Origin: Pyxidicoccus trucidator | Lineage (GTDB): Bacteria > Myxococcota > Myxococcia > Myxococcales > Myxococcaceae | Direction: 5' to 3' | Assembly: GCF_010894435.1 (NCBI RefSeq) | Contig: NZ_JAAIXZ010000001.1 | Span: 712,322-776,321, forward strand | DNA: 64,000 nucleotides | Part shown: in pieces, positions 1-64,000 of the stretch | Layout: every line of letters starts with the position of its first letter | Numbering within the stretch: the stretch's first letter is position 1 | Notes under the pieces: model-generated | Told to the model about the DNA's origin: nothing | The model's database searches: none | What the model saw: only the letters and a program-made list of their open reading frames with translations | Program-made: the position numbers and the translations under genes

Positions 1-1
1 T

Positions 2-1369
<1,368 letters not shown>

Positions 1370-1384
1370 CCGGAAATAGCCCGG

Positions 1385-1416
1385 GCGACCGCTCGTTGTC
1401 AGGAAGCGACCGCTCG
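1385..1416. repeat. 11-bp direct repeat, period 21
   Basis: GCGACCGCTCG occurs at 1385-1395 and again at 1406-1416, exactly 21 bp apart (two helical turns). It lies between hemY and the small membrane peptide that precedes the LytS-type kinase. A same-face protein-binding site is possible. No function can be read from sequence alone. Confidence 0.4.
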
Positions 1417-1491
1417 GGCCGGGGGCGTCAGCACAGCCAGGGAAGGCACGTCAGACTGTAAAGGCATGCTTCCCGGAGCCAGGAGCCCCCC

Positions 1492-1614
1492 ATGTTCGCC
1501 CTCCCCTCCCCCTTCCTCGTCCTCGCCGCCATCCTCCTCTTCCCCATCGTCCTCGCCGGCAGCCTGGTGCTCGACGTCCTGGAGACCGAGGTGGACCCGG
1601 GCCCCGCGCACTGA
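1492..1614 (+). CDS. Small single-span membrane peptide (40 aa)
   Basis: A short frame not overlapped by any better gene. It begins MFALPSPFLVLAAILLFP, continues with a hydrophobic stretch to about residue 29, and ends in an acidic tail (LETEVDPGPAH). AGGAG at 1481-1485 lies seven bases before the ATG, a good ribosome binding site. It ends 31 bases before the LytS-type sensor kinase on the same strand, so it might be a small partner or modulator of that kinase. I do not recognise a family. Supporting evidence is the binding site, the hydrophobic profile and the GC-rich codon positions; the length alone would not justify it. Confidence 0.5.
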   Translation: MFALPSPFLVLAAILLFPIVLAGSLVLDVLETEVDPGPAH

Positions 1615-1628
1615 GCGACGCGGCGGTG

Positions 1629-1634
1629 TAGGCT
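1629..1634 (+). promoter_or_regulatory. Candidate -10 box TAGGCT before the LytS-type kinase
   Basis: TAGGCT ends 11 nt before the ATG at 1646. It belongs to a recurrent TANNNT hexamer placed 6-11 nt before several start codons in this window. No clear -35 box is visible. Confidence 0.4.
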
Positions 1635-1645
1635 TCCGCCGGAGC

Positions 1646-2701
1646 ATGTCGGAGCAGTCGGAAGCCTCCATCGTCCGCGCCACCTTGAGGGCTCTCGTCG
1701 AGCCCCGGAGGCTGCTGCCCATCCTCCTGGTGTGCGCGCCGCTGGTCGCCGCCCAGGTGCGCTTCAGCCGCGAGCCGCTCGCCCTCCACCTGGGCATCCT
1801 GATGTGCCTGCTCTTCGTGGCGGTGGCCCCGGTGTCCTACCGGGTCCTCTTCCCCGAGGGCCTGGACCTGAGCCACGGCGGCGTCCGCCTGCTGCTCTAC
1901 GCCACCGCGGGCAGCGGCGTGGTGCTCACCTCCGGCTTCGTCCTGCCGAAGCTGCTGGGCATGGGCCCCACCTTCCTCACCCAGTCCACCAACCTCGCCG
2001 TGTGCGGCGCCCTCTTCCTCGTGGGCGGCTGGGGCCTGGGCCGCGACATCGGCTTCGAGGTGAGCCTCACCCGCGAGCGCGCCCGCGCCGCGCGCTTCGC
2101 CCTGGAGGCCGAGCAGGCGCAGCTGCTCGCCCTGCGCAGCCACCTGGACCCGCACTTCCTCTTCAACACCCTCAACGCCATCGCCGAGTGGTGCCGCGAG
2201 GACGGCGCCGTGGCCGAGGCCGCCGTGCTGAAGCTGTCCACCATGCTCCGCTCCGTGCTCGCCGGCGTGCGCAGCGCCACGTGGCCCCTGGCCCAGGAGC
2301 TGGAGCTCATCCGCACCCTCTTCGACCTGCACCTCCTGAGGGACCCGGACCTCTTCCAGCTTGGAATGAACGTTCCTTCCGGCCTGGGCGACGTGCCCGT
2401 CCCGCCGCTGGTGCTGCTGCCGCTCGCGGAGAACGCCGTGAAGCACGGCCCCGCCGCAGGCCACCGGGGTCCCCTGTCGCTGGCCATCACCCTGCGCGGC
2501 GACGAGGTGGAGGTGGCCATTGAGAACCCCGGCGCCTCCAAGGGCCCTCGCGAGGGCAGCGCCGGCCTGCCCACCGTGGAGCGCCGCCTGACCCTGGCCT
2601 ATGGCGGCCGGGCCCGCCTCGCGCTCACCAGCACCGACGCCCGCACCCGCGTCACCGTCACCCTGCCCCGCTCGGGCCCCCTCCCAGGAGTCCTCACGTG
2701 A
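1646..2701 (+). CDS. LytS/YehU-type sensor histidine kinase
   Basis: Membrane histidine kinase of the His_kinase (PF06580) type. Hydrophobic segments fill about residues 20-135 (four likely membrane spans), followed by a short coiled linker and the kinase motif SHLDPHFLFNTLNA, with the phospho-accepting His at residue 170. A C-terminal ATPase domain follows (LPLAENAVKHG as the N box, late glycines in GSAGLPTVERRL). The frame stays open upstream to 1466, but ATG 1646 gives a sensible N-terminus and excludes a Pro/Ser-rich out-of-frame reading of the small peptide gene. The stop overlaps the start of the LytTR regulator (GTGA), so the two are almost certainly co-translated. The ligand is unknown. 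Confidence 0.9.
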   Translation: MSEQSEASIVRATLRALVEPRRLLPILLVCAPLVAAQVRFSREPLALHLGILMCLLFVAVAPVSYRVLFPEGLDLSHGGVRLLLYATAGSGVVLTSGFVLPKLLGMGPTFLTQSTNLAVCGALFLVGGWGLGRDIGFEVSLTRERARAARFALEAEQAQLLALRSHLDPHFLFNTLNAIAEWCREDGAVAEAAVLKLSTMLRSVLAGVRSATWPLAQELELIRTLFDLHLLRDPDLFQLGMNVPSGLGDVPVPPLVLLPLAENAVKHGPAAGHRGPLSLAITLRGDEVEVAIENPGASKGPREGSAGLPTVERRLTLAYGGRARLALTSTDARTRVTVTLPRSGPLPGVLT

Positions 2702-3483
2702 GCCCGCCCCTGCGTGTCCTCGTCGCCGATGACGAGCTGCTCGCCCGAAAGCGCCTGTCCCGCCTGCTGGCCGCCTTCCCGGACACGGAGGTGTGTGGCG
2801 AGGCCGCGGACGGAGCGGCCGTCCTCGCCGCCGTGCGCGCCGGGGGCGTGGACGTGGTGCTGCTGGACATCCACATGCCTGGACTCAGCGGCCTGGACGC
2901 GCTGGCCCTGCTGCCGGAGGGACGCCCGCGCGTCATCCTCTGCACCGCCCACGCCGAGCATGCCGTGGACGCCTTCAACCATGGCGCCGTGGACTACGTC
3001 CTCAAGCCCGTGGAGCCCGCGCGCCTGCAGAAGGCCCTGGAGCGCGCCCGCGCGCGCCTGGACGCAGCCCCGAGGGAGGCGCCCGCCGCGGCCGCGGACC
3101 GGACCCCGGCCGCCACCGCCGCCGTGCGCGGGCTGGCGCGGCTGCCCATTCCCACGCGCCAGGGCATCGTCCTGGTGGACCCGGACACGATTTCGCACGC
3201 GGCGCTGGAGGACGAGCTGGTGACGGTGTTCACCGGGCAGGGCGACTTCCTCACCGACTTCACCCTCAACGAGCTGGCGGAGAAGCTGCCCGCGGAGCGC
3301 TTCCACCGCGTCCACCGGCGCGCGCTGCTCAACCTGTCCCACGTCACCCGGCTGGAGCCGCTGGAGACGGGCGGCTACCTGGCGCGCACCGCCCGGGGCC
3401 ATGCGGTGGAGGTCAGCCGCCAGTCCGCGCGCGAGCTGCGGCGCATGCTCGGCCTGCGCCGGGGCGCCGAGGACGAGGGCTGA
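2698..3483 (+). CDS. LytTR-family response regulator
   Basis: Two-domain transcription regulator. Residues about 5-120 form a receiver domain with acidic pocket residues D11/D12 and phospho-acceptor D57 in LLDIHMPGLSG, and a conserved Lys in YVLKPVEP. Residues about 155-258 form a LytTR DNA-binding domain, recognisable from the ERFHRVHRRALLNLSHV segment. A Pro/Ala-rich linker joins them. The GTG start overlaps the stop of the upstream LytS-type kinase, its probable partner. LytTR proteins usually bind pairs of imperfect direct repeats; the target here is unknown. Confidence 0.92.
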   Translation: MSPPLRVLVADDELLARKRLSRLLAAFPDTEVCGEAADGAAVLAAVRAGGVDVVLLDIHMPGLSGLDALALLPEGRPRVILCTAHAEHAVDAFNHGAVDYVLKPVEPARLQKALERARARLDAAPREAPAAAADRTPAATAAVRGLARLPIPTRQGIVLVDPDTISHAALEDELVTVFTGQGDFLTDFTLNELAEKLPAERFHRVHRRALLNLSHVTRLEPLETGGYLARTARGHAVEVSRQSARELRRMLGLRRGAEDEG

Positions 3484-3717
3484 CACCCGGTGCTTCCCGC
3501 TGCCTGACGTCACTGACCCCGCGCGAGGAAGCACCTCGCCACGGGACGTGAAGCCGGCCGCGGCGTGAGAGGGCCTCGATTGCCCCTCCCCACGGGCGCC
3601 TGCGCTCCGCTGCTTCCGCGCCGGCCCGCCTGCGGCCACTTCACCTTGCTGCCCTGCTTCACGAACCTGCCCTGCCTCGCGGCACCGGCTCGCGGCCCCG
3701 CGTCACTTCCGTGCGAC

Positions 3718-4521
3718 TCAGTCCACGCTCACTTCGACGAAGGTGACCTGGCCGCCATTGTTCTGCGAGAAGACCACGGTGCCCTGCTCGGTCCACCGGG
3801 GCGAGTAGCCCTGGCCCAGGCTGTACGACTTCTCCACGTCGAGCTGCCGGTCGAAGTCGATGACGCGCACGTCGCCGTTGGTCAGGCTGGTGGTGCTGTA
3901 GACGATGATGCGGCGCTCCGTCGGCGCCCACTGGGCCTCGGTGCTCGAGACGGGGTTGGGGATGTAGCCGGCCGCGTTCCTCACGAGGCCCTCGTTCGTC
4001 ACCTGCTCCAGGCCGTTGCCGCCCACCCGGACCTTCCACAGCGAGGCCATTCCCGTGCGGCGGGTGGACTGGAACAACAGGTTGCGCCCGTCCGGCGTCC
4101 AGATGGGCTCCGCGTCGTCATGGCCGCGCGTCAGCCGCTCGCTCTTGCCCGACTTCGAGTCGAACACGTGCAGCTCCGCGTGCTCCACCGGGTCGCCCGC
4201 GTTCCACGTGTCCGGCAGCTTCGCGTACGCCACCTGGCGGCCATCCGGAGACACCATCGGCACGCCGCTGCGCTGCGCCAGCAGGACGTCCTTCCCCTTC
4301 TTGTCTACCGTGTACAGTTGCAACGACGTGGTCTGATACACGATGATACGACGCTCGTTGGCGACACCCTCGTCCAGCGACTGGGACTCCGAAGCGTACG
4401 GGTCAACGGACGCTGACGCCTCCGCCGCCGGTTCGCCGCACCCGGCCATGACCAGGGAAGAAGCCATCCACAGCGCGAGGGTCCTACGAGAGAAGCGAGC
4501 TCGGACTTCGGTTGGATGCAT
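3718..4521 (-). CDS. PD40/TolB-like beta-propeller lipoprotein
   Basis: Predicted secreted lipoprotein of 267 residues. The start at 4521 was chosen because AGAGGA lies just upstream and it yields a proper signal peptide ending in the lipobox VMAGC (Cys28). The following residues are G and E, with no Asp at +2. The mature part holds repeated WD40-like PD40 segments: VSPDGRQVAYAK, WTPDGRNLLFQSTR, WAPTERRIIVYSTT and SPRWTEQGTVVFSQ, as in TolB-like propellers. RRIIVYxTTSL occurs twice, near residues 57 and 206, so the fold contains an internal repeat. Nothing indicates an enzyme. It probably binds protein or polysaccharide at the envelope. Confidence 0.78.
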   Translation of the reverse strand: MHPTEVRARFSRRTLALWMASSLVMAGCGEPAAEASASVDPYASESQSLDEGVANERRIIVYQTTSLQLYTVDKKGKDVLLAQRSGVPMVSPDGRQVAYAKLPDTWNAGDPVEHAELHVFDSKSGKSERLTRGHDDAEPIWTPDGRNLLFQSTRRTGMASLWKVRVGGNGLEQVTNEGLVRNAAGYIPNPVSSTEAQWAPTERRIIVYSTTSLTNGDVRVIDFDRQLDVEKSYSLGQGYSPRWTEQGTVVFSQNNGGQVTFVEVSVD

Positions 4522-4671
4522 ACGGTCCTCTGGGTGGAATTGCCCTATTAGACAAGGCGGGTCTGACATGTCGTCCAGGCCCACGCTCCGGGTCATTTCA
4601 CGTCAGAAGTCCTAAACAATCCACCCAGTCTTGAATGACACCGGCACCTGGTCAACGCGCCGTGCGCCGGC

Positions 4672-6093
4672 TCACGGAGACGCGAAGAGCTGGGGAACCC
4701 GCGCTGCGTCATCTCCCAGGACTTCAGAGAGGACACGGTAAGCAGGAGTGGGGAGCGTGGTGCCAGCCCGTGCACATCGGGCCGCCTCGTCCAGGCTGAG
4801 CATGGGGTTGGCGCAGTAGGACTCGCGCCAGTGCTCCACGAGCTGCTGGGAGAAGCGCCTGCCCAGCTCCTCCACGCGCGCCTCGAGCCAGACCTGGGGC
4901 GGCGTGAAGGACACGCGCTGCGGAGTCACGCCCCCGTCATGGAACGTGACGTCATGCTCGTAGCCGTGCTCGGAGAACTGGTCCTGCAGGACGGTGGAGA
5001 GGGGCGCGCGTCGCGAGTCGAGCACGCCGGTGGCGGACAGGGCCACGCGGTGGTCCACCGACAGTCGCAGCGCGTGATACTCGAAGGTCCTCGACACATC
5101 GCGATACTTGGTGACGGGCACGGTGAAGGTGCGCGTGTACGTCCGCGTCTTGGTGACGGTGCGCGTCTTCTTCTCACCCTTGCTGTCCGTGTACTCCTCC
5201 TCCTCGGTGTAGGGCTCCTCGATTGTCTCCGTGCGCTCCTCGTGGTCCGTGTAGGGCACCTGCTCCGTGTAGGGCGCGGTGAGCTCCACGGAGGTGCTGT
5301 CGCGCTCGGTGGAGAAGCGTCCGTCGATTGAGAACTCCGGCCGGGCCGTGGCGCCGGTGGAGAACCAGGGCGAGGTCTCGAAGGCCTCCGTCAGGCGCGA
5401 CCGGAGCCGGTTCAGCTCCGCCTCGCCCAGGCCGGACACGTCGCCCTGGAACCCGGGAGGTCCGAAGAGCTCCGGGGCCGCGGGGGGCCGAGGCGCGTAC
5501 TCGCTCCAATGGGTGCAGTAGCGGAACACCAGCTCCTTCCAGTGCGGGGTGTCCTCCGAGCTGACGGTCCGCAGCCGCTGGCACGCGTCCTTGCCGCTCT
5601 GCAGCACCACGTTCTCCATCTCCCGCTGGATGACGACCATCTCCCGGTGGGCCAGCAGCGGCCGCTTGCGGACCAGGGCCTGCTCCGCCGTCAGCGCCAG
5701 TCCCTGCTGGGCCGGAGCGCCGATGAGCGTGCGCAGGTGCTGGTGCGTCCCGCCCATCTCCTCCAGCAGCGAGCTCTCCAGCGCGCCGTTCAGCTTCGAG
5801 TTCCACTCGGCCCGGTGGTCGAGGAAGCGCAGGAGGTCCGCCTCCGCGGGCTCGTCCCGTCCCTCCATGCGGTAGCGCCGGGCGTTTCCCAGCAGCTGCT
5901 CCAGCGCCCTCCACCGCAGGTCATCCCGGGCGGAGACGAGCTCCGGCTGGTGGGGGCTCTTCTGGACCAGGTCGTCGTAGATGGCGGCGGCCTCGACGAA
6001 CTGGCCCTTGCGCGCCAGGTCATCGGCGCGGCCGCGCAGGGTGGTGCAGGCACTCAGGAGCAGGAACGGCAACAGACGGAGGAGTCGGACCAT
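4672..6093 (-). CDS. Lipoprotein with TPR-like N-terminus and Tyr/Thr-rich segment
   Basis: Uncharacterised 473-residue lipoprotein. ATG 6093 gives a compact signal peptide (MVRLLRLLPFLLLSAC) with Cys16 as lipid attachment site; the open frame upstream to 6189 lacks signal character. The next region (GRADDLARKGQFVEAAAIYDDLVQKS) resembles a tetratricopeptide helix pair. Around residues 290-350 is an odd stretch built from short units such as PYTEQVPYTD, EEPYTEEEEYTD and TRTYTRTFTVPVT, alternating acidic then basic, likely extended beta strands. I do not recognise a catalytic motif. The gene lies 119 bases before the GCS2-like ligase start region and on the same strand, but no shared function is evident. 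Confidence 0.72.
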   Translation of the reverse strand: MVRLLRLLPFLLLSACTTLRGRADDLARKGQFVEAAAIYDDLVQKSPHQPELVSARDDLRWRALEQLLGNARRYRMEGRDEPAEADLLRFLDHRAEWNSKLNGALESSLLEEMGGTHQHLRTLIGAPAQQGLALTAEQALVRKRPLLAHREMVVIQREMENVVLQSGKDACQRLRTVSSEDTPHWKELVFRYCTHWSEYAPRPPAAPELFGPPGFQGDVSGLGEAELNRLRSRLTEAFETSPWFSTGATARPEFSIDGRFSTERDSTSVELTAPYTEQVPYTDHEERTETIEEPYTEEEEYTDSKGEKKTRTVTKTRTYTRTFTVPVTKYRDVSRTFEYHALRLSVDHRVALSATGVLDSRRAPLSTVLQDQFSEHGYEHDVTFHDGGVTPQRVSFTPPQVWLEARVEELGRRFSQQLVEHWRESYCANPMLSLDEAARCARAGTTLPTPAYRVLSEVLGDDAARVPQLFASP

Positions 6094-6213
6094 GGGCGGC
6101 CTGAGGGTTTCGAAGCGGGCGCACTGCCAGCCCGCTGACGCGGCAGGCGGCCGGATATTCACCGCGATGCGCGCGTCCTCGCAATCCACCCACCCCGGAA
6201 GGAGCGGGGCCGC

Positions 6214-7707
6214 CTACTCCACGGGCCAGGTGTGCACGGGCGCTCCGGACTCGGAGTGCTGGAGGTAGCGCTCCAGCATCGCCGCCAGTGCGTCCTGGCG
6301 GGGCAGGCCCGACCCTTCCAGGAAGGCCAGCACCTGCCGCTGCCAGCGTGCGCCGGTGCGCCGCAGCGCCACGCGCCGCTCGATGATGCCCAGCATGGCG
6401 TCCGCGTCGGCCCCGTCCACCCCGGCCTTCACCAGTCCCTCTCGCGCCATCGGCAGCAGCCGGGGCACCAGCTCCATCACCTGCACGGGCCTCGGGCTGG
6501 GCGCCGCCTCCCCGGGCCACAGCAGCTCCGCGTCCAGTCCCTGCCGCGCGGCGCGGATGAAGTTGCCGTACGCGTGGACGAAGGGGAGCGCGGGCAGCAG
6601 CGCGTCCACACCCTCGGCCAGCGCCAGCGTCAGCCCATACAGGAACGCGCCATTGGCCACCATGTCCACCACGGTGGGCCCCGCGGGCAGGGCGCGCAGC
6701 TCGATGCGCAGGTGGCCGGAGTCCTTCGGGTCATAGATGGCGCGGTTCCAGCTCCACACCGTGCTCTGGTGCAGCCGCAGCTCGTCCAGCCCCGGCAGCC
6801 CGCCCGCCGCCACGCGCTCCAGCGGGGACTCGCGCCCCAGCACGGGCAGCAGCGGCGGGTGCAGCGCCACCGACTCGGCGAACAGCTCATAGGCGCCCTC
6901 GCGCGCCCAGCCATGCCCGAAGGACACGCGCGCGTGGGGCTGGAAGCCGCCCTCTCCCGGCTCGCCCCTGTCGTCCACCGCCTGCCGGAACAGCGCCACC
7001 CGCGTCTCGTCCCACAGCTGGCGCCCCAGGAACAGCGGCGAGTTGCCGGACACCGCCAGCACCGGCGCCGTCGCCAACTGCGCCGCGTTGTACAGCCGGG
7101 CGAAGTCACCGGGCGCCACGCGCAGGTGGTACTGGAGCGACGTGTTGGCGCCCTCCAGCGTCACGTCGTCCCAGGTGAGCGCCAGCGCCTCCTTCTCACC
7201 GTGGATGGACACGTGGAAGGGCGAGGCGCGCCGGCGCCGGATGGCCGCCGACAGCGCGCGGTAGCGGGGCAGCCCCGTCAGCGCGCCGCGCCCCAGGTCC
7301 GCCTCGCGCAGCGTGGGGAGGATGCCGATGACGGCCACCCGCGCGCCCTGCGTGGCCGCCGCGCGCCGCACCTCTCCCAGCGTGTCCTCGAACTCCGCGC
7401 GCAGCGCGGTGAAGGGCCGGCCCGCCAGCGGCCCCGGGCGCAGGTTGACCTCCAGGTTGAAGCGGTCCAGCTCCAGCGTCACCCGGGGGTCCACCGTCTG
7501 CGACAGCACCTGCCGGTTGATGGGCAGCGGAAAGCCCGCCGCGTCCACGAGGTACAGCTCCAGCTCCGCGCCGATGGTGCACGCCCCCACCCCGAAGCCC
7601 GGGCGCGCCAGCAGCGTGCGCAGCGCCTCCAGGCTCTCCGTCAGCCGCCGGGAGAAGCGCGCGTAGTCCTCCGGGCGGAACTCCTCCTGTTGGATGGCCA
7701 GACCCAT
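6214..7707 (-). CDS. Glutamate-cysteine ligase family 2 (GCS2/YbdK-like) protein
   Basis: ATP-dependent carboxylate-amine ligase of the GCS2 family, which joins glutamate to an amine such as cysteine. Seen in the sequence: IGAELELYLVD near residue 47 (the conserved glutamates that bind Mg-ATP), FNLEVNLRPGPL near residue 103, SIHGEKEAL, SLQYHLRV, GNSPLFLG, and HLRIELRALPAGPTVVDM in the C-terminal half. At 497 residues it is longer than bacterial YbdK (about 370) and nearer to EgtA-like or multi-domain members. Start 7707 is the first ATG, followed immediately by a reasonable soluble N-terminus. The gene is divergent from rlmN. The exact substrate cannot be read. Confidence 0.8.
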   Translation of the reverse strand: MGLAIQQEEFRPEDYARFSRRLTESLEALRTLLARPGFGVGACTIGAELELYLVDAAGFPLPINRQVLSQTVDPRVTLELDRFNLEVNLRPGPLAGRPFTALRAEFEDTLGEVRRAAATQGARVAVIGILPTLREADLGRGALTGLPRYRALSAAIRRRRASPFHVSIHGEKEALALTWDDVTLEGANTSLQYHLRVAPGDFARLYNAAQLATAPVLAVSGNSPLFLGRQLWDETRVALFRQAVDDRGEPGEGGFQPHARVSFGHGWAREGAYELFAESVALHPPLLPVLGRESPLERVAAGGLPGLDELRLHQSTVWSWNRAIYDPKDSGHLRIELRALPAGPTVVDMVANGAFLYGLTLALAEGVDALLPALPFVHAYGNFIRAARQGLDAELLWPGEAAPSPRPVQVMELVPRLLPMAREGLVKAGVDGADADAMLGIIERRVALRRTGARWQRQVLAFLEGSGLPRQDALAAMLERYLQHSESGAPVHTWPVE

Positions 7708-7830
7708 ATGGGCTCAAGGTGGGCACGGTCGGCTGCTCCTGCACGGGGGCGGAGGGGCCCGCCCGCCCGCCTGCGGACCTCCTGCCCTGGCGGGGGAGAT
7801 GCACGCCCGCCGGGTGTGTTATCTCCGTCC

Positions 7831-8916
<1,086 letters not shown>

Positions 8917-8994
8917 GGGTGGGGCGGTAAGCACGAGCGGGTGTCACCCACGTCCGTTAACGTGCGCGACCTTCTCCATCCCGAGGTTCGCGCG

Positions 8995-9861
8995 ATGTCC
9001 ACCGCACCCATGACACCTCCCGCCGCCGCCGCGGGAACCTTCAAGCTTGGCGACCTCACCGTGAATCGCATGGGCTTCGGCGCCATGCGCATCACCGGCG
9101 AGGGCATCTGGGGCGAGCCGAGGAATCCCACCGAGGCGAAGGCGGTGCTGCGCCGCGCTGTGGAGCTGGGCGTGCAGCTCATCGACACCGCGGACTCGTA
9201 CGGGCCCGACGTCTCCGAGCGGCTCATCGGCGAGACGCTCCACCCGTACCCGGCGGGGGTCGTCATCGCCACCAAGGGCGGTCTGGTCCGCCCCGCCCCC
9301 GGTGCCTGGGAGCGCGACTGCCGCCCCGAGCACCTCACCCGCGCACTGGAGGGCAGCCTCAAGCGCCTGCGCGTGGAGCGCATCGACGTGTACCAGCTCC
9401 ACACGGTGGACCCGCGCGTGCCGCTGGAGGAGTCCGTCGGGACGCTCGCGCGCCTGCGGGAGCAGGGGAAGATCCGCCATGTCGCGCTGTCCAACGTCAC
9501 GGTGGCGCAGCTGCGCGCGGCGCGGCGCATCGTCCCCATCGTCTCGGTGCAGAACCGCTACAACCTCACGGACCGGAGCAGCGACGACGTGCTGGCCGAG
9601 TGCGAGCGCGAGGGCCTGGGCTTCATGCCCTACTTCCCGCTGGCGGCCAACGCGCTGACGGGGAGCGCCAGCCCGCTGGTCCAGGCAGCGAAGCGCCATG
9701 GCGTCGCGCCGGGGCAGCTCGCGCTTGCATGGCTGCTGCACCGCTCGCCCGTCATGCTACCGATTCCTGGCACCTCCTCCGTCAAACACCTGGAGGAGAA
9801 CGTCGCCGCGGCGGCGATGAAGCTCTCCGCGGACGAGCTGCGCGCGCTGGAGCGTGGGTGA
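8995..9861 (+). CDS. Aldo/keto reductase
   Basis: NADP-dependent oxidoreductase with a TIM-barrel fold. The catalytic tetrad is complete: D64 and Y69 in LIDTADSYG, K94 in VIATKGG, H136 in VYQLHTVD. Cofactor-binding segments AWLLHRSPVMLPIPGTSS and VKHLEENVAAA lie near the C-terminus. Length 288 is typical. ATG 8995 with GAGG upstream was preferred over the GTG at 8941, which would add a Pro/Val-rich tail absent from the family. Substrate unknown. No operon partner is obvious. Confidence 0.88.
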   Translation: MSTAPMTPPAAAAGTFKLGDLTVNRMGFGAMRITGEGIWGEPRNPTEAKAVLRRAVELGVQLIDTADSYGPDVSERLIGETLHPYPAGVVIATKGGLVRPAPGAWERDCRPEHLTRALEGSLKRLRVERIDVYQLHTVDPRVPLEESVGTLARLREQGKIRHVALSNVTVAQLRAARRIVPIVSVQNRYNLTDRSSDDVLAECEREGLGFMPYFPLAANALTGSASPLVQAAKRHGVAPGQLALAWLLHRSPVMLPIPGTSSVKHLEENVAAAAMKLSADELRALERG

Positions 9862-10009
9862 CGTAGCGAAGTGCGGGGCCCTCCCCACACCACCCACGTG
9901 TGTGCGTCCTGTCGATGACGGACACCGCTGGTGAAACCCGAGGGGGGCCCTTGCACGCGACATGGGCGTGGGCACATTCTTTCCATCGGCTTCCCCGGGG
10001 AGGTGGGCG

Positions 10010-10387
10010 ATGCTTTCCATCCAGGAGCACGCAACGCTGGACGAGGCGAGCAGCGACTTGCTCGACTTCATCCTCGAGCCGTTCAACTGGCTCTCGGTGG
10101 CACAGACGGACCCGGCCGCGTGGCCCGGGCAGAACACGGTGTACCAGCGCCGCGTGGGCCCGCTGCGCATCTGTGCCTCGGTGGACGTGGGCGCCACGCT
10201 GGACGTCTACCTGCACGTCGCCTTCCGCGCGCCGGGCCTCACGCCCGTGAAGGCCGCGGACCACCTGGAGGGCTTCCTCAAGCAGCGCCTGCCGCTGACG
10301 CCCAACTCCGAGTGGCAGGTGGAAGTCGACGAGCGCCGGTGGATTCACTTCTCCCGGCGCTACGCGGCCCCGCACCTCAAGGCTTGA
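10010..10387 (+). CDS. Conserved-looking small protein, unknown function
   Basis: A 125-residue soluble protein with no signal peptide or membrane span and no motif I recognise. It contains the string FILEPFNWLSVAQTD, then alternating strands (GPLRICASVDVGATLDVYLHV) and a final WQVEVDERRWIHFSRRY. Start 10010 is supported by GGGGAGG eight bases upstream; the frame is open to 9962 but that extension looks non-coding. It stands alone between the aldo/keto reductase and the convergent cyclase gene. Codon usage matches its neighbours, which supports a real gene. Confidence 0.65.
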   Translation: MLSIQEHATLDEASSDLLDFILEPFNWLSVAQTDPAAWPGQNTVYQRRVGPLRICASVDVGATLDVYLHVAFRAPGLTPVKAADHLEGFLKQRLPLTPNSEWQVEVDERRWIHFSRRYAAPHLKA

Positions 10388-10450
10388 GCCGCGCCAGCGC
10401 TCAAGCCGTCATCTCAAGTCCTGAGCCGCGTCAGCGCCCAGGCCGTCATC

Positions 10451-12076
10451 TCACGGCTTGAGCGGTGTCAGCTGGTAGTGGCGCAGCGGCTGCGCCACGT
10501 TCTTCACCGGCGTCTCCGTCAACGGACCGAAGCGCAGGCCCTGGACGAAGGGCTCGCGCGAGCCGCCCAGCACCTCGCGCACGCTCGCCATCACCAACGT
10601 CTCGCGGAAGCCCGCCAGCGACTGCAGGCGCGCCGTCTGGTTCATTCCGCTGGAGAAGGCCGTGTACTGCCGGTTGGGGCCGAAGAGGCCGCAGTTGGCG
10701 TTGGCCAGGTTGACGCCCACCGCCACGCCCAGCCCGGGCAGCTTCACCTTCTGACACAGCGCCGCGACTTCCTCCCGCGCGCCCAGTGACGCGGTGAAGT
10801 CCTGGATGCCGCACGCGGCACGCACCGCGGCCTGCGCGCGCTCCAGCCGGCTGGACTTGAAGAAGGGCGGGCCGAAGAGGCCGATGACGCAGTCACCCAC
10901 CATCTTGTCGAAGACGCCGCCGTGCTCCCAGATGCAGCCCACGGCGCGCTCGCTCCACTCGTCCACGAAGCGGCCGATGTTGCGCGGGCTGTCGAAGCCA
11001 TGCTCGCAGATGCGGGTGAAGCCGTTGATGTCCGCGAAGAGGATGCCGACTTCCTGGTCCTGCGCACGCAGGAACTGGGCGTAGTTCGGGTCCTGCAAGA
11101 GCGCGTCGATGACGGAGGTGGGGAAGAACTGCGACAGGTGGATGCGCTCGCGGTTGTAGTCCAGCAGGCGCTGGCTGAGCGTGGAGGCCAGCACCCGGAT
11201 GAGGTCCATGGCGTAGGCGGAGAAGCCCTCGTCGCTCCAGACGACGATTTTCCCCAGCGGCTCGCTGGTGGCCGCGCCGGAGATGAGCACCGCCTCGGTG
11301 GTTCGGCCGGCGAACAGCTGCCGCAGCGCGGAGTCCTCGCCCACGAGCAGGCGCGGGCCGTGCTGGCGGATGGCCTTCTCCAGCACGGGGCTGGGCTGCT
11401 CCCCGCTCTCGAACTCCAGGTGCCCGTTGCGGTAGGTGCGGTAGTGCAGCACCTGGGGCCGCACGGCGTCCCGGTACAGCAGGAGGAAGCCCGGCAGCCG
11501 CACGCGCTGCGCCAGCGTCAGCACCGCCTGGTCCATGCCCGCCTCGAAGACGGGGTTGGCCAGGTGGGCGTTGCACTGGAGGATGAGCTGGTGCTTCTCC
11601 GACGCGGTGTGCACGAGGCACAGCACGGTGTCGAGCTGCTCGGCGACGGTGTCCAGCACCCGCAGCGCGCGCGCGGTGGCCTCGGGGGAGGAGAGGTCGC
11701 CAGGGAAGAGCAGGCCGAAGGTGCCCACGCGCGAGCCGGCCACGTCCAGCGCCTGGGTGACGAGCGTGTTCTCCTCCACGCGCCGCGCGCCGGAGGGCCC
11801 CTCCAGGAGCGAGCCGGGGAAGCGGTCTCCCCAGTCGCCCTCGCTCCAGGTCTGCTCCACCAGCTCCTCGTCGCGCGTCGTTATCGCCACGGCGCGGGCG
11901 CCGGTGAGCCGGAGCACCTGCGGGAAGCAGCGGCGGAAGGACTGGGTGAGGTTCTCCCGCTCGCGGAGACTCTCCTCCAGGAGGTCATCCACGGCGCGCT
12001 GGAGGGCCCGGAGGAACTTGTACTCCTCCAGGGTGAAGTCGCTGGGCGACGGCTGCGGGTGCGGCGCGTTCGGCAT
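10451..12076 (-). CDS. Class III adenylate/guanylate cyclase with sensory N-terminus
   Basis: Soluble 541-residue nucleotidyl cyclase. The C-terminal catalytic domain (about residues 350-535) shows the first metal Asp in LFADINGFT, the substrate Lys and second metal Asp in FDKMVGDCVIGLFG, and transition-state Asn and Arg in GMNQTARLQ. The position that is Asp in canonical adenylate cyclases (YTVIGD) reads YTAFSS, so the purine-specifying residue is Ser, as in some class IIIb enzymes. The N-terminal 330 residues are helix/strand mixtures that look like one or two GAF-type modules. Start 12076 (MPNAPHPQ) was preferred to 12112. It follows the phosphoesterase gene by 32 bases on the same strand, suggesting one transcript. 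Confidence 0.85.
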   Translation of the reverse strand: MPNAPHPQPSPSDFTLEEYKFLRALQRAVDDLLEESLRERENLTQSFRRCFPQVLRLTGARAVAITTRDEELVEQTWSEGDWGDRFPGSLLEGPSGARRVEENTLVTQALDVAGSRVGTFGLLFPGDLSSPEATARALRVLDTVAEQLDTVLCLVHTASEKHQLILQCNAHLANPVFEAGMDQAVLTLAQRVRLPGFLLLYRDAVRPQVLHYRTYRNGHLEFESGEQPSPVLEKAIRQHGPRLLVGEDSALRQLFAGRTTEAVLISGAATSEPLGKIVVWSDEGFSAYAMDLIRVLASTLSQRLLDYNRERIHLSQFFPTSVIDALLQDPNYAQFLRAQDQEVGILFADINGFTRICEHGFDSPRNIGRFVDEWSERAVGCIWEHGGVFDKMVGDCVIGLFGPPFFKSSRLERAQAAVRAACGIQDFTASLGAREEVAALCQKVKLPGLGVAVGVNLANANCGLFGPNRQYTAFSSGMNQTARLQSLAGFRETLVMASVREVLGGSREPFVQGLRFGPLTETPVKNVAQPLRHYQLTPLKP

Positions 12077-12108
12077 GGAACGGTTTCTACCGCCGCTGGC
12101 CCGTGCTG

Positions 12109-12963
12109 TCACAATGAGGGCGTGTGGAGACTGCCGCCCACCACCTGCCCGTGGGCCACCTCGATGACCCAGTAGCCCTCGTGGCCGGCCTCGGTGGAGG
12201 AGCCGGCGCCGAAGAGGTGGGGCCGGTCAGCGGTGGCCGGGTGGTGGTAGCGCTCGTGGATGTGGCCATGGAGGACGGCGAAGCGCGGGCCGGGCAGCAG
12301 GCGCAGCAGGGCGTCCGCGTCCCGCAGGCCGTGGTTCCACCGGTCCGGCCGGCCCTGGCGGTTGCGGGGCGCGTGGTGGACGACGACGAGCACCGCCCGG
12401 CCGTCCAGGCGAGCGTCTTTCAGCAGGGCCGCCAGGCCTTCGAGCTGGGCCTCGCCAATGTCGCCGTAGGGGAAGGCGGGCGTGGGGGCCACCCGGGTGG
12501 ACAGCAGGCCCACGACGGCGGCCTCGTCGCCCACGAGCCGGACGAAGGGGTAGGCGCCCTCGCGCCGGTACTCGGGCAGGTCGCTCTCCAGCAATTGGCC
12601 GAAGTGGCGCGCGAAGCGGCCGCTGCGGATGCTGCCCGGGGTGAAGACGTCATGGTTGCCGGGGACGACGGTGCAGCGGCGCGGGTCCTCCGCCAGCGGG
12701 CCCAGGGCCTTCCGGGCCCCCGCGAACTCGCCCTCGAGGGCGTAGGCGGTGAGGTCTCCGGAGAGGATGAAGTGGTCCGCCCCGTGGGCCTCGGCGTCGC
12801 GGACGATGGCGGAGAGGACCTGGGGGGCGCGGGTGTACCGCTTCGCGCGGCCGCCCAGGGTGAGCTCGACGAGGGCCAGCCAGCGCCGCCAGCCGAGCCG
12901 GTGCAGGGGGAGCGCGAAGTAGTCCTCGGTGATGTGGACGTCGGAGCAGTGAACGAAGCGCAT
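12109..12963 (-). CDS. CpdA-like calcineurin-type metallophosphoesterase
   Basis: Metal-dependent phosphoesterase of 284 residues with all metal motifs: D8-x-H10 in CSDVHIT, GDLTA in ILSGDLTAYA, GNHD in VVPGNHDVF, an HH pair in VVVHHAP, and GHIH in VLHGHIHERYHH. This set matches the group that includes the cAMP phosphodiesterase CpdA, though many members cleave other substrates. ATG 12963 begins directly with the first beta strand. The gene lies just upstream of the cyclase on the same strand, so cyclic nucleotide turnover is a reasonable inference, not a proven role. Confidence 0.85.
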   Translation of the reverse strand: MRFVHCSDVHITEDYFALPLHRLGWRRWLALVELTLGGRAKRYTRAPQVLSAIVRDAEAHGADHFILSGDLTAYALEGEFAGARKALGPLAEDPRRCTVVPGNHDVFTPGSIRSGRFARHFGQLLESDLPEYRREGAYPFVRLVGDEAAVVGLLSTRVAPTPAFPYGDIGEAQLEGLAALLKDARLDGRAVLVVVHHAPRNRQGRPDRWNHGLRDADALLRLLPGPRFAVLHGHIHERYHHPATADRPHLFGAGSSTEAGHEGYWVIEVAHGQVVGGSLHTPSL

Positions 12964-13045
12964 CGGGTATCCGCCTGGGCAACGGCCGACCGGGGGCCGG
13001 CATTCTCCACGGATGCCCGGCGGGGGGAAGCGATTCGCGAGGCGC

Positions 13046-13645
13046 TCACCGCGCCGCGCCCGCCCCTGCATCGGGAATCGGCAATGGAGTCGTGGTGCCC
13101 GCGTCACCAGGGGCGGAGAGCGTCCCACGGACCCGCAGGCTCGCGGCGCGGCCTTCACGAGGGTGGAAGGTGAACTCCACCTCGATGCAAGCCACCTCCG
13201 GCCCGTTGAGGCCCTCCGTGAAGAGGGGAATCCGGACGTCCTTTCCGTACCAGTAACCGGGCTTGAGCATCAGGAGGTCCTCGTCTCGGGGCGGGCGCGC
13301 CAGGACATCCATCTCCAGGAAGGAGAGCTTCCGGCCCGTCCCGCACTCCACGACGGACTCCGTCGTCAGGACGACGCTCTCGATGAGCCGCGTGTCCAGA
13401 AGGAGGCTGCCCTCCTCGGCGGTCACCAGGAGACGGCCGGAGAGTGACTGCCCGTCGAAGCGGATGTCCTGAAGCTCCACCTGCGTCCGCGCGGGAGTCG
13501 CGGCACCTCCGTCTGGGAGCCCGGAAGCGCCCATCCCTCCGGCCCCGATGCCCCCGGCGACTTCCTGCCTCGGTCGAGGAGCCCCCGTACAGGCCGGCAT
13601 CATGAGGAGCGAGGCTGCCGTGATGATTGTCAGGCTCATTCGCAT
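13046..13645 (-). CDS. Small secreted lipoprotein, unknown function
   Basis: 199-residue lipoprotein: MRMSLTIITAASLLMMPAC gives a signal peptide with lipobox MPAC. A Gly/Ala linker (VAGGIGAGGMGASGLPDGG) follows, then a beta-rich domain (VELQDIRFDGQSLSGRLLVTAEEGSLLLDTRL) and a C-terminal Pro/Ala tail. No catalytic motif is recognised. Start 13645 overlaps the last codons of the upstream HExxH protein by ten bases, so the two are probably translationally coupled and may work together at the envelope. The cyclase/phosphoesterase pair lies downstream on the same strand, 82 bases away. Confidence 0.68.
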   Translation of the reverse strand: MRMSLTIITAASLLMMPACTGAPRPRQEVAGGIGAGGMGASGLPDGGAATPARTQVELQDIRFDGQSLSGRLLVTAEEGSLLLDTRLIESVVLTTESVVECGTGRKLSFLEMDVLARPPRDEDLLMLKPGYWYGKDVRIPLFTEGLNGPEVACIEVEFTFHPREGRAASLRVRGTLSAPGDAGTTTPLPIPDAGAGAAR

Positions 13646-14160
13646 GGGAGGTATCCATTGTCTCCGGGCACTCCGAGCCCCTGGTGGTGACGCCATCCGC
13701 AGGAGTGCGCGAGTTCGTGAACCATGGCCCCGGCGCGGCAAGCTCGCGATGCCGGCTGCTCGCACCAGTTGACCTCCTTCGATGGGTGGTCGCAGGAGAC
13801 CGGCACGTCAGAGAAGCGGACGACATATCCCAGGGGCGTGATTCCCTCGGCCTCACTCGCTTCCCTGCAGCGCTTCTGGATTTCCGCGCTCCCGCAGTTG
13901 ACCTTGACTCCCGCGCACTGCATCTCCACGCACGTCCTGAGGCAGCTATCGGTAATCACTCCCGCCGCAGCCTGACACTCCTCCACCGTGGGCAGCTCGC
14001 GGCAGGAGCCCTGCATCGCGGTCCCCGGATGAGCGCATCCGCTCCCGGTCATGAGCCCCACCATCAGGATGGCGCCAGGAGAGCACCGGACGCGAGCAGG
14101 GCCTGGAGAGTCCACTTCTCGCATACGAGGAGACGCTGGCATGAACACCCAGCGTAGCAT
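13636..14160 (-). CDS. Cys-rich secreted protein with HExxHxxGxxH zinc motif
   Basis: About 174 residues. A hydrophobic segment ending LMTGSGC looks like a lipobox or signal cleavage site. The mature part is rich in cysteine and ends with MVHELAHSCGWRHHQG, a perfect HExxHxxGxxH zinc-binding pattern as in metzincin-type metalloproteases. The protein stops only about 18 residues after that motif, so a full protease domain is not present in the usual order. It may be a minimal or divergent metallopeptidase, or a structural zinc site. GTGAGG upstream supports ATG 14160; ATG 14142 or 14127 would give a shorter leader. It overlaps the next lipoprotein gene. Confidence 0.65.
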   Translation of the reverse strand: MLRWVFMPASPRMREVDSPGPARVRCSPGAILMVGLMTGSGCAHPGTAMQGSCRELPTVEECQAAAGVITDSCLRTCVEMQCAGVKVNCGSAEIQKRCREASEAEGITPLGYVVRFSDVPVSCDHPSKEVNWCEQPASRACRAGAMVHELAHSCGWRHHQGLGVPGDNGYLPCE

Positions 14161-14227
14161 CGCCTCACCAAGGAGCGACCCGACCCACGTCGTACCGCCG
14201 CATTCCGCCAGGGCCCACCCGGTCGGG

Positions 14228-14233
14228 TATTCT
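14228..14233 (+). promoter_or_regulatory. Candidate -10 box TATTCT before the PEGA protein gene
   Basis: TATTCT ends 11 nt before ATG 14245, in the divergent gap between the HExxH protein and the PEGA protein. It belongs to the recurrent TANNNT group. No -35 box is evident. Confidence 0.4.
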
Positions 14234-14244
14234 CTTCATCGACG

Positions 14245-15465
14245 ATGATTCGCACCGCGCTCCTGCTCGCCCTCCTCCTGGGTGCCCTCCCCGCCTCCGC
14301 GAAGCCGGGCACCTCCGTGAAGGTGGCGGTACTCCCGTTCCAGGCCCTCTCCGCCGACGTGCCCGCGCGCGCCGGCCCCCGCGTCACCGCGCGCCTCGTC
14401 TCGGAGGTCCATGCCACCCGGGGCCTCGCCCTCGCCGAGCCGCCCCGCGCCACCGAAGAGTCCCCTCCCTCTCCCCTGGCCACCGCACGCGCCGCGGTGA
14501 AGGAGGCCACCACCGCCCGCGAGGCTCGGGACTTCGCCCGCGCCGACGCCGCGCTGGGCCGCGCGCTGGACGCCTACGCCGCCAGCGCCGTCGACCTCAC
14601 GGACGCCTCCGAGCTCGCGGACGCCCACGCCCTGCACGCCGCCGTCCGCTACGCCACCGGCCGTGACGAGGACGCCGCCGCCAGCCTCGCCCATGCCTTC
14701 GCCATGGCTCCCGGGCGTCCCCTCCCGCTGGCCGCGACGTCACCCCTCTTCGCGAAGACGGTGGAGCGCGTGCGCGCCTCGCACGACTCCCGCCCGCGCG
14801 GCGGCGTGCGCTTCGACTCCGTGCCGTATGGACTTCCGGTGACGCTCGACGGCCAGCCCGTGGGCACCGCGCCCGTGCGCGTGACGGAGGTGCCTCCCGG
14901 TGTGCACCTGTGGCGCTCGGTGCTGCCCTCGGGAGAAGCGGTGGGCGGCGTGGTGGAGGTGGTCTCCGACCGCCAGGCCGTGGTGACGGTGCGCCCCGCC
15001 GGCACGGGCCCTGACGCCACGCTCGCGCGGGCCCTCGCGAGCAATCGACTGGACGCCGCCGCGGTGGACGCGGCCTCCGCGCTGGGCCGCACGGCGGGCG
15101 CGGACCTCGTGGTGTTCGGCACCGTGGCGCGCGAGGGTGCGGGCCTCGCGCTCGACGCCTTCGTCCTCGCTCCCGGAGACAAGGCCCCGCGCCGCCTGCC
15201 GCGCCTCACGGTGGATGCGGAGCTGCTGGACGCGGGCACTCCGCTGCGCACCTGCGTGGCCGCCCTGGCCGCGCGCGGCGTCGAGGCCGGCGTCACCGAG
15301 TCCCTGCCCGTGACGCCCGCCCCGGATGAAGCCTTCGCGCCCCCGCCCGCGCAGGTGGCGTATCCGGCGAGCACCGGGCGCACCCCGAGCGCGGACAAGC
15401 CCGCCGGGCCCGTCCCGGACCGCAAGCCCCTGGCCCCCATCCGCAAGCCGCTGGTCCGCCCGTGA
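14245..15465 (+). CDS. Secreted PEGA-domain protein
   Basis: 406-residue exported protein. It has a signal peptide (MIRTALLLALLLGALPASA), a strand-rich region KVAVLPFQAL as in proteins that compute an ABC-type or GldG-like periplasmic fold, a helical middle (TPR-like, residues 75-160), and a PEGA motif about residues 185-245 (GGVRFDSVPYGLPVTLDG, then PPGVHLWRSV). A Pro-rich basic tail closes it. PEGA domains occur in surface proteins and often bind cell-wall material. Its stop overlaps the gluQRS start (GTGA), a tight spacing although the functions seem unrelated. Confidence 0.75.
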   Translation: MIRTALLLALLLGALPASAKPGTSVKVAVLPFQALSADVPARAGPRVTARLVSEVHATRGLALAEPPRATEESPPSPLATARAAVKEATTAREARDFARADAALGRALDAYAASAVDLTDASELADAHALHAAVRYATGRDEDAAASLAHAFAMAPGRPLPLAATSPLFAKTVERVRASHDSRPRGGVRFDSVPYGLPVTLDGQPVGTAPVRVTEVPPGVHLWRSVLPSGEAVGGVVEVVSDRQAVVTVRPAGTGPDATLARALASNRLDAAAVDAASALGRTAGADLVVFGTVAREGAGLALDAFVLAPGDKAPRRLPRLTVDAELLDAGTPLRTCVAALAARGVEAGVTESLPVTPAPDEAFAPPPAQVAYPASTGRTPSADKPAGPVPDRKPLAPIRKPLVRP

Positions 15466-16409
15466 GTCCCTTCCGAGGCCGCTTCGCGCCCAGTCCCACC
15501 GGGCGCATGCACCTGGGCAACATCCGCAGCGCGCTGCTCGGGTGGCTCCAGGCGCGCGCCGCCGGAGGCCAGTTCCTGCTGCGCATCGAGGACCTGGACC
15601 GCGCGCGCTGCAAGCCCCAGCACGTGGACGACCTGCTGCGCGACTTGGAGTGGCTCGGCCTCGGCTGGGACGAGCCGCCTCTCTTCCAGAGCCAGCGCGA
15701 CGACGTCTACCGCGAGGCGCTCGCGAAGCTGGAGCGCGAGGGGCTCGTCTACCCGTGCTTCTGCACGCGCGGCGAGATTGCCCGCGCCGCCAGCGCGCCG
15801 CACGGCCTGTCCGAGGAAGGCCCTCGCTACCCCGGCACCTGCGCGCACCTCACCGCTTCGCAAGCCGCCGAGCGAGCCCGCACCCGAGCCCCCGCGTACC
15901 GCTTCCGCGCACGCCCCGGCGAGGTGCGCTTCGTGGACGAGCTGCTGGGCCCCTACTCGCAGGACGTGGACGCGGTGGTGGGTGACTTCGTGGTGCGCCG
16001 CAATGACGGCGTGGCCAGCTACCAGCTCGCGGTGGTGGTGGACGACGCGGCCAGCGGCATCACCCACGTGCTGCGCGGCGATGACCTGCTCTCCTCCACG
16101 CCCCGGCAGCTCCAGCTCTACGCGGCGCTCGGCCTGCCCGCGCCGGCCTTCCTCCACGTCCCGCTGGTGCTCGGCGAGGACGGAAAGCGGCTGGCCAAGC
16201 GCGAGGGCGCCTTCGCCCTGGCCGAGCTGCGCGAGCGCGACATTGCGCCCGAGCGTGTGCTCGGCCTGCTCGCCGCCTGGAGTGGCCTGGGAGAGGGCGG
16301 GCCGGTGACACTCCAGGAACTGGTGCGGGGTTTCCGTCCCGAGGCATTGCCTCAGTCACCGGTGGTGGCTCGCGAGGCGGTGCTCATGGAGGCACTCGGC
16401 CTGAGGTGA
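15462..16409 (+). CDS. gluQ: Glutamyl-Q tRNA(Asp) synthetase
   Basis: Paralogue of the glutamyl-tRNA synthetase catalytic core that attaches glutamate to queuosine in tRNA(Asp). It has the HIGH-type motif HLGN (H17), the segment LLRIEDLDRARCKPQH, a zinc site made of CFC and YPGTC, and a KMSKS-like GKRLAKREG. It is 315 residues long and lacks the anticodon-binding domain, which separates it from GltX. The GTG start overlaps the preceding stop by four bases. The zinc pattern and length make GluQ-RS much more likely than a truncated GltX. Confidence 0.9.
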   Translation: MSPFRGRFAPSPTGRMHLGNIRSALLGWLQARAAGGQFLLRIEDLDRARCKPQHVDDLLRDLEWLGLGWDEPPLFQSQRDDVYREALAKLEREGLVYPCFCTRGEIARAASAPHGLSEEGPRYPGTCAHLTASQAAERARTRAPAYRFRARPGEVRFVDELLGPYSQDVDAVVGDFVVRRNDGVASYQLAVVVDDAASGITHVLRGDDLLSSTPRQLQLYAALGLPAPAFLHVPLVLGEDGKRLAKREGAFALAELRERDIAPERVLGLLAAWSGLGEGGPVTLQELVRGFRPEALPQSPVVAREAVLMEALGLR

Positions 16410-16554
16410 GCCACCTCGCCACTCGCTCCTCCGGGAAGGCCTCCAGGCGGAAGGGAATCGTCCTCACCCGGGCTCATGCCCATCTTTGTCTTGGACCTGA
16501 GCGGCCATGTCACCCTCATCTGGCGCGCTCCCCTGGGGCAAGTGAGGCCACACC

Positions 16555-17493
16555 ATGGCAGCCATCGTGGAGAACGAGAGACCCGGCGTCGTTCCAGCCG
16601 TCGCGGGTATACCCTTCAAGCTGAGCTGGAGCTCCATCCTGGGAGGTGCCTTCGTCGCTCTGGGCATCTGGATCCTCCTGTACTCGCTGGGTCTCGCGCT
16701 CGGGCTGTCCTCGGTGGACCCGGGTGACCCAGGCAGCGCCCGCTCGGCGGGCATCGGCACCGGCATCTGGAGCCTCATCGCGCCGCTCATCGCCCTCTTC
16801 GTCGGTGGCTACGTCGCCTCGCGCACCGCGGGAGTGGTGGACAAGATGGGGGGCGCACTGCACGGCGTCGTGCTGTGGGGCCTGACGACGCTCGCGGGCA
16901 CCCTCCTCATGGGCATGGCCATCTCCTCACTGATGGGCGCGGTGTTCAGCGTCGGCAAGACGGCGGTGGGCGCGGCGGGCACGGCCGTGTCGAGCGCCGC
17001 CTCTCAGGGTGGCGATGTCGCACAGACCTTCGGCCTGGACGCCAACGACGCGCTCGCGCCCATCAACCAGCGGCTGGCCCAGGAGGGCAAGCCGGCCATC
17101 ACCGCCAACCAGCTCCAGGCGGCCACGGGCGATGTCCTCAACACCGCCATCCGCACCGGCAAGCTCGACCGCGAGGTGCTCGTCAGCTCCATCGCGGAGA
17201 ACACGAAGCTGTCCCGGCAGGACTCGGAGGAGATCGCCACTCGCGTCGAGCAGCAGTTCAACCAGACGAAGGGGCAGGTGCAGCAGCAGGTGGGCCAGGT
17301 GGGCCAGCAGGTCCAGCAAGGCGCGCTCAAGGCCGCGGACACCACCGGTCGCGTCTTCTGGGGCATCTTCGGCGCGCTGCTGTTCGGCCTCGTCTCCGCG
17401 GTGCTCGGCTCCACGCTGGGCGTGAGCAAGCGCCAGCGCCTGTACGCCGAAGGGGCCATCACCCCGGGCTCCCGCCGCGAGGTGTATCCGTAG
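16555..17493 (+). CDS. Membrane protein with Gln-rich coiled segment
   Basis: 312-residue integral membrane protein. Hydrophobic spans lie at about 26-50, 70-92 and 102-128, a Gly/Ala-rich stretch follows, then a soluble helical part, a Gln/Val-rich coiled stretch (QVQQQVGQVGQQVQQ), and a last span about 262-285. GTGAGG seven bases before ATG 16555 supports the start. The layout resembles bacterial membrane proteins annotated as PhnA-like or YrzE-like, but I cannot assign a function. It is a monocistronic unit followed by a large perfect inverted repeat. Confidence 0.7.
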   Translation: MAAIVENERPGVVPAVAGIPFKLSWSSILGGAFVALGIWILLYSLGLALGLSSVDPGDPGSARSAGIGTGIWSLIAPLIALFVGGYVASRTAGVVDKMGGALHGVVLWGLTTLAGTLLMGMAISSLMGAVFSVGKTAVGAAGTAVSSAASQGGDVAQTFGLDANDALAPINQRLAQEGKPAITANQLQAATGDVLNTAIRTGKLDREVLVSSIAENTKLSRQDSEEIATRVEQQFNQTKGQVQQQVGQVGQQVQQGALKAADTTGRVFWGIFGALLFGLVSAVLGSTLGVSKRQRLYAEGAITPGSRREVYP

Positions 17494-17595
17494 GCGCGTG
17501 AGTCCGCGCGCCAGCGGAGCCCGGACCTCTCGAGGGTTTCACCGTGCGGTTCGGGCAGACCCAGACAACAGCGGGCCCGCCGACGGCCTCCAGCA

Positions 17596-17661
17596 GCGTG
17601 CTGTTCGGAAATGTCGGGACATTTCGCGGCGCAAAACCCCCGACATTTCCGAACAGCACGC
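17596..17661. repeat. Perfect 23-bp inverted repeat, 20-base loop
   Basis: Arms at 17596-17618 and 17639-17661 are exact reverse complements over 23 bp (left arm begins GCGTGCTGTTCGG, inner end GTCGGG). Inside the left half, AAATGTC and GACATTT make a second small palindrome, so the 9-mer AAATGTCGG occurs in several orientations. It lies between two plus-strand genes. It could terminate the membrane protein transcript, but there is no T tract and the arms are less GC-rich than the usual terminators here. A regulator site or a small palindromic repeat element is equally possible. Confidence 0.75.
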
Positions 17662-17737
17662 CCTCGGCCCCGCCCCCAGGCCGCCGGAGGAAGGACCGGC
17701 CGAGCGGATGACGCCCCCACTTCACCGCTTGGAGGCA

Positions 17738-17743
17738 TAGGCT
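17738..17743 (+). promoter_or_regulatory. Candidate -10 box TAGGCT before the AgmX-like gene
   Basis: TAGGCT ends ten nt before ATG 17754. This spacing matches the other TANNNT boxes and favours ATG 17754 over GTG 17748. Confidence 0.4.
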
Positions 17744-17753
17744 TCACGTGTCG

Positions 17754-18413
17754 ATGCCGAACCGCTCCATCATCCGCTGGGTCCTCATCCCCGGGCTGAG
17801 CCTGGGCGTGCTCGTCTTGAGCGCGGCCCTCTCCTTCTGGCTCACGCGGCCCGTGCTCCCGGAACCGTCCCGGGACATGCCCGAGCCCGCCACCCTGGCG
17901 CCGGAGTCCCTCCCCGCCGAGCCACCGTCCCGTCCCGCCGACCCGTCCCTGCCCCCCATCGACCCGCCAGCCGCCGTCCCACCGCCGCCCTTCCCGTCAC
18001 CCCGGAGCCAGCTCCCGGTAGCACCGGAGACCGCGCCGGCCGGCACGCGACGCGTGGTGGAAGTCGAGCCGGTCATCGAGTCCGCCACCGGGCGCATCGA
18101 CTCCCAGGACGTCCGCGTCGCCCTCCGCGCCGTGACGCCCCTCGTGCAGCAATGCTTCGAGGACGCGGCACAGCGCAACCGGGGGCCGCAGACGGTGCGG
18201 CTGCGCTTCACCGTGGAGCCCGGCGGTGAGCGGGGCGAGGCGGGCCAGCTGACCGGGGGCGAGCTGCTGGAGAGCACCATTCCGGACCCGATGGTGCAGG
18301 CGTGTGTGCTGGACTCGCTGCTGGACGCCCGGTTCCCGGCCCCGCCGGGTGGGGGGAAGGCCACGGTCGTCTACCCCTTCGAGTTCCGCGCGCCGGAGAA
18401 CGCGGGCCCGTAG
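17754..18413 (+). CDS. AgmX/PglI C-terminal domain-like anchored protein
   Basis: 219-residue protein with an N-terminal membrane anchor (VLIPGLSLGVLVLSAALSFW), a long Pro-rich periplasmic linker (about 35-100), and a C-terminal domain: GRIDSQDVRVALRAVTPLVQ, QQCFEDAAQRN, VRLRFTVEPGG, VQACVLDSLLDARFPAP and VVYPFEFRAP. This resembles the AgmX/PglI C-terminal domain and TonB-like C-termini of myxobacterial gliding proteins. Two cysteines (QQC, QAC) are typical. A GTG at 17748 is an alternative start. A decayed copy of its C-terminal part is found at 20254-20407, beyond the DUF6311-like gene. Confidence 0.75.
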   Translation: MPNRSIIRWVLIPGLSLGVLVLSAALSFWLTRPVLPEPSRDMPEPATLAPESLPAEPPSRPADPSLPPIDPPAAVPPPPFPSPRSQLPVAPETAPAGTRRVVEVEPVIESATGRIDSQDVRVALRAVTPLVQQCFEDAAQRNRGPQTVRLRFTVEPGGERGEAGQLTGGELLESTIPDPMVQACVLDSLLDARFPAPPGGGKATVVYPFEFRAPENAGP

Positions 18414-18442
18414 CCCGTCAGAAGCCCGCCGCCGCGGAGGCG

Positions 18443-20185
18443 CTACCCACCGGAAGGCACCGCGTCGAGGACGCACATCCAGAGCCCCTCTTCCTGGGTG
18501 CAGCGGGTGCCGGGAATGGCGCGGAACTGCCCCAGCCGCTGGGGGATGGAGAGGTAGACAATCTCCGGGTCCAACCGGCCCGCCTGGACATCGGCATCCA
18601 GCCCCAGGCAGTAGGCCTGCGCGCGGGAGTCGTCCAGCCGCGCCACATAGCCGCTGTTGAACGTCAGCCCGAGGAGGTACGCGCGGTACGCCCAGCGGTG
18701 GAAGTCCGTGGGGCCGGCGCGGCAGCCCCGGCCCGAGCCGTCATGGGACTGCGGCGGATACAGCACCAGGTGCTTGCGCCCCCTGGCGGCCTCGCGGAGC
18801 GCGTCGGAGGGCCGCGGGTGCCACCGCCCGCCCTCGTGGGCCTGCCGCCCGCCGCCCAGGTCGACGTCGAGCACCTGCAGCGTCAGGGCCAGCGCCAGCA
18901 GCACGGGCGCGGAGGCCGGCTTCGGGAGGCGAAGGAGCGCGAGGGAGGAGCCCAGCAGGACGAGGTAGTAGAGCGGCCACACGAAGCGGCCCGAGGCGCG
19001 GAAGGCCTCCACCCACCGCAGGCCGGGCCGGTAGAGCGCCGAGACATCGGCGACCTGCTCCCCCATCCAGGTGATGCGCCAGGAGAGCGCGAAGAACGCC
19101 AGCCCCAGGGCCACCACGGCGACGGGGCCCCACCGCCGCCACAGCCGCCGCACGTCTCGCGCCCTCAGGCCCGCCAGGACGAGCGCGGCCCCGAGGGCGA
19201 AGAGCCCGCCCACGCCCAGGTAGCCGAAGCCCTCGTACTGTCCGCTCGCCCTGCGCAGGTTGGGAAGGAAGCGAGACCAGTTGATGTCGCGGTACCCGAA
19301 CGGGTTGAGGAAGGTCGCCAGGTCCGCGGAGAAGTCGCCGAAGCCGACGGCGCCCAGGGGCCCGGTCATCCCGAAGTAGCCGAAGCCCGCGAGGAGCCCG
19401 GCCACGGCGGCGACGTCCACCCCCGCGGCGAGCGCCGGCCAACGCCAGCCCCATTGCCCCTCCAGCGCGGTGCGCACGCAGAGCGACACCGCGAGCGCCA
19501 GCACCATGGCGGCGAGCACGGGGTGGATGCCCGCCGCGAGCACGCAGAGCAGCAGCCCGAGGCCCAGGGCCCGCTTCGCGTCTCGCGCGTCCCGCTGGGG
19601 GAGGAGGTGGAGCCCCACCAGGAGCACGATGAGCCAGTGGGCGCTGAGGGCGTCGTGCGACATGCTCATCCGGGCGAGGAGCGCGGGCGACAGCACGAGC
19701 AGCGCGCCGATGAGCCACTGGAGCGGCACCCGCGCGCCCATCCCCCGCGCCACCCACGCCCCCACCGCGCCCTGGAGTCCGAGGCACAGGGCCATCCAGG
19801 GCCCGATGTACTGGAAGTCCACCGGCAACAGCGCTGAGAACGGCCGGAGCAGCAACCCCACCCAGGGCAGCGAGTCCGTGTACCCGAGCGTCGTCCCCAG
19901 CGGATGGACGTACCCGGGAATGGCGCCCAGCGGCAGCCCGGGTGGCGAGTTGCGGAAGAAGAGCCACCCCAGCAGGTGCTGGCTGAAGTCGTCGCGCATG
20001 AGCCAGCCGAGCCGGGTCGGGTCCAGCGCCGCCGGCCCATACATGGCGAGGAACGTGAGGACCCCCACCAGCGCCGCGCCCAGGGGCCCCGTCTGCGCCA
20101 CGGCGAAGCGCGCGGCGGAGGCCAGGACGCGCCGCGCCCCACCACGCGAGCTGGGGGCTGGGGGGACGGGGCTCACGTCGGACAT
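18443..20185 (-). CDS. Polytopic membrane protein, DUF6311-like (glycosyltransferase-type)
   Basis: 580-residue protein with about eleven hydrophobic spans and a soluble C-terminal domain. The first luminal loop contains RDDFSQHLLGWLFFRNSP, with adjacent acidic residues as in lipid-linked-sugar glycosyltransferases of GT-C fold, and the loop FLNPFGYRDINWSRFLP later. The C-terminal part has two or three cysteines near the end (GTRCTQEE, LWMCVLD). From memory this matches the DUF6311 family; sugar transfer is inferred from architecture only. Start 20185 (MSDVSPVPP) avoids a long Arg-rich upstream frame. It lies head-on against the AgmX-like gene and is bracketed by related sequence on both sides. 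Confidence 0.75.
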   Translation of the reverse strand: MSDVSPVPPAPSSRGGARRVLASAARFAVAQTGPLGAALVGVLTFLAMYGPAALDPTRLGWLMRDDFSQHLLGWLFFRNSPPGLPLGAIPGYVHPLGTTLGYTDSLPWVGLLLRPFSALLPVDFQYIGPWMALCLGLQGAVGAWVARGMGARVPLQWLIGALLVLSPALLARMSMSHDALSAHWLIVLLVGLHLLPQRDARDAKRALGLGLLLCVLAAGIHPVLAAMVLALAVSLCVRTALEGQWGWRWPALAAGVDVAAVAGLLAGFGYFGMTGPLGAVGFGDFSADLATFLNPFGYRDINWSRFLPNLRRASGQYEGFGYLGVGGLFALGAALVLAGLRARDVRRLWRRWGPVAVVALGLAFFALSWRITWMGEQVADVSALYRPGLRWVEAFRASGRFVWPLYYLVLLGSSLALLRLPKPASAPVLLALALTLQVLDVDLGGGRQAHEGGRWHPRPSDALREAARGRKHLVLYPPQSHDGSGRGCRAGPTDFHRWAYRAYLLGLTFNSGYVARLDDSRAQAYCLGLDADVQAGRLDPEIVYLSIPQRLGQFRAIPGTRCTQEEGLWMCVLDAVPSGG

Positions 20186-20253
20186 GGGCAGCGCGCTAAG
20201 CACGGAGGTTTCAGAGCCGTCAAGGAATCGAAGCAGGGCGCCCCGCCGGAGGC

Positions 20254-20407
20254 GCCCTCCGCCACGACTCCACCCGTGCAACAATGTTCCGAGGATGTGG
20301 GACAGCGGAACGCCTGGGCGCCCGGTGTCCGGCCCCGGCGGATGGGGGGAAGGCAACGCTCGTCGCCCCCCGGGGAGTTCCGCGTACTGGGGGAGGCTGG
20401 CCGGTAG
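20254..20407 (+). pseudogene. Decayed fragment of an AgmX-like gene
   Basis: DNA here aligns with the 3' part of the AgmX-like gene at 17754-18413. The first block (20254-20312) matches about 18120-18180 and reads VQQCSEDVGQRN versus VQQCFEDAAQRN in the intact protein. A second block (20317-20407) matches 18323-18413 with one extra base; it ends GEFRVLGEAGR-stop against FEFRAPENAGP-stop. About 147 bases between the blocks are missing and no start codon context remains. Most differences are spread out, so the copy is old. It lies in the 5' region between the DUF6311-like gene and the GNAT gene. Confidence 0.75.
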
Positions 20408-20447
20408 GGCCGGGTTTTGCGTAAGGTCCCCGAAGCCCCCCATCTTC

Positions 20448-21284
20448 ATGCCCGTCACCGTCGAACAGCTTGGTTCCCAGGACGCGGATTCCCTGCGTGC
20501 ATTGCTGTCGAAGGACCCGGTCCACAACCTCTACCTGCTGGGGTTGCTGGAGGAGTTCGGCATTGCCCCGCGCGGGCGGGTGCCCTTCGCCTTCTATGGG
20601 CGCTTCGACAACGCGGTGCTCACCGCCGCCGTCTTCGTCGGGGGTGAGGGGGGCCTGGTGGTGCCCAGCGCGAGCGACGCCTCGGCCACCAGCGTGATTG
20701 CCGACGCGCTGGCCTCGTCGATGAAGCTGCGGGGCACGGTGGGGGACAAGTCCGCGGTGGACGCGCTGGTGCGCAGCCTGTGCCAGGGCAAGCCGCGCCT
20801 GTCTCGCACGCAGCGGCTGTTCAGCGTGTCGGCGGACGACCTGGGCCCCTTCACCAACCCGCTGCTGCGGCTGGCGCGTGAGGAGGACATCCCCCGGCTG
20901 CTGCCGCTGGCGCAGGGCTTCGTGCGCGAGGCCCTGGAGAGAGACCCGCTGGCGGAGGACCCCCAGGGTTACGAGGCCCGCGTCGTCCAGCGCGTGCGCC
21001 AGCGCCGCACGTACGTGCTGGAGGAGGCGGGCGGGCTGGTGTTCAAGGTCGACATCGGCAGCCGCTCCCAGTACGGCGCGGAGCTGGAGGGCCTCTACAC
21101 GCTGCCGGCCGAGCGGAAGAAGGGGAATGCCACCCTGTGTCTCGGGCAGATTTCCCGGCACCTGCTGTCCTCGCTGCCCCGGCTGACGATGCGCATCGAC
21201 GAGCGCGACGAGAGCACCGCGCGCATCGCCCGCAAGGTCGGCTACCTGGCCGGCCGCACGCAGCGACTCGTCCTGGTCGACTAG
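20448..21284 (+). CDS. GNAT-family N-acetyltransferase with DUF4081-like N-terminus
   Basis: 278-residue protein. The N-terminal half (SLRALLSKDPVHNLYLLGLL, RGRVPFAFYGRFDN) resembles the accessory domain that precedes some GNAT domains. The C-terminal half carries the acetyl-CoA fold: LVFKVDIGSRSQYGAELEG, LYTLPAERKKGNATLC as the motif A region, and a final IARKVGYLAGRTQRLVLVD. Start ATG 20448 was chosen because it follows the decayed AgmX fragment and has a MPVTVEQL start; no strong ribosome site is seen. miaE follows after 28 bases. Acceptor unknown. Confidence 0.78.
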   Translation: MPVTVEQLGSQDADSLRALLSKDPVHNLYLLGLLEEFGIAPRGRVPFAFYGRFDNAVLTAAVFVGGEGGLVVPSASDASATSVIADALASSMKLRGTVGDKSAVDALVRSLCQGKPRLSRTQRLFSVSADDLGPFTNPLLRLAREEDIPRLLPLAQGFVREALERDPLAEDPQGYEARVVQRVRQRRTYVLEEAGGLVFKVDIGSRSQYGAELEGLYTLPAERKKGNATLCLGQISRHLLSSLPRLTMRIDERDESTARIARKVGYLAGRTQRLVLVD

Positions 21285-21296
21285 CGGGGCCTGCCG

Positions 21297-21302
21297 TACA
21301 GT
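21297..21302 (+). promoter_or_regulatory. Candidate -10 box TACAGT before miaE
   Basis: TACAGT ends ten nt before ATG 21313, in the 28-base gap after the GNAT gene. It belongs to the TANNNT group, though read-through from the GNAT gene is also plausible. Confidence 0.35.
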
Positions 21303-21312
21303 CCGCGCGTCC

Positions 21313-21936
21313 ATGAGCCGTCCCACGCCTTCCCGCCGTCCCCTCTCTGGAGAGGGCCCCGTCATCCTCCACGTCGCCACGGACCCGGGCTGGCTGCCGC
21401 TGGCGCTGGAGCGCTTCGACGAGGTGCTGGTGGACCACGCCCACTGCGAGAAGAAGGCCGCGGCCAACGCGCTGTCGCTGCTCCAGATGTACCCGGACCT
21501 GCCGGGGCTGCCCGCGCAGATGGCGCGGCTGGCGCGCGAGGAGAGCGCACACCTGGCGAAGGTGCTGGAATTGATGGACGCGCGCGGCCTGACGCTGACG
21601 AAGGACTCGGGAGACCCGTACGCGCAGGGCCTGCAGAAGCTGGTGCGCACGCCGTCCGCCGAGCGCCGCGTGGACCGGCTGCTGGTGGCGGCCGTCATCG
21701 AGGCCCGCTCGTGCGAGCGCCTGTCGCTGCTCGCGGAGGGGCTGACGGACCCGGCGCTCGCCCGCTTCTACGGAGAGCTGGCCCAGTCCGAGGACGGGCA
21801 CCAGTCCCTCTTCTTCCGGCTGGCCGTCACCGCCGCCAACGGCGACGAGGCCGGCGTGCGCGAGCGGCTGGAGTGGATGCTCGAGCGCGAGGCCCAGGTC
21901 ATCTCCGACGTGGGCCTGCGCGCCGCCATCCACTGA
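21313..21936 (+). CDS. miaE: tRNA-(ms2io6A)-hydroxylase MiaE
   Basis: Non-heme diiron monooxygenase that hydroxylates the isopentenyl side chain of ms2i6A37 in tRNA. The four-helix bundle ligands are visible: VDHAHCEKKAAANALSLL, REESAHLAKVLELM, VIEARSCERLSLLAEG and SEDGHQSLFFRLA, giving the expected Glu/His pairs. The strings LVDHAHCEKKAA and IEARSCERL are typical of this enzyme. 207 residues is normal. No miaA or miaB is in the window. Confidence 0.9.
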   Translation: MSRPTPSRRPLSGEGPVILHVATDPGWLPLALERFDEVLVDHAHCEKKAAANALSLLQMYPDLPGLPAQMARLAREESAHLAKVLELMDARGLTLTKDSGDPYAQGLQKLVRTPSAERRVDRLLVAAVIEARSCERLSLLAEGLTDPALARFYGELAQSEDGHQSLFFRLAVTAANGDEAGVRERLEWMLEREAQVISDVGLRAAIH

Positions 21937-21951
21937 AGCCGCGGCGGAACC

Positions 21952-23880
21952 TCAAGGCGACAGGCCGCCCGTGGGAGCCAGGCCCGCCGAGGACACGCCC
22001 CCCGGCGACAGGCCGCCCGGAGCCTCGGCCGCCGGAGCCACGGCGCTCACCGGACTCCCCTGCGCGGGCGCCGGGTGGCTCGCCTCCGTGAAGGGCCACG
22101 CCCAGGGCACGGCCACCATCAGCGCGGCCACGAGCAGCGCGGTGAGCGGCGTGCCCAGTCGGAAGAAGTCCGTGAAGCGGTAGTGCCCGGGGCCGTAGAC
22201 GAGCACGCAGCTGGGCTCCAGCGGGGTGATGAACGAGCAGCTCGCCGCCAGCGTCACGCCCATGGCGAAGGACCTCGGGTCCACGCCCAGCTGCTGCGCG
22301 GCGTTGATGGCCACCGGCAGCACCACCAGGGCGGCGGCCTGGTTGCTCATGGGCGCCGACAGGAGGATGGTCAGCACCATCAGCAGTCCCAGCACCGTGC
22401 GGGGGCCGCCATACGCGCCCAGCTCCGCCACCGCGTTGCCGATGTACTTCCCCGCGCCGCTCTCCTCCATGGCCAGGCCCAGCGCCATCATGGAGCCGAT
22501 GAGCAACACCACCCGCCAGTCCACCCGGAAGGCGAGGCGCGCGTCCACGCACCCGGTGGCAATCATCGCCAGCATGCCGGTGAGCCCCGCCACCGACAGC
22601 GGCACCAACCCCAGCGACCCCGCCCCCAGCGCGCCCAGGAAGAGCACCACCGCCAGCAGCGCCTTGCCGTAGCGCGGCGGCTGGTACTCGTGGCCGGTGA
22701 GCACCACCAGGTTGGCGCCCCCCGCCAGCTCCGACACCTTCTCCTTCGGGCCGCGCAGCAGCAGCACGTCGCCCACCGACAGCGGCAGCAGGGACAGCGA
22801 GCGCTCGCCGAAGATGCGCCCCAACAGCTGCAGCTTGGTGACGCGCTGAATCGCCGGCTTGCGGTGCAGCGCCAGCGCCACCAGGCCGTAGCGCTCCAGG
22901 AACAGCGTCTCCTTCAGGCTGCGCCCCACCAGCTGGCTGCCCTGGGGCACGCTGGCTTCAATCAAGATGCTGTCCTTGTCGGCCAGCTCGGTGTCCGACA
23001 GCCTCACGTCCGGGCGGATTTCAATGCCTCGCAGGTCCTTCACCCGGAGGATGTCCTCCCGGTTGCCCTCGACGATGAAGCGCTCGTCGCCCCGCAGCCG
23101 GTGGCCGGGCACCGCCTCCAGCGTCTGCCCTTCGCGGATGATGCCGATGACGCGCAGCCCCAGCCCCTCGGTGATGTCCGCCAGCTCCCTGCCCACGTAG
23201 CGCGAGTCCGCCGGCAGCACCGCCTCGGTGATGTAGTCGCGCAGCGTCCAGTCCTCGATGCTCCCCTGCCCCTCGCGCGCGGGCAGGAGCAGCGGCGCCA
23301 GCAGCACCACCACGACGATGCCGATGATGGCCAGCGGGAAGCCCACCGGCGCCAGCTCCGTCACGCCGATGCCCGACATCCCCATGCGCTGCAGCGCCGC
23401 GGACACCACCAGGTTGGTGGACGTGCCGTAGAGGAAGACCATCCCGCCCAGCATCGACGCGTACGCCAGCGGCAGCAGCACCTTGCTCTTGGGCACCTTC
23501 GCCCGGTGCGCCGCGCCAATGGCCACCGGCAGGAAGGCCGCCGTCGTCACCGTGTTGGAGATGATGGACGAGAAGGCCGCCACCGCCACCATCATCGCCA
23601 TGACGAACGTCTGGTGGCCGAAGCGGGCGAAGAAGGCCAGCCGCTGCCCCACCAGCTGCACCACCCCCGTGGAGGCCAGCCCCTGCGTCATGGCCAGCAG
23701 CGTGAAGATGAAGATGACGGTGTCGTTGCTGAACCCCTCGAACGCCTGCGTGGGCGTGAGCACGCCCGTCAACGCCAGCAGGCACACCACCACCAGCGAG
23801 CTCACCTCGATGGGGATGGTGTCGAGCGAGAACAGCACCAGCGCGACGACGACGATGCCGAGGACGATGGCGATGGTCAT
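21952..23880 (-). CDS. SLC13/DASS-type permease with two TrkA-C domains
   Basis: 642-residue transporter of the SLC13/ArsB-like fold. The N-terminal half has about five to six spans with the motif FSSIISNTVTTAAFLPV; the C-terminal half repeats it (LLSAPMSNQAAALVVLPVAI). Between them are two RCK_C/TrkA-C regulatory domains (SRYVGRELADITEGLGLRV, GSQLVGRSLKETLFLERYG). This is the layout of bacterial anion or dicarboxylate/sulfate carriers. The last 40 residues are a Gly/Ser/Pro repeat (GGLSPGG, GLAPTGGLSP), perhaps a surface tail. ATG 23880 begins at the first span. It is divergent from pckG, so C4-acid import next to PEP carboxykinase is an attractive but unproven idea. Confidence 0.82.
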   Translation of the reverse strand: MTIAIVLGIVVVALVLFSLDTIPIEVSSLVVVCLLALTGVLTPTQAFEGFSNDTVIFIFTLLAMTQGLASTGVVQLVGQRLAFFARFGHQTFVMAMMVAVAAFSSIISNTVTTAAFLPVAIGAAHRAKVPKSKVLLPLAYASMLGGMVFLYGTSTNLVVSAALQRMGMSGIGVTELAPVGFPLAIIGIVVVVLLAPLLLPAREGQGSIEDWTLRDYITEAVLPADSRYVGRELADITEGLGLRVIGIIREGQTLEAVPGHRLRGDERFIVEGNREDILRVKDLRGIEIRPDVRLSDTELADKDSILIEASVPQGSQLVGRSLKETLFLERYGLVALALHRKPAIQRVTKLQLLGRIFGERSLSLLPLSVGDVLLLRGPKEKVSELAGGANLVVLTGHEYQPPRYGKALLAVVLFLGALGAGSLGLVPLSVAGLTGMLAMIATGCVDARLAFRVDWRVVLLIGSMMALGLAMEESGAGKYIGNAVAELGAYGGPRTVLGLLMVLTILLSAPMSNQAAALVVLPVAINAAQQLGVDPRSFAMGVTLAASCSFITPLEPSCVLVYGPGHYRFTDFFRLGTPLTALLVAALMVAVPWAWPFTEASHPAPAQGSPVSAVAPAAEAPGGLSPGGVSSAGLAPTGGLSP

Positions 23881-24133
23881 GAGCCCGCTCCCATCCTGCG
23901 TTCTCCCACCGTGTGGGGTGAGCCCCTGGCGCACTGCGCCGTCAACTACTGGATGCCCGGTCGCTGATAAGAGGAATTAGCGGAGCCCTGGCTGGTGAGC
24001 CGGTTGACTGCCGGACGCCAGTTGCATTCCCGCCCTCCTTCCAGAAGGTTTGTCGTCTCTCCCGTTGGTAGGTTCCGCCCTCTTGGGACCGCACGCGGGA
24101 ATCCCTATTTCGAGACGACACGAGGATACTTCG

Positions 24134-25927
24134 ATGGCTTCGACGCAAGTGGCGGCGGTGGGCGACAAGGCCCCCACGAAGAACCCCACGCTGCTGGCCT
24201 GGGTGGCGAAGATGGCCCAGCTGACGCAGCCGGATAACATCGTCTGGTGCGACGGCTCCGAGGAGGAGAAGAAGCGCCTGACGGACCAGGCGGTGAAGGA
24301 GGGCATCCTCATCCCCCTGAACCAGCAGAAGCGGCCCGGCTGCTACCTGCACCGCTCCAACCCCAATGACGTGGCGCGCGTCGAGCACCTCACGTTCATC
24401 TGTACGCCCAACAAGACGGACGCCGGCCCCACCAACAACTGGATGGACCCGGACGAGGCGTACACCAAGCTGAGCCAGCACTTCGACGGCAGCATGAAGG
24501 GCCGCACCATGTACGTGGTGCCCTACGCCATGGGCCCCATCGGCAGCCCCTTCACCAAGATTGGCGTCGAGCTGACCGACAGCGTCTACGTCGTGCTGAA
24601 CATGCGGATCATGGCCCGCATGGGCAAGCAGGCGCTGGACATGCTGGGCGACAGCGACGACTTCAACCGCGGCCTGCACAGCACCGGCGACGTGAATCCG
24701 GACCGCCGCTACATCTGCCACTTCCCCCAGGACAACACCATCTGGAGCTTCGGCTCGGGATATGGCGGCAACGTGCTGCTCGGGAAGAAATGCCTCGCGC
24801 TGCGCATCGGCAGCTACCTGGGCCGCGAGGAGGGCTGGCTCGCCGAGCACATGCTCATCCTCGGCGTCACCAGCCCCAAGGGTGAGACGACCTACGTCGC
24901 CGCCGCCTTCCCGTCCGCCTGCGGCAAGACGAACTTCGCGATGATGATTCCTCCGGCCGAGTACAAGGGCTGGAAGATTGAGACGGTCGGCGACGACATC
25001 GCCTGGATGCGCCCCGGCCCGGATGGCCGCCTCTACGCCATCAACCCCGAGGCCGGCTACTTCGGCGTCGTCCCCGGCACCAACTACAAGACCAACCCCA
25101 ACGCGATGGAGACCATCGCCAGGGACACCCTCTTCACCAACGTGGCGATGACGGCCGACGGTGACGTGTGGTGGGAGGGCAAGGACGGCGAGGTGCCGGA
25201 CGAGCTCACCGACTGGCAGGGCCGGCCCTGGAAGAAGGGCAGCACGGAGAAGGCGGCGCACCCGAACAGCCGCTTCACCGCGCCCATGTCCAACAACCCG
25301 GTGCTCAGCTCCAAGGCCAATGACCCGATGGGCGTGCCCATCTCCGCCCTCATCTTCGGCGGCCGCCGCTCCAACACCGTCCCGCTCGTCCTCCAGGCCT
25401 TCAACTGGACGCACGGCGTGTTCCTCGGCGCCACCATGGGCAGTGAGACCACCGCCGCCGCCACCGGCAAGGTCGGCGTCGTGCGCAGAGACCCCATGGC
25501 CATGCTGCCCTTCTGCGGCTACCACATGGGCGACTACCTCCAGCACTGGCTGGACATGCAGAAGTCCATCCCCCAGCTGCCGAAAATCTTCCAGGTCAAC
25601 TGGTTCCGCCAGGACAAGAACGGCAAGTTCATCTGGCCGGGCTTCGGGGACAACATGCGCGTCCTCGAGTGGATCGTGAACCGCGTCCACGGCCGCGTCC
25701 CCACGAAGGAGACGCTGCTGGGCTGGGTGCCGCGCTCCGACGAGGGCCTCAACCTCAAGGGCCTGGACCTCGCCCCCGAGGCCGTCCTCGAGGCCACCTC
25801 CATCAAGGAAGACGAGTGGAAGGCCGAGCTCAAGAGCCAGGAGGTCTTCTTCGAGCAGCTGGGCACCAAGGCCCCCGAGGCCCTCATGCTCCAGCGCAAG
25901 CTCCTCATCTCCCGCCTGGAGACGTAG
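24134..25927 (+). CDS. pckG: Phosphoenolpyruvate carboxykinase (GTP)
   Basis: Catalyses oxaloacetate + GTP to PEP + CO2 + GDP, the entry to gluconeogenesis, in the cytosol. Signature segments: [19 protein letters not shown], the kinase-1 P-loop [15 protein letters not shown] with the reactive Cys of GTP-type enzymes, [14 protein letters not shown] (metal Asp), [13 protein letters not shown] and [12 protein letters not shown]. Length 597 is normal. ATG 24134 follows GAGGATACTTCG, giving a GAGGA site. The gene stands alone with a strong terminator behind it, and the 253-base gap upstream must hold promoters for it and the divergent permease. Confidence 0.96.
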
Positions 25928-25955
25928 GCGCCCGCCTGTAGCGCCTTGAAGCCCT

Positions 25956-26007
25956 CCGGGGCCGCTTCCCGCCTGGCAGCCAGGCGCGGGGCGGCCCCGG
26001 TGCTTTT
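25956..26007 (+). terminator. Rho-independent terminator after pckG
   Basis: CCGGGGCCGC at 25956-25965 pairs with GCGGCCCCGG at 25991-26000. An inner stem (CGCCTGG with CCAGGCG) extends it, and TGCTTTT follows. It starts 28 bases after the pckG stop. It is the most classical intrinsic terminator seen in the window. Confidence 0.8.
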
Positions 26008-26053
26008 CACGGGAAGTGAAGTCGCCGACTTCGCCGGGCGGGCGGCTCCGGGC

Positions 26054-26059
26054 TAGGCT
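26054..26059 (+). promoter_or_regulatory. Candidate -10 box TAGGCT before the TPR protein gene
   Basis: TAGGCT ends seven nt before ATG 26067, just downstream of the pckG terminator. The spacing implies a leaderless or nearly leaderless transcript if it is the real -10 box. Confidence 0.4.
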
Positions 26060-26066
26060 TGGGGCC

Positions 26067-26888
26067 ATGAGATTGGCTTGTGTGTTGACGGCGGCCCTGG
26101 TGCTCGCGCCCCCCGTGGCGCTCGCCCAGCGCGGGGCCAGGAATACGACGTCCCTCATCCGCGAGGGCGAGCGGCTGTACCAGGCCGGGAAGTACAAGGA
26201 GGCGGCGGAGGCGCTGAAGAAGGCGCACGAGGCGTCGCCCAACCCGAAGCTCATCTACAACATCGCCGTCGCCCTGGAGAACGCGGGCGAGCTGCGCGAG
26301 GCGCTCTCCTTCTATCAGCAGTACGTCGGCAACACGGAGGGCACGGACCCCACGCTGCTCAAGCGCAGCGCGCGCGGCATCGACCGGCTCCAGGTCCTCC
26401 TCAAGAAGGAGGAGCAGGCCCAGGCCAGCGCGGACGTCGAGCGCCAGAAGCTCCAGGCCGAGGCGGACGCGGCACGCCGCCAGGCGGAGGAGGAGCAGCT
26501 GGCGGCCCGGCGCGCCGAGGAGGAGAACCGGCGCCAGCAGGAGGCCGAGTACGCGCGCGCGCTGAAGTCCTACAAGCGCCAGCGCATCGCCGCCTTCGCC
26601 GTGGGCGGCGTGGCGGTGGCCGGCGTGGGCGCCGGGGTGCTCTTCGGCATGCAGGCGCGCGACGCGCGCGAGCAGTTCGACGCCGCCACCCGGCTCGAGG
26701 ACAAGCAGGCCCGCGCGGACGACACGAAGAGCAAGGCGCTGCTCGCGGACATCGGCTTCGGCGTGGGCCTGGCCGGGGCGATTACCGCCATCATCCTCTA
26801 CCCGAAGGAGGGGCCGCCCGTGGAGGGTGAGGTACGGGTGACGCTGGCCCCTCGCGGCGTCGGCGCCGGAATGGAGGTCAGCTTCTGA
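26067..26888 (+). CDS. Secreted TPR protein with coiled coil and two late membrane spans
   Basis: 273 residues. Signal peptide MRLACVLTAALVLAPPVALAQ; TPR pair at about 30-95 (EGERLYQAGKYKEAAEALKKAHEASPNPKLIYNIA and a second unit ending FYQQYVGN); a Glu/Gln/Ala-rich coiled coil at about 110-170; then two hydrophobic spans (IAAFAVGGVAVAGVGAGVLFG, ADIGFGVGLAGAITAIIL). Such proteins are frequent in myxobacteria as envelope scaffold proteins of unknown role. The stop overlaps the ATG of the next gene by one base, so the solute-binding lipoprotein is a likely partner. Confidence 0.78.
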   Translation: MRLACVLTAALVLAPPVALAQRGARNTTSLIREGERLYQAGKYKEAAEALKKAHEASPNPKLIYNIAVALENAGELREALSFYQQYVGNTEGTDPTLLKRSARGIDRLQVLLKKEEQAQASADVERQKLQAEADAARRQAEEEQLAARRAEEENRRQQEAEYARALKSYKRQRIAAFAVGGVAVAGVGAGVLFGMQARDAREQFDAATRLEDKQARADDTKSKALLADIGFGVGLAGAITAIILYPKEGPPVEGEVRVTLAPRGVGAGMEVSF

Positions 26889-28318
26889 TGCGCGCACTGA
26901 ACCTGATGACGTGCTGCACCCTGCTCCTGGCCGGCTGCAGCTTCACCACCGCGGGCGGCCTCACCGAGTGTGAGTCCAGCGCGGACTGCGACACCGGCCA
27001 GGTGTGCGACACCAGCGCCGGCTTCTGCCTGCCCCAGCCCGTGGGCTGTGGCGACGTGTTCGACCCCACCAAGAACCCCAACGCCATTCCCATTGGCGCG
27101 GCGCTGCCCTTGACGACCTCCGAGGGCCCGGATGAGTCGGAGGAGCAGGCGCTCAACTCCATCAAGCTGGCCATCGAAGAGGTCAACCAGCGCGAGGGCA
27201 TCAACGGCCGGCCCTTCCTCCTCTACATCTGCGACACCGGCTCCGACGCCGCGCGGGCCCGCGAGCAGGCCGAGTGGCTGGTGAACGAGAAGGACGTGCC
27301 GGTGGTCTTCACCTCCGGCAGTGCGCAGACGATTGCCGCCTCCAGCGTCACCATCGCCGCCGGCGCGCTGATGATGACGCACACCTCGACGAGCCCGGAC
27401 ATCGCCACGCTGCCCGACAAGACGCAGGGCACCGCGGGCCTGGTGTGGCGCACGGCGCCCTCGGACACGCTGCAGGGCCGCATCATCGGCGACCTGCTCC
27501 AGGGCGACATCGCCGTGGCGGGCGGCGCGACGCCCTTCGCCGGCACGGACAACGTGGTCATCGCCTACGTGGACGACCCGTACGGCCAGGGCCTGTTCGG
27601 CGTGACGCTCCGCCGGCTCGTCGAGCCGCGCGTCACCTCCGCGCAGTACAAGCGCAATGGGGACGTGAGTCCGGCGGTGACGGCCATCACCAACAACCAG
27701 CCCGACGTCACGGTGATGGTGGGCTTCTCCGAGGACAACGCCAAAATCATCAGCCAGCTCGTGTCCCAGGGCCGGACGGGGCTGAAGTGGTTCTTCACGG
27801 ACGCCGGCAAGGACCCGGGCCTGTTCACCTCGCTGGGCGCCAACAGCAGCCAGGTCACTGGCGCCTACGGCACCGCCCCGGCCCAGGCCCGCCCCGGGGA
27901 CGACGTGTACCGCCAGTTCGCCAACCGCTTCGAGGCCGCCTACGGCAAGGACCCGGGCCAGTTCTCCTTCACCGCGCACGCCTATGACGCCATGTACATG
28001 GTGGCCCTGGGTGCCGCCTACGCCGCGGGCGCCGACGCCGCCAAGCCCCAGCCCATCACCGGGGCCCGCATCGCCGAGGGCCTGACGCGCATGACGCCCG
28101 TCGCGGGTGTCTCCGCTCCCCCCTTCTCCCTGGGCTTCAACGACTTCACCAGCGCCCGGAACGCCATCCGCACGGGCACGGTCATCAACGTGAAGGGCGC
28201 CAGCGGCGAGCTGGACTTCGACAACAACACCGGCGAGGCCCCGTCCGAGTACGAGCTGTGGCGCGTGGTGAACGGCGCCTTCGAGACGGTGCAGCTCATC
28301 AACCCGCCCGCGGACTGA
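26888..28318 (+). CDS. Periplasmic Leu/Ile/Val-type solute-binding lipoprotein with Cys-rich N-terminus
   Basis: 476-residue Peripla_BP_6-type protein. The lipobox is LLAGC with Cys17. Next comes a small Cys-rich module: CESSADC, CDTSAGFC and VGCGD, eight cysteines' worth of spacing like the short repeats common in myxobacterial lipoproteins. From residue about 70 a type I binding fold begins (AIPIGAALPLTTSEGP, then AIEEVNQREGINGRPFLL), with VVFTSGSAQTIAASSV and VIAYVDDPYGQGLFGVTLR. No permease or ATPase genes are near, so it may act as a sensor or receptor. It overlaps the TPR gene by one base and its 3' end overlaps the convergent aminotransferase by 20 bases. Confidence 0.85.
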   Translation: MRALNLMTCCTLLLAGCSFTTAGGLTECESSADCDTGQVCDTSAGFCLPQPVGCGDVFDPTKNPNAIPIGAALPLTTSEGPDESEEQALNSIKLAIEEVNQREGINGRPFLLYICDTGSDAARAREQAEWLVNEKDVPVVFTSGSAQTIAASSVTIAAGALMMTHTSTSPDIATLPDKTQGTAGLVWRTAPSDTLQGRIIGDLLQGDIAVAGGATPFAGTDNVVIAYVDDPYGQGLFGVTLRRLVEPRVTSAQYKRNGDVSPAVTAITNNQPDVTVMVGFSEDNAKIISQLVSQGRTGLKWFFTDAGKDPGLFTSLGANSSQVTGAYGTAPAQARPGDDVYRQFANRFEAAYGKDPGQFSFTAHAYDAMYMVALGAAYAAGADAAKPQPITGARIAEGLTRMTPVAGVSAPPFSLGFNDFTSARNAIRTGTVINVKGASGELDFDNNTGEAPSEYELWRVVNGAFETVQLINPPAD

Positions 28319-29489
28319 CGGGGCCCTCCCCCAGCACCCGCGCCAGCACCTCCACGGCGGCGGCGAACACCTCGGGCTGTGGCAGCAGCGACAGCACGAG
28401 GAAGGCGCCGCCGCCGAAGTCGTAGAAGAAGCCCGGCTGCGCCAGCACGCCCGCGTCCAGCAGGGCAAGGCACGTGGCCTCCTCCCCCGGCTCCCGGGGC
28501 AGCCGCAGCACCGCGCTCCACCCGCCGTGCGCGGGCACCACGTCCCACGTGGCGCCCACCGGGCGGGCCGCGACGAGCCGCTGGCGGTTGCCCCTCACGC
28601 GCTCCAGCACCGCCGCCTGGAAGCGGGGCACGTGGCCCAGCAGCGCCGGCAGCGCCAGCTGCACGGGCGTGCCCACCGGCAGGTACGTGTCCGCCACCCA
28701 CTCCAGCCGGGCCAGCGCCTCGTCCCGCAAGGCGGGCGGGCCGCCCACGTGCGTCCAGCCCAGCTTGAGGCCGGGCAGGCCGGCCACCTTGGACAGGCCG
28801 GACAGGGCGAAGGTGAGCGCGGGCAGCGCGCGTCCGGCCACCGTGGGCACCCGGCCCGGCTCGGCGTCCCACGCGAAGTCGCTGAACACCTCGTCGGAGA
28901 CGAGCGCCAGCCCGTGGCGCGCGCACGCGTCCGCCAGGGCGGCCAGCTCGCCCTCGTGCAGGTAGTGGCCGGTGGGGTTGCCGGGATTCACCACCAGCAC
29001 CGCGCGGGTGCGGGCGTCGCGCGCGGCCTCCACCTCGTCCACGTCCAGGCCGAAGCCGTGCGCGCGGGGCAGGCGGTAGGGCCGCGTCTCCACGCCCTCC
29101 AGGCGCGCGAGGTGCTCGAAGAGGGGGTAGCTGGGCGCGGGGACGAGGACGTTGTCCCCCGGCTCGCACAGCAGCTTGAAGAGCCAGCCGTAGGCCTCGC
29201 TGGTGCTGGCCGTCAGCACCAGGTGCTCGGGCGAGACGGCCGCGCCCCGTGCCGCCAGGTGCGTGGCCAGGGCCTCACGCGCGGAGAGGAGGCCCGGGGC
29301 CTCCGGGGCGTAGCCACAGGCGCCGGGAGGGGCGAGCAGGGCCTCCGCGGGGGCGGGCAGCCCCACGCGCGTGGGGTTGGACTCGGTGACGTCCAACAGC
29401 GGGCGCCCGCGGGCGCGGTGCCGGGCGAGCGCCTCGGCCAGCGGGTTGGGCGTGCGGGGGAAGTCGGAGCGCGCGGAGAAGCCGCTCAC
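28299..29489 (-). CDS. PLP-dependent class I/II aminotransferase
   Basis: 396-residue fold type I enzyme. Seen: VLTASTSEAYGWLFKLLCEPGDNV, VLVVNPGNPTGHYL, LALVSDEVFSDFAW with the PLP-pairing Asp, and LSGLSKVAGLPGLKLGW, where SKVAG contains the Schiff-base Lys and GLKLGW the phosphate-binding region. Arg near the end (usual substrate-carboxylate binder) is not obvious. The start overlaps the stop of the upstream small gene by four bases (ATGA). The last 20 bases overlap the end of the convergent solute-binding lipoprotein gene. The biotin genes lie upstream on the same strand, separated by a hairpin. Substrate unknown; it does not look like BioA. Confidence 0.88.
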   Translation of the reverse strand: MSGFSARSDFPRTPNPLAEALARHRARGRPLLDVTESNPTRVGLPAPAEALLAPPGACGYAPEAPGLLSAREALATHLAARGAAVSPEHLVLTASTSEAYGWLFKLLCEPGDNVLVPAPSYPLFEHLARLEGVETRPYRLPRAHGFGLDVDEVEAARDARTRAVLVVNPGNPTGHYLHEGELAALADACARHGLALVSDEVFSDFAWDAEPGRVPTVAGRALPALTFALSGLSKVAGLPGLKLGWTHVGGPPALRDEALARLEWVADTYLPVGTPVQLALPALLGHVPRFQAAVLERVRGNRQRLVAARPVGATWDVVPAHGGWSAVLRLPREPGEEATCLALLDAGVLAQPGFFYDFGGGAFLVLSLLPQPEVFAAAVEVLARVLGEGPVSPRAG

Positions 29490-29764
29490 AGGCCCGTCTG
29501 CAGCATGGCACTGGCCACGCGGCGGATGAGCTCCCTGCGCACTTCCTTGCGGCAGTGCTCGATGGCCTTCTCGTGGGGCCTCGGCAGCTCGGGGTCTCTG
29601 GCGCGCAGGGCAGTCCGCAGGACGAGCTCGACCTTGGAGGGCTCGATGTGGAACAGCCGAGGCCCCTCCTTCTGGAGGAAGTAGCTGAGCCCCCTCTGGT
29701 CGATGAGCTTCTTGAAGAAGCGCCGGACGTCCGCGTGGAACGTGAGGTCGATGATGTCCGCCAT
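29486..29764 (-). CDS. Small soluble protein, unknown function
   Basis: 92 residues: MADIIDLTFHADVRRFFKKL, then RGLSYFLQKEGPRLFHIEPSKVELVL and a C-terminal helix. No signal, span or motif is recognised. The frame continues upstream to an ATG at 29803, but those 13 codons use TTT, TTG and CGA, unlike the strong G/C third-position bias that begins at 29764, so the shorter start is preferred. It overlaps the aminotransferase start by four bases, which suggests co-translation and perhaps a partnership. Confidence 0.6.
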   Translation of the reverse strand: MADIIDLTFHADVRRFFKKLIDQRGLSYFLQKEGPRLFHIEPSKVELVLRTALRARDPELPRPHEKAIEHCRKEVRRELIRRVASAMLQTGL

Positions 29765-29867
29765 TCGCAACGCGTTCTCGCGCGGAAAAAACGGCGCGTC
29801 CATTTCACGGCCATGTCACCTGAAAACTTGCGCGACCTGTAGCACTGGCCCTCTGGACGAAACGCGC

Positions 29868-29891
29868 CGGAGGCCGATTTTCCGGCCTCCG
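29868..29891 (-). terminator. Hairpin after bioD
   Basis: CGGAGGCCG at 29868-29876 pairs with CGGCCTCCG at 29883-29891 around a six-base loop. On the minus strand it follows the bioD stop by a few bases and is followed by GCGCGTTTCG, so termination of the biotin operon is likely though the T run is short. Confidence 0.6.
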
Positions 29892-29896
29892 CGCGA

Positions 29897-30574
29897 TCAG
29901 GGCATCAGCGGCTGGAGCGCGCGGCGGAACGCGGCGTGCCGTCGCCGCGCGTCAGGCAGGTACGGCACCGGGCCCAGCACCGGCACGCCGTGGCGCTCCT
30001 CCAGCAGCAGGCGGTTGTCGCGCTCCGACGCGTCTCTCGCGGGGGTGCCGCGCGACAGCAGCACGGCCTTCACGGGGATGCGGCGCGCGGTGAGCGCCTG
30101 GAGCGACAGGGCCGTGTGGTTGAGGGTGCCCAGGCCCGCGCGGGCCACCAGCAGCACGGGCAGGCGCAGGGCGGCGATGAGGTCGATGACGTCGTGCCGC
30201 GAGTCCAGGGGGACGAAGAGGCCGCCGGCCCCCTCCACCACCGTGGCGCCATGGGAGAGCCGCTTCCAGGCGGCCAGGGTGACGTCCCAGTCCGGCTCCC
30301 GGCCCAGGCGGCGCGCGGCCACGCCGGGGGCCAGGGGCGCGCGGAATCGGTGGGGACAGAGCGCGTCCACGGGCAGCGTGCTGCGCGCGGCCTCGCGCAG
30401 GGCCAGGGTGTCGGCGGGGGCGCGCAGGGAGGCGCAGCCGCTCTCGTAGGGCTTGAAGCCCTGGGGCTGGAGGCCCGCATCCGCCAGCAGCGACAGCAGC
30501 GCGCACGAGGCCTGCGTCTTGCCCACGCCGGTGTCCGTGCCGGTGACGAAGATTTGGAAGGGGCGGCTAGCCAT
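29897..30574 (-). CDS. bioD: Dethiobiotin synthase
   Basis: ATP-dependent carboxylase that closes the ureido ring of dethiobiotin from 7,8-diaminopelargonate. The P-loop [12 protein letters not shown] lies at residues 9-20, GFKPYESGC supplies the substrate Lys, and [13 protein letters not shown] is the Mg-binding region typical of BioD. 225 residues is the usual length. The start overlaps the stop of bioF by eight bases. No bioA, bioC or bioH is seen in the window. Confidence 0.93.
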
Positions 30575-31877
30575 GGTGCACTCCCACCCTGCGCAGGGCG
30601 TCCAGCGCCAGGTCCACGTGGCCCACGGTGTGGGCGGCGGAGAGGCAGAAGCGCAGCCGGCTGGTGCCCTCGGGCACGGTGGGCGGGCGGATGGCCTTCA
30701 CCAGCACGCCCGCCTCGCGCAGACGGCGCGCGGCGTCCAGGGCGCGCTCGGGCTCGCCGAGGATGATGGGAAAGACGGCGCTGCGGGCTTCGGCGCGCAG
30801 GCCCAGGGCGCGCAGTCCGGCGGCGAAGCGGCGGATGTTGCGCCACAGCCGCTCGCGCAGGGCCGGGTCTCCCTCCACGACGTCCACGGCGGCCTCGGCG
30901 GCGGCGCACAGCGCGGCGGGCAGCGCGGTGGAGAAGACGAAGGGGCGCGCGCGGGACACCAGCAGGTCCGCCACCGCGCGCGACGTGGCCACGTACGCGC
31001 CCATGACACCCAGCGCCTTGCTCAGCGTGCCCATGCGCAGGTCCACCCGGCCCTCCAGGCCCAGCTCCTCGCACAGGCCGGCGCCCCGGGCGCCCAGCAC
31101 GCCCGTGGCATGGGCCTCGTCCACCATCAGCGCGGCGCCGTGCGCTTCGCACGCTTCGACGATATCCCGCAGCGGGGCCACGTCGCCGTCCATGGAGAAG
31201 ACGGTGTCGGTGACGACCAGCTTGCGCCGCGCGGGCGTGTCCGCCAGGGCGCGGGCCAGGGCCTCCACGTCCGCGTGCGGGTAGACGACGACGCGGGCGC
31301 GGGACAGGCGGCAGCCGTCCACGAGGGAGGCATGGTTGAGGGCGTCGGAGAAGACGGCATCCCCGGGCCCCACCAGCGCGGGGAGGATGCCGGTGTTGGC
31401 GGCGTAGCCGCTGTTGAAGAGGAGGACGGCCTCGGCGCGCTCGAAGGCGGCCAGCCTCGCCTCCAGCTGGTGGTGGGCGGACGTGTCGCCCACGACGAGC
31501 CGGCTGGCGCCGGTGCCCATACCGTACCGCTCCAGTGCTGCTGCGGCGGCGGCGCGCGGGGACGGCGACGCGGCCAGCCCCAGGTAGTCGTTGGAGGAGA
31601 AGTTGACGAGCGTCTCCCCGCCCACGCGGACCACCGGGCCCTGGGCCGACTCCAGCGGCTCCAGGTACCGGCACAGGCCGCGCGCGGAGAGGGAGGACAG
31701 GTCCTCCCGCGCCCACGCCGAGGCCACGCCTTGCGCCGCAGGCCCTGGCGTTTCAGACACGGAGCCCGCCAGCGCCACGGCTTCCTGAGCTTCAGACACG
31801 GAGCCCGCCAGCACCACGCCCTCGGGCGCGCTCCCCTGCCCCGGCTCCAGGGCCACCGCCGCCTTCGTGCCGCTCAC
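30567..31877 (-). CDS. bioF: 8-amino-7-oxononanoate synthase
   Basis: PLP enzyme joining pimeloyl thioester and alanine. Core motifs: [62 protein letters not shown] (PLP Asp) and [14 protein letters not shown] with the Schiff-base Lys. The GTG at 31877 follows the bioB stop by eight bases and gives 436 residues, about 50 more than usual. The GTG at 31727 would give 386, the normal length. The extra region contains a short tandem repeat and has no recognisable fold, so the shorter form is quite possible. It overlaps bioD by eight bases at its 3' end. Confidence 0.92.
31752..31818. repeat. Tandem 28-bp repeat, 39-base period, in the bioF 5' region
   Basis: TTCAGACACGGAGCCCGCCA starts at 31752 and at 31791. 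Each copy extends for 28 bases with one mismatch. The 39-base period is 13 codons, so on the minus strand it encodes AGSVSE twice, in frame with bioF. It looks like a recent in-frame duplication in a poorly constrained leader or linker. Confidence 0.7.
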
Positions 31878-31885
31878 GCGCGGAC

Positions 31886-32920
31886 CTACCCGTCCCGCCG
31901 CGGCTCCAGCGGGCGGATGCCGGCCTTCTCCAGCAGGGCCATGTCCTGGCCGTACTCGGGGTTGCCGGTGGTGAGCAGCTTCTCGCCGAAGAAGAGCGAG
32001 TTGGCGCCCGCCATCATGCACAGCAGCTGCGCCTCCTCGTTCATCTGCTGGCGGCCCGCGGACAGGCGCACCATGGCCTGGGGCATGAGGATGCGGGCGG
32101 TGGCGATGGTGCGCACCATGTCCACCGTGTCCACGCGCGGCTGCTCGGCCAGCGGCGTGCCCTCGACGGCGACCAGCGCGTTGATGGGCACCGACTCCGG
32201 GTGGTGGTCCTGGTTGGACAGGGTGCGCAGCAGGTTGCAGCGGTCGTCCACGGACTCGCCCATGCCGATGATGCCGCCGCAGCACACGGAGATGCCGGCG
32301 TCGCGCACCCGGTTGAGCGTCCGCAGCCGGTCGTCGAAGGTGCGGGTGGAGATGATGTCGCCGTAGTGCTCGGGCGAGGTGTCCAGGTTGTGGTTGTACG
32401 CGGACAGGCCCGCCTCGCGCAGGCGCTTCGCCTGGCTGTCGGTGAGCATGCCCAGCGTGGCGCACGCCTCCATGCCCAGGGAGCGCACGCCGCGCACCAT
32501 CTCCAGCACGCTGTCGAACTGCGGGCCGTCCTTCACCTCGCGCCAGGCGGCGCCCATGCAGAAGCGGGTGGCCCCGGCGGCGCGGGCCTTCGACGCGGCC
32601 GCCAGCACCTCCGGCACCGCCATCAGCTTGTCCGCCTTGACGCCCGTCTTGTAGCGGGCCGCCTGCGGGCAGTACGCGCAGTCCTCGGAGCAGCCGCCCG
32701 TCTTGATGGACAGCAGCGAGCACAGCTGCACCTTGTTGTCCTGGAACACGGAGCGGTGCACCGTCTGCGCCCGGTGGACCAGGTCCAGCAGCGGCATCCC
32801 GTAGATGGCGCGGACCTCGGCCAGCGACCAGTCATGGCGCACGTCCACGCCCGGGGGCGGCGGCGCGGCCGTGTGGGAATGACCGTGGAACGACTCGCTG
32901 GGGGCGGAGGTGTCGGGCAT
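31886..32920 (-). CDS. bioB: Biotin synthase
   Basis: Radical SAM enzyme inserting sulfur into dethiobiotin. The cluster motif CSEDCAYC supplies Cys77, Cys81 and Cys84; other family strings are [46 protein letters not shown] and RLSAGRQQM with the Arg/Cys ligands of the second cluster. 344 residues. ATG 32920 is preceded by GAGGAG; ATG 32938 would add six residues but lacks a site. It is first in a bioB-bioF-bioD operon and lies downstream of a BirA-like operator. Confidence 0.95.
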
Positions 32921-32970
32921 GGGCTCCTCGGCAGGCATGAGGAGCGCGAACGTGCGCGGGCGCCGGGAAC

Positions 32971-33002
32971 TTGTCAACGCATCTGAGCGAGGAGGTTGAC
33001 GA
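32971..33002. promoter_or_regulatory. Putative BirA biotin operator upstream of bioB
   Basis: TTGTCAACG, a 14-base spacer, then GGTTGACGA. The known BirA consensus is close to TTGTTAACC-N14/15-GGTTAACAA, so each half matches seven of nine positions and the spacing is right. It lies 51-82 bases before the bioB start, where a repressor site would be expected. It works only if this organism's BirA has a DNA-binding domain, which the window does not show. Confidence 0.6.
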
Positions 33003-33090
33003 CTTTCCCCAAGACAACGGGCCGGCACTGTCCGGGGAAGCCCCCGGGGTGCCGGCCCTGCCCTCTTCAATCCTTCAATCGAAGCTGGCG

Positions 33091-33360
33091 CTAGACACGT
33101 ACGCGTCGGCGCCCGCCGGCCATGCCCACCAGGAACAGCACCAGCAGCGCGCCCAGCACGGAGAACAGCAGCCCCGTCGGGTGCAGGTCGAAGATGCGGC
33201 CGTCGCTGCGGAACAGCGAGGCGACGAAGCCGCCCACGAAGGAGCCGGCGACGCCGAGCAGCGTGGTGGCGATGAGCCCCATGGACTGGTTGCCCGGCAT
33301 GAGCGCGCGAGCGATGAGGCCGGCCAGCAGACCGATAACCAGGAAAGCAATGATCCCCAT
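33091..33360 (-). CDS. GlsB/YeaQ/YmgE-family stress membrane protein
   Basis: 89 residues, three hydrophobic spans: [41 protein letters not shown] and [18 protein letters not shown], with a basic tail. This is the transglycosylase-associated (YmgE/YeaQ) membrane family, often induced by stress. GGGAGGT six bases before ATG 33360 is a strong ribosome site and rules out longer upstream starts. It is divergent from radA across a 178-base gap. Confidence 0.85.
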
Positions 33361-33538
33361 GACTACCTCCCTTGCTTGGGAGCGGCGCTGCGTGCGCCAC
33401 TCACTTGGAAGCAAAGTGGGTGGCCCTCCCCGGAGGTACAACTTGACAGCCGGGGGTTGACACTGAGCTTGCCTGCTCCCCTGTCTGCCCAACCTGTAAG
33501 GGCGTAAAAACGTCAGGGTTCCGCGCTATGCCCCACCC

Positions 33539-34903
33539 ATGGCGAAGGCGAAGACGCACTACTCCTGCCAGGCGTGCGGGTACCAGACGGCGAAGTGGCT
33601 CGGGAAGTGCCCGGACTGCGGCGCGTGGAGCTCACTGCTGGAGGAGACGGAAGCAAAGGTGGACGACAAGCGCCCGGCATGGGGCGCGTCGGGCGGCGCG
33701 TCCCGGCCGGTGTTGCTCAAGGAGGTGAGCGGCGAGACGGAGGTGCGCCGCCGCACGGGCATCGCCGAGTTCGACCGAGTGCTGGGTGGCGGCGTGGTGA
33801 GCGGCTCGCTGGTGCTGCTGGGCGGAGACCCGGGCATCGGCAAGTCCACGCTGCTGCTGGCGGCGCTGGACAAGCTGGCCCGCCACGGGCCGGTGCTCTA
33901 CGTGTCGGGTGAGGAGAGCCTGCGGCAGACGAAGATGCGCGCCGAGCGACTCCAGGTAGCGGGCGACGCCATCCACCTGTTCGCGGAGACGGACGCGGAG
34001 CGGGTGCTGGCGGCCACCGAGGCGCTCAAGCCGCAGGCGCTGGTGGTGGACTCCATCCAGACCATGTACCTGCCGGAGCTGGGCAACGCGCCGGGCAGCA
34101 TCACCCAGGTGCGCGAGGTGGCGGGCCGGCTGATGGCGTACGCCAAGCGCACGGGGGTGCCCACCTTCCTCGTGGGCCACGTGACGAAGGAGGGCTCCAT
34201 CGCGGGCCCGCGCGTGCTGGAGCACATGGTGGACACCGTCCTCTACTTCGAGGGCGAGCGCGGCCACCCGTTCCGAATCCTGCGCGCACACAAGAACCGC
34301 TTCGGCTCCACCAACGAGATTGGCGTCTTCGAGATGAAGGGCGCGGGGCTGATGGAAGTCACGGACCCATCCGCCCTCTTCCTCTCCGAGCGTCCGCTGG
34401 GCAAGTCCGGCAGCGTCGTCACCAGCACGCTGAACGGCACGCGGCCGTTGCTGGTGGAGGTGCAGGCGCTGGTGGCGCCCACGGGCTACGGCACCGCGCG
34501 GCGCACGGCCATTGGCGTGGACGGCAACCGCGTGGCGCTGCTGGCGGCGGTGCTGGAGAAGAAGGAGGAGATTCCGCTGGTGGGCTGCGACCTGTTCGTC
34601 AACGTCGCGGGCGGCATGCAGCTCAACGAGCCCGCGTGTGACCTCGCGGTGTGCGCGGCGCTGGTGAGCAGCCTGCAGAACCGGCCGCTGGACGCGAAGA
34701 CGCTGGTGCTGGGCGAGGTGGGCCTGGCCGGCGAGGTGCGCGCGGTGGGCCAGGTGGAGCCCCGGCTCGCCGAGGCGGCGAAGATGGGCTTCCAGCGGGT
34801 GGTGATGCCCGCCGGCAGCGCGCGGAGGCTGGACGGCGCCGTGAAGATGAAGGTGGTGGGCGTGGAGACGCTCGGCGAGGCGCTGGCGGCGATGTTCGAC
34901 TGA
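33539..34903 (+). CDS. radA: DNA repair/branch-migration protein RadA
   Basis: Hexameric RecA-like ATPase that promotes branch migration during recombination. Order of parts: C4 zinc finger (Cys10, Cys13, Cys24, Cys27), Walker A GGDPGIGKST near residue 100, the LVVDSIQTMY Walker B, the RadA-specific KNRFGS motif (RAHKNRFGST), and a C-terminal Lon-like domain (NVAGGMQLNEPACDLAV). 454 residues is standard. The ATG follows CCCACCC with no clear ribosome site. Confidence 0.96.
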   Translation: MAKAKTHYSCQACGYQTAKWLGKCPDCGAWSSLLEETEAKVDDKRPAWGASGGASRPVLLKEVSGETEVRRRTGIAEFDRVLGGGVVSGSLVLLGGDPGIGKSTLLLAALDKLARHGPVLYVSGEESLRQTKMRAERLQVAGDAIHLFAETDAERVLAATEALKPQALVVDSIQTMYLPELGNAPGSITQVREVAGRLMAYAKRTGVPTFLVGHVTKEGSIAGPRVLEHMVDTVLYFEGERGHPFRILRAHKNRFGSTNEIGVFEMKGAGLMEVTDPSALFLSERPLGKSGSVVTSTLNGTRPLLVEVQALVAPTGYGTARRTAIGVDGNRVALLAAVLEKKEEIPLVGCDLFVNVAGGMQLNEPACDLAVCAALVSSLQNRPLDAKTLVLGEVGLAGEVRAVGQVEPRLAEAAKMGFQRVVMPAGSARRLDGAVKMKVVGVETLGEALAAMFD

Positions 34904-34936
34904 GCCGGCCGCCCACCGACGGCCTCCCGCCGCGCT

Positions 34937-34964
34937 GCTCGCTTCGGCCTGAGCCGAAGCGAGC
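34937..34964. terminator. Hairpin between convergent radA and LLM oxidoreductase genes
   Basis: GCTCGCTTCGGC (34937-34948) and GCCGAAGCGAGC (34953-34964) form a perfect 12-bp stem with loop CTGA. It sits between two gene ends and could serve both directions. No T tract. Confidence 0.65.
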
Positions 34965-34996
34965 GGGGGCCACGCCCGTGCTCCCGGACTCGGCGC

Positions 34997-36190
34997 CTAC
35001 GGTGCCGCGGGCGTCTTGAACTCGGGGATGAGCTCCCCGGTGAGGCGGATGCTCTTCATGACCTTGTCATGCGGCAGGGCGCCCACCTGGTGGAAGGACA
35101 TCAGCGCGTCGATGCCCAGCGCCTCGTAGCGCTTCAGGCGCGTGCGCACCTGGTCCTGGGTGCCGACAATCAGCGAGTCCTGCTCGCTGAGCACCTCCCA
35201 GACCTGTCCGTCCGGTACGTCCTCCCCCCCGACGATGCGGCCGAGCAGCCGCTGCGCCCGGGACTGCGGCGCGTTCGGGTCCTTCTTGCGCATGAACTGC
35301 CCCGTCAGGCCTCCACCCGCGGGGTCCTTCGCCAGCGCCTCCAATTCGGCCGCCGTGCGCATGAAGACCTCCTTCGCCTCGAAGAAGGTGAAGGAGCCAT
35401 TCGTGTACCAGGCCGCGGCCTTCGCGGCGCCGTTCTCCATGGCCTCCCGCTCGGTGTCCGCGCAGTGCACGAAGGTGAAGAAGGCGACCTGGTTGTTGAC
35501 GAACTCGCCCACCGGCTCGCACCGCGTGCGCAGGGCCTCGCGGTAGATGTGAATCATCTCCGCGACTTCCTCGGGCGAGGCCCAGAGCGTCACGCCCAGC
35601 GCGCCCACTCCGTTGCGCCCCGCCTGCTCGAATGACGCCGGGCTGGAGCACGCCTGCCACAGCGGCGGGTGCGGCTTGCGGTACGGCTTGGGAATGACGC
35701 TGATGTCCTTGAGCTTGTAGTCCGGGCTGTCCCAGGAGAACTTCTCCCGGGTCCACATCTTCGGAACCATCTCGAAGGCCTGCTGCATCTGCCCGCGCGT
35801 GGAGTCCGGGTCGATGTTGAAGGTGCGCCACTCGGGGATGGTGCTGCGGGCCAGGCCGAGCTGGAAGCGGCCCCCGCTCAGGTGGTCGATGAAGGCCCCG
35901 CGCTCCGCGATGCGGATGGGGTGGTTGAAGCGCCCCGGCGCCAGCACCGACGAGTGGCCCACGTGCAGGTTCTTCGTGCTCATGGCGATGGCCGTGAGCA
36001 TGCACTCGGGCGCCGAGCTGTAGCTGAACTCCACGGCGGTGTGGTGCTCCACCTGCCACCAGACGCCGTAGCCCATCTCATCCGCCAGCTTCGCCTGCTC
36101 CAGCGTCTCCTGGATGAGCCGGTGCTCATGGTCCGGACCGGTCCAGTGCTCCTTCGGGTGCTGCATCTCCGAGAAGATGTCGAGTCTCAT
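34997..36190 (-). CDS. Luciferase-like (LLM) flavin-dependent monooxygenase
   Basis: 397-residue bacterial-luciferase-fold oxidoreductase using reduced flavin. Family segments: MRLDIFSEMQHP, GYGVWWQVEHHTAVEFSY, HVGHSSVLAPGRFNHPIRIAE, LSGGRFQLGLARST, PPLWQACSSPASFEQAG and GTQDQVRTRLKRYEALGID. ATG 36190 follows AGAGGAGGGGGAC, a very strong ribosome site. It is monocistronic and convergent with radA. Substrate unknown. Confidence 0.88.
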   Translation of the reverse strand: MRLDIFSEMQHPKEHWTGPDHEHRLIQETLEQAKLADEMGYGVWWQVEHHTAVEFSYSSAPECMLTAIAMSTKNLHVGHSSVLAPGRFNHPIRIAERGAFIDHLSGGRFQLGLARSTIPEWRTFNIDPDSTRGQMQQAFEMVPKMWTREKFSWDSPDYKLKDISVIPKPYRKPHPPLWQACSSPASFEQAGRNGVGALGVTLWASPEEVAEMIHIYREALRTRCEPVGEFVNNQVAFFTFVHCADTEREAMENGAAKAAAWYTNGSFTFFEAKEVFMRTAAELEALAKDPAGGGLTGQFMRKKDPNAPQSRAQRLLGRIVGGEDVPDGQVWEVLSEQDSLIVGTQDQVRTRLKRYEALGIDALMSFHQVGALPHDKVMKSIRLTGELIPEFKTPAAP

Positions 36191-36701
36191 GTCCCCCTCC
36201 TCTTGTTGACACGGGTGCGCCCGCCCTCCGGGGCAGGGCTCCGGCAGCGTAGACCAGGCGGGCAGGCAGCCGAGATACCCCTGTCGACAAAGCGGTAGGC
36301 GTCCAGGCCACATCGCCCGGCGTGACGACAGCGGTGTACGATTGAAACAGCCGGGCTCCCCGAGGGAGCGGGCCCGGGCACCACCGGAGTGAAGCAGACA
36401 CGCCATTCATGCAAGCCATTGGCTCCCCGCGCGAGCCCCAGGCGCATTTCCCTCTGGGAACCAATGCCTTGCACGCCTGTCTCCCCGCCACGCCGGGGGC
36501 CGTGCGAAGTGCCGAAATGACTCACCCCATGCCTTGAAAGTCGACGGCGGCCTTTGATGTTTGTGCCCCCACTTGCCAGGCACCCCTTGCACGCCCCGCC
36601 ATCATCGGCGCGGCGGTTGAGCCATCGAGAGCCCCTTCCGTTCCTTGTGTCCGGAGTAGCGGGGTCCACGGTCGCTCACATTCCCTGGCTGCTGGAGCAC
36701 C
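36191..36701. other. 511-base divergent intergenic region
   Basis: It holds promoters for the LLM oxidoreductase (minus) and the chitinase (plus). I see no convincing gene. The notable feature is an imperfect 18-bp inverted repeat centred near 36441. A more AT-rich stretch (36500-36570) precedes the chitinase. Confidence 0.5.
36410..36473. repeat. Imperfect 18-bp inverted repeat upstream of chitinase
   Basis: Arms 36410-36427 (TGCAAGCCATTGGCTCCC) and 36456-36473 (GGGAACCAATGCCTTGCA) match at 16 of 18 positions around a 28-base loop. It lies 228 bases before the chitinase start. It may be an operator, an RNA hairpin or a small repeat. Confidence 0.5.
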
Positions 36702-38642
36702 ATGAGAAAGCAGCTCAAGTGGTTCATGTTGGCAGTCGGCGTTCAGGCCACCGCGTGCGGTGGCGCGTCCGACTTTCAAGGCACCACGCCCGAGGTCACC
36801 ACCCCGGAGGTGTCCACACCCGAGACCGCTCCACCCTCCGAGTCCGCGCCCGGCGACGTCGAAGCCGCCGCGGTGGACTCGAACACCCTCTTCGCGGACG
36901 CGCTCGGCACCGGCTGGACGGACTGGTCCTGGGCCACGCGCAACCTCGCGGCGACGTCCCCCGTCGCCTCCGGCACGCGCGCCGTGTCCGTCACCTTCGG
37001 CCCCTGGTCGGGCCTCTACTTCCACCACGCGGGGGTCCCCACCACGGGGCTCGAGTTCCTGGAGCTCCAGGTCCACGGTGGCGTGACGGCCAACCCGGCC
37101 CTCACCGCGTATGCCACCGTCGCCACCCAGGCCCGCCCCACGGTGGGGGTGAACCGGTACTGTGACGGTGGCACCATCAAGGCGGGTGCCTGGACGCGGT
37201 GCCGCGTGCCCCTGTCCGCGCTCGGCGTCACCAACGTCACGCTGGACGGCATCGTCCTCCAGGAGGGCGCCGGCCGCACGCTGCCGGTGATGACCTTCGA
37301 CAACCTCCGCCTCGGCACCTCCGTGGCCGCGCCGCAGGGCGTGAGCATCACCCTCACCCCCACCAGCGCGTCACTGGCGACGGGCGCCACGCGGACCTTC
37401 ACGGCCACCGTGACGGGCAGCACCAACAAGGCCGTCACCTGGTCCATCCAGCAGGGCGCGTCCGGCGGCACCGTCACCAGCGCGGGCCTGTACACCGCGC
37501 CGCAGACGGCGGGCACGTACCACGTCATCGCCACCAGTCAGGCGGACACCACGAAGAAGGCGTCCGCCACCGTCACCGTCACCCGGCCTCCGAGCGGCGG
37601 CACCGGCAAGTGGGTGTCTGGCTATTACACCGGCTGGAACGCGGACCTGTACCCCCCGGAGAAGGTGGACTTCAGCGCGATGACGCACATCATCGTCGGC
37701 CGCGCCACGCCCCGCACGGACGGCACGCTGAGCACGGCCTTCGACAACTCGAATGGCCCGGCCATGGCGCGCACCCTCGCCACCCGGGCCCATGCGGCCG
37801 GTCGCAAGGCCATCATCATGGTCGGCGGCGCCGGTGAGCACGCCAACTGGGTGGGCGCCGCCAGCAACGCCAACCGCGCGAAGTTCGTGCAGAACCTGCT
37901 CTCCGCCATGGACAGCCTCGGCTACGACGGCCTCGACATCGACTGGGAGCCCGTCGAGGCGGCCGACAAGCCCAACCTGCTCGCCCTGGTGAAGGAGCTG
38001 CGCGCGGCCCGGCCGGGCATGCTGCTCACCTTCCCCATCGGGTGGATCAACACCAACTTCGCCTCCGACGTGGACCCCTGGTTCGCCCAGCTCGCGCCCT
38101 ACCTGGACCAGATCAACATCATGTCCTACGAGATGATTGGCCCGTGGGACGGCTGGCAGTCCTGGTACACCTCCGCGCTGTACGGCCACAACGGCAGCCA
38201 CCCGACGTCCGTCTCCGCCAGCCTCAATGGCTGGGTCGCCGCGGGCATCCCCAAGGCCAAGCTGGGCATGGGCATCCCCTTCTACGGCATGGCCTGGCGC
38301 AACATCACCGGCCCCTACCAGAGCTTCACCAACTGGTCCGACTACGTGGGCAGCGACAACTCCTTCACGTACAAGAAAATCCAGCAACTCTCCGCGTCCG
38401 GCACCTACCGCTGGGACGCCGTGGCCGGGGCCAGCTACGTCACCTTCTCCTCCCCCGTGGAGGACGGCACCGTGCGGTGGATTTCCTATGACAGCCCGCA
38501 GGCCATCGCCGCCAAGGGCGCCTACACCCGCGACAACGGCTTCGGCGGCACCATCATCTGGACCATCAACCAGGGCTGCACCGACCCCGCCACCGGCGCC
38601 AACCCGCTCCTGGACGCCGTGAAGGGCGCCTTCCTCCAGTAA
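36702..38642 (+). CDS. GH18 chitinase lipoprotein with Ig-like domain
   Basis: 646-residue secreted glycosidase. Signal peptide with Cys19 (VQATACGG) suggests lipid anchoring. A Thr/Pro/Glu linker follows (about 25-55), then a carbohydrate-binding-like beta domain (60-210), a bacterial Ig-like (BIg2) domain about 215-300 (ITLTPTSASLATGATRTFTA), and the GH18 barrel from about 308 (WVSGYYTGWNADLYPPEK). The catalytic DxxDxDxE motif is complete, DGLDIDWE at 409-416 with acid Glu416. The Tyr of the substrate pocket is likely in INIMSYEMIGPW. GGAG precedes the ATG. Chitin or related beta-1,4-GlcNAc polymers are the expected substrate, useful against fungi. Confidence 0.9.
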   Translation: MRKQLKWFMLAVGVQATACGGASDFQGTTPEVTTPEVSTPETAPPSESAPGDVEAAAVDSNTLFADALGTGWTDWSWATRNLAATSPVASGTRAVSVTFGPWSGLYFHHAGVPTTGLEFLELQVHGGVTANPALTAYATVATQARPTVGVNRYCDGGTIKAGAWTRCRVPLSALGVTNVTLDGIVLQEGAGRTLPVMTFDNLRLGTSVAAPQGVSITLTPTSASLATGATRTFTATVTGSTNKAVTWSIQQGASGGTVTSAGLYTAPQTAGTYHVIATSQADTTKKASATVTVTRPPSGGTGKWVSGYYTGWNADLYPPEKVDFSAMTHIIVGRATPRTDGTLSTAFDNSNGPAMARTLATRAHAAGRKAIIMVGGAGEHANWVGAASNANRAKFVQNLLSAMDSLGYDGLDIDWEPVEAADKPNLLALVKELRAARPGMLLTFPIGWINTNFASDVDPWFAQLAPYLDQINIMSYEMIGPWDGWQSWYTSALYGHNGSHPTSVSASLNGWVAAGIPKAKLGMGIPFYGMAWRNITGPYQSFTNWSDYVGSDNSFTYKKIQQLSASGTYRWDAVAGASYVTFSSPVEDGTVRWISYDSPQAIAAKGAYTRDNGFGGTIIWTINQGCTDPATGANPLLDAVKGAFLQ

Positions 38643-38668
38643 CCGGAGGAGCTGTCCAGTATGGCTCG

Positions 38669-38703
38669 GCTGCCCGGTCGGCGCTCCTCCGGCCGGGCAG
38701 CCC
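38669..38703 (+). terminator. Strong hairpin after the chitinase gene
   Basis: GGCTGCCCGG pairs with CCGGGCAGCC; four further inner pairs (one G-U) give a stem of about 14 bp around a seven-base loop. It begins 27 bases after the stop. No T run follows. Confidence 0.65.
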
Positions 38704-38918
38704 GTGTCCCAGGGGTGCGGCCATTCCACCCACCTGGGGGTGAAGGGCCGTGCTTCCGTTGCCTGGACAGAGGCAGATACGGTAGAAGGCGCCGCCCAGT
38801 CCGCCCGAGCATGGGGCCCCGCGGTAAGCACCGGCCGGGTCCGCTGGGTTCCCCCCCGGGCAGGCAGATAGGCAGGCCCCGCCCAAAGCCCCCCCGTGTG
38901 TGTGTTGCCGGTGGGGGC

Positions 38919-38924
38919 TAGACT
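38919..38924 (+). promoter_or_regulatory. Candidate -10 box TAGACT before the GT fusion gene
   Basis: TAGACT lies nine nt before TTG 38934. If transcription starts about seven bases on, the mRNA has a leader of about 35 bases with the AAGGAG site at 38953-38958. Confidence 0.4.
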
Positions 38925-38966
38925 GCCGGGCCCTTGGTCGGACAGGCCGAAAAGGAGTTGGTGGAC

Positions 38967-41699
38967 GTGAAGAGGAAGCAGCGTATCTCGGTCGTCATCC
39001 CCTGCTACAACGACGGAAGGTACCTTCCGGAGACCCTCGACTGCCTCGCGTCCCAGACCCGCAAGGTGGACGAGGTCCTGGTCGTCAATGACGGCTCCAC
39101 GGACCCGGATACCCTCGCCCTGCTGGGCCGGCTCCCACCCGCCATCCGCGTCCTCCACCAGGAGAACCAGGGCCTGGGCTTCGCGCGGAACAACGGCATC
39201 AAGCTGCTCACCGGCGACCTGGTCCTCATCCTGGACAGCGATGACCTCATCGCGCCCGACACCCTGGAGAAGATGGAGGCCGCGCTCGAGGCGAACCCCG
39301 ACGCGTCCTGGGTCTACACCCAGATTGAGTCCTTCGGCGCGTGGCAGGACATCGTCCCGGTGCCCCGGTGGAACCCGTACCTCCAGCTCGACAACAACTA
39401 CTGCGTGGTGATGTCGCTGGTGCGCCGCTCCGTCTACTCGGAGCTGGGGCTGCTCTACCCGAGGATGCGCGGCTACGAGGACTGGTCCTTCTGGATGTCC
39501 TGCATCGAGGCGGGCCTCAAGGGCGTGGTCATCGACGAGCCCCTGTTCAAGTACCGCCGCAAGCTCACCGGCTCGCTGCTCACCTCGTCGGACCGCGTCC
39601 GGCACGAGCTGCGCACGGAGCTGATGCAGCAGCACCCCGCCCTCTTCACCCGCGAGGCGCGCGCCGCCCTCAAGTCCGCGCATGCACCCGGGCTCGAGGT
39701 GCTGTGGACGGGCCCGGCCGCTGACGCCCCGGCAGTCCGCGCCTTCCTGGACCGGCAGACCCTCTCGGACGTGGTGCTGACCACGGACTTCCCGGCGGAC
39801 GCCCGCGGGCTCCTGCGCGCCATCAAGGGCAAGTACGTGGTGGCGTTCGGCCCCGCGCACCTGCCGCTGCTCGAGCGCTGCTCGCCCACCTTCCTGGAGC
39901 AGCTGCTCCGCGCCTCGGAGACCCGCAACACGCCGGCCATCGTCGTCCCCACCGACGCGCCCACCCTGGTGGAGCACACCGCCCGCTCGCGCGTGTGCAC
40001 CTACCCGGTGGAGCGGCTGGACCGCGGCCTGGCGGACCTCTGCTTCCTGCGCACCTTCTACGCCAGCAACCTCACCACCGCCGACCTGTCCGCGGACAGC
40101 GAAGCGGCGGCGCTGTTCCACAAGGTGTTGCGAGAGCAGGGCGGGCTCCTCTTCGCGCACGACTTCTTCTTCCAGGTGAAGGAGCTGCCGGCGAAGTCGG
40201 CCCTCCCCTCCGCCAGCGCCCTCCAGCGGGCGCCGGACGAGACGAAGAGCCTGCGCATGGCCGTGTCCCTCGCGCGCAAGGGCATCGTCAGGGTGCTCGG
40301 CGAGGACGAGACGGCGCGCCTGCTGCACCCCATCAAGGTGGGCCTGAGGGACCAGAAGCAGCGGCTGCAGCGCATGATACCCACCATCCTCGGGCCGCGG
40401 CCCCAGAAGCCCCTGCCCCCCTCGAGGGAGCCGCGGCTGCTCTGCCCGAGCCAGTTCGAGGAGCGCCGCATCCTGAACGGCATCGGCGTGGCCTTCGAGC
40501 GCCACGCTCCGGTGGCCACGCAGGGCAGCGGCCGGCGCGTCCTGATGATGCTGCCATGGGTGAACTGCGGCGGCGTGGACAAGGCGGCGGTGGACCAGGC
40601 CGCGCTCCTCAAGTCCGCCGGGTACGAGGTGTCCCTGGCCACCAACATCACCTCGGGCAACGAGTGGGCCCACAAGTTCAACGCGCACGTGAGCGACGTG
40701 TGGCACATGGACTACTCCGTGCCGACCGTCGAGCAGGTCGGCGTGGTGGCGGAGCTGGTGCGCACCCGCGGCATCGACGCCGTCTACATGTGCCACTCCT
40801 GGCTGGGCTACCAGTCGGCCGAGGCGCTCAAGCGGAGGCTGCCGGGCGTGAAGACGGTGGACTACCTCCACATGAACAGCGCCTACATGAAGGAGTCCTA
40901 CCGCTACTTCGACCGCTTCCTCGACATGCACATGACGTCGAGCGAGTACCTCATCGAGAAGGCGGTGAAGGCGGGCGTGAGCCGGAGCAAGCTGCGCCTC
41001 ATCCGCACCGCGTGCGACGAGGAGGGCCTCTTCAACCCCGCCCGCGTGTCCGAGGGCTGGCTGTACGAGCGGCTCCGCCTGCGTCGCGGCACGCCGCTGG
41101 TGGGCTTCGTGGGCCGCCTCCACGCGGACAAGAACCCCCTCTTCCTGTCCCGCCTCCACGCCCGCATCCGCTCCCGCTGGTCCCAGCCCAACCGGCCGCT
41201 GCACTTCGTCTTCATCGGCAGCGGGCCGGAGGAGGAGCGGCTCCAGGCGCTCGTCACCGAGCAGGGCATGCACCACTTCACGCACTTCCTGCCCAGCGAC
41301 ACCCCCATCGCGCTGGCCATGCGGGACATGTCCCTGCTGCTGCTCGCCTCGAAAATCGAGGGCCTCCCGCTGGTCTTCTTCGAGGCCATGGCCATGGGCG
41401 TCCCCGTGGTGAGCACCTCCATCCAGGGCATCCCGGAGCTCGTCACCAGCGAGGTGGGCGCCTGCGTGCCCAACCTCAAGGACCCGGAGCGGCGCATGGA
41501 GCGGCTGAGCGACGCCGCCCTGCGCATCCTGGAGAACGACGAGCTGCGCGCCGCCATGGGCCGCCGCGCCCGCCTCCGCCTCCAGGGCGGCGGCTTCAGC
41601 CTCGCCGAGGCGAACGCCGCCTACCTCCAGGCGTTCGAGGAGCTGCTGCGCGGCTCCGCCGACGCGGCGGGCACGCTGGAGCTGGTCAAGGTCGGCTGA
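38967..41699 (+). CDS. Two-domain glycosyltransferase (GT2-type fused to GT4-type)
   Basis: About 910 residues. N-terminal GT-A domain (about 1-250): ISVVIPCYNDGRYLPETL, VVNDGSTDP, and the metal DXD-like LILDSDD. A linker of about 270 residues of mixed helix follows. The C-terminal GT-B domain (about 520-900) has VDKAAVDQAALLKSAGYEV, GFVGRLHADKNP (donor loop) and EGLPLVFFEAMAMGVPVVS with the paired Glu residues of GT4 enzymes. It probably adds two sugars in a polysaccharide or lipid-linked chain. The frame opens at TTG 38934; GTG 38967 was chosen because AAGGAG lies nine bases before it. No other polysaccharide genes are adjacent. Confidence 0.85.
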   Translation: MKRKQRISVVIPCYNDGRYLPETLDCLASQTRKVDEVLVVNDGSTDPDTLALLGRLPPAIRVLHQENQGLGFARNNGIKLLTGDLVLILDSDDLIAPDTLEKMEAALEANPDASWVYTQIESFGAWQDIVPVPRWNPYLQLDNNYCVVMSLVRRSVYSELGLLYPRMRGYEDWSFWMSCIEAGLKGVVIDEPLFKYRRKLTGSLLTSSDRVRHELRTELMQQHPALFTREARAALKSAHAPGLEVLWTGPAADAPAVRAFLDRQTLSDVVLTTDFPADARGLLRAIKGKYVVAFGPAHLPLLERCSPTFLEQLLRASETRNTPAIVVPTDAPTLVEHTARSRVCTYPVERLDRGLADLCFLRTFYASNLTTADLSADSEAAALFHKVLREQGGLLFAHDFFFQVKELPAKSALPSASALQRAPDETKSLRMAVSLARKGIVRVLGEDETARLLHPIKVGLRDQKQRLQRMIPTILGPRPQKPLPPSREPRLLCPSQFEERRILNGIGVAFERHAPVATQGSGRRVLMMLPWVNCGGVDKAAVDQAALLKSAGYEVSLATNITSGNEWAHKFNAHVSDVWHMDYSVPTVEQVGVVAELVRTRGIDAVYMCHSWLGYQSAEALKRRLPGVKTVDYLHMNSAYMKESYRYFDRFLDMHMTSSEYLIEKAVKAGVSRSKLRLIRTACDEEGLFNPARVSEGWLYERLRLRRGTPLVGFVGRLHADKNPLFLSRLHARIRSRWSQPNRPLHFVFIGSGPEEERLQALVTEQGMHHFTHFLPSDTPIALAMRDMSLLLLASKIEGLPLVFFEAMAMGVPVVSTSIQGIPELVTSEVGACVPNLKDPERRMERLSDAALRILENDELRAAMGRRARLRLQGGGFSLAEANAAYLQAFEELLRGSADAAGTLELVKVG

Positions 41700-41713
41700 G
41701 CCGTCACGACGGA

Positions 41714-41741
41714 CTGGGAGCGCGGTTCCCCGCGCTCCCAG
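41714..41741. terminator. Perfect hairpin between GT fusion and RibD-C genes
   Basis: CTGGGAGCGCGG (41714-41725) and CCGCGCTCCCAG (41730-41741) pair over 12 bp with loop TTCC, between two convergent genes. Likely bidirectional. Confidence 0.7.
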
Positions 41742-41747
41742 CGACTC

Positions 41748-42341
41748 TCATTCCGCCGGGGGCGTGCCCGGAGGCGGCACGGCGTTCGTCCCCGGTGCGC
41801 CCTCGGGCATCACCGCGTAGCGCAGGAGCAGCACGCCGTTCTTGTAGACCTTGGTGGACAGCAGCTCCAGGCTCTGCGTCCCCCGGAGCCGCGTGACGAG
41901 GGGGATTCCCGAGCCCAGCAGCAGCGGGTTGAGCTTGATGAGCACCTCGTCGACGAGCCCCGCCTCCAGCACCTTCGACGCGAAGTCCGCGCCCCCCGCG
42001 AGGTAGAGGTCCTTGCCCGGCTGCGCCTTCAGCCGCCGGATGACGCCCAGGGCATCCTCGCCCACGAGCTTCACCCGCGGATTCGGACTCTCCTTCATCG
42101 AGCGCGAGAAGACGTACGTCTCCATCATGGGGTACGGGTCCGTCACCCCCACCTTCAGCGCCGGCTCGTAGGTGCGCCGTCCCATCAACACGGCGTCGTA
42201 CGTCGCGAAGGACGCGAGGTAGTCGGTGATGTGCTCGCCATCCTTCACGAGGCGTTCCTGCAGGAAGGCCCCGTAGGTGTCGTCCTCGTGGGCGATGAAG
42301 CCATCAACGGTGGAAGCCACGTGGTACTTGAGCTTTCTCAT
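41748..42341 (-). CDS. RibD-C/dihydrofolate reductase-like protein
   Basis: 197 residues of the RibD C-terminal / DHFR-like reductase fold: KLKYHVASTVDGFIAHEDD, YDAVLMGRRTYEPAL, MMETYVFSRSMKESPN, DLYLAGGADFASKVLEAGLVDE and IKLNPLLLGSGIPL. These usually bind NADPH; the true substrate in this subgroup is not known and it is not a classical DHFR. ATG 42341 is preceded by GGAG. A Pro-rich tail ends the protein. Confidence 0.85.
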   Translation of the reverse strand: MRKLKYHVASTVDGFIAHEDDTYGAFLQERLVKDGEHITDYLASFATYDAVLMGRRTYEPALKVGVTDPYPMMETYVFSRSMKESPNPRVKLVGEDALGVIRRLKAQPGKDLYLAGGADFASKVLEAGLVDEVLIKLNPLLLGSGIPLVTRLRGTQSLELLSTKVYKNGVLLLRYAVMPEGAPGTNAVPPPGTPPAE

Positions 42342-42764
42342 ACGAAAATCTCCAAAGGCAGCGCATGCGCCCGGCGCACCGGGCGGACGGGGTTGGGTTC
42401 GCGGCGGGGACTCGGTGAGGCTCACGCGTCCGGACGGCAGGCGACGACGCACCGCAGCGGAAATGCCGGGGCGACGAGGGCAGTCACGGAGGGAGCTGTC
42501 AGCGAGAGGAGATCATGGGACGACGCCGTGAGGCGCCGGGCGGAACATTAAGCACGCCCTCCGTACACCCGCAATGCCTCTCTTCAATGCCTGGGTTTGT
42601 TCGGCCCCAGGAGCCGCCCGGCTGGAAAATCCCGGGCTGGCTTTCCTTCAATGCACACGGGCCGTGAATATCTGCGGTGAGGGTGCGTCCAGGCATTCAC
42701 GTGCACGCCTCCCTGCTCCTGGGGGGGCTGGACACCCTCTCCTCACACCCCGAAGGAACCCAGA
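42342..42764. other. 423-base divergent gap
   Basis: It lies between the RibD-C and DUF4476 genes. I see no credible gene, RNA or strong palindrome. Two CTTCAATGC strings occur near 42583 and 42647 and the sequence is somewhat less GC-rich from 42550, suggesting the DUF4476 promoter lies there. Confidence 0.4.
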
Positions 42765-43448
42765 ATGACCCCGCTTGCCCGTGCAGTGATTGCCGCGTCC
42801 GTGTTCGTTGCCTCTGTCGCCTCGGCCCAGGACGTCGAGATGAACATGAACGTCCAGGTCGATGACCAGGACCTGCCCTCGGCGAACATCCAGATGAAGG
42901 GCACGGGCCCGGGTGGCGAGGAAGGCGTGGACATGAACGTCCAGGCCGGTGGCGCCCGCATGCAGATCAAGGTGCAGGGCAACGGAATGAAGAGCGAGAC
43001 GAGCGAGCGCACCGAGAAGAAGGAGCACCGGGAGCGCCGCCAGGAGGTACGGCACGAGGAGCCCCGCGTGGTGCACGTCAAGACTGTCACGTCGGAGCCG
43101 GCGTTCCGCGACTGTGGCACCGGCGAGGACTCGGGCTGCACCATGAAGCGTGACGGCCAGCTGGCGATGGACGCGGAGACCTTCCGCGGCATCATGAAGT
43201 CCCTCAAGGCCGTGGGCAACGAGCTGACCCGCGAGGACATGGCGGAGAAGATGTTCAAGCGGAACTACCTCACCGCGAAGCAGTTCGGCCTGGTGCTGGA
43301 CCTGTTCGAGAACGAGCTCACCCGCCTGGACGTGGCGAAGAACGCGGCGCCCCACGTGGTGAACCCGCAGCACGCGCTGGGCTTCTCCTCCAAGTGGGAC
43401 AACTCGCTGAACGGCGAGGACTACGTCGAAATCATGTCCGCCCAGTAG
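42765..43448 (+). CDS. Secreted DUF4476 protein
   Basis: 227 residues. Signal peptide MTPLARAVIAASVFVASVASA; then an Asn/Met/Gln-rich strand region (VEMNMNVQVDDQDLPS and repeats of MNVQ); a charged Glu/Arg/Lys segment (residues 75-100); and a C-terminal helical domain from about 125 matching DUF4476: FRGIMKSLKAVGNELTREDM, LTAKQFGLVLDLFENELTRLDVAK and a final VNPQHALGFSSKW. GAAGGAAC before the ATG is a fair ribosome site. Function unknown. Two cysteines (FRDCGTGEDSGC) may form a bridge. Confidence 0.8.
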   Translation: MTPLARAVIAASVFVASVASAQDVEMNMNVQVDDQDLPSANIQMKGTGPGGEEGVDMNVQAGGARMQIKVQGNGMKSETSERTEKKEHRERRQEVRHEEPRVVHVKTVTSEPAFRDCGTGEDSGCTMKRDGQLAMDAETFRGIMKSLKAVGNELTREDMAEKMFKRNYLTAKQFGLVLDLFENELTRLDVAKNAAPHVVNPQHALGFSSKWDNSLNGEDYVEIMSAQ

Positions 43449-43547
43449 GCGCCCGCCGCCTCCCTCGGGGGGCGGCCGCGTCACAAGGGCCGGCGGCGTT
43501 GTCCACCTCGGGGGGAGCATGGGCGCTCCCCCTCGAAAGGAGACGCC

Positions 43548-44399
43548 ATGCGTGAGCAGGAACCCCAGCTCCCGGCCGAGGGCCGGGCACCCAGAGCCGA
43601 CCCCCTCCTCCAGCAGGGCTCGACGGGCTCCGCCGTCGTCGAGCTGCAGACGCTGCTGGCGAAGGCGGGCTTCAGTCCCGGGGTGGCCGACGGAAACTTC
43701 GGGCCGATGACGAAGACGGCGGTGATGAACTTCCAGCGCGCGCGAGGGCTGGGCGCGGACGGCCTCGTCGGTCCCGCCACCTGGGCGGCGCTGAGGGCCC
43801 CCGCGCCCACGCCCGTGAGCGGGCTGCGCGAGAAGCTTGTCGCCGAGGCGCAGTGGGGCCTCTCCAATGCGGGCGGCATCCACTACCGGCAGCTGCGCCC
43901 CATGGACGGCATCAACCAGCGCCACAAGCTGCCGCTCGACACGGACTGCTCGGGCTTCGTCACGCTCTGCTACAAGTGGGCGGGCGCCGGGGACCCCAAC
44001 GGCCTGGGGTTCAATGGCCAGGGGTACACGGGCACGCTGCTGGGCTACCTCACCGCCGTCACGCAGTCGCAGGTGAAGGCGGGAGACCTGGTCCTCTGGT
44101 CGCGCAATGGCGCGGGGAAGCACGTGGCCCTCGTCCTCGAGCCGGGCAGCGACCCGCTGCTCGTGTCCCACGGCGAGGAGGCGGGCCCCTACACCGTCCG
44201 CTTCTCCGCCTCCAACCGCTATCACGCGGGCGACAGCGTGCACTGGCTGAGGCTGCCCTCGGTGGACGGCACGTATCGCGAGGCGCCGTCCGAAGCACTC
44301 CGCGCGGCCAGGCCGCGTGTGGAGGCGAGCGGCCAGAGCGACGCGCCCACCGAAGCCGGGCTGGCGCGGGAGGCTGGTACCCCACCCGTCCGGCACTGA
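43548..44399 (+). CDS. Peptidoglycan-binding protein with NlpC/P60-type hydrolase domain
   Basis: 283 residues. A PG_binding_1 domain is clear: GSTGSAVVELQTLLAKAGFS, DGNFGPMTKTAVMNFQRARG, GPATWAAL. It is followed at about 95-245 by a cysteine-peptidase domain: DTDCSGFVTLCYKWAG (nucleophile Cys), a His in GKHVALVLE, and Asp/His candidates later. This is the usual pattern of an NlpC/P60-like endopeptidase or CHAP amidase. No signal peptide is visible at ATG 43548, which has AAAGGAG upstream. Export could be unconventional, or it acts on prey after lysis. Confidence 0.8.
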   Translation: MREQEPQLPAEGRAPRADPLLQQGSTGSAVVELQTLLAKAGFSPGVADGNFGPMTKTAVMNFQRARGLGADGLVGPATWAALRAPAPTPVSGLREKLVAEAQWGLSNAGGIHYRQLRPMDGINQRHKLPLDTDCSGFVTLCYKWAGAGDPNGLGFNGQGYTGTLLGYLTAVTQSQVKAGDLVLWSRNGAGKHVALVLEPGSDPLLVSHGEEAGPYTVRFSASNRYHAGDSVHWLRLPSVDGTYREAPSEALRAARPRVEASGQSDAPTEAGLAREAGTPPVRH

Positions 44400-44428
44400 C
44401 GCTCCCTGACGGAGCGGCGAAGCTCGTC

Positions 44429-44434
44429 TAGAGT
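44429..44434 (+). promoter_or_regulatory. Candidate -10 box TAGAGT before sensor kinase
   Basis: TAGAGT ends 11 nt before ATG 44446. A CTGACG 17 bases upstream (44406-44411) is a possible weak -35 box. Same spacing as before the LytS-type kinase. Confidence 0.45.
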
Positions 44435-44445
44435 CCGCCGCACCC

Positions 44446-45924
44446 ATGGCCGACGGAGCCCGACACACCTCGCGCTGGAGCGACGCCCTGGGCTCGCTCT
44501 CGGCGCGGCTGCTGGTGGCGTTCCTCATCCCCACCCTGCTCTTCGTCGCGCTGGCGGGCTCGGCGGTGTACCAGCTCGCGCGCGCCATCCTGGAGGAGGA
44601 GCTGGGCACCAGCCTCTCCGCCATCGCCGCCGCCACCGCCAGCCAGGTCAACGGCGAGCGCATGCTCACCGTGGAGCCCGGCGACGACGTGACGGGCACG
44701 CGCACCTGGCGCAACCTCGTCCGGACGCTGGAGGCCGTGCGCGAGGCCAGCGGCGTGCGCCGCGTCTACGCCGTGGACGCGCAGGGCCGCGTGCGGGTGG
44801 ACGTGGGCGGCGGGCTGCCGGTGGGCGTGGAGGTGCCGGAGCTGGCCCGGGACAGGCTGGAGCTGGCCCGCGTCTTCGCCGGCGAGCGCGCCGCCAGCCA
44901 GGTGCTCTTCACCGGCACCGATGGGCTCCTCTACAAGACGGGCTATGCCCCCGTGCGCCACGAGGGCCGCGTCGTGGGCGCGGTGGGCGTGGAGGGCAGC
45001 GCGGCCTTCTTCGGCCCGCTCCAGCGCCTGTCGCGCACCTTCACCACCATGGGCGCGGTGGTGCTGGCCGCGCTCGCCGTCATCGCCCTGCTCACCGCGC
45101 GCGGGCTGGCCCGTCCGCTGCGGCGGCTGATGGACTCCGCGCTGCGCATCGGCCGGGGAGACCTGACGACGCCCGTGCCGCCGGAGCCCACGCGCGAAAT
45201 CGGCGTGCTGGCGCGCGAGCTGGAGGTCATGCGCGGCGCGCTGGAGAGCCGGGACAGGCAGCTCAAGATGATGCTGGCCGGCGTGGCCCACGAGGTGCGC
45301 AACCCCATTGGCGGCATCGCCCTCTTCTCCGGCATCCTCCAGGAGGACCTCCAGGCCGGCGCCCACTCCGAGGCGGGCGAGCACGTGAAGCGCATCCAGC
45401 GCGAGGTGGCCTACCTCCAGCGAATCGTGGAGGACTTCCTCGCCTTCGCCCGCGAGCAGCCGCTGGCCCGCGCGCCGGTAGGGGCCCCGGAGCTGCTCTC
45501 CAGCGCCTGTGAGCTGCTGGCCGTCGAGGCCGGTGCCCGGGGCGTCGCGGTGGAGGTGGAGGCCGCGCCCGCCGTGCTGGAGGCCGACGGCAGCCTGCTC
45601 ACCGCCGCGCTGGTGAACCTGGTGAAGAACGCGGTGCAGGCGTCTCCCGAGGGAGGCAAGGTGCGCGTGTCCGGCGCCGCCGCGGACGGCCGCTACACCA
45701 TCCAGGTCCGCGACGCCGGGCCCGGCGTGCCCGAGCCCGAGCGCGAGCGCATCTTCGAGCCCTTCTTCACCACGCGCGAGAAGGGCACGGGGCTGGGCCT
45801 GCCGCTGGCGCGCAAGATTGCGCTGGCGCACGGAGGCGAGCTGCGCCTCGCCTCCGCGCCGGGCGACACCACCTTCATCCTCACGCTGCCGCTGGGGAAC
45901 GGGAGCGTCAGCTCGTCGCGGTGA
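44446..45924 (+). CDS. Membrane sensor histidine kinase
   Basis: 492 residues. Two spans flank a periplasmic sensor (about 25-45 and 200-222; extracytoplasmic part about 46-199, PAS/Cache-like). HAMP domain follows (ARGLARPLRRLMDSALRIGRGDL). HisKA has MMLAGVAHEVRNP with phospho-His282. The ATPase domain shows VNLVKNAVQASP (N box), DAGPGVPEPE (G1) and EKGTGLGLPLARK. No response regulator is adjacent, so it is an orphan kinase in this region. Its last 17 bases overlap the end of the convergent chemoreceptor gene. Confidence 0.92.
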   Translation: MADGARHTSRWSDALGSLSARLLVAFLIPTLLFVALAGSAVYQLARAILEEELGTSLSAIAAATASQVNGERMLTVEPGDDVTGTRTWRNLVRTLEAVREASGVRRVYAVDAQGRVRVDVGGGLPVGVEVPELARDRLELARVFAGERAASQVLFTGTDGLLYKTGYAPVRHEGRVVGAVGVEGSAAFFGPLQRLSRTFTTMGAVVLAALAVIALLTARGLARPLRRLMDSALRIGRGDLTTPVPPEPTREIGVLARELEVMRGALESRDRQLKMMLAGVAHEVRNPIGGIALFSGILQEDLQAGAHSEAGEHVKRIQREVAYLQRIVEDFLAFAREQPLARAPVGAPELLSSACELLAVEAGARGVAVEVEAAPAVLEADGSLLTAALVNLVKNAVQASPEGGKVRVSGAAADGRYTIQVRDAGPGVPEPERERIFEPFFTTREKGTGLGLPLARKIALAHGGELRLASAPGDTTFILTLPLGNGSVSSSR

Positions 45925-47704
45925 ACTGCCGCGCCATCTGCCCCACCTGCTGGGACACGGCGGACAGCGTGGCGGTGGCCTCCTGCGTGGACTCCAGGCG
46001 CTTCAGCGTGGAGTCCATGATTTGCGACAGGTCGCCAATGGCGGTGAAGATTTGTGAGAAGCCCGCGTTCTGCTGCGTCACCGCGGAGGCAATCTGCCGA
46101 GCCGCCACCGAGTTCTCCTGGGAGATGCGCGACAGCTCCCGCAGCGACTCGCCGGAAGCCTTCATCTGGTCCAGGCCGGTGCCGATGGTGTGCACGCCCT
46201 GCTCGCCCATCAGCGCCGCGTCGCGGATGCCCTGGCTGATGTCATGGAGGATGCCGCGGATGCGCCGCGTGGCCTGGATGGACTGGTCCGCCAGCCCGCG
46301 AATCTCCTTCGCCACCACCGCGAAGCCCTTGCCCTGCTCGCCCGAGCGCGCCGCCTCAATCGCCGCGTTGACGGCCAGCAGGTGCGACTGGTCGGCCAGG
46401 TCCTTCACCGTCTCGGTGATGTCGCCAATCTGCGTGGTGCTCTCCGCCAGCCGCACCAGCCGCTGCTGGATGCCGTCCACGGCGCGGCGGATGTCCGCCA
46501 GCCCGGTGACGCTCTGCTCCACCGCGGCCTCGCCCTTCTGGCCCAGCTCCTCGGCGCGGCGCGCCACCTGGAGCACGGCGTCCGCGCGGTCGGCCGCCAT
46601 CAGCGAGGTGCGCTTGATTTCCTCCGACGTCACCTGCGCCTCGTGCAGCGCCGCCGCCTGCCGGACGAGGCTCGCCTGTTGCTCGTCGTTGGCCGTGCGC
46701 AGGTGGCTGCCCGCGTCGCCCAGCTGCGAGGCCGAGGCCTGCAGCGCCATGGGAAGCTGCCGCAGCTTGGCCAGCACCGTGTTCATCCCCGACGCCAGGG
46801 TGCCAATCTCGTCCGTGGACACCCACTCGGGCGACGTGGTGCGGCCATGCGCCAGCGCCTCGATTGCCACGCCCACCGCGCCGGTGCCCTGCGCCTGCCG
46901 GCGCGCGAGCATGTACGTGGTGATGGTGGGGAGGATGAGCACCAGGCCGGCCACCCACGCCATGGAGCCGACCAGCTCCGTCACCAGCGTGCCGCCCAGC
47001 AAGTCCAGCAGCTGCGAGGTGGTGATGGCCCCGTGCTCGGCCAGGTCCTCGCGCAGCAAGTCCCTCAGCCCCAGTATCTTCACCGTCATCACACACCCGC
47101 TCAGCAGCAGCGTGGAGACGATGGACGCCACGAAGGTGAAGGGCAGGAACCAGGCCTGGCGCGGCCAGAAGAAGCCGCCGCCCCGGGGGGCCACGCCCGG
47201 GTGCAGGCGATGCTCCTCCATGGCGAGCGGCACGAGCTGCTTCTCCAGGCTCAGCGCGATGGGAAACGACATCACCACGCCGAAGCAGAAGGCGATGGTG
47301 GAGCCCAGCACCACGCGCAGCACCTCCTTGTCGAACTGGAGGCACACCGGGATGCTGAAGCTCAGCCCGCCCAGCGTCCACGCCGCGTACGTGGTGAAGA
47401 CGGTGCTCTGCCAGGGCAGCCGGAGGATGCGGCCCAGCCGCTCGCCGGGCCTGTCATCCGGGCGGTGCCTCAGGGCCCGGGACGCCAGCACGCGCAGCGC
47501 CACGTACGGGTAGACGGTGCCGAAGAAGAAGATGAGCGCGGGGGCGATGCGCGTGGTGGCCCACAGCCCCTCCTCGCTGTTGAGGCCCATGGAGAGCGCG
47601 ATGAGGTACGCGCAGTTGAGGCCGGGCAATGCCACCCAGCTGATGAACGTCAGAGCCCCCCGCTTGGCGAACTCACCAATGACCTTCTCATCCAAGTTGT
47701 CCAT
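45908..47704 (-). CDS. Methyl-accepting chemotaxis protein with six-span membrane domain
   Basis: 598 residues. Instead of a two-span sensor it has about six hydrophobic segments between residues 15 and 280 (for example TRIAPALIFFFGTVYPYVAL and ELVGSMAWVAGLVLILPTI), so signals are probably sensed in or near the membrane. A HAMP-like stretch (STDEIGTLASGMNTVLAKL) precedes the signalling coiled coil, whose tip reads LLAVNAAIEAARSGEQGKGFAVVAKEIRGLADQS. No CheA, CheW or CheR genes are nearby. It overlaps the kinase gene end to end by 17 bases. Confidence 0.92.
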   Translation of the reverse strand: MDNLDEKVIGEFAKRGALTFISWVALPGLNCAYLIALSMGLNSEEGLWATTRIAPALIFFFGTVYPYVALRVLASRALRHRPDDRPGERLGRILRLPWQSTVFTTYAAWTLGGLSFSIPVCLQFDKEVLRVVLGSTIAFCFGVVMSFPIALSLEKQLVPLAMEEHRLHPGVAPRGGGFFWPRQAWFLPFTFVASIVSTLLLSGCVMTVKILGLRDLLREDLAEHGAITTSQLLDLLGGTLVTELVGSMAWVAGLVLILPTITTYMLARRQAQGTGAVGVAIEALAHGRTTSPEWVSTDEIGTLASGMNTVLAKLRQLPMALQASASQLGDAGSHLRTANDEQQASLVRQAAALHEAQVTSEEIKRTSLMAADRADAVLQVARRAEELGQKGEAAVEQSVTGLADIRRAVDGIQQRLVRLAESTTQIGDITETVKDLADQSHLLAVNAAIEAARSGEQGKGFAVVAKEIRGLADQSIQATRRIRGILHDISQGIRDAALMGEQGVHTIGTGLDQMKASGESLRELSRISQENSVAARQIASAVTQQNAGFSQIFTAIGDLSQIMDSTLKRLESTQEATATLSAVSQQVGQMARQFTATS

Positions 47705-47920
47705 GACTCGTGCCCCCCCGAAACGTGAGCGCGCCCCCAGCGTGGCTGTCCCCCCGGACGTGGCATGTAACAGCGTTACCGTCTCCGCCGCGCATGCCTG
47801 CGCTCACCGCCACAGCTTAATGAGCACCACCTCACGGATTCCAGCCACCGGGCCGACATGGAGGCCCGCAATTGTGAGAAATGATTGGAATCCCTGTACT
47901 CCCAGTACGGATGAGACGAT

Positions 47921-49264
47921 TCAGGAGCGCAGTCGTTCGACGAGCATACGCAGCCCCCCTGACGGGGCGAGGGTGACGGCCCGGCGCTGAGGTCTTACCT
48001 GTACGTCCACAGGCTTCAATTCGAAGCGTGAGAGGACGAGCCCGAGCACGACCTTCATCTCATAGAGCGCGAGCGCCATTCCAATACATCGGCGCACACC
48101 GCCCCCGAAGGGCAGGTATTCGAAGGGGGACCAGGCCCGCTCCAGGAAGCGCTCGGGGCGGAAGGTGTCTGACTCAGCGAAGGTCTCCGGGCGGTGGTGG
48201 GCGAGGTAGATGCACGCGGCCACCGTGACGCCCGCGGGCACCTCGTGGCCCTGGACCTGGAAGGGGGCCTGGGTGCGGCGGGCCACGACGGGGATGATGG
48301 GGTGCAGGCGCAATGTCTCCTGGCACACAGCCTTCAGGAAGGGCGCGTGGCTCCCGGCGAGCGCGGCCGGGGTCGGCTCGGCCCCCAGGCCCCGCAGCTC
48401 CTCGCGCAGCCGCTCCAGCGCGGCCGGGGTGACGTGGAGCCAGTGGAGCGCCCAGGCGATGGCCGTCGCCGTCGTCTCGTAGCCCGTCACCACCAGCGTC
48501 ATCAGCTCGTCGCGCAGCACGGCGTCCTCCAACGGCGCGCCGTCCTCGTACGTCGCGGCCAGCAGCATGCCGAGGATGTCGCCGCGCTCGCAGTCGCCTA
48601 CCACGCGCCGGTGCCGCACCTCCTCCAGCAGCAGCTCGTCGATGCGCTCCAGGGCCCGCTTGAAGGTGGCCCACGCGCCGGACGCCGCGTCGTCCTCGCG
48701 GAGCTGGCCCAGGTTGCCCAGGTTGAACTTGGAGTCGTTGAGGAACGCCTGGATGCGCTCGCTGAGCTCCTCGGCCCGGGCGCCGCCCTCCAGGCCGAAC
48801 ACCGCCGTCAGGATGACCCGCAGCGACACGCGCTGCATGACGTCCTGGATGACGACGGATTGCCCGGGGCGCCAGTCCTGGAGCGTTGCCAGGGTGGCCT
48901 CGCGCACGAGCGCGCCATACTGCTCGATGCGCCGCGAGTGGAAGGCCGGCCCCAGCATGCGCCGCTCGCGCTGGTGCGGCTTCTCCTCCAGCAGCAGCAG
49001 CGAGTGCGCGCCCAGCAGCGGGCGCAGCACCGCGTTGCCCTCGCCCGCGTGGAGCACCGCCGGGTCCGCGCTGAAGATGGCCCGGAGCGCGTCCGGGTGG
49101 GAGAACATGGCGTACGCACCATGGCTCCCGAGGTCCAACGTGAAGGCATCCCCCAGTCGCTCCCGGCAGCTCCGCAACAGCTCATAGGGACGCGCGCGCC
49201 ACAGCAGGGACTGCTGCACCGCCGGAAGCTCCACGCGCGGAGGCAGCGGAGGAAGAGTCATCAT
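47921..49264 (-). CDS. Cytochrome P450
   Basis: 447-residue heme monooxygenase. Conserved parts: I-helix oxygen site VVTGYETTATAIAWA, K-helix ETLR, PERF motif (DTFRPERFLE), and the heme loop FGGGVRRCIGMALA with ligand Cys393. No membrane anchor, so soluble and dependent on outside redox partners; none is encoded nearby. The gene is divergent from an ACP/FadJ-like/SDR/FAAL set, with which it shares a 350-base control region. A fatty-acyl substrate carried on the ACP is a plausible target. Confidence 0.93.
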   Translation of the reverse strand: MMTLPPLPPRVELPAVQQSLLWRARPYELLRSCRERLGDAFTLDLGSHGAYAMFSHPDALRAIFSADPAVLHAGEGNAVLRPLLGAHSLLLLEEKPHQRERRMLGPAFHSRRIEQYGALVREATLATLQDWRPGQSVVIQDVMQRVSLRVILTAVFGLEGGARAEELSERIQAFLNDSKFNLGNLGQLREDDAASGAWATFKRALERIDELLLEEVRHRRVVGDCERGDILGMLLAATYEDGAPLEDAVLRDELMTLVVTGYETTATAIAWALHWLHVTPAALERLREELRGLGAEPTPAALAGSHAPFLKAVCQETLRLHPIIPVVARRTQAPFQVQGHEVPAGVTVAACIYLAHHRPETFAESDTFRPERFLERAWSPFEYLPFGGGVRRCIGMALALYEMKVVLGLVLSRFELKPVDVQVRPQRRAVTLAPSGGLRMLVERLRS

Positions 49265-49614
49265 GCGCAGGTGCCCTCGAAGGACGTGAGGCTACTCCTC
49301 CATGCCCCTCCAGGAAGGAGCCGCACCCCGCCGACCGGCGGGCGAGTGAACACCCAGCGTGTCCCCTGCGCGTCGCTTGCATCGCCGATATGTCATTCAG
49401 TGTGCAACAAACGATGAATGATACAGGGTCACCCTACACTCACTTTGCCTGCATAGACTCCTCCTGTATCTTTTTATCAGGCGTTGATTTCGAGTCGGGT
49501 TGGAGACGTGGGCTGGGGTGTGGGGAACGTTGCCCGGGGTTGGGGCACAGCGCCGCTCCTGGAATAGACAACCGGGCCTCGCGTGCAGCGGCCCAGTGAT
49601 TGGGGGGTTCCTCG
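49265..49614. promoter_or_regulatory. Divergent control region between P450 and ACP operon
   Basis: 350 bases, with an unusually AT-rich core (about 49385-49500). It contains TCATTCA (49393-49399) and TGAATGA (49415-49421) as an inverted repeat, an 11-bp palindrome AGGGTCACCCT at 49425-49435, a TAGACT -10-like box at 49454-49459, and TATCTTTTTATC near 49477. These are the features expected of a regulated bidirectional promoter. No regulator gene is next to it. Confidence 0.5.
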
Positions 49615-49887
49615 ATGCTGACCGGGAGCAACACCGATTCCATCCTCCATGCCGTGGTGGCCGCGACGCGCGCCGCGTGCAAGCTGCCACTGCCCGAGGT
49701 CATCAGCCCGGGGCACTGCTTCGTCACGGACCTGGGCTTCGACTCGATGAGCATCGCCCGCCTGGCGCTGGAGTTGGAGGACCGCGTCCAGCAGCCGGTG
49801 CTGCTGGACGACTGGATTGCCAGCGAACCGGACCCGTCCGCGCTCACCGTGGGCTCGCTCTGCAACTACGTCGCCGCCCTGGGGTAG
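49615..49887 (+). CDS. Stand-alone acyl carrier protein
   Basis: 90 residues, acidic, helical. The phosphopantetheine site is Ser44 in DLGFDSMSIARLALELE. It differs from the housekeeping AcpP (no LDSLDTVEL) and resembles carrier domains used with acyl-AMP ligases. GGGGGG lies 8-13 bases before ATG 49615. The FadJ-like gene starts five bases after its stop, and FAAL and SDR follow, so this carrier is probably charged by that ligase. Confidence 0.88.
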   Translation: MLTGSNTDSILHAVVAATRAACKLPLPEVISPGHCFVTDLGFDSMSIARLALELEDRVQQPVLLDDWIASEPDPSALTVGSLCNYVAALG

Positions 49888-49891
49888 CCCC

Positions 49892-51844
49892 ATGTCCACG
49901 AAGCTCTTCAGGACGCAGTGGGTGGGCGATGTGCTGGTGCTGACGCTGGACACGCCGGGGGGTGACTTCAACATCTTCAGCCACGAGGCGGCGGTGCAGC
50001 TTCTGGAGCTGCTGGAGGGCGTGGACCGCGAGCGCGTGCGGGCCCTGGTCTTCCGCAGCGCCAAGCCGGGCAGCTTCATCAACGGCGTGGGGTTGATGAT
50101 GGCGGGCACCGCGCAGGCGCCCGAGGACATCCCGAGGATGACGGAGACGGTGACGCGGGCCTACCGCGCGGTGCGCGAGTTCCCCGCGCCCACCATCGCC
50201 GCCATCCGCGGCAACTGCTACGGCTGTGGGGTGGAGTTCACGCTGCACTGCGACTACCGGGTCGCCGCGCACACGTACGAGACGCACTTCTACATGACCG
50301 AAATCGCCGAGTACCTGTTCGTCCCGGCGTTCGGCAGCACGCAGGACCTGCCCCGCCTCCTCGGCCTGGAGAGCGCCACGGACGCGCTGCTGTGGGGCGA
50401 GCGCTGGTCCGCGCCGGAGGCGCTGCGCCGGGGGCTGGTGGATGCCTGCTTCGACGACGCGGACTTCGACGCCAGCGTGTCGCGCTTCGTGCGGGTGCTG
50501 CTGGAGTGCGGCGCGCCCAAGCGCTCGGGAAGGGCGCGGCCGGGCCGCGCGCCCGCGTCGCCCGACTTCGATGCGAACACCCGCGCCCGCATCGCCAGCC
50601 TGCCCACCAGCTACCAGCCCGTGTACACGGAGTGCTTCGACCTGATGGTGCAGGCCGCGCGGCGGCTCCGGACGGATGCGGCGGACTACCAGCGGGAGGT
50701 GGAGGCCTGCGGGCGCGCGGTGGTGAGTCCCATCGCCAAGGCCGCGCTCTCCATCTTCTTCGTGCGGCGGCTCGCGCTGCACCACAGCCTGCGCGAGCAC
50801 GAGCTGCCAGCGCTCACGCACCTGGTCATCGACACCGAGGACGCGAGGCTGGCGGCGCTCGCGGAGGACCTGCGCACCCGGCGCGTGCGGGGCCTGTCGG
50901 TGGACGTGGCGCCGTGCACGCCGCCACCGGACGCTCCGGCGCTGCACGTCGTGCGCTACGCCCCGGAGCAGGGCCCGCTGCCGGAGGGCACGGTGTCCCT
51001 GGCGGTGGACCTGGTGACGGGCCCGCTCCAGCAGCCCTCGGACCTGGTGCTCTACGCGCCGCTGCTGGAGGCGGGGCTGCCGGTGGTGGAGCTGCGCGCC
51101 GGGCAGGGCCGCTCCGTCGAGGAAGCGCGCACCCTCTTCGCGCTGCTGCACCGCGCCGGCTTCCACCCGGTGATGTCGCAGGCGATGGGAGCGCCGGTGC
51201 TACAGACGCTGCTGGGCGCATACCTGGGGCCGCTGGTGGCGCATGTGCTCGAAGGCGGCGAGGCGCGTGACGCGCTGGCCACGGTGCGCACCATCGGCTT
51301 CGTGCGCTCTCCCTCGGAGCTCATCCGGGCCCTGCCTCGCGCCGCGCTGGCCATGGCGCTGGCCCCGCACCTGCCGGGGCCGGTTCCGCTCCAACGGGTG
51401 CAGGAGGCGCTGGAGGCGCTCGCCACGGCCGAGGCCCGGGGCGCGCAGGGCTCCGCGCCGCTCGCGGACGCGGTGCTCATCTCGCTGCTCGGCTTCGCCT
51501 CCCGCGCGCTCGCGGAGCGCACGCTGGGGCACCCCACCGTGGTGGACGTGCTGGCGCGGGAGCTCATCGACTTCCCGCTCGGCTTCGGCAGCCTCTGTCG
51601 CTACCTCACGCGCGAGCGGGCGGCCCGGCTGCTGACTTCCGACGCGGTGCGGGCCCTGCTGCCACGCGAGCCCATGGAGGCGCTGGACGTGTTCATCGCC
51701 AGGGGGCGCGACTTCTACCCGCAGGCACGGCCCACGAGTCGCCCGGCCGCCGCGCCTTCCGTGACCATGGAGCAGCGCGCTCCGGCTTCCGCGCCCCGCT
51801 CCGACGTAGAGAGCGACACCGCCCCAAGGGCCCTGCATGTCTGA
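49892..51844 (+). CDS. FadJ/FadB-like protein: active-looking enoyl-CoA hydratase, degenerate dehydrogenase
   Basis: 650 residues. Residues 1-190 form a crotonase domain; oxyanion region FINGVGLMM and both acid/base candidates Glu115 (GCGVEFTLHCDYRVA) and Glu137 (FYMTEIAE) align with FadB E119 and E139. The rest follows the FadB/FadJ order, but the NAD-binding GxGxxG is absent (LTHLVIDTEDARLAALAEDL at that position). The dehydrogenase HFFNPV becomes VLYAPL, losing the catalytic His and Asn. The C-terminal HADH repeat remains recognisable (IDFPLGFGSLCRYLTRERAARLL). So it is likely a hydratase/isomerase with a structural second half. It overlaps the SDR gene by eight bases. Confidence 0.82.
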   Translation: MSTKLFRTQWVGDVLVLTLDTPGGDFNIFSHEAAVQLLELLEGVDRERVRALVFRSAKPGSFINGVGLMMAGTAQAPEDIPRMTETVTRAYRAVREFPAPTIAAIRGNCYGCGVEFTLHCDYRVAAHTYETHFYMTEIAEYLFVPAFGSTQDLPRLLGLESATDALLWGERWSAPEALRRGLVDACFDDADFDASVSRFVRVLLECGAPKRSGRARPGRAPASPDFDANTRARIASLPTSYQPVYTECFDLMVQAARRLRTDAADYQREVEACGRAVVSPIAKAALSIFFVRRLALHHSLREHELPALTHLVIDTEDARLAALAEDLRTRRVRGLSVDVAPCTPPPDAPALHVVRYAPEQGPLPEGTVSLAVDLVTGPLQQPSDLVLYAPLLEAGLPVVELRAGQGRSVEEARTLFALLHRAGFHPVMSQAMGAPVLQTLLGAYLGPLVAHVLEGGEARDALATVRTIGFVRSPSELIRALPRAALAMALAPHLPGPVPLQRVQEALEALATAEARGAQGSAPLADAVLISLLGFASRALAERTLGHPTVVDVLARELIDFPLGFGSLCRYLTRERAARLLTSDAVRALLPREPMEALDVFIARGRDFYPQARPTSRPAAAPSVTMEQRAPASAPRSDVESDTAPRALHV

Positions 51845-52571
51845 GCCCCGCGTCGCCGTCGTCACAGGGGCGGCGGGGGGCATCGGTCGCGCGGTGGTGC
51901 AGCGCCTGCTGCGGGCCGGACTGCACGTCGTCGCGACTGACCACGCCGAGGAGTCCCTGCGGGAGCTGGCGGAGGTCGCGAAGGACCAGCCGCGCCTGAG
52001 CTGCGAGGTGCTGGACGTGGGGGACGTGGAGTCCGTGCGCCGCGCCGCCGCCCGCGTGGACACGGCCCACCACCGTGTGGACGTGCTCGTCACCTGCGCG
52101 GGGGTGTTCCAGCAAATCTCCGCGCTGAAGGACGATGCGGCGGCAATCGAGCGCGTGCTGCGCATCAACCTCACGGGCACGCTCCACACCACCACGCACT
52201 TCGGCACCATCATGGCGCGCACCGGCGGGCGCATCGTCCACGTGAGCTCCATCGCCGGACTCACCGGCGCGGCCCTCGCGGGGCCGTACGCCGCGTCGAA
52301 GGCGGGGATGGTGGCCCTCACGCAGTCGCACGCGCGAGAGCTGGCGCCCCACGGCATCTCCGTCAACGCGGTGCTCCCGGGCTATGTCGACACACCCATG
52401 GCCGCGCCCATGCGCGCCACGCTGCAGCAGTTCGTGATGCCCCGCGTTCCCCTGCGCCGCTTCGCCCAGCCCGACGAAGTCGCCGAGGTCATCGAGTTCC
52501 TCGCCACCTGCAAGACGCCCTACCTGACGGGGGCAGCCATCCCCATCGATGGGGGCCTGCATGTCGGCTGA
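51837..52571 (+). CDS. Short-chain dehydrogenase/reductase (FabG-like)
   Basis: 244-residue Rossmann oxidoreductase. TGAAGGIG at 10-17 binds the cofactor. The second strand ends in Asp (VVATDHAE), which usually selects NAD(H) over NADP(H), unlike FabG. VTCAG replaces the usual NNAG. The Ser-Tyr-Lys triad is in VHVSSIAG and PYAASKAG. PGYVDTPM and the C-terminal GAAIPIDGG are standard. It overlaps the FadJ-like gene upstream and the FAAL gene downstream by 8 and 11 bases. Oxidation of a 3-hydroxyacyl group on the ACP would fit, replacing the lost FadJ dehydrogenase. Confidence 0.9.
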   Translation: MSEPRVAVVTGAAGGIGRAVVQRLLRAGLHVVATDHAEESLRELAEVAKDQPRLSCEVLDVGDVESVRRAAARVDTAHHRVDVLVTCAGVFQQISALKDDAAAIERVLRINLTGTLHTTTHFGTIMARTGGRIVHVSSIAGLTGAALAGPYAASKAGMVALTQSHARELAPHGISVNAVLPGYVDTPMAAPMRATLQQFVMPRVPLRRFAQPDEVAEVIEFLATCKTPYLTGAAIPIDGGLHVG

Positions 52572-54417
52572 GCCGGGTGCGCCGGATGCGGTGAGGAAGC
52601 ACGACCCGGCAATCCCCTCGGACCGCCCTGCTCCGGCGGGCGCGTTGAACACGGCGAGGGCTCACGGCCCGGGCAGCCCCCTTCCGGCCGTTGCGCCTCC
52701 TGTCGCGGCGTGGCTGCCCGAGCCGTCGCTCACCTTCCCGGAGGCGTTCTCGCTCCGCGTGGCGCGGACACCCGACCAGCCGGTGCTCCAGGTGGTGAGC
52801 TTCGCCGGACGAGAGCCGCAGGCGCGCCCCTTCAGCTACGCGGCACTCGCGAAGGGAGTCCACCAGGCCGCGGCCCTCCTGGCCCGCGCGGGAGTAGGGC
52901 CGGGGGACGTGGTGCTGCTGTGCGTGTCCCGAGCGGACGCGTTCTTCTCCTTCCTCCTCGCCACGCAGGTCCTGGGCGCCATCCCCGCGCCGCTGCCGTC
53001 CATGGCGGATTTACAGCTGCAGTCGTACCAGTCCCGCCTCCGCTCGGTGGCCCGTGACGCGAGGCCTCGCGCGCTGGTGGTGGACGACGCGCGGGCCCGG
53101 CAGGCGGTGGCTGGCGCGCTGGAGGACGTGGCGCCCGCCCTCGTGGAGTTGGCGGAGCTCGACGGCGAGTCCGTGCCGCTGGAGCGGCCCCTGGACTGGC
53201 GCTGCCGTCCGGACGGCGTGGCCTTCCTCCAGTACACGTCAGGCAGCACGGGCGAGCCCAAGGGCGTGGTGGTGCGGCACGACAACCTCGTCGCCAACCT
53301 CCGGGCCATCATCGAAGGCGGACGGATGGACGGGCGCGACGCCGTCTACTCGTGGCTGCCCGTGTTCCACGACATGGGACTGGTGGCCGGGCTGCTGCTG
53401 GGCGTGTACCTGGGCATCCCCGCCTACGTCGCCCCGCTGAAGAGCTTCGTCTACCGCCCGGACTCGTGGCTGCGAGCCATCCACCGCTTCCGGGCCACGT
53501 TCAGCCCCGCGCCCAACTTCGCCTATCACCTGCTCGCGCACCGCATCCCCGAGAGCGCGCTGCGGGAGCTGGACCTGTCGTCCTGGCGGCTGGCCTTCGA
53601 CGGGGCGGAGCCCATCGACCCGCTGACGGCCGAGGCCTTCATCCGCCGCTTCGAACCGGCGGGCTTCCGCGCCACCAGCTTCCGCCCTGCCTATGGCCTG
53701 GCCGAGGCCACGCTGGCCGTCTCCTTCGCGCCTCCGGACGCGCCCCTGCGCTGCGACAGCGTGGAGCGCGAAGCGCTCACGGCCCGGGGAGAGGCACGCC
53801 CGGTGGAGCGAGGCACGGCGGACAGCACCACCTTCATCAGCGTGGGCCGGGCCGTGCCCGGGCACCACGTGCGCATCCTCTCCACCGGGGACGGCCGCGA
53901 GCTGCCCGAGCGGCACCTGGGTGAGGTCGCGGTGTCGGGCCCGTCCGTGACACCCGGGTATTTCCATGAACTGCGCGAGGGCGGCGTGCCGCGCGCGGAG
54001 CTGCGCACCGGGGACCTGGGCTACCTCGCGGAGGGAGAGCTGTTCATCGTCGACCGGCTGAAGGATTTGCTAGTCGTGGGTGGGCGGAAACATGCGCCGG
54101 CCGACGTGGAGCGCGTGGTGGGGGCCCTGGTCGGCGTGCGCGCTGGCGCGGTGGTGGCCTTCAGCGTGCGCGGCTCGGAAGGCACGGAGGAGGTCGTCCT
54201 CGCCGTGACTCCGGAAGCGGGCGCGGAGCTCTCAGCGCTGGAGGTGACGGTGCAGCGGGCCGCGCAGGAGCACTTCGGGTTCCCGCCGCGGGTGGTGTTC
54301 GTGAAGCCCGGGGCGTTGCCGAAGACCTCCAGCGGCAAGCATCAGCGCTCCGCCTGCCGCGCAAAGTACCTGGACGAGACGCTCCAGCGATTCAAGCGGG
54401 AGCCGGCGCAGGAGTAA
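52561..54417 (+). CDS. Fatty-acyl-AMP ligase (FAAL)
   Basis: 618-residue ANL enzyme that activates a fatty acid as acyl-AMP and passes it to an ACP rather than CoA. Signatures: FLQYTSGSTGEPKGVVV (P-loop), SWLPVFHDMGLVAG (typical of FAALs), AYGLAEATLAVSF, TGDLGYLAEGELFIVDRLKD, GRKHAPADVE (FAALs usually have GRNHYPQDIE) and the catalytic Lys in LPKTSSGKHQR. The first 50 residues are Pro/Ala-rich. It overlaps the SDR stop by 11 bases and ends the ACP operon. No polyketide or peptide synthetase is linked, so the product is not evident. Confidence 0.9.
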   Translation: MSAEPGAPDAVRKHDPAIPSDRPAPAGALNTARAHGPGSPLPAVAPPVAAWLPEPSLTFPEAFSLRVARTPDQPVLQVVSFAGREPQARPFSYAALAKGVHQAAALLARAGVGPGDVVLLCVSRADAFFSFLLATQVLGAIPAPLPSMADLQLQSYQSRLRSVARDARPRALVVDDARARQAVAGALEDVAPALVELAELDGESVPLERPLDWRCRPDGVAFLQYTSGSTGEPKGVVVRHDNLVANLRAIIEGGRMDGRDAVYSWLPVFHDMGLVAGLLLGVYLGIPAYVAPLKSFVYRPDSWLRAIHRFRATFSPAPNFAYHLLAHRIPESALRELDLSSWRLAFDGAEPIDPLTAEAFIRRFEPAGFRATSFRPAYGLAEATLAVSFAPPDAPLRCDSVEREALTARGEARPVERGTADSTTFISVGRAVPGHHVRILSTGDGRELPERHLGEVAVSGPSVTPGYFHELREGGVPRAELRTGDLGYLAEGELFIVDRLKDLLVVGGRKHAPADVERVVGALVGVRAGAVVAFSVRGSEGTEEVVLAVTPEAGAELSALEVTVQRAAQEHFGFPPRVVFVKPGALPKTSSGKHQRSACRAKYLDETLQRFKREPAQE

Positions 54418-54472
54418 CGCCGGTCAGCGGGTCGGCAGCTCGCTGAACTCCACTTCGTCCAAGCCGAGCCAC

Positions 54473-55048
54473 TCAGCGAGCAGCCGCCGCCACCCGCCGG
54501 GCCTTCTCCAGCATCCGCCGCATCGGAGCCTCATCCGCCCGTGCCAGCGCCTCGTCCCATGACAGCCACTGCACGCCCGTGGACTCGGCCGGGTCATGCA
54601 TCAGCGCCTCCGGGTTCTCCGCCACCAGCAGGAAGCGCACGTCCAGGTGGTGATGCTCCAGCTCGTCGCGGCGCGCGGGAATCGTGTGGATGTCCACGTC
54701 CAGCGGCCGGGGAGCGGCGGGATGCACATGCACCCGGCAGCCCGTCTCCTCGCGGGCCTCGCGCAGCGCCGTGGCCTCCATCTCCCCGCCATCCGCCGCG
54801 TCCGCATGCCCGCCTGGCTGCAGCCAGCGCTTCAGCTTCCCGTGGTGCAGCATCACCACGCGCCCACCCTCCGGGTCCACCACCACCGCGCTGCCAGTGA
54901 AGTGGGCCGTGGCCTGCGAGCGGGAGAAGGGCTGCTCCAGCGTGGCGGCGTACTGGCGCATGCGCTCCAGGTCATCGCGCTCCTTCTCGTCCGTGGGGAC
55001 ATGGCGCGCGAGCAGTGCCTTCAGGGAGGTGGAAGCCGGGAAGTCCAT
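54473..55048 (-). CDS. Nudix hydrolase
   Basis: 191 residues. The Nudix region is QPGGHADAADGGEMEATALREAREETGC, recognisable from PGGHAD and ALREAREETG; it carries the metal glutamates. Flanking parts GSAVVVDPEGGRVVMLHHGKL and RFLLVAENPE fit the subgroup with a WLQPGGHAD entry. ATG 55048 was preferred because the open frame upstream is Gly/Arg-rich and non-coding in look. Its substrate (a nucleoside diphosphate derivative) is unknown. It is convergent with the FAAL operon. Confidence 0.86.
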   Translation of the reverse strand: MDFPASTSLKALLARHVPTDEKERDDLERMRQYAATLEQPFSRSQATAHFTGSAVVVDPEGGRVVMLHHGKLKRWLQPGGHADAADGGEMEATALREAREETGCRVHVHPAAPRPLDVDIHTIPARRDELEHHHLDVRFLLVAENPEALMHDPAESTGVQWLSWDEALARADEAPMRRMLEKARRVAAAAR

Positions 55049-55125
55049 GCCCGCCCACGTACCGCCGCCACCGCCCCCGCGCCAGCGCCTTCGCACGGCG
55101 GGCGTGCAGGCGGCAGCAGCCGGTG

Positions 55126-55131
55126 TAGGGT
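55126..55131 (+). promoter_or_regulatory. Candidate -10 box TAGGGT upstream of NtrC-type regulator
   Basis: TAGGGT, same hexamer class as elsewhere but 78 nt before the ATG at 55210, so an ordinary leader would be present. Confidence 0.3.
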
Positions 55132-55209
55132 GCCGCCCCGGGTGTGTTCTCATGCAGGCGCACCCGGGGCGGCCGGCGCCCGGAAGTGCATGGAGAATCG
55201 AGCAACGCC

Positions 55210-56616
<1,407 letters not shown>

Positions 56617-56790
56617 ACCTCGAAAATCCGTTACACCCGGACATGCCACCGTGATTTTCCACCGCGGTCCCACCCCCTCCCACTCCCCCCCGCCCTGCCC
56701 AGGTCTCCGGAATCCTTCGGCTTTTCCAGGTGGCACCGGCCCACGGCCGCGGGCCGGGCTGGCATCCGCCTTGCTCAGGAAGCCCCGTTG

Positions 56791-57855
56791 ATGAACCCCC
56801 GCCTCCCCGCCCTCCTGCTGTGCCTGCTGCTTGCCGCGCCCGCCTGGGGCGCGTCCGGGCTGGACACGGTGCGCGGGCGGGCCCAGACGGCGCGCACGGA
56901 GGTGCGCACCCTGCGCGGCCAGCAGCAGGCGCTGCGCGAGGAGCTGAACGGGCTGGCGGCGCGAATCGAGGCGCTGAAGGCGGAGCGCCAGGGACGGCTG
57001 ACGGCGGGGACGGAGCTGGAGTCGGCGCTGCGCCGCTCGCAGGAGCTGAGCGGCTCGCTCACCGGGCTGGCGCAGTCGGTGGCGGCGGCGGAGGGCGAGT
57101 CGGAGCGGTCGCACCTGGCGCTGCACACCGCGCTCTCGGAGGAGCTGTCGCGGCTGCGCACGGCGTGGGACGGGACGACGGACCGGGACCAGCGCGCGAA
57201 GCTGCTGGAGTCCATGCGCACCGTGCGCGCCGAGCGGGAGGCCGTCCGCGCGGCGCTGCCGGCCTCGCGGGTGCCGGCCCTGGACCGGGCAGCCCCCGGT
57301 GGGGACGACCCCGAGGACCTGCTGGAGCAGGCGGACACCCTGCGCGACACCGAGGACAAGGTCCGCGAGCGGCTGAAGGCCCTGCGCGGGCGCATCACCG
57401 AGGTGCGCGAGGAGCGGGACCTGGACCGGCGGATGAGCGACTTCCTCGGCGAGGAGTCCATGTTCGACGAGCAGGACCGCCGGCTCCGCCTGCGGGTGAG
57501 CGGAGACCGTGTGCAGGTGGACCGCAGCCCGCGCCGGGGAGACGAAAGCCCCACCTTCTATGAAGGCGACTCGGCCGCGCAGCCACCGCCGGCGACCGGC
57601 GTTCCCGGGGGCGGACAGGTGGGCGAGAACCCGGGCACCACGCCGCTCGATGACGGCCCCCGCACCAGCCCGGCCCGCGCGAGCGACCGCCGGCCGCTGG
57701 TGGAGTCGGTGCGCGCCCAGGCGCTGGCCGCGGGAGGCCCGGTGGACCTGGCTGCCCTGGAGGCCGAGGCGGCGAAGCTGGAGGCCCTGGCCCGCGAGCT
57801 GGGCGGCCGCGCCTCCACGCTGGAGCGCCGTGCCCAGGAGCTCGAGAAGCGCTGA
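56791..57855 (+). CDS. Secreted coiled-coil protein
   Basis: 354 residues. Signal peptide MNPRLPALLLCLLLAAPAWGA, then long heptad-rich helices (about 25-220; for example VRTLRGQQQALREELNGLAARIEALKAERQ in sense, and LRDTEDKVRERLKALRGRI), a Pro/Gly-rich disordered stretch (245-310), and a closing Leu/Ala coiled coil ending LERRAQELEKR. No enzymatic motif. AGGAA lies before ATG 56791; TTG 56788 is an alternative. The regulator gene is 174 bases upstream. Probably a periplasmic or surface structural protein. Confidence 0.72.
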   Translation: MNPRLPALLLCLLLAAPAWGASGLDTVRGRAQTARTEVRTLRGQQQALREELNGLAARIEALKAERQGRLTAGTELESALRRSQELSGSLTGLAQSVAAAEGESERSHLALHTALSEELSRLRTAWDGTTDRDQRAKLLESMRTVRAEREAVRAALPASRVPALDRAAPGGDDPEDLLEQADTLRDTEDKVRERLKALRGRITEVREERDLDRRMSDFLGEESMFDEQDRRLRLRVSGDRVQVDRSPRRGDESPTFYEGDSAAQPPPATGVPGGGQVGENPGTTPLDDGPRTSPARASDRRPLVESVRAQALAAGGPVDLAALEAEAAKLEALARELGGRASTLERRAQELEKR

Positions 57856-57870
57856 GTGCGGCGGGTGGGG

Positions 57871-58407
57871 CTACAGCAGCCCGCCCTCCACCTCGAGCGT
57901 CACCACGGCCTGCAGCCGCACCTCGCGCTCGGGCATGACGCCGCGGCCCCGGACGATGATGCTCATGGTGGGCGCGGAGACGAAGGGCTGAAGCTCCACG
58001 TCGTCCACGTCCAGCGAGAGGACGGGGTTGGGCGGCCTCAGGTTCAGCGTGGAGATGTTCTCCCGCCGGGCGATGAGCGCCTCGCGGTCCCCGGCCCGGG
58101 CGAAGAACTCCGCCACCGACAGGAAGGCGAAGTCCTGGTCATTGGGGCTGAGCACCTTGAGCGTCACGGACTTCACCTTCACGGACGTCACGTCGCCCTT
58201 GCTGATGCCCTGGTTCTTGAAGTCCTGGTTCTGGTCGAAGTCCATCCCCGCGAAGCTGCTGATGCTGGGGAAGGCGTTGAGGCTGGTGGTGCCGCCTGGG
58301 GGGCCCGCGGGCACGGTGGCCTCCCCCTTCACCTCGGTGGTGAAGGAAGAGGGAGCGCAGGCCGCCAGCCCAAGGCCGGCCGCCGCGAGGAGGGACGCGA
58401 GGCGCAT
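57871..58407 (-). CDS. Lipoprotein, unknown function
   Basis: 178 residues, signal MRLASLLAAAGLGLAAC with Cys17 as lipid site. The mature part is beta-rich: TEVKGEATVPAGPPGGTTSL, FPSISSFAGMDFDQNQDFKNQG, VTSVKVKSVTLKVLSPNDQDFAFL and a final VRLQAVVTLEVEGG, resembling small immunoglobulin-like or adhesin-like lipoproteins. TACACT lies six bases before the ATG on this strand, in a 117-base gap shared with the divergent beta-barrel gene. I see no known motif. Confidence 0.72.
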   Translation of the reverse strand: MRLASLLAAAGLGLAACAPSSFTTEVKGEATVPAGPPGGTTSLNAFPSISSFAGMDFDQNQDFKNQGISKGDVTSVKVKSVTLKVLSPNDQDFAFLSVAEFFARAGDREALIARRENISTLNLRPPNPVLSLDVDDVELQPFVSAPTMSIIVRGRGVMPEREVRLQAVVTLEVEGGLL

Positions 58408-58413
58408 GTTTCA

Positions 58414-58419
58414 AGTGTA
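58414..58419 (-). promoter_or_regulatory. Candidate -10 box TACACT before the lipoprotein gene
   Basis: Read on the minus strand, TACACT ends six nt before the ATG at 58407. Member of the TANNNT group and a divergent partner of the TATGGT box at 58510. Confidence 0.4.
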
Positions 58420-58509
58420 TCGGTCCACCGGGGGGCCCGTCACCGTTTGGACCAACCGGCCGGACGGGCCCGCCCTCCCGCGAGTGGGGCGTACAGGCGC
58501 GAGGCCGGT

Positions 58510-58515
58510 TATGGT
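58510..58515 (+). promoter_or_regulatory. Candidate -10 box TATGGT before the beta-barrel gene
   Basis: TATGGT ends nine nt before the GTG start at 58525. Divergent from TACACT at 58414-58419. Confidence 0.35.
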
Positions 58516-58524
58516 GCGCCCGTC

Positions 58525-59580
58525 GTGGCCCGCTCCTGTCCACTCCTGCTGCTCGCTCTCACCGTGCTCGCCGCCAGCCGCGCGCCCGCGGCCGAGTGGG
58601 AGGGCGCGCTGAAGGCCACCAGCCGTGTGCTGGTGGACACCAATGCGTCGCGCGAGTTCTCCGACGCCGCCGCGACGGGTACAGCCGGGCTGGACCAGGC
58701 GCTCAGCCTGCTCGGCTCGGCGGAGGGGCGCGCCACCTTCGAGCGCTCGCAACTGGTGGGCCGCTACGAGCTGGGCGTGCGCAAGTACCTGGGCTTCACG
58801 GACGAGGACACGCTGGTGCAGGCCGGCGCCCTGGAGGGCTCGCTGGCGCTGGGCACCGAGTTCGGCGTCGGCCTGGAGGGCCACGCGAAGGACCGGCGCG
58901 GCGGCACGCGGGCGTACTCGGACCTGGGGGCGAGCGCCTTCCTCGAGTACGCACCGGACGTGCGCCTGGCGCTGCGCGTGCGAGGAGGCGCCCGGCGCTT
59001 CGTGTACCGACCGGACGCCACGGCCAACTTCGGCGGGCCGGAGCTGGGGGTGCTGGGGCGCTACCGCTTCAACCGCCGGCACAGCCTGTCCCTCTTCGGC
59101 GACTGGGGCTCGCGGGGCTACGGCACGCAGGCCCGGGCCCGGCCTGGGACGACGGGCACCGCCCCCGACCGGCGTGAGGACGGGGCGCTCACGGCCGGCG
59201 CGACGTATTCCTACCGCGGCCCCGTGGCGGTGGGGCTGACGTACGCGTACCAGGAGTCCTCCTCCAACAGCTTCGGGGAGACGGTGCTCCGCCACCGGCT
59301 GTCGGGCAACGCGGGGGTGCGCCTTCCCTGGAGCGTGACGCTGCTGGCGCAGGCCTCGCTGGGCTTCAGCAGCTACCCGGACGGCATCTTCCTCTCCCCC
59401 GAAATCATCCTGGTGGAGGAGGACGAGGGGCAGAACTCCCTCTCCCTGAAGCTGGCCCGCCCGCTGACGGAGACGGTGGACGTGGAGGTGTCCTGGGGCC
59501 TGTGGAGCACGCGGCTGCCCCGCAACGGGCTCACCTACACGCGCCAGGTCTTCGGCGTGGGCTTCACCTGGCGCGACTGA
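58525..59580 (+). CDS. Outer-membrane beta-barrel protein
   Basis: 351 residues. GTG start gives the signal peptide VARSCPLLLLALTVLAASRAPA. The mature protein alternates polar/hydrophobic strands (WEGALKATSRVLVDT, YELGVRKYLGF, ARYRF-type turns, VTLLAQASLGFSSYPDG) and ends in Phe-Thr-Trp-Arg-Asp (VGFTWRD) close to the aromatic terminus of outer-membrane barrels. Long loops such as RPGTTGTAPDRRED are expected outside. No family is certain. It is divergent from the lipoprotein gene. Confidence 0.7.
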   Translation: MARSCPLLLLALTVLAASRAPAAEWEGALKATSRVLVDTNASREFSDAAATGTAGLDQALSLLGSAEGRATFERSQLVGRYELGVRKYLGFTDEDTLVQAGALEGSLALGTEFGVGLEGHAKDRRGGTRAYSDLGASAFLEYAPDVRLALRVRGGARRFVYRPDATANFGGPELGVLGRYRFNRRHSLSLFGDWGSRGYGTQARARPGTTGTAPDRREDGALTAGATYSYRGPVAVGLTYAYQESSSNSFGETVLRHRLSGNAGVRLPWSVTLLAQASLGFSSYPDGIFLSPEIILVEEDEGQNSLSLKLARPLTETVDVEVSWGLWSTRLPRNGLTYTRQVFGVGFTWRD

Positions 59581-59605
59581 AGGGGACAGGGGGCCTTCAC
59601 ACGGC

Positions 59606-59926
59606 TCAACCCAGGTCGGCGATGCGCTCGTCGATTTCCTCGGCGAGGCCGGGGTGTCCCTGGGACAGGGCGTGCTCCTTCGCCCGGCCGAGCACCTCAC
59701 GGGCCTTCTCGGTCTCCCCGGCCCCGACCCAGGCGTCCCCCAGGGCCACCATGGCGGCGGCATAGCCCGGGTCCAGCCGGACGGCGGACTCCAGGGCCTG
59801 GGCGGCCTCGGCGTACTGCCGGCGCTCCAGGTACAGCTTCCCCAGGGAGAAGTGGCTCATGGGGGAGTCGGGAAAACTGGCCACCATCTTCTTGAACTGC
59901 TCCAGCCGGGCGTCGCTCATGGACAT
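59606..59926 (-). CDS. Small TPR protein
   Basis: 106 residues with two to three TPR units: FPDSPMSHFSLGKLYLERRQYAEAAQALESAV, then LDPGYAAAMVALGDAWVGAGETEKAREVLGRAK. It has no signal peptide, so it should be a cytosolic adaptor. ATG 59926 and ATG 59920 (two codons apart) cannot be separated. It is divergent from rsfS across 55 bases. Confidence 0.82.
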   Translation of the reverse strand: MSMSDARLEQFKKMVASFPDSPMSHFSLGKLYLERRQYAEAAQALESAVRLDPGYAAAMVALGDAWVGAGETEKAREVLGRAKEHALSQGHPGLAEEIDERIADLG

Positions 59927-59966
59927 CAGGAGATAGAGGACCGCTTCCTCCTTGCCAAGGGTGCGC

Positions 59967-59972
59967 TAGGGT
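59967..59972 (+). promoter_or_regulatory. Candidate -10 box TAGGGT before rsfS
   Basis: TAGGGT ends nine nt before ATG 59982. The gap to the divergent TPR gene is short, so this probably is the promoter. TANNNT group. Confidence 0.42.
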
Positions 59973-59981
59973 GCGCCGCAC

Positions 59982-60536
59982 ATGGCTACGAAGAAGAAGA
60001 GCACGAAAACGATGGGCGGCCGGACCCCGGCGCGCAAGAAGACGGCGGGCAAGAAGGCTCCGACGGGCAAGGGCAAGGCCCCGGCGCGCAAGGCCCCGGC
60101 GCGCAAGAAGGCGACGCTCAAGCCTCCGGCACGCAAGAAGGCGAAGCTGCCTGCCGCACTGGCCCAGAAGGCGGGCCCGGCGGAGAACCCCGCGGCGAAG
60201 GCGCTGGCGCACCGGATTGCCCAGCTCCTCCTCGACAAGAAGGCCGAGGACGTCGTCATCCTCGACGTGCGCGGGATGACGTCCTACGCGGACTACTTCG
60301 TCATTGCCTCCGCCGAGAGCGACCGGCAGGTGAGCGCCATGGCGGAGAACGTCCAGGTGCAGCTCAAGACGGGCGAAGAAGTCCAGCGCCCCATCGGCAC
60401 CGAGGGCCTGGAGACGGGCCAGTGGGTGCTGCTCGACTACGGCGAGGTGGTGGCGCACCTGTTCCTCACGGACCTGCGCGCGCACTATGACCTCGAGGGC
60501 CTCTGGGCCGACGCGGCGCGGGAGAAGGTGGCCTGA
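59982..60536 (+). CDS. rsfS: Ribosomal silencing factor RsfS with Lys/Ala/Pro-rich tail
   Basis: 184 residues. The RsfS core (about 67-180: [61 protein letters not shown]) binds ribosomal protein uL14 and blocks subunit joining in starvation. The first 66 residues are a basic tail of repeated [17 protein letters not shown] and PARKKAKL units, like histone H1 or the C-terminus of myxobacterial nucleoid proteins. RsfS is normally 105-120 residues, so this extension is an oddity. It overlaps rlmH by four bases and may bind RNA or DNA through the tail. Confidence 0.92.
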
Positions 60537-60997
60537 AACTCAGGCTCCTCTCCATCGGCAAGGACCGCTCGGGCCTGTATGAGCCCGCGGTCCAGGAGTA
60601 CGCCAAACGGCTGGGCCACTACACCCGCTTCGAGTTGGTGGAGCTGTCCGAGGCCAGCGGCAAGAAGCTCAAGCCGGGCGATGCGAAGGCCGCGGAGGCC
60701 GACGCGATTCTCGCGAAGCGCAAGCCCCAGGACTGGCTGGTGGCGCTGGACGAGCGCGGCTCGCTGCTCGACTCGGTGGAGCTGAGCCGCTACGTCGCGA
60801 AGGCGCAGACGGGTGCGAAGGATTTGCTCTTCATCATCGGCGGGGATGAGGGGCTGGATGCGAAGGTGCGCGACGCGGCGAACCTCACGCTGTCCCTGTC
60901 GAAGATGACGCTGCCGCACCGGCTGGCGCGGGTGGTGCTCATCGAGCAGCTCTACCGCGCCTTCACCATCCTCAAGGGCGAGCCCTACCACAAGTAG
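60533..60997 (+). CDS. rlmH: 23S rRNA pseudouridine1915-N3 methyltransferase RlmH
   Basis: 154 residues of the SPOUT family. The N-terminus [19 protein letters not shown] matches the family start (E. coli: MKLQLVAVG), then [36 protein letters not shown] (SAM loop) and the C-terminal [19 protein letters not shown]-type segment ending EPYHK. The frame has no ATG, GTG or TTG after the in-frame stop at 60488 until 60632; the only family-consistent start is CTG 60533, overlapping the rsfS stop (CTGA). AGAAGG lies seven bases upstream. Starting at GTG 60635 would remove the first strand and helix. Confidence 0.88.
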
Positions 60998-61003
60998 GCA
61001 GCC

Positions 61004-61032
61004 GGGCGGGCCCGGGCGCTCCGGGCCTGCCC
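61004..61032 (+). terminator. Hairpin between rlmH and the RtcB-like gene
   Basis: GGGCGGGCCCGG (61004-61015) pairs with CCGGGCCTGCCC (61021-61032) with one G-U pair and a five-base loop. It lies seven bases after the rlmH stop. No T run follows, so termination is possible but not certain. Confidence 0.45.
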
Positions 61033-61068
61033 CGTCAGGGCGGGGATGGGCGTGGCGTCTGCGGGGGC

Positions 61069-62223
61069 ATGAGCACCGCCGCCTCCTCCGCTACCCCCTC
61101 CTCCGCGCCCATGGCGCAAGTCCGCGTCATCGCCTCGCCCCAGTCCTGGGTGGAGGGCGAGGCCGTGCGCCAGCTCGAAGCCATGGCGCGACTGCCCGGC
61201 ATGCGACTGGCGGTGGGACTCCCGGACCTGCACCCCGGCAAGGGGGCCCCGGTGGGCGCCGCCTTCACGTCGGAGGGCTTCGTCTACCCCTACCTCGTCG
61301 GCAACGACATCGGCTGTGGCATGGGCCTGTTCGACGTGGACCTGCTGGCGCGCAAGGCGAAGCCAGAGCGGTGGGCGGCGAAGCTGGATTTGGAGGGGCC
61401 GTGGAGCGGGGACGTGGACGGCTTCCTCTCGGAGCATGGCGTGAAGGCCACCGGCTTCGAGGCGGCGCTGGGCACGGTGGGCGGTGGCAACCACTTCGCG
61501 GAGGTGCAGCGGGTGGACGCGGTGCACGACGCGGAGGCCTTCGCGGCGCTGGGGCTGGCGGCGGACCGGTTGCTCCTGCTGGTGCACTCCGGCTCTCGCG
61601 GGCTGGGCGAGGCGATTCTCCGGGCCCACGTGGACCGTCACGCGGCGGGCGGGCTGGTGGATGACTCCGCGGAGGCACGCAACTACCTCGCGCGGCATGA
61701 CCATGCAGTGGAGTGGGGCCGGGCCAACCGGGCGCTGGTGGCGCGGCGGGTGCTGGACGGAATCGGAGCCCTCGGTCGTCGCGTCCTGGACGTGTGCCAC
61801 AACAGCGTCACCCCGCTCCGGGTGGACGGAGGCACGCAGTGGCTGCACCGCAAGGGCGCGGCCCCGTCGGACGAGGGGCCGGTGGTGATTCCCGGCAGCC
61901 GGGGTGCGCTGAGCTATCTGGTGGCGCCGGTGGGAGACGGGACGGGCAACGCGCACAGCCTGGCGCACGGCGCCGGCCGCAAGTGGACGCGCACCGCCGC
62001 CCGGGAGCGCATGCGCGAGCGCTTCACCGCGGAGTCCCTCACGCGCACCACCTTCAAGAGCCACGTGGTGTGTGAGAACAAGGACCTCCTCTTCGAGGAG
62101 GCGCCGCCCGCGTACAAGGCCATTGACCGGGTGGTGACGGACCTGGTGGAGGCGGGCCTCGTCCGGGTGGTGGCCACGCTGGCGCCCGTGCTGACGTACA
62201 AGACGCGCGCCCGGGGGGAGTGA
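61069..62223 (+). CDS. RtcB-family RNA ligase (RtcB2-like)
   Basis: 384 residues. RtcB joins RNA 3'-phosphate or cyclic phosphate ends to 5'-OH using GTP and Mn2+. Here the metal motif is NDIGCGM with Cys83, GTVGGGNHFAEVQ supplies the His ligand, HSGSRGLGEAI follows, and the guanylylation His300 is in LAHGAGRKWTR. It is slightly shorter than E. coli RtcB (408) and resembles the RtcB2 subgroup usually coupled to the release factor PrfH. No prfH follows; gpmI does. The Ala/Ser/Thr-rich first 14 residues leave ATG 61111 as an alternative start. Confidence 0.86.
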   Translation: MSTAASSATPSSAPMAQVRVIASPQSWVEGEAVRQLEAMARLPGMRLAVGLPDLHPGKGAPVGAAFTSEGFVYPYLVGNDIGCGMGLFDVDLLARKAKPERWAAKLDLEGPWSGDVDGFLSEHGVKATGFEAALGTVGGGNHFAEVQRVDAVHDAEAFAALGLAADRLLLLVHSGSRGLGEAILRAHVDRHAAGGLVDDSAEARNYLARHDHAVEWGRANRALVARRVLDGIGALGRRVLDVCHNSVTPLRVDGGTQWLHRKGAAPSDEGPVVIPGSRGALSYLVAPVGDGTGNAHSLAHGAGRKWTRTAARERMRERFTAESLTRTTFKSHVVCENKDLLFEEAPPAYKAIDRVVTDLVEAGLVRVVATLAPVLTYKTRARGE

Positions 62224-62234
62224 CGGCCACCCGG

Positions 62235-62262
62235 CAGCCAGGAAGAGGGGCTGGCGCTTTTT
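62235..62262 (+). terminator. Weak terminator after the RtcB-like gene
   Basis: A five-bp stem (CAGCC with GGCTG) is followed by GCGCTTTTTG. The T run is good, the stem is short. It ends 28 bases before the -10-like box of gpmI. Confidence 0.35.
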
Positions 62263-62289
62263 GTCCTCTCCGCCCGCCGCCCGCGTGGT

Positions 62290-62295
62290 TAGGGT
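62290..62295 (+). promoter_or_regulatory. Candidate -10 box TAGGGT before gpmI
   Basis: TAGGGT ends six nt before ATG 62302, so transcription would begin at or very near the start codon. TANNNT group. Confidence 0.42.
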
Positions 62296-62301
62296 TCGGC
62301 C

Positions 62302-63843
62302 ATGACTCCCGCGCACAAGGTCCTGCTCTGCATCCTGGACGGCTGGGGCATCCGCCAGGAGCGTGATGCGAATGCCATCCTCCTGGCTGGCACGCCCCAC
62401 CTCGACAAGCTGGCGAGCCCCTACCCCTTCACCGAGCTGCAGACGGCCGGCCTGGCCGTGGGCCTGCCCGAGGGGCAGATGGGCAACTCGGAGGTGGGCC
62501 ACACCAACATCGGCGCTGGCCGAGTCGTCTACCAGGACCTGGTGCGCATCAACCGCGCCGCTGAGTCCGGCGAGCTGGGCCAGAACCCCGTGCTCCGCGC
62601 GGCCATGGACGGCGTGAAGGCGGACGGCAAGGCGCTGCACCTGCTCGGGCTGGTGTCTCCCGGCGGCGTGCACTCGTCCATGGAGCACCTGTACGCGCTG
62701 CTGCGCGCCGCGCGTGAGCGGGGTGTCCCCCACGTCTATGTGCACGCCTTCCTGGACGGTCGCGACACGCCGCCGCAGAGCGCGCTGGGCTACGTGGAGG
62801 AGCTGGAGCGCTTCCTCCACGAGACGCATGCCGGCCGCATCGCCACGGTGAGCGGGCGCTACTACGCCATGGACCGCGACAAGCGGTGGGACCGGGTGCA
62901 GCTCGCCTACGAGGCGCTGGTGTACGGCAGGGGCCCCAAGGCACCGGACGCGCTGAGCGCCATCCGCGCGTCCTACGCGGAGAAGGTGACGGACGAGTTC
63001 GTGAAGCCCACGGTGCTGGCCAGCGGCGACGGCACGCCGGTGGGCCGCATCCAGGACGGCGACACGGTGCTCTTCTTCAACTTCCGCGCGGACCGGGCCC
63101 GGGAGCTGACGAAGGCGCTCGCGTACCCGGACTTCAAGGAGTTCGACCGGGGTGGACTGCGGCTGGGCCGCTACGTCTGCATGACCCAGTACGATGAGAC
63201 TTTCGACTTGCCGGTGGCCTTCGCGCCGGACCAGCCGCAGGACATCTTCCCGGAATTGCTGTCCCAGAGGGGCCTGCGCCAGCTGCGCACGGCGGAGACG
63301 GAGAAGTACGCGCACGTGACGTTCTTCTTCAACGGCGGCCGCGAGGTGGTGTACCCGGGCGAGGACCGGTACATGGTGCCCAGCCCGCGCGACGTGAAGA
63401 CGTACGACTTGAAGCCGGAGATGGCCGCGCGCGAGGTGACGGCGGAGCTGGTGCGGCGTCTCGACTCGGGGACGTACGACTTCGCGCTGGTGAACTTCGC
63501 CAACCCGGACATGGTGGGCCACAGCGGCCGGCTGGACGCGGCGATGCAGGCGGTGCGGGTGGTGGACGAGTGCCTCGGCGTGCTCGGCAAGGCGTGCGAG
63601 CGCAATGGCTGGGTGCTGGCCATCTCCGCGGACCACGGCAACTGCGAGCAGATGGTGGACCCGGTGACGGGCGAGCCGCACACCGCGCACACCCTCAACC
63701 CCGTCCCCTTCCACCTCATCCACCCGGCCTTCCGGGGACAGAAGCTGCGGCCGGGCATCCTCGCGGACATCGCCCCCACGCTGTGCAAGGTGATGGGGCT
63801 GCCGCAGTCGAAGGAGATGAACCGGATGGGGCTGCTGCCGTGA
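62302..63843 (+). CDS. gpmI: Cofactor-independent phosphoglycerate mutase
   Basis: 513 residues; interconverts 3- and 2-phosphoglycerate using two Mn ions and a phosphoserine. Metal Asp13 is in LLCILDGWG, phosphoserine Ser63 in GQMGNSEVGHTNIGAG, further parts HAFLDGRDTPPQSA, GRYYAMDRDKRWDRV, NFRADRARELTKA, YDFALVNFANPDMVGHSG and ISADHGNCEQM. Complete and typical. It is followed after 18 bases by a comF-like gene. Confidence 0.96.
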   Translation: MTPAHKVLLCILDGWGIRQERDANAILLAGTPHLDKLASPYPFTELQTAGLAVGLPEGQMGNSEVGHTNIGAGRVVYQDLVRINRAAESGELGQNPVLRAAMDGVKADGKALHLLGLVSPGGVHSSMEHLYALLRAARERGVPHVYVHAFLDGRDTPPQSALGYVEELERFLHETHAGRIATVSGRYYAMDRDKRWDRVQLAYEALVYGRGPKAPDALSAIRASYAEKVTDEFVKPTVLASGDGTPVGRIQDGDTVLFFNFRADRARELTKALAYPDFKEFDRGGLRLGRYVCMTQYDETFDLPVAFAPDQPQDIFPELLSQRGLRQLRTAETEKYAHVTFFFNGGREVVYPGEDRYMVPSPRDVKTYDLKPEMAAREVTAELVRRLDSGTYDFALVNFANPDMVGHSGRLDAAMQAVRVVDECLGVLGKACERNGWVLAISADHGNCEQMVDPVTGEPHTAHTLNPVPFHLIHPAFRGQKLRPGILADIAPTLCKVMGLPQSKEMNRMGLLP

Positions 63844-63861
63844 GCAGCACGGGGCGGTGAC

Positions 63862-64000
63862 GTGCTGAAGGCGCTGCTCGACTTGCTCTACCCGCCTTCG
63901 TGCATCGCCTGCGCGAAGGTGCTGCCGGGCCCCGGCGCCTTCTTCTGCGAGGCGTGCGACACCGCGCTGGAGCGGCTGCCTCCGGCGTGCTGCCGCACCT
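63862..64000 (+). CDS. ComF-family phosphoribosyltransferase-like protein (3' end outside window)
   Basis: Only the first 46 codons are visible: MLKALLDLLYPPSCIACAKVL, then FFCEACDTALERLPPACC. The paired CxxC units at Cys14/Cys17 and Cys30/Cys33 and the LLYPPSC entry are typical of ComF, whose N-terminal zinc finger precedes a phosphoribosyltransferase-like domain needed for DNA uptake. The GTG start follows GGGGCGGTGAC. It begins 18 bases after gpmI and is likely co-transcribed. Confidence 0.82.
   Translation, partial: MLKALLDLLYPPSCIACAKVLPGPGAFFCEACDTALERLPPACCRT

Follow-up and report, generated by a model that had tools for sequence, protein, structure and literature searches.

Two kinds of described system come closest to the arrangement reported here. 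In duplication-degeneration-complementation, each copy of a duplicated gene loses a different ancestral function and both copies are kept, and in genomic islands at gene 3' ends the native 3' fragment of the target gene is displaced. The locus analysed here lies in a window of 64,000 nucleotides (the whole stretch of DNA examined) from the 12.67-Mb genome of Pyxidicoccus trucidator, and carries an AgmX-like gene, a DUF6311 gene, a frameshifted second copy of the AgmX-like 3' end and a GNAT gene. As in duplication-degeneration-complementation, the two copies appear to lose different functions, but the duplicate is partial, and the two functions are the encoding of a protein and the regulation of an adjacent gene by the same nucleotides. 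As in islands at 3' ends, the near copy is complete with an altered end and the far copy is a fragment with the native end; unlike in these, there is no integrase in the gene that was searched and no identical att core, and other DUF6311 carriers hold the gene elsewhere. Comparison with relatives suggests that coding and control functions once carried by the same nucleotides have been separated naturally at this locus.

The intact AgmX-like gene (17748-18413, + strand) is an open reading frame of 221 codons, recognised by a match to NF033768 and an alignment of 20 sequences. Its protein has an N-terminal hydrophobic stretch, a proline-rich middle and an AgmX/PglI C-terminal domain with two cysteines that are invariant in 20/20 sequences. 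The match to NF033768, the model of this domain, reaches 62.0 bits over residues 117-214 (curated cut-off, 40), and no other Pfam or NCBIfam family exceeded its cut-off; the GltG model (NF033760) scored 36.9 bits, over the C-terminal part only, against a curated cut-off of 650. The name AgmX-like, used in the earlier note, thus holds for the C-terminal domain and loses its footing beyond it. One solved-structure match (E 0.009) fell in the proline-rich part and was taken as meaningless. The gene here called GNAT (20448-21284, + strand), the presumed user of the element discussed below, has weak acetyltransferase matches below the Pfam cut-offs. The comparison set comprised 27 genomes of the genus, namely the window's own and 26 others, including G020 (Myxococcus sp. 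RHSTA-1-4), G023 (Pyxidicoccus caerfyrddinensis) and G012 (Pyxidicoccus fallax). The order AgmX-like, GNAT, MiaE-like, CitM-like is the same in 11/11 relatives fetched at length, and in a tree of three neighbouring genes, covering 11 of the 27 genomes, the window forms a separate lineage beside G002, G023 and G010.

The remnant (20253-20407, + strand) is a frameshifted copy of 155 nt that corresponds to the 3'-terminal ~295 nt of the AgmX-like gene (18119-18413, + strand). Three blocks are shared: 18139-18168 with 20271-20300 (30 nt, 77% identical), 18321-18377 with 20314-20370 (57 nt, 84%) and 18374-18413 with 20368-20407 (40 nt, 73%). Their spacings of 2132, 1993 and 1994 nt amount to a net loss of 139 nt from the first block to the second and of 138 nt overall, slightly less than the roughly 147 missing bases estimated earlier, and the remnant's middle block is in a different frame from its two ends. 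With these two defects the remnant cannot encode an AgmX-like protein. When 20241-20410 was aligned with the AgmX-like gene, the local score was 81, against a mean of 23.4, a standard deviation of 3.3 and a maximum of 37 for 2000 random segments of the window, segments near either copy being skipped. With cheap long gaps, 20229-20450 scored 233.8 against the G023 gene, compared with a background maximum of 102.4 over 2935 segments. The remnant can be traced back to about 20253 (20246 against G010). The recurrence described in the earlier note, with both blocks on the same strand and the membrane protein gene between them, was found as claimed, and the repeat of the AgmX-like 3' end is confirmed as real.

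In all 26 other genomes of the genus, a single AgmX-like tail lies directly before GNAT at a distance of a few tens of nucleotides, and in none of them does DUF6311 or a second AgmX-like copy lie between the two genes. A search over the 27 genomes found the DUF6311-remnant junction whole only in that of the window. Upstream of DUF6311, homology stops at 20228/20229 against both G020 and G012, just outside a CTTGACG motif, and on the other side the homology to the G020 DUF6311 locus reaches about the AgmX-like stop codon, near 18413. The ends of this homology therefore place the inserted piece (~1.8 kb, not assigned to a strand) at about 18414-20228, the left edge resting on G020 and the right edge on G020 and G012. 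The repeat copies abut it, at the stop codon on the left and within about 25 nt on the right. Since 26/26 relatives lack both the insert and the second copy, the comparison shows that one of the 27 genomes gained a piece of ~1.8 kb with DUF6311 just past the stop codon of the AgmX-like gene, and that the target was duplicated. The earlier suggestion of a tandem duplication or a repeat-bounded insertion therefore stands as duplication plus insertion, but the word "old" does not fit, on the scale of the genus, an event seen in a single genome. Insertion with target duplication is an ordinary kind of genome change.

As judged against the relatives, the two copies have decayed in opposite ways. 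The reference was the majority letter of six of the 26 relatives (G023, G010, G002, G021, G020 and G012). The coding copy differs from it at 7/107 body positions (2/56 and 5/51 in the two blocks) and at 8/33 in the tail, the final 33 nt, whereas the remnant differs at 19/107 in the body (8/56 and 11/51), at 0/33 in the tail and at 0/20 after the stop codon; its deletion of ~139 nt and its frameshifts come on top of the 19 and are uncounted. The coding copy has nothing to compare past the stop codon, because the insert starts there. Fisher tests gave p 0.00035 for the contrast of copy by region (7 and 8 against 19 and 0), p 0.0004 for the remnant body against its 53 nt and p 0.008 for body against tail in the coding copy, and if the 53 nt had changed at the rate of the remnant's body, the probability of finding none of them altered would be 3e-5; these values are guides only, because the segments were picked after the alignment had been viewed and the relatives share ancestry. 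The 53 nt in question (20375-20427, + strand), comprising the old AgmX-like tail, its stop codon and intergenic DNA through the motif TAAGGT, are identical at 53/53 positions to G023 and G002. Among the relatives, with the gene undivided, the spread is 0-3 differences in the first block, 0-4 in the second, 0-4 in the tail (most in G012, 4/33) and 0-2 after the stop (G021, 2/20), the same relatives having contributed to the majority letter. Their body differences range from 1 to 7 of 107, and the coding copy's 7 equals the highest of them, that of G002. The complementary losses expected of a subfunctionalised pair are thus present (7/107 and 8/33 against 19/107 and 0/33), in segments picked post hoc. 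The phrase "decayed duplicate" in the earlier note is right in that the remnant is a frameshifted pseudogene, but it is the remnant that keeps the native 3' end (53/53 nt), and the intact gene that has the altered tail. Each retained part appears to be under constraint and may still function.

The retained element is most likely the GNAT promoter, a reading that draws on conservation across the genus and beyond. The last residues of the AgmX-like protein vary across the genus and are sometimes absent (alignment of 20), and the motif [A/G]CTGGCC[C/G]GT is common to 24/26 relatives, with the codon before GGCC[G/C]GT being GCT or ACT. These are rare codons: in three genes of ten relatives GCT makes up 1.1% of alanine codons and ACT 0.9% of threonine codons, and in nine genes of the window the figures are 3.1% and 1.4%. 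In the window, the coding copy has exchanged the rare GCT for the common GCG, and the remnant retains GCT. The hexamer TAAGGT (20422-20427, + strand), a candidate -10 box for GNAT, is kept about 20 nt before the GNAT start in 24/26 relatives, and the exact TTTTGCGTAAGGT occurs in 18/26. G003 and G005, the exceptions to [A/G]CTGGCC[C/G]GT, share a deletion that took out its central part; most of the element is gone, and GNAT is still present. Outside the genus, ten GNAT loci were checked among 12 genomes, of which two (G034 and G036) have TAAGGT at the matching place and G033 has TATGGT before GNAT; in the remaining seven there was no such match or the locus was cut. Over 20-nt steps in 26 genomes, conservation is 0.80-0.84 in the element and 0.42-0.94 in the flanking coding DNA; the last 20 nt before GNAT, at 0.71, fall below the element. 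No sigma-70 consensus was found in the element. An Rfam search of 16500-21300 gave nothing above gathering and two weak matches, one of them over the palindrome at 17595-17662. A hairpin inside the element (CTGGCC-GGTAG-GGCCGG, then GTTTT; 20397-20413, + strand), one of three terminator-like sites where 0.7 are expected, suggests that the element might instead terminate transcription of the AgmX-like gene. However, compensatory changes were seen in 0/11 predicted pairs over 18 sequences, a terminator would have little to do next to a frameshifted pseudogene that follows an inserted gene, and yet the element is what has been kept, and TAAGGT is conserved in 24/26 relatives. Moreover, in G034, from another genus, TTTTCGCGTAAGGT precedes GNAT with no AgmX-like gene in the available 728 nt upstream, although in G034 both genes are found close to the ends of contigs, so they may be neighbours after all, ~1 kb apart. 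A terminator is therefore unlikely, and the element is presumably kept by selection, most likely as the GNAT promoter.

Taken together, we consider it probable that the insertion of DUF6311 and the duplication of the 3' end befell a gene end that doubled as the GNAT promoter, and that the two jobs were then separated. In the ancestral state, the final AgmX-like codons, together with about 20 nt past the stop, would also have acted as the GNAT promoter. In this lineage, the ~1.8-kb piece, consisting of DUF6311 and ~43 nt of its upstream region, would have entered right after the stop codon, leaving ~295 nt of the AgmX-like 3' end on both sides of the insert. The copy beside the gene body would then have had the coding job alone, and its tail would have drifted; the copy beside GNAT would have driven GNAT alone, with collapse of its coding part and an unchanged 53-nt control stretch. 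The simplest origin would be a single event with a target duplication of ~295 nt, for instance by template switching during repair. The same anatomy would result from two steps: a tandem duplication of the AgmX-like gene, or of its 3' half, followed by an insertion of DUF6311 that separated the copies and took away the front of the second. Tandem duplication is common, and this route is possible, but it is the less probable one: a second copy lies between the AgmX-like gene and GNAT in 0/26 relatives, and both copies abut the insert. It is rather improbable that the incoming DNA brought an AgmX-like 3' end of its own and displaced the native end beyond the insert, in a manner that may be likened to islands at tRNA genes. 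Such an event would explain the native end of the far copy and the odd tail of the near one, and the near copy's end does resemble that of G012 (35 nt, 83%); against it, the near copy's body is native-like (7/107), and DUF6311 is not at the AgmX-like gene in 17 other carriers. The Pfam search, run with one gene of the insert, gave a match to DUF6311 alone and no recombinase, and there is no long identical core between the copies, which together speak against a site-specific element. A chance likeness of GC-rich stretches can be dismissed almost entirely, even though weak repeats are many in the GC-rich DNA of the window (families D4 to D16), since no random segment scored above 37 and the DNA flanking the remnant is identical to the relatives' native 3' end. 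The single insertion with target duplication thus remains the preferred history.

The DUF6311 gene (18443-20185, - strand) encodes a membrane protein of 580 aa that matches PF19830 (E 7.1e-30; 105.2 bits over residues 37-337, gathering cut-off 27). A sequence search gave no solved structure for it, and no paper on DUF6311 was found in the literature, as far as its partly available texts go. A model built from 19 sequences (pLDDT 83.9, pTM 0.86) has a predicted GT-C-like fold. Its top solved matches in Foldseek are AftA, oligosaccharyltransferases and ArnT, all of them GT-C enzymes; AftA, ArnT and STT3 are examples of GT-C membrane glycosyltransferases. Four matches had E 0.001 or better, with TM-scores below 0.5 and rmsd mostly of 8-15 A; that to AftA has E 4.6e-5 and probability 1.00, but a TM-score of only 0.47, an rmsd of 12 A and 13% identity. 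Since the best solved matches are GT-C enzymes, the protein likely belongs to the GT-C fold class. Asp66, invariant in 19/19 sequences, may by analogy be comparable to the catalytic acidic residue of the first outer loop of GT-C enzymes. Against G020, DUF6311 has dN 0.100, dS 0.272 and dN/dS 0.37, and the AgmX-like gene dN 0.139, dS 0.424 and dN/dS 0.33; both look constrained, these pairwise values also spanning the time before the insertion.

Close DUF6311 orthologs (65% identity or more) are present in 17 of the 26 other genomes and absent from nine, and all 17 sit at places other than the AgmX-like gene. Sorted by flanking DNA, nine of them share one setting, five share another, and G002, G020 and G012 each have their own; the window adds a sixth, in a count for which one flank is missing for G026 and for G012. 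The region upstream of DUF6311 (20186-20228, - strand), common to relatives at other loci, ends beside CTTGACG (20218-20224), a motif that precedes the gene in the other lineages too, apart from G026, whose sequence breaks off there; some start points in the flank and upstream comparisons are offset by tens of nucleotides, partial matches having been extended. Common DNA ends at most ~10 nt upstream of CTTGACG, both among the window, G020 and G012 mutually and between G002 and the xanthus-like group. The conserved upstream stretch (20190-20224, - strand) reads CTTGACG ... GTGCTTCAAG, and two letters of GCTTCAAGC are missing in the window's genome. The G002 gene (G002:C1:3552059-3553762, L104) is 85% identical at the DNA level to that of G006, of the xanthus-like group, and 76% to the window's; as this runs against the neighbour-gene tree, some transfer between lineages is likely. 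It is very doubtful that DUF6311 forms a mobile unit consisting of one gene, with nearly fixed ends and without its own recombinase, of which the insertion at the AgmX-like gene would be one recent landing. At G020:C33:80436-83936 lies the xanthus-like site without DUF6311, its flanks ~530 bp apart instead of ~1.9 kb.

The G020 copy of DUF6311 sits upstream of a gene that, from a reading of its open reading frame, is uracil-DNA-glycosylase-like, and the G012 copy follows a radical-SAM-like gene. The latter adjoins the glycosylase-like gene in G021, which matches it over ~1.4 kb. The corresponding place in the window's own genome has no DUF6311; all that lies there beside the glycosylase-like gene is a short segment that matches the start of the radical-SAM-like gene (G000:C6:239090-239302). 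This place was rejected as a proven site of departure, because G023, G010 and G002 also hold only such a short piece. Flanking repeats as a rule at DUF6311 sites were likewise discarded. Eight of the 17 other carriers were checked (G020, G002, G006, G018, G003, G004, G013 and G005), and all lack a duplication like that of the window (E 4e-15): the best same-strand flank match is 21 nt with E 0.001, 2.6 kb from the gene (G006), and G003 has an inverted match of 41 nt with E 9e-5. Such weak or distant matches therefore speak for no general rule of flanking duplication.

Upstream of the AgmX-like gene, the DNA is variable between relatives (L092, L094, L095, L096, L099, L100 and L102). The membrane-protein open reading frame at 16555-17493 stands near the AgmX-like gene in G020, G021 and G012 and 2 to 6 kb from it in G006, G008, G011 and G004; in G023, G002 and G010 it lies outside the fetched stretch, and G026 is cut by a contig end. 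The palindrome at 17595-17662, with a perfect inverted repeat of 23 nt, is one of 18 occurrences in the genome, three of which are incomplete, of a palindromic repeat of ~66 nt. It was considered and rejected as the agent of insertion: the single local copy lies ~85 nt before the AgmX-like gene, at neither junction, and an arm resembling it occurs in that intergenic gap in G021, where the insert is absent. An AgmX-like gene is also carried by BNCN01000002.1 (L160), titled Comamonas sp. KCTC 72670 and probably a mislabelled myxobacterium. The literature seen in part on AgmX, on promoter or pseudogene reuse after duplication, on Pyxidicoccus duplications and on palindromic repeats held nothing on point.

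Where the same DNA codes for the end of one protein and controls the next gene, comparison alone can hardly demonstrate it, since either role keeps the same letters conserved. At this locus, the separated copies would let the coding half and the control half each be read alone. The locus also illustrates how a gene may enter a packed bacterial neighbourhood with the target gene and the gene behind it left unbroken.
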